Both the position numbers and the translations under genes were made by a program. A stretch of DNA of 35,002 nucleotides from Gammaproteobacteria bacterium. Lineage in GTDB: Bacteria > Pseudomonadota > Gammaproteobacteria > Pseudomonadales > Halieaceae. The DNA lies in NCBI GenBank assembly GCA_003646415.1, contig QNFS01000005.1, forward strand, positions 1-35,002, in the 5' to 3' direction. The number at the start of each line of letters is the position of its first letter. Within the stretch, counting starts at the first letter, position 1. Under the pieces are notes generated by a model, which did no database searches, was not told the origin of the DNA, and worked only from the letters and a program-made list of their open reading frames with translations. Below, in pieces: positions 1 through 35,002 of this stretch.

Positions 1-915
1 CAACACGGAGCCGTCGTCCAGGTTCTGCACCGGGTGATTGGCGCCATGGTGGCCGAACTTCATTTTCATGGTCACGGCGCCACTGGCCAGGCCCAGCAAC
101 TGGTGGCCCAGGCAGATACCAAAAACCGGGATATCCGTATCCAGGATTTTCTTGATCGCCTCGATCGCGTAGGTACAGGGCTCGGGGTCGCCCGGGCCGT
201 TGGACAGGAATACCCCGTCGGGCCGCAGTGCCAGGACTTCCTCCGCTGGCGTCTGAGCGGGCACCACCGTCAAACGACAGCCCCGGTCAACCAGCATGCG
301 CAGTATGTTGCGCTTGACGCCAAAGTCGTAGGCCACCACATGCCAGGGCAGATCCGCCACAGGCCGCTCTGCATGCCCCACACCGTACTCCCAACTGCCT
401 TCGGTCCAGGCGTAGCTGCGCTCTACTGTGACCTCTTTGGCCAGGTCCATGCCCTTGAGACCAGCAAAGGCCCGGGCCTGCGCCAGCGCCACGGCTTCAT
501 CGACGCCTTCACCCGCCATCAGACAACCATTCTGGGCGCCTTTTTCCCTGAGGATGCGGGTCAGGCGCCGGGTATCGATATCGGCAATCGCCACGATACC
601 GTGGCTCACCAGATACTCCTGCAAGCCCTGCTCGTTGCGGTAGTTACTGGCCAGCAGCGGCAGGTCCCGGATAACCAGGCCGGCGGCCCAGATAGCGGTG
701 GACTCCTCGTCCTCGGTATTGGTGCCCGTGTTACCGATATGTGGATAGGTCAGGGTGACAATCTGCCGCGCGTAGGAGGGATCTGTGAGTATTTCCTGAT
801 AACCGCTCATGGCGGTGTTGAAAACAACCTCACCAACCGAGCTGCCCTCAGCACCTATCGCCAGGCCTTTGAAAATACTGCCATCTTCAAGTGCTAGTAT
901 GGCCGGACTGAACAA
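1..915 (-). CDS. carA: Carbamoyl-phosphate synthase small subunit (5' part of gene; 3' end lies beyond window start)
   Basis: Reverse strand reads [19 protein letters not shown]... and at the window edge ...[20 protein letters not shown], typical CarA. TTG start at 915 with GGAGG RBS at 921-925. The ORF track lists only antisense ORFs here. Confidence 0.93.
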
Positions 916-963
916 GCAAACCTCCAACTAATCAGTGGAATAACACGGGCCACGCGCGCTCAG

Positions 964-999
964 AAAAAGGCGAGATGGGAAACCTCATCTCGCCTTTTT
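964..999 (-). terminator. Rho-independent terminator-like hairpin (14-bp perfect stem with A/T flanks, works on both strands), possible carA attenuator
   Basis: aaaaaggcgagatg-ggaaacct-catctcgccttttt, 49 nt upstream of the carA TTG start. Confidence 0.8.
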
Positions 1000-1200
1000 A
1001 CATAAATTCAGCTCTGGTTATTCACAGGGATACACGCTACCCGGTGCGCTGGCCGAGTGTGTAAAATCTGGCGAGAGATTGTAAGGGATAGGCCGCGGGC
1101 TGTCCAGACTGACTCCGCTACAAGCTTGTTAGTAACAATGGGGATGAGCGGGGATTGATCATACTGGTACTGAACGACCACAGTAACTAATCCACTGCCC

Positions 1201-2178
1201 CTACATCGTCATGATCACCTTACCACGGGCGCGACGCTCGAGAAGGCAGTTGAACGCCTCCTCGTATTGCTCAAAAGGAAAACTGTCGGTCACTACCGGG
1301 CTGATTTTGCCGCTGGCGAACAAATCCCATAACTCTTCAATATTCCTGAGATTTTGCTCTGGCTCCTCAACCGCAAACCTGCCCCAGAATACGCCCACCA
1401 GGGAGCACCCCTTGAGCAGGGTCAGATTGAGGGCAATTTTAGGGATGGGGCCACTGGCAAAACCAATCACCAGGTAGCGCCCCTTCCAGGCCATGCTGCG
1501 AATGGCAGGTTCGGCATAATCACCGCCCACCGGGTCATAGACCACGTCCACACCCTTGCCGCTGGTCAATTCCTTGACCGCGTCCTTGAGGGAGGTCTCG
1601 TTGTAGTTGATGAGTTCATCCGCGCCCAGTTTCCTGCACAGTTCCAGTTTTTCAGCGCTGCTGGCGGCGGCGATCACCTTCGCCCCCATCAGTTTGCCCA
1701 ACTCAATGGCCGTGGTGCCAACGCCCCCGGCCGCGCCGAGCACCAGCAGGGTCTCACCGGGCTGAATATTGGCGCGCTGCTTCAGCGCATGATAGGAGGT
1801 GAAATAGGTAACACTGACGCCGGCCGCCTGCTCGAAGCTGATGCCCGCCGGCATGGGAAATACCCCCGATTCATGGGCGACGACTTTTTCGCAGAACGTA
1901 CCCGCAGCGCCCATGGACAGCACCTTGTCGCCTACCTTGAAACGGGTGACATCGGCGCCTGCCGCCGCCACCACGCCAGAGCATTCCATACCGGGAATAA
2001 ACGGCAGTTCGTGCTGGACTTGATACTTACCCTGGATAATCAGTACATCAGGGAAATTCAAGCCTGCCGCTTTCACATCGATAAGCACATCGTGTTCACC
2101 CAACGCCGGCTCCGGCCAGTCATTTACCAGCTCCAGCTTGTCCGCCATGCCCAATTCCTTACATACCAGTGCTTTCAT
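1201..2178 (-). CDS. NADPH:quinone oxidoreductase / zinc-type alcohol dehydrogenase-like (MDR family)
   Basis: MDR motifs: GLNFPDVLIIQGKYQ, PGMECSGVV, LVLGAAGGVGTTAIELGKLMGAKVIAAASS. Confidence 0.9.
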   Translation of the reverse strand: MKALVCKELGMADKLELVNDWPEPALGEHDVLIDVKAAGLNFPDVLIIQGKYQVQHELPFIPGMECSGVVAAAGADVTRFKVGDKVLSMGAAGTFCEKVVAHESGVFPMPAGISFEQAAGVSVTYFTSYHALKQRANIQPGETLLVLGAAGGVGTTAIELGKLMGAKVIAAASSAEKLELCRKLGADELINYNETSLKDAVKELTSGKGVDVVYDPVGGDYAEPAIRSMAWKGRYLVIGFASGPIPKIALNLTLLKGCSLVGVFWGRFAVEEPEQNLRNIEELWDLFASGKISPVVTDSFPFEQYEEAFNCLLERRARGKVIMTM

Positions 2179-2273
2179 TCTTCAACCCTTTGTATCTATT
2201 TGCACTTTTACCCGCTACTGCATCCGGTAGAAGGCGGGATTACTCCCACCGTCCTCCTGTCCATACCTGGCGC

Positions 2274-2304
2274 ACCTAAACGAAAACGGCGCCACAGGCG
2301 CCGT
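2274..2304 (-). terminator. Rho-independent terminator downstream of the SDR gene
   Basis: Minus strand ACGGCGCC-TGT-GGCGCCGT followed by TTTCGTTT, between the SDR stop (2383) and the oxidoreductase start (2178). Confidence 0.65.
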
Positions 2305-2382
2305 ATCGTATCATCAAAGAGTTCAGGCCACATCAAACAGACCAGCCGCGCCCAGGGCCGGGCCAGTGCCCATTTCTTAGTG

Positions 2383-3306
2383 TTAACCCAAGGATATACC
2401 CAGGCCCTCAGCAGCCTTGGCCGTGAATTTGACGGTCTGCTCGAAGCCCGCCTCGGGTACTTTCTCGCCCTCGGTAGAGGTAATCGCTCCCCAGTTGGCG
2501 GCAATGCCTTCCGGTGTCTGCTCTGCCGTGGGCAGCCATACGCCGTCGGTTTCAACAATCCTGGCCACCGCATAGGCGCCGGCGCCGGCACACAATATAG
2601 TGCGAGTGGGCGCATCTTCGCTCACCAGGTACAATACGGCGGGAGTGACGGCCTCCGGTGTCATTAGTTTGAAAGCGTCCTCGGGAATCAAGCCCTCGGT
2701 CATACGTGTGCCTGCGGCGGGTGCCAGCGCGTTCACCCGGATATCGTACTTCACACCTTCCTGTACCAGGGTGTTCATCAGACCGATCACACCCATTTTG
2801 GCGGAGCTGTAGTTAGTCTGGCCAAAGTTGCCATACAGCCCGCTGGAGGAGGTCGTTACCACGATACGACCATAAGCTTGCTCCTTCATGATTTCCCAGC
2901 AGGCCTTCGAGCAGTTCACAGTGCCCATCAAATGTACATCTACAACCAACTTGAAGTCGTCCAGGCTGCCCTTGGTAAAACTCTTGTCACGCAGGATGCC
3001 GGCGTTGTTGACCAGAATATCCACCCGACCCCACTTGTCCATGGTCTGCTTGATCATGGCTTCCACCTCATCGTACCTGGCCACGTTGGCGCCATTGGCG
3101 ATGGCTTGTCCGCCCAGGGCCTCAATTTCCGCCACCACAGACAGGGACGCTTCACTGGAGCCTCCGGTGCCGTCCTTGGCGCCACCGAGGTCATTGACAA
3201 CAACCCGGGCGCCGCGCCTGGCCAATTCAATAGCGTGGCTCCGACCCAGGCCCTGGCCCGCACCCGTAACAATGGCGACTTTACCGTCATATCTGATAGA
3301 CATCAT
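2383..3306 (-). CDS. SDR oxidoreductase, (3R)-hydroxyacyl-CoA dehydrogenase-like (17beta-HSD type 4-like)
   Basis: TGAGQGLGRSHAIELARRGARVVVNDLGG, NNAG, YSSAK motifs. Confidence 0.9.
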   Translation of the reverse strand: MMSIRYDGKVAIVTGAGQGLGRSHAIELARRGARVVVNDLGGAKDGTGGSSEASLSVVAEIEALGGQAIANGANVARYDEVEAMIKQTMDKWGRVDILVNNAGILRDKSFTKGSLDDFKLVVDVHLMGTVNCSKACWEIMKEQAYGRIVVTTSSSGLYGNFGQTNYSSAKMGVIGLMNTLVQEGVKYDIRVNALAPAAGTRMTEGLIPEDAFKLMTPEAVTPAVLYLVSEDAPTRTILCAGAGAYAVARIVETDGVWLPTAEQTPEGIAANWGAITSTEGEKVPEAGFEQTVKFTAKAAEGLGISLG

Positions 3307-3349
3307 TTGTATCCTCTAATGTATTGTGGGGAAAAATATTGGGGCTGGT

Positions 3350-3415
3350 TCAGCCAGTAAAGCGTCGGACTTCATCCAGTATCGGCGCTATGTTGTTACT
3401 GATGCCTAAATCCAT
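3350..3415 (-). pseudogene. 21-codon ORF resembling the extreme N-terminus of an acyl-CoA dehydrogenase (putative remnant)
   Basis: MDLGISNNIAPILDEVRRFTG* preceded by GGTGGAGAGAGAAG RBS; below the ORF-track cutoff. Confidence 0.4.
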
Positions 3416-3533
3416 AGTCTTCTCTCTCCACCAGTGATCAGCATTTTATTCGCTTTCGTTGATTTATACACGGCTCACGCCAACCAGTTCAGCCGCGCAG
3501 TCCGTCTTTATCTGTCGCTTCTGCCGCTTAACC

Positions 3534-4673
3534 CTAAAAGTCGCTCAGTTGGGCGAAACGATCCAGGTGGTAGTTATAATCCCCGAAGGTATGCTGGACA
3601 ACCCGTGCCCGCTTGATAAAAAGACCTATCTCGTGTTCATCTGTCATGCCGATCCCGCCGTGCATCTGGATCGCCTCATTGGTGGCACGCTGGGCCACTT
3701 CACACAGCTTGGCCTTAGTGGCACTGGCCAGCAATGACAGCCTCTCATCGCCGGCATCAATTGCATGCAGCGCCTTCAACACAATGGAGCGAGCCAGTTC
3801 CAGTTCTGCGAACAACTCTGCGGCGCGATGTTGCAAGCCCTGGAAAGAGCCGATCACCTGACCAAACTGCTTGCGTTCCTTGATATAGCCCACAGTGCGC
3901 TCAAAGGCCTCGACCGACAGGCCAAGCAACTCCGCAGCCAGGCCAATATTGGCAATATCCAGCGCCCGGCTCAGGCCGCCCCAGGCCTCTCCCGCAGCAC
4001 CTAGCAAACTGGCAGCCGGCACGCGCGCATTATCCAGGGTGAGTATTCCAACATTGCGCGAATCAACCAGGCTGCGACTGTCGATCGCGACACCGTCAGT
4101 GCCGGCATCGACCAGAAAAGCGCTCAAACCCTGTTCATCACCAACTTCGCCCGCCGTGCGCGCAATAACGATAAAGGTATCGGCCACGGTAGCGTCCAGC
4201 ACCAGCACTTTAGTGCCATTGAGAACATAGTCATCGCCCTCCGGTACTGCACTCAAAGCGCTCTGCTGCGGCGCGTGGTGGCCCCCTTCCTGCAGCGCCA
4301 GGCTGACCAGCTTCTCTCCAGAGGCCAGCGCCGGCAACAACTGCTCTTTCTGCTGGGCGTTGCCCAACCCGGCAATCACGGTAGCCCCAACCAGCACCGT
4401 GGATTGCAGCGGGCTGGCACTGAGATTACGACCCACTTGCTCCAGCACCAGGCCCAGCCCGGTATATCCGTAACCCAGGCCGCCAAATTCTTCGGGGATG
4501 GCAATACCCGCCCAGCCCATCTGTACCATTTCGTTCCAGACCTCGTCGCTGAACCCGCGCGCGCTGCCGCTATCGCGCAACTCGCGCAAGTGCGATACGG
4601 TGGCCTTTTCCGCCAGGAAACCAGAGGCGGAATCCTTGAGCATCACCTGCTCTTCATTCAATACCAATGCCAT
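3534..4673 (-). CDS. Acyl-CoA dehydrogenase family protein
   Basis: ACAD features: MGWAGIAIPEEFGGLGYGYTGLGLVLEQVGRNL, KERKQFGQVIGSFQGLQHRAAE, IQMHGGIGMTDEHEIGLFIKRA. Confidence 0.92.
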   Translation of the reverse strand: MALVLNEEQVMLKDSASGFLAEKATVSHLRELRDSGSARGFSDEVWNEMVQMGWAGIAIPEEFGGLGYGYTGLGLVLEQVGRNLSASPLQSTVLVGATVIAGLGNAQQKEQLLPALASGEKLVSLALQEGGHHAPQQSALSAVPEGDDYVLNGTKVLVLDATVADTFIVIARTAGEVGDEQGLSAFLVDAGTDGVAIDSRSLVDSRNVGILTLDNARVPAASLLGAAGEAWGGLSRALDIANIGLAAELLGLSVEAFERTVGYIKERKQFGQVIGSFQGLQHRAAELFAELELARSIVLKALHAIDAGDERLSLLASATKAKLCEVAQRATNEAIQMHGGIGMTDEHEIGLFIKRARVVQHTFGDYNYHLDRFAQLSDF

Positions 4674-4713
4674 GTTCTATTCCTTTGTAACCCGTCGCGC
4701 GCTGATGTGGCGC

Positions 4714-5895
4714 CTATTGATCCGGAAGCCCAAGCACGCGCTTGGATATGATGTTCAACTGCACTTCAGAAGTACCTCCCTCAATGGAGTTGCCCTTGGA
4801 GCGCAGCCAATCACGACTGACCCTGCCATCAGCGTAAGCCTCCCCTTCCCAACCCAGGGCTGATTCGCCGCCCACCGCTATATTCAACTCGTTGCGGCGC
4901 TTGTTAAGCTCGGTACCGTAGTACTTGAATATCGAAGACGCCGCTCCCAGGCCCTGCCCCGCCCTGGCCTCATCACCAACACGAGCCATTGTCGCGCTGA
5001 AGGCCATGGCATCAAGTTGGTACTGGGCGATATTCTGTCGCAACACGGAGTTGGCCAGACGACCGGAGGCGTCTGTCCCGATAGCCTCAACCGCCTGCTG
5101 TCCCACGGATTTTTTCGGGGCAGCGCCAAAACTGGAGATCATTTCCCGCTCATGGGTCAGCAGATATTTGGCGATAGTCCAGCCTTTGCCCTCTTCACCT
5201 ACCAGGTTCGATTTACTGGCTTTGGCATTATCGAAAAACGTTTCACAGAAAGGCGAGGAGCCGCTGATCAGTTTGATCGGGCGGGTGGTGACACCGGGCT
5301 GCTCCATATCGAACAGCACAAAGCTGATACCCTCGTGTTTGCTGCCGCTGTTGTCGGTGCGCACCAGGCAAAAAATCCAGTCGGCCTTGTCCGCATAGGA
5401 GGTCCAGACTTTCTGGCCATTGATGATGTAGTGGTCACCGTGATCTTCCGCTTTAGTGGCCAGGCTGGCCAGGTCGGAACCGGCATTCGGTTCTGAATAG
5501 CCCTGGCACCAGCGAATTTCGCCGCGTGCGATTTTGGGCAGATGCTCCAGCTTCTGTTCTTCGGAACCGAATTGCAGCAGTGCCGGGCCCAGCATGACAA
5601 TGCCGAAACTCCACAGCGCGCCGCGTGCACCTATCCTGGCCATTTCCTGGCTGAGAACCTTGGCCTCTCCCTTGTCAAGGCCTCCGCCACCGTACTCCTT
5701 TGGCCATTGGGGCACGGTCCAGCCGCGCTCGGCCATGCGGTCGCACCAGACTTTCTGGTCCGGATGAATAATCTCCGGATTGCGACCTCCGTGGTACATA
5801 TCTTCAAAACTTTTTACCGGCTCACGCATGGTCACCGGGCAATTATCTTCCAGCCAGGCTCGCGTTTCCTGGCGGAACTGTTCAAGGTCGCTCAC
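4714..5895 (-). CDS. Acyl-CoA dehydrogenase family protein
   Basis: QGYSEPNAGSDLASLATKAEDHGDHYIINGQKVWTSYADKADWIFCLVRTD; C-terminal EGGTSEVQLNIISKRVLGLP. Confidence 0.93.
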   Translation of the reverse strand: MSDLEQFRQETRAWLEDNCPVTMREPVKSFEDMYHGGRNPEIIHPDQKVWCDRMAERGWTVPQWPKEYGGGGLDKGEAKVLSQEMARIGARGALWSFGIVMLGPALLQFGSEEQKLEHLPKIARGEIRWCQGYSEPNAGSDLASLATKAEDHGDHYIINGQKVWTSYADKADWIFCLVRTDNSGSKHEGISFVLFDMEQPGVTTRPIKLISGSSPFCETFFDNAKASKSNLVGEEGKGWTIAKYLLTHEREMISSFGAAPKKSVGQQAVEAIGTDASGRLANSVLRQNIAQYQLDAMAFSATMARVGDEARAGQGLGAASSIFKYYGTELNKRRNELNIAVGGESALGWEGEAYADGRVSRDWLRSKGNSIEGGTSEVQLNIISKRVLGLPDQ

Positions 5896-6191
5896 GGGGT
5901 TACCTCATTGTTTTTCAGCGCAATACCCGGGTGGCTTGCGGGCCGGCGGGAATTATCGCTTCAGTATAGACAAAATGGGCGAATTCACACTGGCTGGTCC
6001 ACCCCAAAACCGGATTTGAACATACAGTATGTTTTGCGAGCGTTCAAGTATCTTGAGGCCAATGATCCTGCACCGCCCCACCGGTGGCAGCTAGAGCGGC
6101 CTGGCAGAGGTGCGACAACATGTCACACGCCCGGGTCCTTCCCATTCTATATACTGGCCCGAATTCTACTCCCACACTTTTGGACTAGCCC

Positions 6192-8264
6192 ATGCTTAGA
6201 AGCAAGCTGTACCTGGGCATCGCCACCGCCCTTGCCATATTACCCGCCCATGGCGACCCTATGGAGGAGGTGCTGGTCACCGGCTACCACGACACACGCA
6301 CCATCGACATCACCAGCGAGCTGGTTATCTCACCCGACGTGGCCCAGTTGCTGAAAAAAGCACCGGGCGCCAACGTCAACAGCAATGGCCCCCTCACCGG
6401 CATACCCCAGTACCGGGGTATGTTTGGATCGCGTATCGCCACGTCCCTGGACGGCAGTCAGCTGGCCCCCTCCGGCCCCAACTGGATGGACCCGCCTATC
6501 TCCTACGCCGTGAGTGGCCAACTGGAATCCCTGGAAGTGCATCGCGGCATAGTGCCGGTCAGTGTAGCCCAGGAATCCATCGGGGGCGCGATTGACTTCA
6601 AGGCCAACCACGGCAGCTTCACCCATAGTAAGGATTTCGAACTGGCGGGCAGGATGATAGGCAGCGCCCAATCCGTAAATGACGGATATCACCTCAATAC
6701 CGCCCTGTACGTCAGCAATAATCAACACCGTGTCAAGCTGGCCGCAGTGACCGAAAGTGGCAACAATGCCGAATTCGACGGCGGCACTATTAAGCCCACG
6801 GAATACGAGCGGCAGCGCTATGACGTAGGCTACGGATTCCGCACGGGCAATCACACCATCCAGCTGGATTACGGCTACAATGACACGGGCGACAGCGGTA
6901 CACCGGCGCTACCCATGGACATTGAATATATCGAGGGTGACCTGTACAACCTGGATTACAACTTCAAGATTGATTCCGAAATAGAAATTGATGTCTCACT
7001 CTATGGCAGTGACCTGGATCACCGCATGGACAATTATCATCTGCGCAAGGCGCCGCCGGCCGATCGCTGGCGCAGAAACACCGCATCCAGCGACAACCTG
7101 GGACTTAAGCTGCAAACCACTTTGCACGACGAACGCGGCGCCTGGCTGTTCGGTGTCGACGGCTTTGGTTCGGAGCACGATTCGGATATCGACAACCCCA
7201 ACAACCCGATGTTTTTCGTGAAGAACTTCAATAGCGCCGAGCGTGAAGTGTTCGGTATTTTTCTGGAACGCCATCAGGATTTCGGTAAGCACTGGAGCGG
7301 GGAGTTTGGCATTCGCTATAACCGTGTCGAAATGGATGCGGACGAGGTGGACGGCACCCCCGCCATGATGATGCCACCGGCACAGAAGCTGCGCGATGCC
7401 TTTAACAACGCCGATCGGGATGTAAATGACAACAATGTCGACCTGGTCGCCAAAGCCTGGTACAAGGCCAGTGACACCAGCAGCTGGTACGCCGGCATTG
7501 CCCAGAAACACCGCTCTCCCAGCTATCAGGAGCGTTATCTGTGGTTGCCACTGGAGGCGACCGCCGGTCTGGCTGACGGTCATACCTATACCGGGAACAT
7601 CAACCTCGACCCGGAAGTCTCCAGGCAAATCGAATTTGGCCTGGACTACAGCAACAACACCCTGACCATATCCCCGCGAATCTTCTACAGCGATGTCGAT
7701 GACTACATCCAGGGCACTCCCAGTGAGCTAGCCCCGGCGGTCATGTTCGTGCATATGATGAATGAAATGAATGGCACCAACATGCCCGACCCCCTGCAAT
7801 TCAACAATGTCGATGCCGAGTTCTACGGCTTTGATGTCGACTGGTCCTGGCAATTGTCTGACCACTGGCTGATGTCGGGCCTGGTCAACTATGTACGCGG
7901 CAAACGCGATGACATCAATGACAACCTGTATCGAATCGCGCCGGCCAATGCCACTTTCCGGCTCAATTATGCCGCCAACAATTGGAACGCGGGCGTGGAA
8001 AGCGTCATTTACGCGGAGCAGGACGATGTCAGTGAGACTAATAGCGAGCAGGAATCCTCTGGCTACGGTCTCGTCAACCTGAACGCAGCCTGGCAGGCCA
8101 CGCCACAACTGCAACTGGCGGCGGGTGTGGACAACCTGTTTGACAAAAAGTACCAGGATCACCTGGGGGGCTATAACCGGGTAGCCAATTCCGATATCGA
8201 CAGGGGCGAGCGCCTGCCGGGTTACGGCACCAATGTCTTTGCCCGGGTGGTATACGAGTTCTAA
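6192..8264 (+). CDS. TonB-dependent receptor
   Basis: Signal peptide, EEVLVTG TonB-box-like start, plug domain, beta-barrel with C-terminal ...VFARVVYEF and LAAGVDNLFDKKYQDHLGGYNR. Confidence 0.92.
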   Translation: MLRSKLYLGIATALAILPAHGDPMEEVLVTGYHDTRTIDITSELVISPDVAQLLKKAPGANVNSNGPLTGIPQYRGMFGSRIATSLDGSQLAPSGPNWMDPPISYAVSGQLESLEVHRGIVPVSVAQESIGGAIDFKANHGSFTHSKDFELAGRMIGSAQSVNDGYHLNTALYVSNNQHRVKLAAVTESGNNAEFDGGTIKPTEYERQRYDVGYGFRTGNHTIQLDYGYNDTGDSGTPALPMDIEYIEGDLYNLDYNFKIDSEIEIDVSLYGSDLDHRMDNYHLRKAPPADRWRRNTASSDNLGLKLQTTLHDERGAWLFGVDGFGSEHDSDIDNPNNPMFFVKNFNSAEREVFGIFLERHQDFGKHWSGEFGIRYNRVEMDADEVDGTPAMMMPPAQKLRDAFNNADRDVNDNNVDLVAKAWYKASDTSSWYAGIAQKHRSPSYQERYLWLPLEATAGLADGHTYTGNINLDPEVSRQIEFGLDYSNNTLTISPRIFYSDVDDYIQGTPSELAPAVMFVHMMNEMNGTNMPDPLQFNNVDAEFYGFDVDWSWQLSDHWLMSGLVNYVRGKRDDINDNLYRIAPANATFRLNYAANNWNAGVESVIYAEQDDVSETNSEQESSGYGLVNLNAAWQATPQLQLAAGVDNLFDKKYQDHLGGYNRVANSDIDRGERLPGYGTNVFARVVYEF

Positions 8265-8307
8265 CCACCCGCTGCAGTTGGGCTACTACGCCACAGAGCG
8301 CAGCTAC

Positions 8308-9273
8308 TTAACGGTCGTTGAGCAGGAAATCCGGCACCGGCTCATCAGCCACCACCGAGATGGGGTCGATATGGATGATAACTTCAGCTCCCGGGTAGGA
8401 CGCTTGTAAAGTCCATTCCACCTCGTCCGAGATGTTGTGGGCCTGCAACAGGGTCAGGTCATCATCCAGTTCCAGGTGCAGTTGGATAAAGGTAGTCGTG
8501 CCGGAGCGCCTGGAACGCAGGTCATGCATACCTTGAACATCTTTATGGGCTTTGGCAATGCGCTTGATCCTGGCGCGCTCGGCATCGGGCAACTCTCTAT
8601 CCATCAGGTGGTCGAAAGCCTGCCTGACTATCTCCCAGGCGCTGTAGATGATAAAGATTGCTATACCAATGGCGAACAACGCATCAAATCCAGCCCAACC
8701 CCGGACCGACAACCAGAGAGCGACAATAACACTGATATTGACCAACAGATCCGTGCGGTAATGCAGGGCATCGGCCTTGATCGCAGTGGAGTCGGTCTTG
8801 CGGATCACATGTCTCTGAAAAGCCAGCAACAACAAAGTGGCGGCAATGGAAAACAGCATAGTTATCATACCGATGCCATAGGACTCAAGCGGGGCCGGGT
8901 GGGCAATACGCCGCCCGGCCTCCAGCAACAGGAAGCCCGCGGAGCCGGCTATGAATGCGGCCTGCCCCAACCCCGCCAGCGCCTCCGCCTTACCGTGCCC
9001 GAAGCGATGCGCTCTATCCGCCGGGGAGAGGGCGTGACGCACGGCAATGAGGTTGATGAGCGAGGCCAGCGCATCCAGCGTCGAGTCAATCAGGGTTGCC
9101 AGTAAACTGACGGAGCCTGACATGCCCCAGGCAATCATCTTGGCGACAATCAAGGTGACAGCGACAGATATCGACGCGTAAGTAGCCAGGCGCATCAGGC
9201 GGGCAACTTCCTGTGGCGGGGTTGGTGCTGATTTTGCAAATGATTGATTCATGACTGGGCTGGAGCAATACAC
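8308..9273 (-). CDS. Cation diffusion facilitator (FieF-like) transporter; start may be the internal Met at 9252
   Basis: LLATLIDSTLDALASLINLIAVRHALSPADRAHRFGHGKAEALAGL and C-terminal metal-binding fold HDLRSRRSGTTTFIQLHLELDDDLTL. Confidence 0.92.
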   Translation of the reverse strand: MYCSSPVMNQSFAKSAPTPPQEVARLMRLATYASISVAVTLIVAKMIAWGMSGSVSLLATLIDSTLDALASLINLIAVRHALSPADRAHRFGHGKAEALAGLGQAAFIAGSAGFLLLEAGRRIAHPAPLESYGIGMITMLFSIAATLLLLAFQRHVIRKTDSTAIKADALHYRTDLLVNISVIVALWLSVRGWAGFDALFAIGIAIFIIYSAWEIVRQAFDHLMDRELPDAERARIKRIAKAHKDVQGMHDLRSRRSGTTTFIQLHLELDDDLTLLQAHNISDEVEWTLQASYPGAEVIIHIDPISVVADEPVPDFLLNDR

Positions 9274-9469
9274 GTAGCCTGCATTCTAACAAACTTGTCG
9301 CGGCAGCAGGGAATTGCATCCAGGATTCTACGTTTATTGCCGGGGTCGCTGATTCAGGATATTACGCAGGCGCTGTTACAGTTCCCCGTACCGGAGAGTG
9401 CCAGGCAAACCTCCGGTTGCCAGCACAGAATTCTCAGGCGAATCACGATCGACTCCCCGCGCAAGCTGC

Positions 9470-9892
9470 TCAATCGTCGGCAGGGCGACGGGTGCCAGCT
9501 TCTCCGGAGATAATACGAACTGTTCTCTGACAGGTGTCAAGCCAGCGCAAATTCGTATCGGTTTTCAACGCCCGAACGTAACCACGATCTGTTCGACAGG
9601 CAATACTCGTCTTGTTCGGGGTCCAGTCACCCTCTTTCGGCCGCGGCTTGCGACTACTGTAATACCACAGGCCGCGTCGGTCTTGCATGACATATTTCGC
9701 GTCAGAGGGAAGAAATACTTTCTTACCATCGATAACGGCGAAAACCTCCGGGCCATTGGTGGGTTTGCTATCTAGAACTGCAGTAGGTGTTAAGGTCAAC
9801 ATAACAGGCTCCCCGCCGGTTTTATTCTTTATTGGTACCACTGGTGGGGTGCGATCATGCGTACTGCCAGACTGCCCCCCAGGCCACCACAT
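9470..9892 (-). CDS. Hypothetical protein
   Basis: 140-aa ORF with protein-like composition (EVFAVIDGKKVFLPSDAKYVMQDRRGLWYYSSRKPRPKEGDWTPNKTSIACRTD); no family recognised. Confidence 0.4.
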   Translation of the reverse strand: MWWPGGQSGSTHDRTPPVVPIKNKTGGEPVMLTLTPTAVLDSKPTNGPEVFAVIDGKKVFLPSDAKYVMQDRRGLWYYSSRKPRPKEGDWTPNKTSIACRTDRGYVRALKTDTNLRWLDTCQRTVRIISGEAGTRRPADD

Positions 9893-10071
9893 AAGTTGCA
9901 GCGACAGCTAAGTTATAAGCCGGACAGGGAAAGGAGACAATGCAGATTGTGCCACTATTTTAGCTAAATTAAATATCAGCCGCATATTGAGCCAATATTT
10001 TATATTTAGTAGCAATTATTGGAGTGTTTTTGATTTTATATGCCATTATTTTCTATATGATACAAAAGCGT

Positions 10072-10470
10072 CTAGCTGATGGGTACCAGCTTCATATGGG
10101 GGGGCGAACCGGGCACAGGCGCCAGAGGCTGGAGCAATTGTGGCCCCGCATTGGACAGCAACTCGCCGGCACCCTCTACCGAACTCATCAACATATGCAA
10201 GGACAAGGCCGCTCGCCCCTCGCTGGAGGCAACCTGCCCCATCAGCGCCGCCAGTCCCTCCTCACAGAGAAAGCCAAGCAACACTGCGTTGGTCAAGTAG
10301 TCCCGGATAATCTGGCGATTGACCTGGTCCTGCAGGTAACCCTGGAAGCCATCATCCCCGAATACGCGCCCCAGGACTTCAATGTCCCGCCCATCCAGAG
10401 GGTGATCCGGGAAAGTGGGGGCTTCACCAAAGGCCCGATCAATGCGCTCTACTATCTTATCAAGATGCAA
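10072..10470 (-). CDS. Hypothetical protein at the end of the chemosensory operon
   Basis: ORF track starts at 10485, but GGAGG lies inside that start; a TTG at 10470 sits 8 nt after GGAGG. 22-nt gap from the upstream CheW-like gene. Confidence 0.7.
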   Translation of the reverse strand: MHLDKIVERIDRAFGEAPTFPDHPLDGRDIEVLGRVFGDDGFQGYLQDQVNRQIIRDYLTNAVLLGFLCEEGLAALMGQVASSEGRAALSLHMLMSSVEGAGELLSNAGPQLLQPLAPVPGSPPHMKLVPIS

Positions 10471-10491
10471 CGTTACAACCTCCAATAAATA

Positions 10492-10941
10492 TCATGCCAT
10501 CGCCTGGCTAGTTGCAATTTTTTTCTGCAAAAGAGCCAGGTCAGGTACCTGATAAACCGCGCCTTGCAACTTGAAAGCCGCAGTGGCATGTTGCTGCGCC
10601 GCCTCAGGGGCATCTTCTACCTGCTGCGCACAAACCCGCTTTACCGCCAGCCCCTCCCCACGAACAGCGATACCCCAGTAATCACAATCCTCCCCTTCAA
10701 GCCCCAGGAAAATAGCGATTAAACCGGCCCCGCCATGCTGCTCCCGCCAAGCAGAGCCATCATCGTTGCCAAAATCCAGGACAGGAACAGACATACCACG
10801 CCAGCTAAGCGCTTCTGGCGGCCGCTCTGTAGCGTCATGCAGCGTGACTATCTCAGCGAGACAGTTTTGTGGCACCGCCCAGGATTCAGTTTTTGAGCAG
10901 GGTATAAGTACACACCAATGCGACACATCATCAGTCATCAT
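10492..10941 (-). CDS. CheW-like protein, ChpC-like
   Basis: WCVLIPCSKTESWAVPQNCLAEIVTL, WRGMSVPVLDFG, YWGIAVRGEGLAVKRV; RBS AAGGAG; starts 7 nt from the CheA stop. Confidence 0.75.
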   Translation of the reverse strand: MMTDDVSHWCVLIPCSKTESWAVPQNCLAEIVTLHDATERPPEALSWRGMSVPVLDFGNDDGSAWREQHGGAGLIAIFLGLEGEDCDYWGIAVRGEGLAVKRVCAQQVEDAPEAAQQHATAAFKLQGAVYQVPDLALLQKKIATSQAMA

Positions 10942-10947
10942 TACTCC

Positions 10948-13900
10948 TTAAGACAGCTGCAGGTCATAGCCGGTAAGCGCACTAATTTGCTCAATCAAAG
11001 CGGAAAAGTTGAACGGTTTACCCATATAACCGTTACATCCCGCATCTCTGGCCAGGGCACGATGCTTCGCACCCGTACGCGAGGTCACCATAATGACGGG
11101 AAGATGCCCGTAACGTTGTGACTTACGAATTTCACGCAGTGTTTCAATGCCGTCTTTGACCGGCATTTCAACATCCAGCAAAACAATATCCGGCAGTCTG
11201 TGGGTAGCGTTTAACAGATCTATCGCCACCATTCCGTTCTCCGCAGTAATGGTTTCCACTCCGACGGTATCCAATTGACTGGTTGCAACCATTCTCTGGG
11301 TTCTGGAATCGTCCACAACCAGCGCCAGCAATGTCCTGTCAGCGTCACTACTGACCGTTACGGGCGCAAAATCCCCGGAGGCGACGCTGGCCACAAGCAG
11401 GTTGAGATCCAATGCCACAATCGCCTCACCGTCGGCCGTAGTGGCTGCACCGGCAACACCGGGGACTGAGGAAAATTGCGCACCCAGAGACCGAACAACC
11501 AGTTCCAGCGCCTCCTCCACATTATCGATGGCGATGGCCATGTGGCGCTGCTCCGAACCGGCGACAATAATGGGAACTGTTGTCCCCCACACACTGCGCT
11601 CCGGCAAACCCACACCCTGGCACAAGGTAGCGAGATAGGCGGGCTCACACTCCATATCAAACAGCGATAAGGTCTTGCCCTGCTCTACCGCCGAATAAAA
11701 CTTATCGACAGCGACATATTCCACCGCGATCAACCCGTTGAGGGGGATGGCATAGGCACCTTCACCCGCCGTGACAAAAAGTGCGCCGTTGACACTGACG
11801 TTGGAAGGAATTCGAATCTCAAAAGAAGTGCCAAGGCCCACCGCAGACTCGATTTGTATATCCCCGCCAAGCTGTTGCAACTCAGTCATCACGATATCCA
11901 TACCCACGCCACGACCTGAAATTTCACTCAGGGTGCTGGCCGTGGAAAAACCCTTGTGGAATATAAGCCTGATGGCTTCTTCATCACTGAGGGCGTCGAC
12001 ATCGATATCCAGGCCTTTGTTATAGGCGGATTCACGAATCCCATCGGCATCCATACCCCGACCATCATCCGCGAGTTTGATAATGTAATCGCCACCTGAT
12101 TTGCGAACATCGATTGTGATGCGCCCGGCGGTTGGCTTGCCCACCGCCAGGCGCTCTTCGGGAGACTCAATACCATGGTCCAATGCATTACGCACCATGT
12201 GCTCCAGAATAATCTGGCAGCGCGCGTAATGATCCCGATCCAGCGCGCCGGCCTCATTGAGCACCTTGAAAGAGACCGTTTTATTCAGGTCCGTGCTCAC
12301 GGTTCTAACGATACGGCGCAGGCCCGGCATCAAGCGCGACATCGGCACTACCCGGGCTGACTGAAGAGAGGATGTAATACTGGAAATCACTGATGACTGC
12401 TGCTTCAATAACGACTCAACGAGTGCGTTCTGGCGACTGGCGACATCGACCAGATCCGCTAAATCTTCCACGCCCTCACGCAATATATTGGCCGCTTCCT
12501 GCAACTCTGAATACTGATCCATCTCCAACGCATCGAGATCAGCTGTCGAGCGGCCACTGCTCGCATTCGCATTCACATTCACATTCAATAAAGCACGGTC
12601 CGCAATCTTGGCAATATGGGACCTTACCGAGGTCAAGCGAGCCTGTAGTTCGGACGAGGCGCGCTTATTGCGCGAAGTGCTCTGGGCAGAGCGCACCCCG
12701 AGTTGCTGGGCCTGGCTGGTCAGGTTCAACAGGTGATCAAGTTTTTCCGAGGTAATACGAACAGACTGCTGTGCCGCAAGCGATTTCGCACCCTCATCCG
12801 CCAACTGTTGATCCCGCTTTTTCTGACGCACCACAGCAGCTTTGTTTTGCCCGGCGGGTGAACCGACCGATTCCACTACAGGCGCCTCAATGCTTGCAGT
12901 CAAATCACTCTGGACAGCCAACGGCTCGTCACCAGCAACAGGGCCACCACCCTGCACAGGGAACTCACTCGCAATATCTCCTCGATGCTCCTGCACAAAC
13001 TCGACCCCACGGACTACCGCATCCAGCCAAACATTCATCATGCGGAAGTAGTCTTGCTCTGCACCGGCCTCGGGACGCGACGTGGCCTCCAGCAAAGTTT
13101 CGAAATTGTGAACCAGGGTGCCGTAACGTTGCAGGCCTACTCCTTTAGCAATCCCCTTGAGGGTGTGTAAAGTTCGCGCCACTGTTGCAAATGTTGAATC
13201 TACCGTCGCGTCCTTTTCCCACTCGCCGAAGGCATCCTCGAGCTTCTCCACCTCAGCGGAACCCTCTTCAATGAAGGCATCAAGGAAATCGGAGAATATC
13301 TCTGTGCTACTTTTGCTGGTATAGCTAAATGTAATTCCCTCAGGAATAAACCAGGCTGCATCTGACCCACCCCGATCAGGGCTTGACACACCGTAAACAT
13401 CATCACGGCTGTCCGCAGAATCCAGTTGATCAGGCTGCTTACTGCCTGCGAACTCATCGACGTCCACACCGCATATTTCATCAATGCCGCCCTGCGGCTG
13501 CTCTATGCTGGAAAATGCGGCTTCAATGTCACTAACAGTAAAGTCGCTGGCAGCAGGCAGCTCACCAAAAATATCTCCCGCAAAAATATCCTCGCCAAAA
13601 CCGGCGCTCTCCATGGGGTCATCTATTGTCCCGCGATCTGCCGCGACCTCCAGAACATCGTCAGTATCACTATCAAACTCTGCCCCGAGAAAATCGTCGA
13701 ACAAAGCATCGATATTCATTTCATCCTGTGGCGCTGCTCCTGTATCCAACCCCTCGGTAAAGTCAGCCCCCACAATATCATCTGCAAAGTCCGTCTCCGA
13801 AACCGAGGCTTTAGTGGCCGGTTGCTCTGCCTCCAACTCAATACTGGTTACCGGCTCAGGCGCAAACTCAGACTGAAGTTCAGCCTTATGATCCTCGGCA

Positions 13901-15312
13901 GTAAACTCGGGGCTGAAAAGATCATTCCAGTTCTCATTAGTCTGCCCGTGAAACAGCCTTACATAAATCGCACTCTGCTCAGACTTGGCAAGATCCTGCA
14001 TTGCCAGCGGCAGTTCCGTGCATATTGCCGTGACAGGCTCAAAATCCTCAGCATAGCAACGCTTGATGGCTTCAGGCTCATTACCCAGCATCACATCGAC
14101 TTCTATAGCATCAGCCGCAAAGCCAAGCGCTTCGATACGTTCGCGTACCTGAGCGGTAACCTCTTCCATAACCAGGGAAATGACTTCGGTGATTGCCGCA
14201 ACCGAGCTGCCGTCAAATCCATCCATGGCACGAAAGTCTTCGTGGTAGTCGATGTCGATTCCAGACGAAGGGTCAACCGCAACTATCCCCTCAGTACATG
14301 CTACTGCGAGTTCGTCCGGATCCGAATCATCATCAACCAGATACTCACCGTCCAGCAGGTATTTATCAAACTCATCATCATCGGCAGGTAGCGCTATACT
14401 CGCCACATAGTCCAGAACATTACCAGGAGCGGCGTCGCTGCTATGGGCAGCATCGTCCTGCATGGTGTCTTCATTCGCTACAGAATAACTACCCGGCTGA
14501 GCCACGATGCAGGGTACCGGCGCTTCACTCAGGTTGATGGAATGTGAGGAATCCAGCTCAACAGACAAATTATCGTGGTCGTTCTCGTCAATGCTCTCAC
14601 CATCGATCTCGTTTGAAATCTCATCATCAACCGTTGCAACTGGCTCTACGTTGCTTTCCACCTCACAGTCATCTGCCGAGAATTCAATATCTCCGCCGCT
14701 CTCGCGCAACTCATGCTCAGCAATATCTATCGGCAGGCTCTCTTCGGCGCGGGGAGGGGTGGTAGTAACCGGTAGCTGCGAGACCGGGGGCTCAACCACT
14801 GACTTGACCCGTTTAATCGACAGGAAGGCCTCTCCTATATCATCTGCTTCTTTTAAACCAAGGATATCCGAGCCATCTGAAACGCCAGCTGTAGAAACCG
14901 AACTATCGGTATACTCCCTGCGGGAATAATCAACAGCCATCGCCGCTCCCGACAAATCGGCCTTGGCATCTGCATCTGCATCTGCATCTGCATCTACAGC
15001 CGGGTTGTCAGAAATATCCGCATAGATATCGCTCCTCTCACTATCTGAGGACATCACTATTTCTTCATTGACATAAGTGGACAACTCATCACTGCCAGCA
15101 TGACCCCTGACCAGGGGTCGGCCAGCTACTTCAGCCTCGTAGGCTGATAGCCCCTCATCACGATAGTCATTACCCGGAACAGTGAAAAGCTTCTCTTCAG
15201 GCTCTGAAAGGTCCATATCCAGGAGCCAGCGCAGGCTCTTTTCTTTCGTATCATCGACGGAATCCACGACTCCTTCGGTTCCCGATTCACAGCGTTCGTT
15301 GTCAGTGTGCAC
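10948..15312 (-). CDS. CheA-type hybrid histidine kinase (ChpA C-terminal-like): acidic N-region, Hpt, dimerisation, HATPase, CheW, REC
   Basis: Hpt RTLHTLKGIAKGVGL; N-box HMVRNALDHGIES; DDGRGMD; SGRGVGMDIV; CheW domain NGALFVTAGEGAYAIPLNGL; C-terminal REC VVDDSRTQR...LLDVEMPVKDG...GKPF. Confidence 0.93.
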   Translation of the reverse strand: MHTDNERCESGTEGVVDSVDDTKEKSLRWLLDMDLSEPEEKLFTVPGNDYRDEGLSAYEAEVAGRPLVRGHAGSDELSTYVNEEIVMSSDSERSDIYADISDNPAVDADADADADAKADLSGAAMAVDYSRREYTDSSVSTAGVSDGSDILGLKEADDIGEAFLSIKRVKSVVEPPVSQLPVTTTPPRAEESLPIDIAEHELRESGGDIEFSADDCEVESNVEPVATVDDEISNEIDGESIDENDHDNLSVELDSSHSINLSEAPVPCIVAQPGSYSVANEDTMQDDAAHSSDAAPGNVLDYVASIALPADDDEFDKYLLDGEYLVDDDSDPDELAVACTEGIVAVDPSSGIDIDYHEDFRAMDGFDGSSVAAITEVISLVMEEVTAQVRERIEALGFAADAIEVDVMLGNEPEAIKRCYAEDFEPVTAICTELPLAMQDLAKSEQSAIYVRLFHGQTNENWNDLFSPEFTAEDHKAELQSEFAPEPVTSIELEAEQPATKASVSETDFADDIVGADFTEGLDTGAAPQDEMNIDALFDDFLGAEFDSDTDDVLEVAADRGTIDDPMESAGFGEDIFAGDIFGELPAASDFTVSDIEAAFSSIEQPQGGIDEICGVDVDEFAGSKQPDQLDSADSRDDVYGVSSPDRGGSDAAWFIPEGITFSYTSKSSTEIFSDFLDAFIEEGSAEVEKLEDAFGEWEKDATVDSTFATVARTLHTLKGIAKGVGLQRYGTLVHNFETLLEATSRPEAGAEQDYFRMMNVWLDAVVRGVEFVQEHRGDIASEFPVQGGGPVAGDEPLAVQSDLTASIEAPVVESVGSPAGQNKAAVVRQKKRDQQLADEGAKSLAAQQSVRITSEKLDHLLNLTSQAQQLGVRSAQSTSRNKRASSELQARLTSVRSHIAKIADRALLNVNVNANASSGRSTADLDALEMDQYSELQEAANILREGVEDLADLVDVASRQNALVESLLKQQSSVISSITSSLQSARVVPMSRLMPGLRRIVRTVSTDLNKTVSFKVLNEAGALDRDHYARCQIILEHMVRNALDHGIESPEERLAVGKPTAGRITIDVRKSGGDYIIKLADDGRGMDADGIRESAYNKGLDIDVDALSDEEAIRLIFHKGFSTASTLSEISGRGVGMDIVMTELQQLGGDIQIESAVGLGTSFEIRIPSNVSVNGALFVTAGEGAYAIPLNGLIAVEYVAVDKFYSAVEQGKTLSLFDMECEPAYLATLCQGVGLPERSVWGTTVPIIVAGSEQRHMAIAIDNVEEALELVVRSLGAQFSSVPGVAGAATTADGEAIVALDLNLLVASVASGDFAPVTVSSDADRTLLALVVDDSRTQRMVATSQLDTVGVETITAENGMVAIDLLNATHRLPDIVLLDVEMPVKDGIETLREIRKSQRYGHLPVIMVTSRTGAKHRALARDAGCNGYMGKPFNFSALIEQISALTGYDLQLS

Positions 15313-15354
15313 AATTATTCTCCGTTATCCGGTTTGGCGACCAGCGCCAGTTTT

Positions 15355-17802
15355 TCAGTGAGCGAGAGTCTCTGAAACCACAGTCCTGTCCGCCATATCG
15401 ACGCTCGAACTTATGACCTCCTTCACGAGCGGCAAATCGTCTGACAGGTCCTTTCCACCAGACCTGGCCATACGAAAACAGTCATTGGTCAATTTGCGAA
15501 TGTATTCAACATCCGGGCCCTCAGCGTTTCTATAGGACAGGACCAGGGCCGGAAGAGCGCTCACCACCTCGTTTACCAGTCGTCCCACCTTGTCATTTGG
15601 GGGCTGGTCGCCGTCCAGCACCCTGTCCAGCATATCCTGAGCCGCCCAACCCAACTCACCAAGAATATTGGCTCCAACCGCACGGCCATTGCCCTTGAAA
15701 GTATGGAAGTGCCTGCGAATATCACGCAACACATCATTGGCGCCGGTATTCTGTGCCCACTTCGCCGACAATCTGGTCAGTTCGGCAACGAGTTCCTCAG
15801 ACTCCTCTATAAACACTTCACGAAATTCCGCTGGAATATCCGAATCCTTTACATAGGCCTTTTCCTGCAGGGCCGGGGTATCCGCAGGGATTTTTGCGTC
15901 TGCAACAACAGCGACGTCCGCACCCGAAGACAACTCGATAATCCACTTGTCCAACTCCGACGCCCGCTGTTCAGCAAGGTTAATCACATGAGAGGTATCA
16001 TCCAGTGGGTCAATGACCGACCGCTGTAAATGCATCTCGATCTGGGCGAAAGCATCGGCGAAGCAGCGGAAAGCATCGTCCTCATGCACACTTCCGGCTT
16101 TGCTGGCGGCAGTGAGCCACTTGTGACACTGCTCGATTACCAGCCCCTCTCTGGCCATACCGGCAAAGCTCAGTGCACCGGCGATTTCAGTCAACAGTTG
16201 CAACGACAAACTAATGGCCTTGCGATCTGGTGTATCCTTCAGTTGATCCAGGTAATCGCTGGCGAGACGGTAGAGTAAATCAATATCCGGGTCACCGTTG
16301 TCTGCATCCCTCACTGCCTGGCGCAGCTCTTCGTGCCCTTTATCTGACTTGTTAAGATGACGCTGCAGGGCGAGCGTCAAACGCATAATGCTTTCCGGAT
16401 CCAGGGGTTTCTTGTCCAGCGCACTCTTCAATGCCTTGCGGCGCAGGATCTGGTGCAGATAATTCTCTACCAGGCTCATCTGGGTAAACGTGGCGGTTGC
16501 GACGCTCTTACGCAATTCAAATTCTCCGCTGGAGAAGGAACTGCACAGGCCGTGTTCGAGCTTGTGCTCCAGGTCCAGTTTGACCTCTACAACACCACGA
16601 ATAATTTCGCTTATCGCCTTCTCGGCTTTCTGGGGCTGATCATTGTAGCCGCCGTTGCATAGCTGGTTGAGTAGCGACTGAACATCATTAAGCGAATCCG
16701 CATGAGTAAACTGCCCCGCGGCCGCCAGGCGACACTGAGCACCCTCTATCGCATCCAGCGCAGAGCTGTCTTCGTTTGGCGAATCTGTCGCTGCAATGGC
16801 TGCCAAATCGTTAGTGTTAAGATAATCCACCACACTATTGAGTTGTTCCAGTGCACCACTGACGGCAGTTACAAGGGCATCGATATGTATCAAGCCACGG
16901 CCTGCCACGTCGACGGTATCGTTATCTATCCCGAATACATCACGCACACCTGATATATGCACCGGCTTGGACTTACAGGATGCCACGTAGTAAAGCATCT
17001 GTAGCAGGTAGCTATCGTAGTCTATGGACTCATCAACCCGGGCACCGTTTTCCCTGGCATATTTAATGGTAAATGCGCCGGCCTTGAATATCTGGGCTAT
17101 GCACTCATCCGGCACTATAAGGCCGCCAGCAATACCCTCACAAAGCCCAATCATGGCAAACCAGAACCTTTCCGGCTTGGAGCCAGCGAAAAGTACCTGC
17201 ATCTTCTTGGATATGCGCGCCACAGTCTTCATACTCTCGTTGACATTGCGTCGTCTCAATGCCTGCTTTGCCATTTCCAGATAGAGCGCCAGCATGACAT
17301 TGGTACGACTTTTTATTTCCTCGTCTGACGCAGGCGATGCGCCAGGTGTGATACCAACACCTGCGTCGATGTCCATGTAGAAGAAAAATGCTTGCGGACG
17401 GGGCCGCTCCCCAACCCAGCGGCGCAGGTCATTAACATATTGCTCCAGGCCACGGCCGGTATCCATTCGCACATTCTGGGTATGCGTCAAATATGCCGGG
17501 ACTACCTTCAGGGCCTGCATCAACCCGCCCATCGTCAGCTTACGCCGCTCGCCGACAACCTTATCCTTGTATAGAAAATTGAGACTGCGCTCCATTTCCA
17601 GGGTCAGCATTTCCAGTTTTTTTATCCCCAGTGCCCGCAGCGTAGAGGTGATCTGGTGAACTGCCCACATGCATTGCAACAGGGGCTGTTTCTGCGCCGG
17701 GTCATTACCATATTCAAGCAAGGCCGCCTCAGCATTCTCAGCCTGCTTGTTCATCAATCCACTCACCCATCTAAGGGAAACAACATCCGGTTTGCTAGCC
17801 AC
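15355..17802 (-). CDS. FimL / ChpA N-terminal-like protein with a C-terminal Hpt domain
   Basis: GTG start at 17802 with GGAGG RBS (ORF track used an upstream ATG at 17853). FimL-like N-terminal region with RPRPQAFFFYMDID; canonical Hpt RRHFHTFKGNGRAVGA near the C-terminus. Confidence 0.82.
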   Translation of the reverse strand: MASKPDVVSLRWVSGLMNKQAENAEAALLEYGNDPAQKQPLLQCMWAVHQITSTLRALGIKKLEMLTLEMERSLNFLYKDKVVGERRKLTMGGLMQALKVVPAYLTHTQNVRMDTGRGLEQYVNDLRRWVGERPRPQAFFFYMDIDAGVGITPGASPASDEEIKSRTNVMLALYLEMAKQALRRRNVNESMKTVARISKKMQVLFAGSKPERFWFAMIGLCEGIAGGLIVPDECIAQIFKAGAFTIKYARENGARVDESIDYDSYLLQMLYYVASCKSKPVHISGVRDVFGIDNDTVDVAGRGLIHIDALVTAVSGALEQLNSVVDYLNTNDLAAIAATDSPNEDSSALDAIEGAQCRLAAAGQFTHADSLNDVQSLLNQLCNGGYNDQPQKAEKAISEIIRGVVEVKLDLEHKLEHGLCSSFSSGEFELRKSVATATFTQMSLVENYLHQILRRKALKSALDKKPLDPESIMRLTLALQRHLNKSDKGHEELRQAVRDADNGDPDIDLLYRLASDYLDQLKDTPDRKAISLSLQLLTEIAGALSFAGMAREGLVIEQCHKWLTAASKAGSVHEDDAFRCFADAFAQIEMHLQRSVIDPLDDTSHVINLAEQRASELDKWIIELSSGADVAVVADAKIPADTPALQEKAYVKDSDIPAEFREVFIEESEELVAELTRLSAKWAQNTGANDVLRDIRRHFHTFKGNGRAVGANILGELGWAAQDMLDRVLDGDQPPNDKVGRLVNEVVSALPALVLSYRNAEGPDVEYIRKLTNDCFRMARSGGKDLSDDLPLVKEVISSSVDMADRTVVSETLAH

Positions 17803-17960
17803 TAGTTCAACCTCCAATTTTGTTGTAGACACATACACCATGCCATCACACACGGCGCATGCTCGACAACCATCGCCATCGAATACAGCCCTTGGCCATA
17901 GCCTTCTGTTTCACTGACACCCAGGCTCTTCATCCGCTCCTGTATACAGTTGGCGCTCAT
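17802..17960 (-). other. 52-aa small ORF overlap-coupled between MCP and FimL-like genes; possible degraded PilK/CheR N-domain remnant or small adaptor
   Basis: MSANCIQERMKSLGVSETEGYGQGLYSMAMVVEHAPCVMAWCMCLQQNWRLN*; start ATGA overlaps the MCP stop, TAG overlaps the next gene's GTG (TAGTG). Confidence 0.55.
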
Positions 17961-19189
17961 ACAGAGGCCCGGGTTTTTTCAGCAGACTCCATGGCGCTCA
18001 TCTCATCCTCACGGTAGACCCGCGAGGCATCCTGAATATGCTTTAAATCCTCGACCACGGAGAGGTCCTGCTCTCCGGTGCGTGCTTTTTCAATCTTGAA
18101 TTGACGGAGATTTTTAGCCACATCGCGCATCGAGGTTTTAAGGCTGCTCACACCTACCTGGGTAGATTCGCTGTATTCACTGATATCAAGGTTCCGCTCA
18201 CGAATCTCGTCCATGGAACTGTTCATATGCCGTGCTGTGTTTGCCGACTGTCCTGCGGCATCATCGACAGATGTAATAATCGAGGTGATCGCCGAGGAAC
18301 CTGCATTGATTTCCTCCAAAGAGGTATCAAGCTTTTCGATATACTGCAGAATGGTTACCACTGTTCCAACCGTATTTTCCATGCTGGAAAGATTGTCGGC
18401 AGACAAGTTTTGCAGCATCCGCACTTCAGTGATAATCTTGCGCCCCTCCTCTTCCGCTTCGCGCAAGAGGTCGCCAATCGCCTCGGCAATGCCAAGAAAA
18501 GGACGACCGTGCTCACCGGCCTTCTCCGCCTCGATACGCGTATTGATCGCTACCACTGAGATCTTGGTATTCAAAGCCTGGATATATTCGGCCGCCGCTG
18601 TTACTGACTGAATCAATTCACCCTGTCGTTTGGCAGATTTTGAGGTTTCCTGCACCGACTCACGCACATTGGCAGACGCTTTAGACATATCCTTGGTAAG
18701 CTCATAGCCCTGCGCAACACGCTGTCTGTTGCTCTCCGAGGTCCTGGCCGCCTCGCCCGTCGATGTCTTGATTTCTTCACTGGTACGCACCATTTCTGTC
18801 GCTGCAGTGGCGGACTCAACGACAGATCGTGTCAATTCTCTTCCTTTGTCCACCTGCCCCTCTGCGGAGATGCCGATTTTAGATATTCCTTCCACAGAAA
18901 CTTCAAATGGTGTTCGAATATTGCGTATAAGTTCTCGCTGGCGCCCGATGGACGCATTAATTTCACGGGCAATATCACGTGTTACTGTGTTTTCGTCCGG
19001 CACATGCACCGTCAGGTCACCCTCGGCAATCTGTATCAGGGCGCTATTAATTTCTGCAATACCCTTCTCTGTATAGCGTACCCGGCGACGCTGGGTAACG
19101 TACATGGCTATCAGTAGTCCCACCGCAACGATGCCAAACACACCGAACAAGATCATTAATGTACCAACGTCATGCAATATATTATTCAT
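17957..19189 (-). CDS. Methyl-accepting chemotaxis protein, PilJ-like, lacking a periplasmic sensor domain
   Basis: Single N-terminal TM (LMILFGVFGIVAVGLLIAMYV), HAMP-like segment, coiled-coil signalling domain with hairpin VVAINTRIEAEKAGEHGRPFLGIAEAIGDLL; RBS AAAGGGAAAGAG. Confidence 0.88.
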   Translation of the reverse strand: MNNILHDVGTLMILFGVFGIVAVGLLIAMYVTQRRRVRYTEKGIAEINSALIQIAEGDLTVHVPDENTVTRDIAREINASIGRQRELIRNIRTPFEVSVEGISKIGISAEGQVDKGRELTRSVVESATAATEMVRTSEEIKTSTGEAARTSESNRQRVAQGYELTKDMSKASANVRESVQETSKSAKRQGELIQSVTAAAEYIQALNTKISVVAINTRIEAEKAGEHGRPFLGIAEAIGDLLREAEEEGRKIITEVRMLQNLSADNLSSMENTVGTVVTILQYIEKLDTSLEEINAGSSAITSIITSVDDAAGQSANTARHMNSSMDEIRERNLDISEYSESTQVGVSSLKTSMRDVAKNLRQFKIEKARTGEQDLSVVEDLKHIQDASRVYREDEMSAMESAEKTRASV

Positions 19190-19748
19190 CGCTCTTTCCC
19201 TTTATTGAATTGTCTGTGGCTGATGCATTCGACAGGTCATCATCTGCAACCAATTTATCTAGATCCAGAACAGCCAGAAATTGGCCCTCGTACTCGAAGC
19301 CTCCCAGTGAAAATTTGGCAAAGTCCGGGTCGACCGGATGGCGCATATCCCGCTGGTCAATATTGAATGTTAAATCTCTTTGAATATCACTGAGGGTAAT
19401 TCCAAAGTACATACCGGGGCGGCGCACTACCATGGCGTAATCACGGGCCCTGCCCGAGTAAGGGCACTTGCGAAACAACACATCTCCACTGAGGATTGGC
19501 AGTAAACCACCTTTAAATGCCGCCACCCCCATCACCCAGGGTTTGGTACCGGGAATAGTCGTTACGGCGGGTGTTTCGATAATTTCTTCGAGCTCACCCT
19601 CTCCCACCAGCAGCGGTATTCCGGCAATACTGAGTGAGGTTCCCACCCAGCGCATCTGGTCATTCTCAAAAGCCGGCGGCGCCACCACGCCATCATAGGC
19701 ATTGATGCGTTCCAGGAGCTCCAGCGATTGCATAGGTGACATCCCCAT
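19182..19748 (-). CDS. CheW-like adaptor, PilI-like
   Basis: VGTSLSIAGIPLLVGEGELEEIIETPAVTTIPGTKPWVMGVAAFKGGLLPILS; 8-nt overlap with the MCP gene. Confidence 0.87.
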   Translation of the reverse strand: MGMSPMQSLELLERINAYDGVVAPPAFENDQMRWVGTSLSIAGIPLLVGEGELEEIIETPAVTTIPGTKPWVMGVAAFKGGLLPILSGDVLFRKCPYSGRARDYAMVVRRPGMYFGITLSDIQRDLTFNIDQRDMRHPVDPDFAKFSLGGFEYEGQFLAVLDLDKLVADDDLSNASATDNSIKGKSDE

Positions 19749-19750
19749 GA

Positions 19751-20179
19751 CTATGCGGCCACCTGCCGCAGAGTATGGTTGTAAATCAACTCACGCAGCA
19801 CACTTTCAGGTGGAATTTTTGTAACGTGAGCCGTGGCTCCCCGCGCACGCCCCTTGGCTATGTCAAATATGCCATCGGAAGAAGACAGCATCACCACCGG
19901 CGTGTTGCGGGTATCTTCCGAATTTCGAATCAAAGTACAGGTCTGGTAACCGTCCAATTCAGGCATGGTGATGTCCAGAAAAATCAGATCAGGTTTAAAG
20001 CGACGCAACATGCCGAGGGCTTTATAACCATCTTCTGCGCACTCCACTTCACAACCCATATTACGCAGGGTATGCGACATCATCATTCGTATGGTTTTGG
20101 CATCATCCACTACCGCAATTTTCACACCGCGGATATCCATCTCTTCATTTAAGTTCGTCTGTTCATTTAGGTTGGTCAT
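19751..20179 (-). CDS. Single-domain response regulator, PilG-like (ORF track start 20191)
   Basis: IAVVDDAKTIRMMMSHTLRNMGCEVECAEDGYKALGMLRRFKPDLIFLDITMPELDGYQ; 2-nt gap to the PilI-like gene. Confidence 0.88.
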   Translation of the reverse strand: MTNLNEQTNLNEEMDIRGVKIAVVDDAKTIRMMMSHTLRNMGCEVECAEDGYKALGMLRRFKPDLIFLDITMPELDGYQTCTLIRNSEDTRNTPVVMLSSSDGIFDIAKGRARGATAHVTKIPPESVLRELIYNHTLRQVAA

Positions 20180-20261
20180 TTTCACCCTCATTTTTCCAGT
20201 TTTGTAATTTGGCGCACAAACTGATTTGCCCTTACAGTATTTGTATAGAGCGTAGGACCAT

Positions 20262-20290
20262 CAAGCAAAAACTGGAGATTTCTCCAGAAA
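20262..20290 (-). terminator. Rho-independent terminator between the HTH-like gene and the pilG-like gene
   Basis: Minus strand CTGGAGAAATCTCCAG followed by TTTTTGC. Confidence 0.65.
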
Positions 20291-20463
20291 CTCAATATTT
20301 TGAACTTCTGGTCATAAGTGAAGGCTTACAATAAATGCAATTAACTTATTGATTTTATTAAATAATTATCAGGTTACACTACGGAGATGGCTATTCGAAG
20401 CGAAAGCAGTTGCCACTGAAGATTATGGCACCAGGGGACGACAGGCCTATTCTTGTCGCCACT

Positions 20464-21111
20464 TCATTCGCTGGGAAACATATAACCCTTGAAAGGCTCA
20501 AGGTGGCCGGACTGGAAGTCACGCAATTCATATATCTTGAATTTATGCATCAGTGTCAGGCAGCGCTGGAACACTTTGTCTGCCTCGTAAGAAGAGGGGG
20601 AAATACCATACTCGTCAGTAATTTGCGCAAATATGGTCGAGGCGATCTCCCGACGGGTCTGGTCTTCCCGGTACATGCTGTGGTTTACCGGAGATGAAAC
20701 AATGGGTGAGCCGTAGACAAGAAAAGCCTCCCAGCGATTGTTGTCTTGCCCCTCATCCAACTGGGCAACCAGGAATTTGACGATATTATGGAGATCAATA
20801 CGCGGTGGTAACAGGTCTTTTTGCAGCCATTTCCGCACATCCAACTCCCGCCAGGCTTTATTGATTCCCAGTATACTGATCACCCGGCCTTCTATTTGCG
20901 GTGGAGCAGCGCCAGCCAGGTCCCAAAGCATGTTCAGGCGGGCGGAAAACCCCAGACTGACGGGTAACTCGACATCCATCAGTCGCTGATATTCCTCGGC
21001 ATACTCTTCCACCGATTTGGCCTTGTACAGCGAAAGCCCATCCTGCTTCGCCTGTCGCCGATCATCCATTAGCTGATTCACCATGATCTCTGCTCTCATC
21101 TCTATAACCAT
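20464..21111 (-). CDS. Hypothetical protein with a possible XRE/Cro-like HTH segment
   Basis: True start probably 21111, 21099 or 21084 because the longer ORF (to 21339) overlaps the upstream regulator gene. Segment ARLNMLWDLAGAAPPQIEGRVISILGINKAWRELDVRKWLQKDLLPP looks HTH-like. Confidence 0.7.
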   Translation of the reverse strand: MVIEMRAEIMVNQLMDDRRQAKQDGLSLYKAKSVEEYAEEYQRLMDVELPVSLGFSARLNMLWDLAGAAPPQIEGRVISILGINKAWRELDVRKWLQKDLLPPRIDLHNIVKFLVAQLDEGQDNNRWEAFLVYGSPIVSSPVNHSMYREDQTRREIASTIFAQITDEYGISPSSYEADKVFQRCLTLMHKFKIYELRDFQSGHLEPFKGYMFPSE

Positions 21112-21143
21112 CGTTCTGGCTGTTATTGTGGCTGTAGCGCATA

Positions 21144-23300
21144 TTAGTTTTCCCTCAGGCGTTTCAGGTAAGTTGGTAGAGACACGCCCATAATAGCTGC
21201 CCGATTGGCAGCGCTTATCGCACTGCACTGTGTAATCACGTGAGCAATCAACAGGTCTTGCACCAGTTGTAGCGGTGACTCCGGCAGTTGGGGGGACTCC
21301 CGCACCCACTCTCTGAGCAGTCGGCGAGGTTTCTGCCACCCGGAGTTACCGTTGCGCTCCTCGTCTCGCGACCGTATTTTTGGCAACCAGCGACTGACAT
21401 TTCTTGGCTTGGTGTGCAAAAATTGTGCAGCCTTGGGAATTTCATCCCGATATCTATCCAGTGCCGCCAGCACCACCTCGTCATCGATCCAGGCGCCCAG
21501 CGGTTTGATCACATTCGCGATGAGCAAATTATGCAACACCTCCCCCAGAGCGACGTCAAGCGTCTCCAGCACAGAGGGGATATAGGCGCCATCGTCAGCG
21601 GCATTTGTCTCCACCATGGCCAGGAATGGCTTGGGCGCCGGCAGATAGGGCATTCCATCCGGCGTTATTCCCTTGAATAGCCCCAGGTCTACCGGAGTGA
21701 GCCAGTCCTTTTCTGTTTTCTCCAACGCGTTGACAATGCACTCACGCATTTCACTGATATTTCCCGGCCAATCGTAGAGCAGCATCGCTTGCTCCGCATC
21801 GGGAGTGAACCCTTTCATGTCGCGCGCTCGAAGAATACCTTCCTGGTCCAGCACTTTGTGTGCCCAGCGCAATACAGCCTGTTTGCGGTCCTTGATGGGG
21901 GGCACGTGTATAGGGTAGCCGGCAAACGCACTGGCCAGCGGCGTGATTAAACTCCCCTGGAGTATCAATTTCTCCAGACTGTCAGGAAAGAGCGCTACGA
22001 ATTTGACCCGGGGAAGATACTGCGGTGGGCTGACATCAGCCAGGGTGCGGGAAGTGATCTGGCGGGCCAATTTTAGCTGCGCCTCCGAGTTCATAAGGTG
22101 CGGTGATTTAAAAACCAGGGTCTTGCCTTCCCCACCACCAAGCTCTTTTGCAATGCGGGTATTTGCCTCACTGCGACTACGAAATTCACGACAGTCAACA
22201 GCAATCAGCATTTCAGGCGCGCCGCCTGATTCGTCGTGAATAATTTTGGCAATGTACATTTTGCCAGTGCCCGCAGGGCCGATAATCGCCACAGGAATGT
22301 CCAGCCTTGACAAAAAAATTGCCTGGTCAACGGCGCCCTCCATATTGTCACCGACATAACCCTCTATACCCTTTTCAATGGGCGTTACCAGCGCTGCCTG
22401 TGCTGCGGGGGAAGTCGCCGTTTCCTCACCACGTTCCCTCAAACCAGACAGGGCAGTGGCAAGATTGTCACAGAACACACCATTGTTATTGAGAGCCCGA
22501 CCCACAGACAATTTGCCATCGTCATCAGCAGCTGCCCTGATACGCTGCTCACCACCACCGCATTGCGCTTGCAGCAGCGCGTTATTCGCCGCCAGCAATG
22601 TCGACAGGGGTGTCCTGCCTGTTGTCATTTGCGCCAGCCCCACGCAAATTCGCGCAGCCTGCTGCGCAGGATCCATGTCTAGTCTGCGCAAATGCGACAG
22701 TAGTGCGCGACTGATATCCAGTGCGCCCTCGAGGTCTACATCTCGCAATATAATGATGATGGAGGATGCGGTAGGAAGTGCTACCGCATCCCGGTTTCGA
22801 ATGATATCCAGCAAGCCGGTGCGAATTCCTGTCATCAACTGAGCGGTTTCGGCAAGGCCCCAGTGTTGATCATAGCTAAGCTGGTCGACACCAAGCACAG
22901 CGACAATATCAGATGTTCCGAAGGACCGTGAAAGGTCTGATTCACCCTCATCGAGTAACTTCCACAGCAAGAGATCAGCCGCTGCCCCCCGGCCCTGGGG
23001 AACGAGCATGCCGGCCACAGCAATTTGCCTGCCATCGACCCTGCGAATGAGGAACGGCGGTAGGGCGCTTCTAACTTGCGCCGTCATGGCCAGCATCAGG
23101 GTCGAATCAGCGTTTTCCTCACAACAGATCGCCGTGGACCACAACTTACCGCACAGCGCTGACTGCGTCACTCCCAGTAAGTTTGCAGCCGCCTCATTGT
23201 AATCGTCGATGACGCCGCTTTTCCAGTCGAGGGAAAAGGTTGCCACATCCACCCCCCGAACGTTAAGTGAATCGCACTTGACGCTCTTTGGTTTTCGCAT
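21144..23300 (-). CDS. Degenerate sigma54-activator-like regulator: PAS, degenerate GGDEF-like, AAA+ lacking GAFTGA, two C-terminal Fis-like HTH segments
   Basis: PAS-like N-terminus; Walker A GPAGTGK; LYDWPGNISEMRECI EBP motif; ALDRYRDEIPKAAQFLHTKPRNVSRWLPKI and ANRAAIMGVSLPTYLKRLREN. Confidence 0.82.
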   Translation of the reverse strand: MRKPKSVKCDSLNVRGVDVATFSLDWKSGVIDDYNEAAANLLGVTQSALCGKLWSTAICCEENADSTLMLAMTAQVRSALPPFLIRRVDGRQIAVAGMLVPQGRGAAADLLLWKLLDEGESDLSRSFGTSDIVAVLGVDQLSYDQHWGLAETAQLMTGIRTGLLDIIRNRDAVALPTASSIIIILRDVDLEGALDISRALLSHLRRLDMDPAQQAARICVGLAQMTTGRTPLSTLLAANNALLQAQCGGGEQRIRAAADDDGKLSVGRALNNNGVFCDNLATALSGLRERGEETATSPAAQAALVTPIEKGIEGYVGDNMEGAVDQAIFLSRLDIPVAIIGPAGTGKMYIAKIIHDESGGAPEMLIAVDCREFRSRSEANTRIAKELGGGEGKTLVFKSPHLMNSEAQLKLARQITSRTLADVSPPQYLPRVKFVALFPDSLEKLILQGSLITPLASAFAGYPIHVPPIKDRKQAVLRWAHKVLDQEGILRARDMKGFTPDAEQAMLLYDWPGNISEMRECIVNALEKTEKDWLTPVDLGLFKGITPDGMPYLPAPKPFLAMVETNAADDGAYIPSVLETLDVALGEVLHNLLIANVIKPLGAWIDDEVVLAALDRYRDEIPKAAQFLHTKPRNVSRWLPKIRSRDEERNGNSGWQKPRRLLREWVRESPQLPESPLQLVQDLLIAHVITQCSAISAANRAAIMGVSLPTYLKRLREN

Positions 23301-23305
23301 ATCTG

Positions 23306-24289
23306 CTATAAGGCCCGCCCCTGTGCGGCAGCATCCGGCTCAGCAAATTTTCGCATAGCATAGTCCACCCTTTGCTCTGCAGGCATTTGCCTTCTCTCCT
23401 GCAAGCTCTCTACATGGCGCAGTCGGGGCAACAGACCGCGGCCATTCGCTATCTGGATCGAGAGACCGGGGCGCGCATTGAGTTCCAGCAGTTGAGGACC
23501 AAGGTGCTGGTCCAAAACAATGTCGGTTCCAATATAGCCCAGCCCTATCATATCGTGGCACTGCGCGGCGAGTATCAAAATATCCCGCCACCCGGCTATG
23601 TGGATATCGTTGAGCGGTCGAGCGGTATCCGGGTGCGATTTGATCCGGCGACTGAACTGTACTGCATTCAGGCAACGACCGCTGTCCATCGCCAGCCCCA
23701 GGCCCACGGCACCCTGATGCAGGTTTGCTTTGCCGTCTGAGGCATGTGTGGCCAGGCGCAACATGGCCATCACCGGATAACCACGAAAAACAATGATACG
23801 AATATCGGGAACGCCTTCATGAGAATAGCCGGCAAAGCACTCATCGAAGGCAATCAGATCTTCGATGACCACCACATCGGGTGTTCCCCCGAGAGAATAA
23901 AGGCCGGCGAGAATATTACTCATATGGCGTCGGATATCGGCAACATCTATTTCTACACCAGAGTTCTTGATGAAACGATCACCCCTGCGCCCAACCACCA
24001 CAAGAATACCTTTGCCACCTGAACCCTTGGCCGGCTTGAGCACAAAAGTTTCCCGGTCTACCAACTGCCGCTCGATATGGCTAATCTCGTGTTGCTCCCG
24101 CACCACGAACTGTAACCTGGGCGTGGGTACGCCGTATTCCTGCGCCAGCAATTTGGTTTTGAGTTTATTGTCGACCAGTGGATAAAGCCTGCGATCATTG
24201 TAACGGTTGATGAATTCAACATTGCGACAATTCATTCCCAGCATACCCTGTTGCCGCAAGCGTGCGGGCTTGATCCAGGCGATGCCCAT
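23306..24289 (-). CDS. RimK-like ATP-grasp alpha-L-glutamate ligase homologue
   Basis: FINRYNDRRLYPLVDNKLKTKLLAQEYGVPTPRL, FVLKPAKGSGGKGILVV, LLELNARPGLSIQIANGRGL. Confidence 0.9.
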   Translation of the reverse strand: MGIAWIKPARLRQQGMLGMNCRNVEFINRYNDRRLYPLVDNKLKTKLLAQEYGVPTPRLQFVVREQHEISHIERQLVDRETFVLKPAKGSGGKGILVVVGRRGDRFIKNSGVEIDVADIRRHMSNILAGLYSLGGTPDVVVIEDLIAFDECFAGYSHEGVPDIRIIVFRGYPVMAMLRLATHASDGKANLHQGAVGLGLAMDSGRCLNAVQFSRRIKSHPDTARPLNDIHIAGWRDILILAAQCHDMIGLGYIGTDIVLDQHLGPQLLELNARPGLSIQIANGRGLLPRLRHVESLQERRQMPAEQRVDYAMRKFAEPDAAAQGRAL

Positions 24290-25803
24290 CAGAGGTCGTC
24301 CATCGCCCGAAAGCGCCGCAGCTCGGACAGTTTGTACCCGGTATATTTCCCCATCGCCAATATCAGGGCCAACAATACCAGGTTCAGTTCAGGAAAGTTA
24401 AAGGTGAGATGCTTCAGCAGTGGCCACTGCATCAACAGGTAGGCGATAACGGCGACAACCAGGCTGCCACCGCCTTGTATCAGGACTTCATGAGGCCCTT
24501 CCTCCTCCCACAAAATAGACATGCGCTCGATGGTCCAGGCGATAATAATCATAGGGAAAAACGTGATAGTCATGCCCGTGCTATAGCCCATCTGGTAACC
24601 GATAATACTAAGTGCTGAAATAACAAATATAACCAGCACGATAAGGGTGGCAATTCTGGCCACCAATAAGAGGTTGAGACGCGAAAGATAGCTGCGCAAA
24701 ACCAGGCCTATACCAACCACCGATACAAAGCTGATTAACCCGGGCAGTAGCGAGGTTTGCAGAAAAGCCAGTGAAATCAATATCGGCATAAAAGTACCGG
24801 CAGTTTGCAAACCGATAATCACTCGCATGAATACAACAACCGCTGCTCCCAGGGGAAGCAGTAGTAGTAATTTGAACATGCTCTGCTCTTCTATTGGCAA
24901 GCGGAGCACACCGAGTCTGGAAAAGATGCTTTCGCTGCCCTTAGCCATTGACAACTGCCGGGCCGAAATAGTCTGGCGAATCATCGAGAAACTGACGTGC
25001 GACCTCCGCCCTCCGGTGACATCCAGCACCGAAACCCCACCGCGATGCCAGAGCAGAAGATTTATCGGGACACCGGTCTCACCAGTTTTTGGATTGAACA
25101 ACAACCAGCGCTCCCCTGTGTGAATCTCCACCATCGGCATCAACACCTGCCGGCGGCGGGCATCTTCCAGATAAAGCCCCATCACAGAACGTGTGGCTAT
25201 ACCCGCGCGATCCAATAAGCGCATCAGCAGCTGCGCCTGACTCGTTTGATCCGAGCGCAGCAATGCCGTGTTCTGGTCTGATGACGGGTTATTAAGCAAT
25301 TTTATCAATTCCCGGGACAGGCTCTGGGGGGAACTGGATGTCTCCTGTGCGCGGCCAAGTACTTGCCCGGCAGCCAGCTCCTGCGCATCGTCCCAGTAGA
25401 TGGGGTGATCCTCATACACCGGATCGGCAGTAGCGGAATCCGCCGTGTCAGATGCGACAAACTGGGCACTGTAGTAAAGCGACTGTTCTCCCCGGGCCTC
25501 ACGTTTGGTCCACTCGGCGCGCCTGTCGCCATTTTCCCTAACGATTGAAAATCCATAACCGGGGGACGCTGATTGCTCTTCGTAGAGTTCAAATCCCGGC
25601 AGCTGTTTATCGGGCAGGCTGAGGCTGGCGTCGACCGCGCCGCCCTTCGCCACAAAATCGACCCTGGCCTCTACCAGCCAAACAGATTTTTCCTGCCCAG
25701 GAAAAAATGGAATGCCGGTTTCCATGTGCCGCAGTATGGCAACCAAAATCGCACATAAAGCGAGTAATACCAGCACCGTGTGGAATGTCAGCCTGGCACT
25801 CAC
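24289..25803 (-). CDS. Inactive transglutaminase-like protein fused to 7 TM helices
   Basis: N-terminal TM, periplasmic transglutaminase-like region (RLLDRAGIATRSVMGLYLED), then multiple TMs (LLLLLPLGAAVVVFMRVIIGLQTAGTFMPILISLAFLQTSL). Confidence 0.88.
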   Translation of the reverse strand: MSARLTFHTVLVLLALCAILVAILRHMETGIPFFPGQEKSVWLVEARVDFVAKGGAVDASLSLPDKQLPGFELYEEQSASPGYGFSIVRENGDRRAEWTKREARGEQSLYYSAQFVASDTADSATADPVYEDHPIYWDDAQELAAGQVLGRAQETSSSPQSLSRELIKLLNNPSSDQNTALLRSDQTSQAQLLMRLLDRAGIATRSVMGLYLEDARRRQVLMPMVEIHTGERWLLFNPKTGETGVPINLLLWHRGGVSVLDVTGGRRSHVSFSMIRQTISARQLSMAKGSESIFSRLGVLRLPIEEQSMFKLLLLLPLGAAVVVFMRVIIGLQTAGTFMPILISLAFLQTSLLPGLISFVSVVGIGLVLRSYLSRLNLLLVARIATLIVLVIFVISALSIIGYQMGYSTGMTITFFPMIIIAWTIERMSILWEEEGPHEVLIQGGGSLVVAVIAYLLMQWPLLKHLTFNFPELNLVLLALILAMGKYTGYKLSELRRFRAMDDL

Positions 25804-26567
25804 GGTGCAACTTCACCGCTGCCAACCGTGACATAGGGGGCAATATTTTTTTTGCTGACATCCACCACCATAACATCCTGGAGGATGTTACGACCTATCA
25901 GGAGTTGGTAATCCAGATGGCTGCGATTGCTCAGGGTAAATTCTGCAGTTTGGCTGATAGAACCGATGGTCACTCCCAGCTTGATAACGGGCCGGCGCTC
26001 AGCCTCAGCTGTGTTCGACTGGATAATAGCGACCATGCGCTTGAGCTTGCGCTCTATAAGCAGGGGCTCACCAGTATCTGGAAGTAGTATCTCAAACCGC
26101 ACCCACCGCTTGCCATCTCGCTCAAACAGCTCGATGTTGCGCGCATCCACAGAGGCCGTTTCGGCACCGGTATCAATCCTGGCGGGGAGGGCCAGTTCCA
26201 GATTCTGCAGCCAAACCTGCTCCAGTTCTCCCACAACCAGTTTGGACGATACTTTCGATGATCCGGCACAGGCCTCAACCGCGGGCATAGGCCCGGATAC
26301 ATCATCCAGAGGCGCTGCGGTTGCCGCTGCCAGCCCCTCGGTCATTTCATCCAGTTGCAGCATTTGCCGATCCAGTCGTTGCGCCTGACTCTGCAATTGC
26401 TCATTGGTCAGGACCTGATTTGCCAGACACTTATCCATACCCGCGATCAGTCGCCCTATGCGTGGGTCCTCAGGTTCCTCAACAGGGGCTATAGCGCTGC
26501 AGGCTGCCAACAACACAGGGATTAGCAGCACTACTGCGAAAAACAGGCTCTTGATAAAGGAACTCAT
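25800..26567 (-). CDS. Lipoprotein RimB/ATP-dependent zinc protease-like (retropepsin-like fold, PF05618-type)
   Basis: Lipobox LLAAC; ALPARIDTGAETASVDARNIELFERDGKRWVRFEI; NRSHLDYQLLIGRNIL; 4-nt overlap with the 7TM gene. Confidence 0.9.
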   Translation of the reverse strand: MSSFIKSLFFAVVLLIPVLLAACSAIAPVEEPEDPRIGRLIAGMDKCLANQVLTNEQLQSQAQRLDRQMLQLDEMTEGLAAATAAPLDDVSGPMPAVEACAGSSKVSSKLVVGELEQVWLQNLELALPARIDTGAETASVDARNIELFERDGKRWVRFEILLPDTGEPLLIERKLKRMVAIIQSNTAEAERRPVIKLGVTIGSISQTAEFTLSNRSHLDYQLLIGRNILQDVMVVDVSKKNIAPYVTVGSGEVAP

Positions 26568-26652
26568 GGGAATCCAAGTTTAACACAACCACCGGGCTGC
26601 CAACCGGCCAACTCTATCGGGCGCGCAGCACAATGTAAATCACCGGCCTGGG

Positions 26653-26847
26653 TCACTCGAAGGCCAAATCACTGAATTTGCCCACTGAAAAAATCCATGG
26701 GTTGTCCACCAGCAGCGTGTCAATTTGCTGCTGGGTGGCCTGCGCCTCGAACGGGTGCATAACATTATGGCGGTTGATGCCGGTGACCGTCCGATGTACC
26801 CTGACCCGCCGGGGTAAATCCGTGTATTTGCTCTTGCGCACCTTCAT
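26653..26847 (-). CDS. Small hypothetical protein (doubtful)
   Basis: 64-66 aa ORF in the divergent intergenic region; no clear RBS. Confidence 0.22.
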   Translation of the reverse strand: MKVRKSKYTDLPRRVRVHRTVTGINRHNVMHPFEAQATQQQIDTLLVDNPWIFSVGKFSDLAFE

Positions 26848-26873
26848 GGGCAACCAGAGAAAAGGACAACAGC

Positions 26874-28934
26874 ATGAACTACTTCATCACTGGCGGTACG
26901 GGTTTTATCGGTCGTTTTCTGGTTCCCAAGCTGCTTGATCGCGGCGGCAAGGTATACCTGCTGGTGCGTCCCAGTTCACTGCCCAAAATCGAGGGCCTGC
27001 GCCAGATGTGGGGCGCCACCAGTGAGCAGGTTATCGCCGTGGAGGGGGACCTCAGCAAGCCAAAGTTGGGGGTGAAGCCCGCCTGGATAAAGCAGCGTGC
27101 CGGCAAGATAGACCACTTCTTCCACCTCGCCGCTATTTACGACATGAAAGCCGATGCGCAAAGCCAGCAGATAAGTAATATCGAAGGTACCGCACATGCC
27201 ATCGCACTTTCCAAGGCCCTGCGCGCGGGTTGTTTTCACCAGATAAGTTCCATCGCCGCCGCGGGGCTGTATGACGGCACGTTCACCGAGGATATGTTCG
27301 AGGAGGCCGAGGCGCTGGATCACCCCTACTTCCGTACCAAGCATGACTCCGAGGGACTGGTGCGTAAAGAAAAGCGCATGAAATGGCGTATCTACCGCCC
27401 GGGTATGGTGGTGGGTGATTCCGCTACCGGTGAGATGGACAAGGTGGATGGCCCGTACTATTTCTTCGAGACCCTGAAAAACCTCAGTTCGGTGATTCCT
27501 GAGGGGTTTCCTTTATTGATGAACAAGGCCGGGCGACTCAACATTGTACCTGTGGATTACGTAGTGGCCGCCATAGACTGCCTGGCGCACCTGTCAGATC
27601 ACGATGGGGAGTGCTTCTTTATCACCGACCCGGACGGTATTCGCGTGGGAGATTTGCTAAAGATCATGATGAAAATCTCTGGCGGGCCACAGCTGAAGGC
27701 AGTGGACTCGTCGCTGCTGGACTCCGCCACTATACTGGCGGGGAAGGGCATCGTGCACCTGCCACCGGTGAAGGCACTGGGAGAGCGGCTGGTTTCGAGC
27801 ATGGGAATTCCTCCACAGGTGATTGGCTATATCAATTACCCGACACACTTCGATTCCAGCAAAACACAACAGTTGTTGGCTGAAGAAGATATCAGTTGTC
27901 CGCCTTTTGAGTCCTATGCCCCCACGCTCTGGGACTACTGGCTGCACTTTCTGCGCAAGGAATCCACCTCGATAGTGGGCGAAATCGACGCTCTGTTTAA
28001 CCGCATGATCGGGCGGCCGACACTGGCCGTGCTGCGGCGCAAGGTGAAGGGCAAAGTGGTCGTGGTCACCGGCGCCACCTCCGGTATTGGCAAGGAATGT
28101 GCCCTGCGCCTTGCCAGGGCCGGAGCCACCGTCATCCTGGTGGCGCGGACCGTGGAGAAACTCGATGAAACCCTGGAGGAAATCGCCACTAAGGATGGCG
28201 TGGCCAGGGCCTACTCCTGCGATGTGTCCAACATGGACTCCTGCGACAAACTGGTAGCCGATGTAGTTGCCGATCACGGGCATGTGGACATATTGATCAA
28301 CAATGCCGGTCGTTCGATTCGCCGGTCAGTGCGGCACAGCTACGATCGCCACCATGATTTCGAGCGTACCATGCAGTTGAATTACTTTGGCGCCCTGCGC
28401 CTGATCCTCGGCTTCCTGCCGGGTATGGAGCAGAGGAAAAGCGGCCAGATTATCAATATTTCCTCCATCGGTGTGCTCACCAGCCCGCCGCGCTTTTCAG
28501 CTTATGTGGCATCCAAAGCCGCCCTGGATGCATTCAGCCTCTGTGCCGCGCCGGAATACAATGGAGATAATATCAATTTCACCACCATACACATGCCACT
28601 GGTACGTACACCCATGATTGCACCTACCAGCCTGTACAAGGCCTTCCCCACGCTCTCGCCGGAGCAGGCCAGGGACCTGGTGATAAAGGCGATTATCAGC
28701 AAGCCAAAACGCATATCTACCGGTTTGGGTGTGGCCGGCGCCGTGGCGCAGGCCACCGTACCCAGCGTGACAGAGGCATTTCTCAGCCAGGCCTACGCGC
28801 TGTTCCCGGATTCCGCCGCGGCGCGAGGCTTGTCGGAGGAAGATGCAGCCCGGGAGAAAAAAGATGTCCCCTCCACTAAATTGGCCCTGGCACAAAAAAT
28901 GTTTGCGCAGTTGATGCGCGGGGTTCATTGGTAA
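26874..28934 (+). CDS. Bifunctional fatty acyl-CoA/ACP reductase (alcohol-forming; Marinobacter FAR-like)
   Basis: N-terminal MNYFITGGTGFIGRFLVPKLLDRGGKVYLLVR plus C-terminal SDR VVVTGATSGIGKECALRLARAGATV, ISSIGVLTSPPRFSAYVASKAALDAFS, ending LMRGVHW; recalled from memory as close to Marinobacter wax-ester FAR. Confidence 0.9.
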   Translation: MNYFITGGTGFIGRFLVPKLLDRGGKVYLLVRPSSLPKIEGLRQMWGATSEQVIAVEGDLSKPKLGVKPAWIKQRAGKIDHFFHLAAIYDMKADAQSQQISNIEGTAHAIALSKALRAGCFHQISSIAAAGLYDGTFTEDMFEEAEALDHPYFRTKHDSEGLVRKEKRMKWRIYRPGMVVGDSATGEMDKVDGPYYFFETLKNLSSVIPEGFPLLMNKAGRLNIVPVDYVVAAIDCLAHLSDHDGECFFITDPDGIRVGDLLKIMMKISGGPQLKAVDSSLLDSATILAGKGIVHLPPVKALGERLVSSMGIPPQVIGYINYPTHFDSSKTQQLLAEEDISCPPFESYAPTLWDYWLHFLRKESTSIVGEIDALFNRMIGRPTLAVLRRKVKGKVVVVTGATSGIGKECALRLARAGATVILVARTVEKLDETLEEIATKDGVARAYSCDVSNMDSCDKLVADVVADHGHVDILINNAGRSIRRSVRHSYDRHHDFERTMQLNYFGALRLILGFLPGMEQRKSGQIINISSIGVLTSPPRFSAYVASKAALDAFSLCAAPEYNGDNINFTTIHMPLVRTPMIAPTSLYKAFPTLSPEQARDLVIKAIISKPKRISTGLGVAGAVAQATVPSVTEAFLSQAYALFPDSAAARGLSEEDAAREKKDVPSTKLALAQKMFAQLMRGVHW

Positions 28935-29020
28935 GACGCTTCCCTACTCCGCCCGGGGACAGGATGTTCATGTCGCTCGTGCTTGCAGCGGGTGATGGTG
29001 TAGCTTGTCCCACAGTCAAA

Positions 29021-29229
29021 CTATCGGGCAAATTCAAAAGCCTGCAACAGTTTGAAGACACCCAAACCTGACACCACCAGTACGATCAGGCCACCGACTA
29101 TATTGCTGCGCCACCGATTTTTGTAGTCCCCCAGAAGCCGGCCACTATTCATCACGTAAAGCAGGTAGACCGCCACTATGGGCAGCAGAAAGCCATTGGC
29201 GGCTCGCCCGAAGGGAGGCTCTGAATGTT
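29021..29229 (-). pseudogene. C-terminal remnant of an Nramp-family metal transporter
   Basis: HSEPPFGRAANGFLLPIVAVYLLYVMNSGRLLGDYKNRWRSNIVGGLIVLVVSGLGVFKLLQAFEFAR*, preceded by an in-frame TAA. Confidence 0.55.
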
Positions 29230-29251
29230 ACATTATGAGTGACGAGGTACA

Positions 29252-29755
29252 CTAGTTTAAATTATCTTCCAGTAAGTCCAGTGCCGCTTGCGTAAAAGCC
29301 CACATATTATCAGTTCGATCAGCCAGGCCTGTTTTCAGGATGATTGTGCACTCTATACCAGGGCCAACCACGGCAATGCAACTCAGACCTGCCGGGTCGC
29401 CATAGCGGGTACCCGTCGGACCGGCAGCCCCTATCTCGCCAATCCCCCAATCCGTATCGAGTTGGCATTGTATTGTTTTAGCCAGGTGAAGAGCCGTGGC
29501 CTCACTCAGTGGTTTGCCGCCAGCCGTATCTATCGATGAATTAAGCAGAGCTTTCCAGGCCTGGCGCGTATAGACCACGCTACCGCCACGATAGTATTTG
29601 GAGGCGCCTGGTATGGCCAATAGTGCTGCTGAAATCAAACCTCCGGTAGATGACTCTGCCACAGCAATGGATTGACCTTTTGCAACCAGTAATTTCCCAA
29701 TATTTTGAGCCAACTCATCCAGGGCTGGTTGAGCCGCATTTAATTTAGTATTCAT
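29252..29755 (-). CDS. pncC: CinA-family / nicotinamide-nucleotide amidohydrolase (PncC)
   Basis: SIAVAESSTGGLISAALLAIPGASKYYRGGSVVYTRQAWKALL; GAAGPTGTRYGDPAGLSCIAVVGP. Confidence 0.88.
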   Translation of the reverse strand: MNTKLNAAQPALDELAQNIGKLLVAKGQSIAVAESSTGGLISAALLAIPGASKYYRGGSVVYTRQAWKALLNSSIDTAGGKPLSEATALHLAKTIQCQLDTDWGIGEIGAAGPTGTRYGDPAGLSCIAVVGPGIECTIILKTGLADRTDNMWAFTQAALDLLEDNLN

Positions 29756-29856
29756 TCATTTTCACCCCCCAACGTTACTATTTACACTGTTCTGCCTGAT
29801 GACGTTTCACCAAAACTCTGTGTAACTCTAAGGAACATCTGATTAATTCACTATTT

Positions 29857-29927
29857 GTCACCCCCACGGAGGCGGGGGTCCAGTAAGCCCTCAATTTTTC
29901 TGGATTCCCGCCTGCGCGAGAATGACG
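29857..29927. repeat. REP/BIME-like inverted repeat pair
   Basis: Left arm GTCACCCCCACGGAGGCGGGGGTCCAG (29857-29883) and right arm CTGGATTCCCGCCTGCGCGAGAATGACG (29900-29927), imperfect inverted copies of a GTCATTCCCGCGCAGGCGGGAATCCAG-like element. Confidence 0.75.
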
Positions 29928-29961
29928 GCATCGTTGGCAAGCCGGCGTTTCCGGATGCGCA

Positions 29962-30855
29962 CTAATTTTTATTTATCAATAATTTTGCTGTCAATTCTGG
30001 AACCTCCATTGGCAGCAGATGCCCGCCATCAATCGAAACAAACTCCCCTTGTGGACACAGTCTTGCTAACTCCTGGTATAACACCTCTGGAAAAGGGCCC
30101 CTGGCAGCATGCACAACCTGAATCGGACAGCGAATGAGGCTGGCGCAATCAAATATATTAATGCTACCAGTCTGATCGAAGATAGCGGCTTCCACTTCAG
30201 GGGGACATGCAAGTTCAACGGTACCGTCTGAACAATCCTTAAAGCCATATTTCAGGTAGAGTTCAAACGCCTGGTTATCCCAGCCTGCAAACATTGGCTT
30301 ACCACGCCATTTATTGCGAGCGACTTCTCTTGAATCCCAGACTGCTCGTCTACGTCTGGCGATATCACTAATACTCTCACCAGGGTTCATGGTAGCGTTG
30401 GGCATTTCCAGGCCAAGGCGGCTGGTTGTCGCTGCATTGGGAACTATCGGAGAGTCCAACATGACAACACGCTGGAATAATTCCGGCTTTGCCGCTGCAG
30501 CAGCCGCCGTGATGACTCCTCCCAGGGAACTACCTACCGCCAGGGCGACCTGTTGCTCTCCTTTTACCGACAATATTTGTTCAGTTAGCCCTAGCAGATC
30601 ATCCACGAGATACTTCCACTGATATGCTTCCGGGGCCGGTGGTGTCGATGACTGGCCATGCCCACGGGTATCAAATGCAATCACATGGTAGTGGGGCAAT
30701 AGATGGTGTACGACGAGTGCCCAGGTGGCGGCACAAAACCCATTTGCATGTGATAACAATGCCAGTGGTTTGTTGTTGCGCCATTCAAAGCCAGCAAGTT
30801 TTATGTCTTTTCCTGACTGCCAGAATCTCAGTTCTGCCCGATTGATACAATTCAT
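29962..30855 (-). CDS. Alpha/beta hydrolase
   Basis: LLSHANGFCAATWALVVHHLLPHYHVIAFDTRGHGQSS; nucleophile elbow VGSSLGGV; C-terminal DGGHLLPMEVPE. Confidence 0.9.
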   Translation of the reverse strand: MNCINRAELRFWQSGKDIKLAGFEWRNNKPLALLSHANGFCAATWALVVHHLLPHYHVIAFDTRGHGQSSTPPAPEAYQWKYLVDDLLGLTEQILSVKGEQQVALAVGSSLGGVITAAAAAAKPELFQRVVMLDSPIVPNAATTSRLGLEMPNATMNPGESISDIARRRRAVWDSREVARNKWRGKPMFAGWDNQAFELYLKYGFKDCSDGTVELACPPEVEAAIFDQTGSINIFDCASLIRCPIQVVHAARGPFPEVLYQELARLCPQGEFVSIDGGHLLPMEVPELTAKLLINKN

Positions 30856-31124
30856 AGGATTTTTGGTTACAGTGACGAATTATTCTATGCTACCTGACAA
30901 ACATAAGCTTGAAAATATCGCACTTAGTAAAAAAGTAATGGCGCTTGGCATATCCTCCAGTTAATAGCCAATGAATTTGAATCCGCGTAATCTTTAATAA
31001 CATTTAGGCACTTTTAATATGCTTTCATTTACCTCTATAATCGAGGGTCTTGATTTCAGGTAGTTTATCTGAAAATTTACAAGGCCACCTCAACCGGTTA
31101 TTTAGTCACAACGGAGTATTCCTT

Positions 31125-31907
31125 ATGTCAAAAGTCATGCTGTTATCTATTGAAGGCGCTATTGCCACGATTACCCTGAATCGCCCTGAACAGTTCAATG
31201 CACTGCACCCGGATAGCCTTGATCTGCTAGAGCAGTATGTGGGGGAAATTGAAGAACGCCCTGAGGTGCGTGCTGTGGTATTGAGAAGTACAGGCAAGGC
31301 ATTCTGTACCGGAGCAGACCTGAAAGCACTGCCGCGCAGCTCGGAAGACCCCCACATTACCGAGCGTTTTTTGCGGCGTTGGTACCGGGCATTCAACCGG
31401 CTGGCTGGCTGTAGCAAGCCGACCATTGTCGTGATACACGGAATGGCGCTGGCCGGCGGACTGGAACTGTTGATGTGCTGTGACCTGGCGATTGCCACGG
31501 AGGATGCGCGGATCGGTGATCAGCATGCCAACTTCGGGCTGCTCGCGGGGGGTGGTGGTACCCAGCGGCTGCCGCGCCTGATCGGTGAGCGGCGCGCCAA
31601 GTGGTTGCTTTATTCGGGGGAGTGGATCAGTGCACATACCGCCGAAGAATGGGGTTTGATCAATGCCGTCGTGCCAGCAGATAAAATAGAAGAGAAACTG
31701 GACGAGATGACCGCCGTTCTGGCATCAAAAAGCCCCGTTGGGTTGGCCTCAACCAAGTTCCTGGTTGACCGTGGCCTGAGTGTTGATCTCGATACCGGGC
31801 TGGATATGGAAGTTAGACTCGCAGCCAAGCACATCTATTCGCAGGATGTGCAGATAGGACTGGATGCCTTTTTGAACAAGAAAAAGCCCGAGTTTATTGG
31901 GCGCTAG
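31125..31907 (+). CDS. Enoyl-CoA hydratase/isomerase family protein
   Basis: MSKVMLLSIEGAIATITLNRPEQFNALHPDSL; HGMALAGGLELLMCCDLAIATEDARIG; RBS CGGAG. ORF track start 31050 is upstream. Confidence 0.93.
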   Translation: MSKVMLLSIEGAIATITLNRPEQFNALHPDSLDLLEQYVGEIEERPEVRAVVLRSTGKAFCTGADLKALPRSSEDPHITERFLRRWYRAFNRLAGCSKPTIVVIHGMALAGGLELLMCCDLAIATEDARIGDQHANFGLLAGGGGTQRLPRLIGERRAKWLLYSGEWISAHTAEEWGLINAVVPADKIEEKLDEMTAVLASKSPVGLASTKFLVDRGLSVDLDTGLDMEVRLAAKHIYSQDVQIGLDAFLNKKKPEFIGR

Positions 31908-31975
31908 GCGGATAAAGTGCACTAGTATACTGCGGTGATGAGGAGTGAACCTTCACGATGGTTCAAACGATTCAG

Positions 31976-32434
31976 CTACACTGGCTCACAAATAAATACC
32001 GGAATATCCCGATCTGTGCGTTTTTGATAAACGTCGTAGTCCGGATAATGTTTGCAACACACGGGCCACACAAGCTGTTTCTCCTCTGCATCCGCGCGCC
32101 GCGCACGCAGTCTCATTTTATTATTTTTGTACCGTACTTCGATATCAGGATGCGCGACCAGATTGTTAAACCAAACCGGATTTTTTGGCGCACCGGCCTG
32201 GGAAGCAACGATAATAACGCCCTCTTTGTAGGGCACATACATTAATGGGATTACACGTTTTTTGCCAGACTTTGCGCCGGTCATGGTCACCAGGATAACA
32301 TCATAGCCATTCAGTTTTCCCAATATACGACCACCGCTCCAACGATATATTTTTTCGTTAAGAGATGAAAATACCTTCAGGTATGGAAGAATTTTCGTTA
32401 TTTCTTCAGCTGTAGCGGTCTTCATATTTATCAT
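31976..32434 (-). CDS. Nitroreductase/DDN-like (F420-type split-barrel) family protein
   Basis: GYDVILVTMTGAKSGKKRVIPLMYVPYKEGVIIVASQAGAPKNPVWFNNLVAHPDIEVRY. Confidence 0.88.
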   Translation of the reverse strand: MINMKTATAEEITKILPYLKVFSSLNEKIYRWSGGRILGKLNGYDVILVTMTGAKSGKKRVIPLMYVPYKEGVIIVASQAGAPKNPVWFNNLVAHPDIEVRYKNNKMRLRARRADAEEKQLVWPVCCKHYPDYDVYQKRTDRDIPVFICEPV

Positions 32435-32506
32435 GGGGTTCTCCTCTGATTCTTTAAGTGCTAACGTTTACTCACCCCATCGAGGACAACTGGTGGCGCG
32501 AAGCGG

Positions 32507-32923
32507 TCAGCCGAAGGGACGCGGTCGAACCCATAACCAACAAGCCACCACCAGCACTCCGAATACTGTATAAGATACAACAAAAACCCATGGCGGTAAC
32601 TGATAATATAAAATGTGACCCAGCCAATAACTTATAAAAGTACCCGAATGAGTTGTACCCTCAGCCTGGGGTCGCAGAGCCATTTCCCAGATGGTCAGGG
32701 GACAAATGACCCCAAACCAGGACTGAACAACGACGATACCAATGGCAATAAGATGCGACACCCGAAACCATAAATTCCTGACCCAGTACCAGCCGCGCAA
32801 TCCCCCGAAAATTATTAGAACCAAACCCACAATCACAAAGGCCACAAACAGCACATGCAGCAGAAGAATTGCATCAGCCGCAAGCAGCAATAAAAAATCG
32901 GGATTGATAGCTTCGTTCTGCAT
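32507..32923 (-). CDS. DUF2784-family membrane protein
   Basis: LLAADAILLLHVLFVAFVIVGLVLIIFGGLRGWYWVRNLWFRVSHLIAIGIVVVQSWFGVICPLTIWE. Confidence 0.85.
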   Translation of the reverse strand: MQNEAINPDFLLLLAADAILLLHVLFVAFVIVGLVLIIFGGLRGWYWVRNLWFRVSHLIAIGIVVVQSWFGVICPLTIWEMALRPQAEGTTHSGTFISYWLGHILYYQLPPWVFVVSYTVFGVLVVACWLWVRPRPFG

Positions 32924-32960
32924 ATCACCGGGCTTTTAAGTGACGGGGACCAGGTGCACC

Positions 32961-33500
32961 TTATAAAATTCCGGTGTCTTTATCATTCAGGCTTTTTACA
33001 TTTTTTTCCCGCCAGTATTGTTCAATGCCCGCATTGCCGTGATTATCCGACCACTTGGTCAGTGTTGGCCTCTCACCTTTCAGCTCATAATATGGCACAG
33101 CATAACCACATGAAGTTTGCACCAACTCGAGCTCCAGTTCGAATATCTGCCGGGCGCCCACATACTCGGGAAACAGCGCCACCAGCTCGCCCCACTTCTC
33201 GTCACGGGGGTGAGTAGCTGTAGCCTGGCCGTACAATCTCAAAATTAGCGGTTGCTTATCGAAGGAACAGAACATCACAGTCATTCGGCCATTTTCCAGC
33301 ACGTGTGCCGCTGTTTCATTACCACTGCCAGTCAAATTTAACCAGGCCACTTTGGAACTATTAATAATTCTAAAACTGTCCATTCCCTTGGGAGAAACAC
33401 TGACAAAGCCTTCTGCCCCCGCCGTACCGATAAAATAGAGATGCTGCTCCTTTATAAACTCAATATGTTTGTCGGTAAGTGCTTCAAATTTTTCAGCCAT
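32961..33500 (-). CDS. Pyridoxamine 5'-phosphate oxidase-family protein
   Basis: IKEQHLYFIGTAGAEGFVSVSPKGMDSFRIINSSKVAWLNLTGSGNETAAHVLENGRMTVMFCSFDKQPLILRLYGQA. Confidence 0.88.
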   Translation of the reverse strand: MAEKFEALTDKHIEFIKEQHLYFIGTAGAEGFVSVSPKGMDSFRIINSSKVAWLNLTGSGNETAAHVLENGRMTVMFCSFDKQPLILRLYGQATATHPRDEKWGELVALFPEYVGARQIFELELELVQTSCGYAVPYYELKGERPTLTKWSDNHGNAGIEQYWREKNVKSLNDKDTGIL

Positions 33501-33544
33501 GACTCATCTCCAATGGAATTCTTGTTGATTACCTTTTGCACCAC

Positions 33545-33667
33545 AAACCGTGCCCGGGCAACCGATACTCCGGGATCATCGGCAGAATTGGATAATTCCG
33601 TGATGAAACAACTTTCATCGAAAAAGTATTCATTCTCGGCATCAAATTGCGAAATGCTAGCTTTCAT
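33545..33667 (-). pseudogene. 3'-truncated cupin-domain gene fragment
   Basis: MKASISQFDAENEYFFDESCFITELSNSADDPGVSVARAR then unrelated sequence running into the PPOX gene; normal continuation (PGVTT.WH) absent. Confidence 0.5.
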
Positions 33668-33974
33668 AATGAACTGCCAACCACAGAGTCTCCTGATCAG
33701 GGTCCGTCCACTGGACCCGGTGTTTTTCATGCGCCTTTATATTGATGTAATCACCTTCTCGCAAGGTAATGGTCGGCTTATCTTCAAACGCAATAACAGC
33801 CTGCCCCCTCAGTACCATGACCCATTCATCCTGGCCCTGATCATACCAACCGGATTCCGGTGAAACATGCCCCCTGGATACGATGCGCTCTATTTTTACA
33901 CTATTGGCCTCGACCAGCGAGTCAAATACTTCGCTGTGCAAAACTGCCGGGATTTCCTCAAATATATTATTCAC
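33657..33974 (-). CDS. Small cupin-domain protein
   Basis: VKIERIVSRGHVSPESGWYDQGQDEWVMVLRGQAVIAFEDKPTITLREGDYINIKAHEKHRVQWTDPDQETLWLAVHY. Confidence 0.88.
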   Translation of the reverse strand: MNNIFEEIPAVLHSEVFDSLVEANSVKIERIVSRGHVSPESGWYDQGQDEWVMVLRGQAVIAFEDKPTITLREGDYINIKAHEKHRVQWTDPDQETLWLAVHYES

Positions 33975-34207
33975 TCTAACTCAATACTCGGATCACTCGA
34001 CGCACCCATCCACTCGCGTAAAGGATTGCCGCTGGCATCATCGAACGGTACGCCTGACTCATGCACCTTTTTGCCAGGTGCTTGCCCAGCAATAAGAATC
34101 TTTGCTTTGGGATACAACTGAAAGACAGGCCGGGCACCGAGAGGTAAATGCGCCGCACAGATTGTGCAGGCTCGAACGTCAGTTAATAAAGCCGAAAACG
34201 AGCTCAT
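33971..34207 (-). pseudogene. 3'-truncated uracil-DNA glycosylase family gene
   Basis: MSSFSALLTDVRACTICAAHLPLGARPVFQLYPKAKILIAGQAPGKKVHESGVPFDDASGNPLREWMGASSDPSIELE*; ends after the N-terminal motif region. Confidence 0.65.
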
Positions 34208-34380
34208 GGCAAACCCCTTCTCCAAATGAGCCAAATGTGTTCTCCAGAAAAGAGATCACATTTACGTGTTTCTTGCCAGTGTCTGCGTGGCTGACAAGCG
34301 TGTCAGTCAGGTTATTGCTACTTTAGTTGTGTTGGCGCTAAAAGAACACAACGAATCAAGCTGTTTAGATACCCGGCTTG

Positions 34381-35002
34381 TCAGTCGACTATAAACCCCT
34401 CGTAACCATTGGCGGCAACCCTGGTCAGATGCTTCCGGTAGGCCGGAGCACCACCGTTGTATATCAGGTAGCGAATCCTGTCGTGATCTTCAACATTGGA
34501 ATTGTAACCCGTAAACCAGGACTTGGCCTTGCGTAACAGCACATGGTTGTATAGTTCCTTGACATGCTCAGACCATTCCTGCTCGGCTTCGGGTGTAGCC
34601 TCAACACGAGTGATGTCATTAGCCAGAATATATTTCACGAGATCCGTCGCCCAGTTGACACCCAGTTCGATACCACGTGGGAAGTTCGTTGAGTTCGACC
34701 CCGCCGTTGGTCCTGCGAGTGTGAACATGTTCGGGAAGCCAGAAACCTGAACACCAAGGTAGTTGATCGGATTATCGACCCACTTGTCACGCAGCTTCTG
34801 ACCATCGACACCCTCGATATCAATACGGTCGAATGAACCTGTTATCGCATCAAAGCCGGTGGCATACACGATGATATCGAATTCAAACTCCTCATTTGAC
34901 GTCTTGATGCCAGTGGGTGTGATCTTCTCTATCGGGGTTTCCTCAATGTCTACAAGCCGCACGTTGTCGCGATTGTAAGCCTCGTAATAGTTAGTCTCCA
35001 TG
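34381..35002 (-). CDS. FAD-dependent (Baeyer-Villiger-type) monooxygenase, C-terminal part; 5' end beyond window
   Basis: TNYYEAYNRDNVRLVDIEETPIEKITPTGIKTSNEEFEFDIIVYATGFDAITGSFDRIDIEGVDG...GVQVSGFPNMFTLAGP. Confidence 0.92.
   Translation of the reverse strand, partial: METNYYEAYNRDNVRLVDIEETPIEKITPTGIKTSNEEFEFDIIVYATGFDAITGSFDRIDIEGVDGQKLRDKWVDNPINYLGVQVSGFPNMFTLAGPTAGSNSTNFPRGIELGVNWATDLVKYILANDITRVEATPEAEQEWSEHVKELYNHVLLRKAKSWFTGYNSNVEDHDRIRYLIYNGGAPAYRKHLTRVAANGYEGFIVD

Follow-up and report, generated by a model that had tools for sequence, protein, structure and literature searches.

It is debated whether PilJ acts mainly as a chemoreceptor, as a surface sensor or as a structural activator of the kinase. 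Pil-Chp systems form the Tfp class, which is marked by a CheA with more than one Hpt domain and a C-terminal REC domain and by the lack of a P2 domain (PMC10782961). In P. aeruginosa, a PilJ from which residues 39-303 have been removed (pilJ-deltaLBD1-2) supports twitching at the wild-type level while chemotaxis is abolished, and directed movement needs PilK, ChpB and a methylation site (PMC10896506). Loss of pilH function there leads to persistent forward twitching and high cAMP, and PilG is brought to the pole by FimL and ChpA (PMC10519157). Elsewhere, a Pil-Chp system works without PilK, ChpB and ChpC in A. baumannii (PMC8088505), and the operon of A. baylyi is pilGHIJ-chpA (PMC5542475).

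Results

Operon layout and identity

The window, the 35-kb stretch of DNA analysed here, is the whole of contig C5 of a 2.93-Mb bin (G000) of 367 contigs, from a marine bacterium, that is 87.8% complete and 6.2% contaminated; a sister from the same genus (G001) is 91% complete. ORF calling on the window gave seven ORFs in the same direction on the minus strand, from 20191 to 10072 (Table 1; an alternative ATG of pilG lies at 20179). Their Pfam domains, in gene order, are REC; CheW; MCPsignal; Hpt; Hpt, HATPase_c, CheW and REC together; a sub-threshold CheW; and none in the last, 137-aa protein. The genes are those that an earlier note on this DNA had described. That note had put the gaps at a few nt to about 40 nt, which is right for most junctions (2 nt between pilG and pilI, an 8-nt overlap between pilI and the MCP gene, and 42, 6 and 6 nt after the Hpt gene) but not for the junction between the MCP gene, with the end of its stop at 17957, and the Hpt gene, with its start at 17853, where the gap is 103 nt. 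Every operon gene is open, and a residue check found intact the histidines of both Hpt domains, the N, G1 and G2 boxes of the kinase and the REC aspartates, as well as the acid pocket, phospho-Asp, S/T and K of PilG. A scan for promoters and terminators gave a result at chance level.

Table 1. Positions of the operon genes and neighbouring features in the window
Feature	Position	Strand	Evidence
pilG, single-domain CheY-like response regulator, 146 aa	19751..20191	-	PF00072 E 2.2e-23; 93% identical in G001
pilI, CheW adaptor, 188 aa, overlaps MCP gene start	19182..19748	-	PF01584 E 1.5e-13; 86% identical in G001
pilJ without ectodomain, 410 aa	17957..19189	-	PF00015; 86% identical to residues 312-718 of G001 PilJ frame; DNA junction; hydropathy
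103-nt intergenic gap, the position of pilK in pilK-keeping relatives	17854..17956	-	Gene maps, gap sizes
FimL/ChpA-N-like protein, 832 aa, one C-terminal Hpt	15355..17853	-	PF01627 E 1.5e-13; phospho-His at 717; alignment to N-terminal part of G007 ChpA
CheA-REC kinase, 1454 aa: acidic low-complexity N-terminus, one Hpt, kinase core, CheW, REC	10948..15312	-	PF01627, PF02518, PF01584, PF00072; catalytic motifs intact
ChpC-like CheW protein, 149 aa	10492..10941	-	PF01584 16.4 bits (below cut-off 23.5); kept at same position in most split-type loci
unk137, small helical protein, last operon gene	10072..10485	-	42-62% identical in 27 other clusters; AlphaFold2 pLDDT 81
us291, helical protein upstream of pilG	20464..~21081 (start uncertain; ORF opens at 21339)	-	Present in nearly all split-type loci reaching that far
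Degenerate GGDEF + AAA (sigma-54-activator-like) regulator	21144..23300	-	PF14532, PF25601, PF00990; adjoins us291 in most split-type loci

The conserved block reaches upstream of pilG. The comparison of synteny in relatives that the earlier note had proposed returned, over gene maps of about 60 loci, one order common to the lineage: GGDEF/AAA gene, us291, (cheB), pilG, pilI, pilJ, (pilK), FimL-like Hpt gene, CheA-REC, ChpC-like gene and unk137, in which cheB, where kept, sits between us291 and pilG, and pilK lies where the window has its 103-nt gap. us291 belongs to no known family, and a fold search with it gave nothing significant. unk137, modelled by AlphaFold2 as five helices, is kept in the main lineage and was not found in the Haliea/Kineobactrum/EAC94 clade; it had no match in Pfam, among PDB sequences or among PDB folds.

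The operon is a Pil-Chp (Tfp-class) system of the Halieaceae. It has the pilG-pilI-pilJ-chpA order conserved in that class, with pilH missing and ChpA divided between two genes, and the multi-Hpt CheA with a C-terminal REC is found only when the genes for the two ChpA halves are counted together, one Hpt each plus the REC; Pfam detects no P2 domain in CheA. The FimL-like protein, which shares with FimL its homology to the N-terminus of ChpA (here the ChpA of the relative G007, residues 13-687 and 740-855) and carries an Hpt with its phospho-His, aligns to the N-terminal part of the fused 2008-aa G007 ChpA, and CheA-REC to the C-terminal part. Since both genes align to the fused protein and the Hpt counts match (two in fused ChpA by Pfam, one per gene in the split form), the simplest reading of the sequences is that one ChpA gene was split, the FimL-like protein probably being its N-terminal half and CheA-REC its C-terminal half. 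Gene maps show no pilH in split-type clusters, and none in the canonical clusters of G007, G009, G055 and G057; in the canonical cluster of G023, pilG is still followed by another single-domain REC gene. A profile of the PilJ signalling half matched 9 of 390 genomes of the order, all within the family, and all 45 loci drawn from the species collection are from Halieaceae or gammaproteobacterial bins, the nearest relatives there being Halieaceae (Halioglobus, Haliea, Parahaliea, Pseudohalioglobus). As for the pilus itself, G000 carries TfpB/PilB and a contig-cut PilT/U, and PilT-family ATPases occur in nearly all family members.

A PilJ without TM1 and ectodomain

What the earlier note had called a short MCP is indeed short, but not merely so: it is an orthologue of full-length PilJ from which an in-frame deletion has removed the first membrane helix and all of the periplasmic domain, a loss that had gone unrecognised. 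The sister has an intact 718-codon pilJ frame, to the C-terminal part of which residues 5-410 of the G000 MCP align at 86% identity. The overlap of the pilI stop with the MCP ATG is exactly as in the sister (AAAGAGCGATGA...), and after its first codons the G000 sequence picks up at TM2 (G000 ATATTGCATGACGTTGGTACATTAATG, G001 AGATTGTATGACCGTGGAACATTGATG). What remains is one TM helix (residues ~11-29, the TM2 of full PilJ), a HAMP-like linker and the MCP signalling hairpin. Because the N-tail, MNNILHDVGTL, lacks positive charge and QRRR comes after TM2, the HAMP side should, judging from these residues, stay cytoplasmic.

PF13675 is weak on the split-type lineage, and we therefore used the G001 ectodomain as a homology query. 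It matched 40 fetched loci, 11 of the 12 canonical pil-chp loci among them (E 1e-21 to 1e-39), but not one of the 19 short-PilJ loci; no ectodomain sequence is left in the 35-kb contig. The ectodomain, a feature of the Tfp class, is thus absent in G000 and 18 other clusters and present in close orthologues, and, since the orthology of the remaining half is clear, its absence is a derived loss. Canonical PilJ frames of relatives in the order are almost all ~690-750 codons long. The lone PF13675 match in G000 (contig C20, a 623-aa frame) looks NarX-like and lacks an MCP signalling domain, and was rejected as a second PilJ. The best matches to the MCP methylation consensus [ASTG]2-xx-[EQ]2-xx-[ASTG]2 are 9-of-10, as they are in pilK-keeping relatives.

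Missing adaptation enzymes

The earlier note had seen no CheR/PilK, CheB/ChpB or PilH in the operon, which is correct, and for CheR and CheB a genome-wide search extends the absence to the whole 88%-complete bin and to the 91%-complete sister (no PF01739, no PF01339); the Tfp-class pair PilK and ChpB is accordingly lacking. Complete-grade relatives also lack both (G012, 100%; G047, 100%; G132, 99%), so the absence is not just a matter of incomplete bins. A CheR or CheB gene could have dropped out of a bin that is 88% complete and 6% contaminated. As far as such a bin allows, then, the proposal of an adaptation-free variant is supported, no CheR, CheB or other MCP having been found.

Of the clusters that could be scored on the cluster tree, 16 have pilK and 32 lack it, while 8 have cheB and 36 lack it, for which Dollo counts give 9 pilK losses and 12 cheB losses. 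Fitch parsimony, with gains allowed, gives 8 changes for pilK with an ancestrally absent root and does not by itself decide the matter. The pilK tree matches the cluster tree apart from weak nodes, which disfavours a gain by transfer, and we therefore read the absences as losses. With some nine losses of pilK and still more of cheB, missing enzymes are ordinary among these relatives. We note that PilK and ChpB are not universal in the Tfp class, being absent in Acinetobacter too. Given that working system, the lack of a methyltransferase and a methylesterase, which headed the earlier note, is right but not new; it is the less novel part, and the loss of the PilJ ectodomain is more unusual than the missing adaptation enzymes.

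Repeated loss and selection

Of the 48 split-type clusters that could be scored, 19 have a short PilJ, and on the cluster tree these trace back to three independent losses. One is in G000 alone; a second is in a clade of 8 genomes of the Halioglobus-like genus g6 (UFBoot 100), which kept TM1, a short loop and TM2; the third is in the Haliea/Kineobactrum/EAC94 clade of 10 genomes, in 5 of which, all of them Haliea, TM1 was also lost. Isolate genomes with short PilJ include those of Haliea salexigens, H. alexandrii and Kineobactrum sediminis. The FastTree placement of G135 implied two separate losses inside g6; IQ-TREE gives a single clade at UFBoot 100, and so one loss was counted. The short frames of G144 and G017 are contig-end cuts and were left out of the count.

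The truncated PilJ is under purifying selection: dN/dS among its orthologues is 0.03-0.16 (0.11 for the G000/G001 pair), similar to or below that of pilI in most pairs, and conservation of the signalling tip is 0.92-1.00 in every group (pilK-positive, full-length pilK-negative and short). The flanking helices drift more in the short-PilJ group, which is suggestive only, since the groups differ in diversity. The G000 MCP evolves slightly faster than that of its sister, with 78.3 v 84.0% identity to G002. Loss of the ectodomain and loss of pilK are not associated (Fisher p = 0.54, a descriptive value because the sequences are not independent), and pilK persists in five genomes with short PilJ, in two of them together with cheB, so their receptors may still adapt. 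A strict order of loss, pilK first and then the ectodomain, is rejected on these two results.

Discussion

We consider it probable that the operon represents a Halieaceae-specific Pil-Chp lineage that has become sensor-blind and adaptation-free but goes on adjusting the phosphorylation of PilG, and with it the activity or polarity of pili. PilJ has kept TM2, the HAMP-like linker and the kinase-contacting tip, while TM1, the periplasmic domain, PilK, ChpB and PilH are gone, and the truncated PilJ, PilI and CheA-REC could still assemble, perhaps as an array, into a membrane-anchored kinase platform. Phosphate would pass from CheA to its own Hpt and to the Hpt of the FimL-like partner and from there to PilG, with the REC fused to CheA as a possible phosphate sink. 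Phosphorylated PilG would then set pilus extension and pole use, at a level presumably fixed by expression or by the state of the cytoplasm or membrane and not by a periplasmic ligand with a methylation memory. A kinase platform of this kind is the most likely reading when the P. aeruginosa results on the PilJ deletion, on PilK and ChpB, on pilH and on FimL and ChpA are combined. Against a sensor-blind, adaptation-free reading, we note that loss of the ectodomain is not tied to loss of the methylation enzymes, that input could have shifted to the TM/HAMP region or to another protein, and that the MCP of G000 evolves slightly faster than its sister's.

The main rival is that input has moved elsewhere instead of being lost, with the truncated PilJ sensing through its single TM helix and HAMP (membrane tension, energy state or contact with the pilus base) or through a cytoplasmic partner, for which the FimL-like protein, us291, unk137 and the GGDEF/AAA regulator are candidates. 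MCPs that lack an ectodomain and take their input from the cytoplasm form a known class, purifying selection has preserved the signalling tip and every kinase part, and the operon genes are conserved together with us291 and the GGDEF/AAA gene upstream and unk137 downstream. Nevertheless, the MCP shows no added input domain, the Haliea/Kineobactrum/EAC94 clade has no unk137, and loci with full-length PilJ carry the partner genes just as well, which argues that no partner arose in place of the ectodomain. We regard relocated input as rather unlikely.

It is improbable that the system is decaying under relaxed selection after the loss of sensing and is heading for disappearance. Several relatives are without it (any match at 1e-10 is found in 56 of 140 family genomes), pilI, fimL and cheA are in fragments in Kineobactrum G075, and the MCP rate of G000 is slightly raised, but the truncated PilJ is intact and has long been constrained, and all operon genes of G000 are open with their catalytic residues in place. 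It is more improbable still that the deletion is an assembly or binning artefact: the window species is represented by one MAG, a fragmented and contaminated bin, but the junction is in frame with the overlapping start kept, the divergence from the sister is beyond that of a recent error, the contig holds no leftover ectodomain, and two other lineages, isolates among them, show a like loss. The second, specialised copy beside a canonical Pil-Chp that the earlier note had offered has a parallel in G008 and G023, which carry both lineages, and is very improbable here, where a genome-wide search found one MCP and only two matches to the CheW model, both in the operon, which refutes a second cluster within the limits of the 88%-complete bin.

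A broader proposal, that at least three times in the Halieaceae excision of the PilJ ectodomain converted Pil-Chp from a chemoreceptor system into a sensor-independent module for pilus polarity or activity whose kinase platform stayed under selection, we put forward tentatively, as a possibility with slightly less than an even chance. If it is true, the core function of Pil-Chp on which selection acts would be to set how far PilG is phosphorylated at the pole, and the pathway could do without periplasmic sensing and methylation, which would be add-ons.

Compared with the P. aeruginosa pilGHIJK-chpABC system, the window operon shares the order pilG-pilI-pilJ-(pilK)-ChpA-ChpC, a multi-Hpt CheA with a C-terminal REC and a FimL-like partner with an Hpt, but it lacks pilH, pilK and chpB, has ChpA in two genes with one Hpt each, has a PilJ without TM1 and ectodomain, and is accompanied by the conserved us291, GGDEF/AAA and unk137 genes. 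The Acinetobacter pilGHIJ-chpA systems (A. baylyi ADP1, A. baumannii; PMC5542475, PMC8088505) work without chpC and without pilK and chpB, which the window operon lacks as well; they keep pilH. The canonical Pil-Chp of the same family (G007, G009, G055, G057) also has no pilH in the cluster and two Hpt domains in ChpA (by Pfam, in G007), but its ChpA is fused (1800-2060 aa), its PilJ is full-length and its signalling half is only ~22-28% identical. Within the Halieaceae there is a natural series, from full PilJ accompanied by PilK and CheB (Halioglobus pacificus) or without both (Pseudohalioglobus) to ectodomain-less PilJ with PilK (Halioglobus japonicus BC5_1) or without it (Haliea salexigens), and a comparison along it would show the share of the ectodomain and of adaptation in pilus control. 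In open-access papers, a scope that could have missed published cases, we found no natural ectodomain-less PilJ, and what the Halieaceae present is thus the natural, repeated occurrence of a receptor form so far known as an engineered mutant. The nearest laboratory equivalent, pilJ-deltaLBD1-2 (PMC10896506), has the same part of PilJ removed and the cytoplasmic half kept, and its design is closely matched by the g6 and Kineobactrum forms (TM1-short loop-TM2); the Halieaceae form differs in being natural and fixed, in having lost TM1 as well in G000 and five Haliea genomes and, in G000, in standing in a genome without PilK and ChpB.

Conserved genes upstream of pilG

In nearly all clusters of the split type (the Halieaceae-only Pil-Chp lineage in which ChpA is encoded by two genes, a FimL-like Hpt gene and a CheA-REC gene), we found us291 upstream of pilG, and in clusters that keep the methylesterase gene cheB the gene order is us291, cheB, pilG. 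At most split-type loci a co-conserved GGDEF/AAA gene adjoins us291. Because the GAFTGA motif was not found by eye in its product, this protein may not act on sigma-54. Outside the window, the genes beyond it adjoin the GGDEF/AAA gene only in the sister genome and in some genomes of genus g6.

Features upstream of pilG in the window
Feature	Coordinates	Strand	Remarks
us291, helical protein	20464-21081	-	5' of pilG; strongly conserved; no known family
GGDEF/AAA protein, 718 aa	21144-23300	-	GGDEF domain weak; AAA domain of sigma-54 type, degenerate
ATP-grasp, inactive transglutaminase-7TM and zinc protease genes	23306-26567	-	adjoin GGDEF/AAA gene

Relatives and other loci

Both the split type and the canonical type, with its single fused ChpA gene, are present in G008 and G023. 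Within genus g12, the canonical system occurs in two species (G055, locus L092; G057, L093), and all other genomes have the split type. In G075 (L089), the single-contig genome of a Kineobactrum relative, each of three genes (pilI, cheA and the FimL-like gene) is broken into two ORFs, reflecting either decay or sequencing errors.

Elsewhere in the window's own bin (G000), a candidate second PilJ (C20:21586-21870) matches the PilJ domain, but its 623-aa frame looks like NarX, a nitrate sensor kinase, and we rejected it. Two near-identical 758-aa proteins (C24, L142:1450-3723; C27, L143), either paralogues or a sign of mixed strains in the bin, each combine a PilB/GspE-like ATPase with a fused domain resembling protein-isoaspartate methyltransferase.

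Lastly, the PilJ ectodomain of the split type (e.g. L035:15066-17153) is 29-37% identical to its canonical counterpart, whereas identity in the signalling half is lower, at about 22-28%; this pattern suggests that the cytoplasmic half has either diverged unusually or been exchanged.
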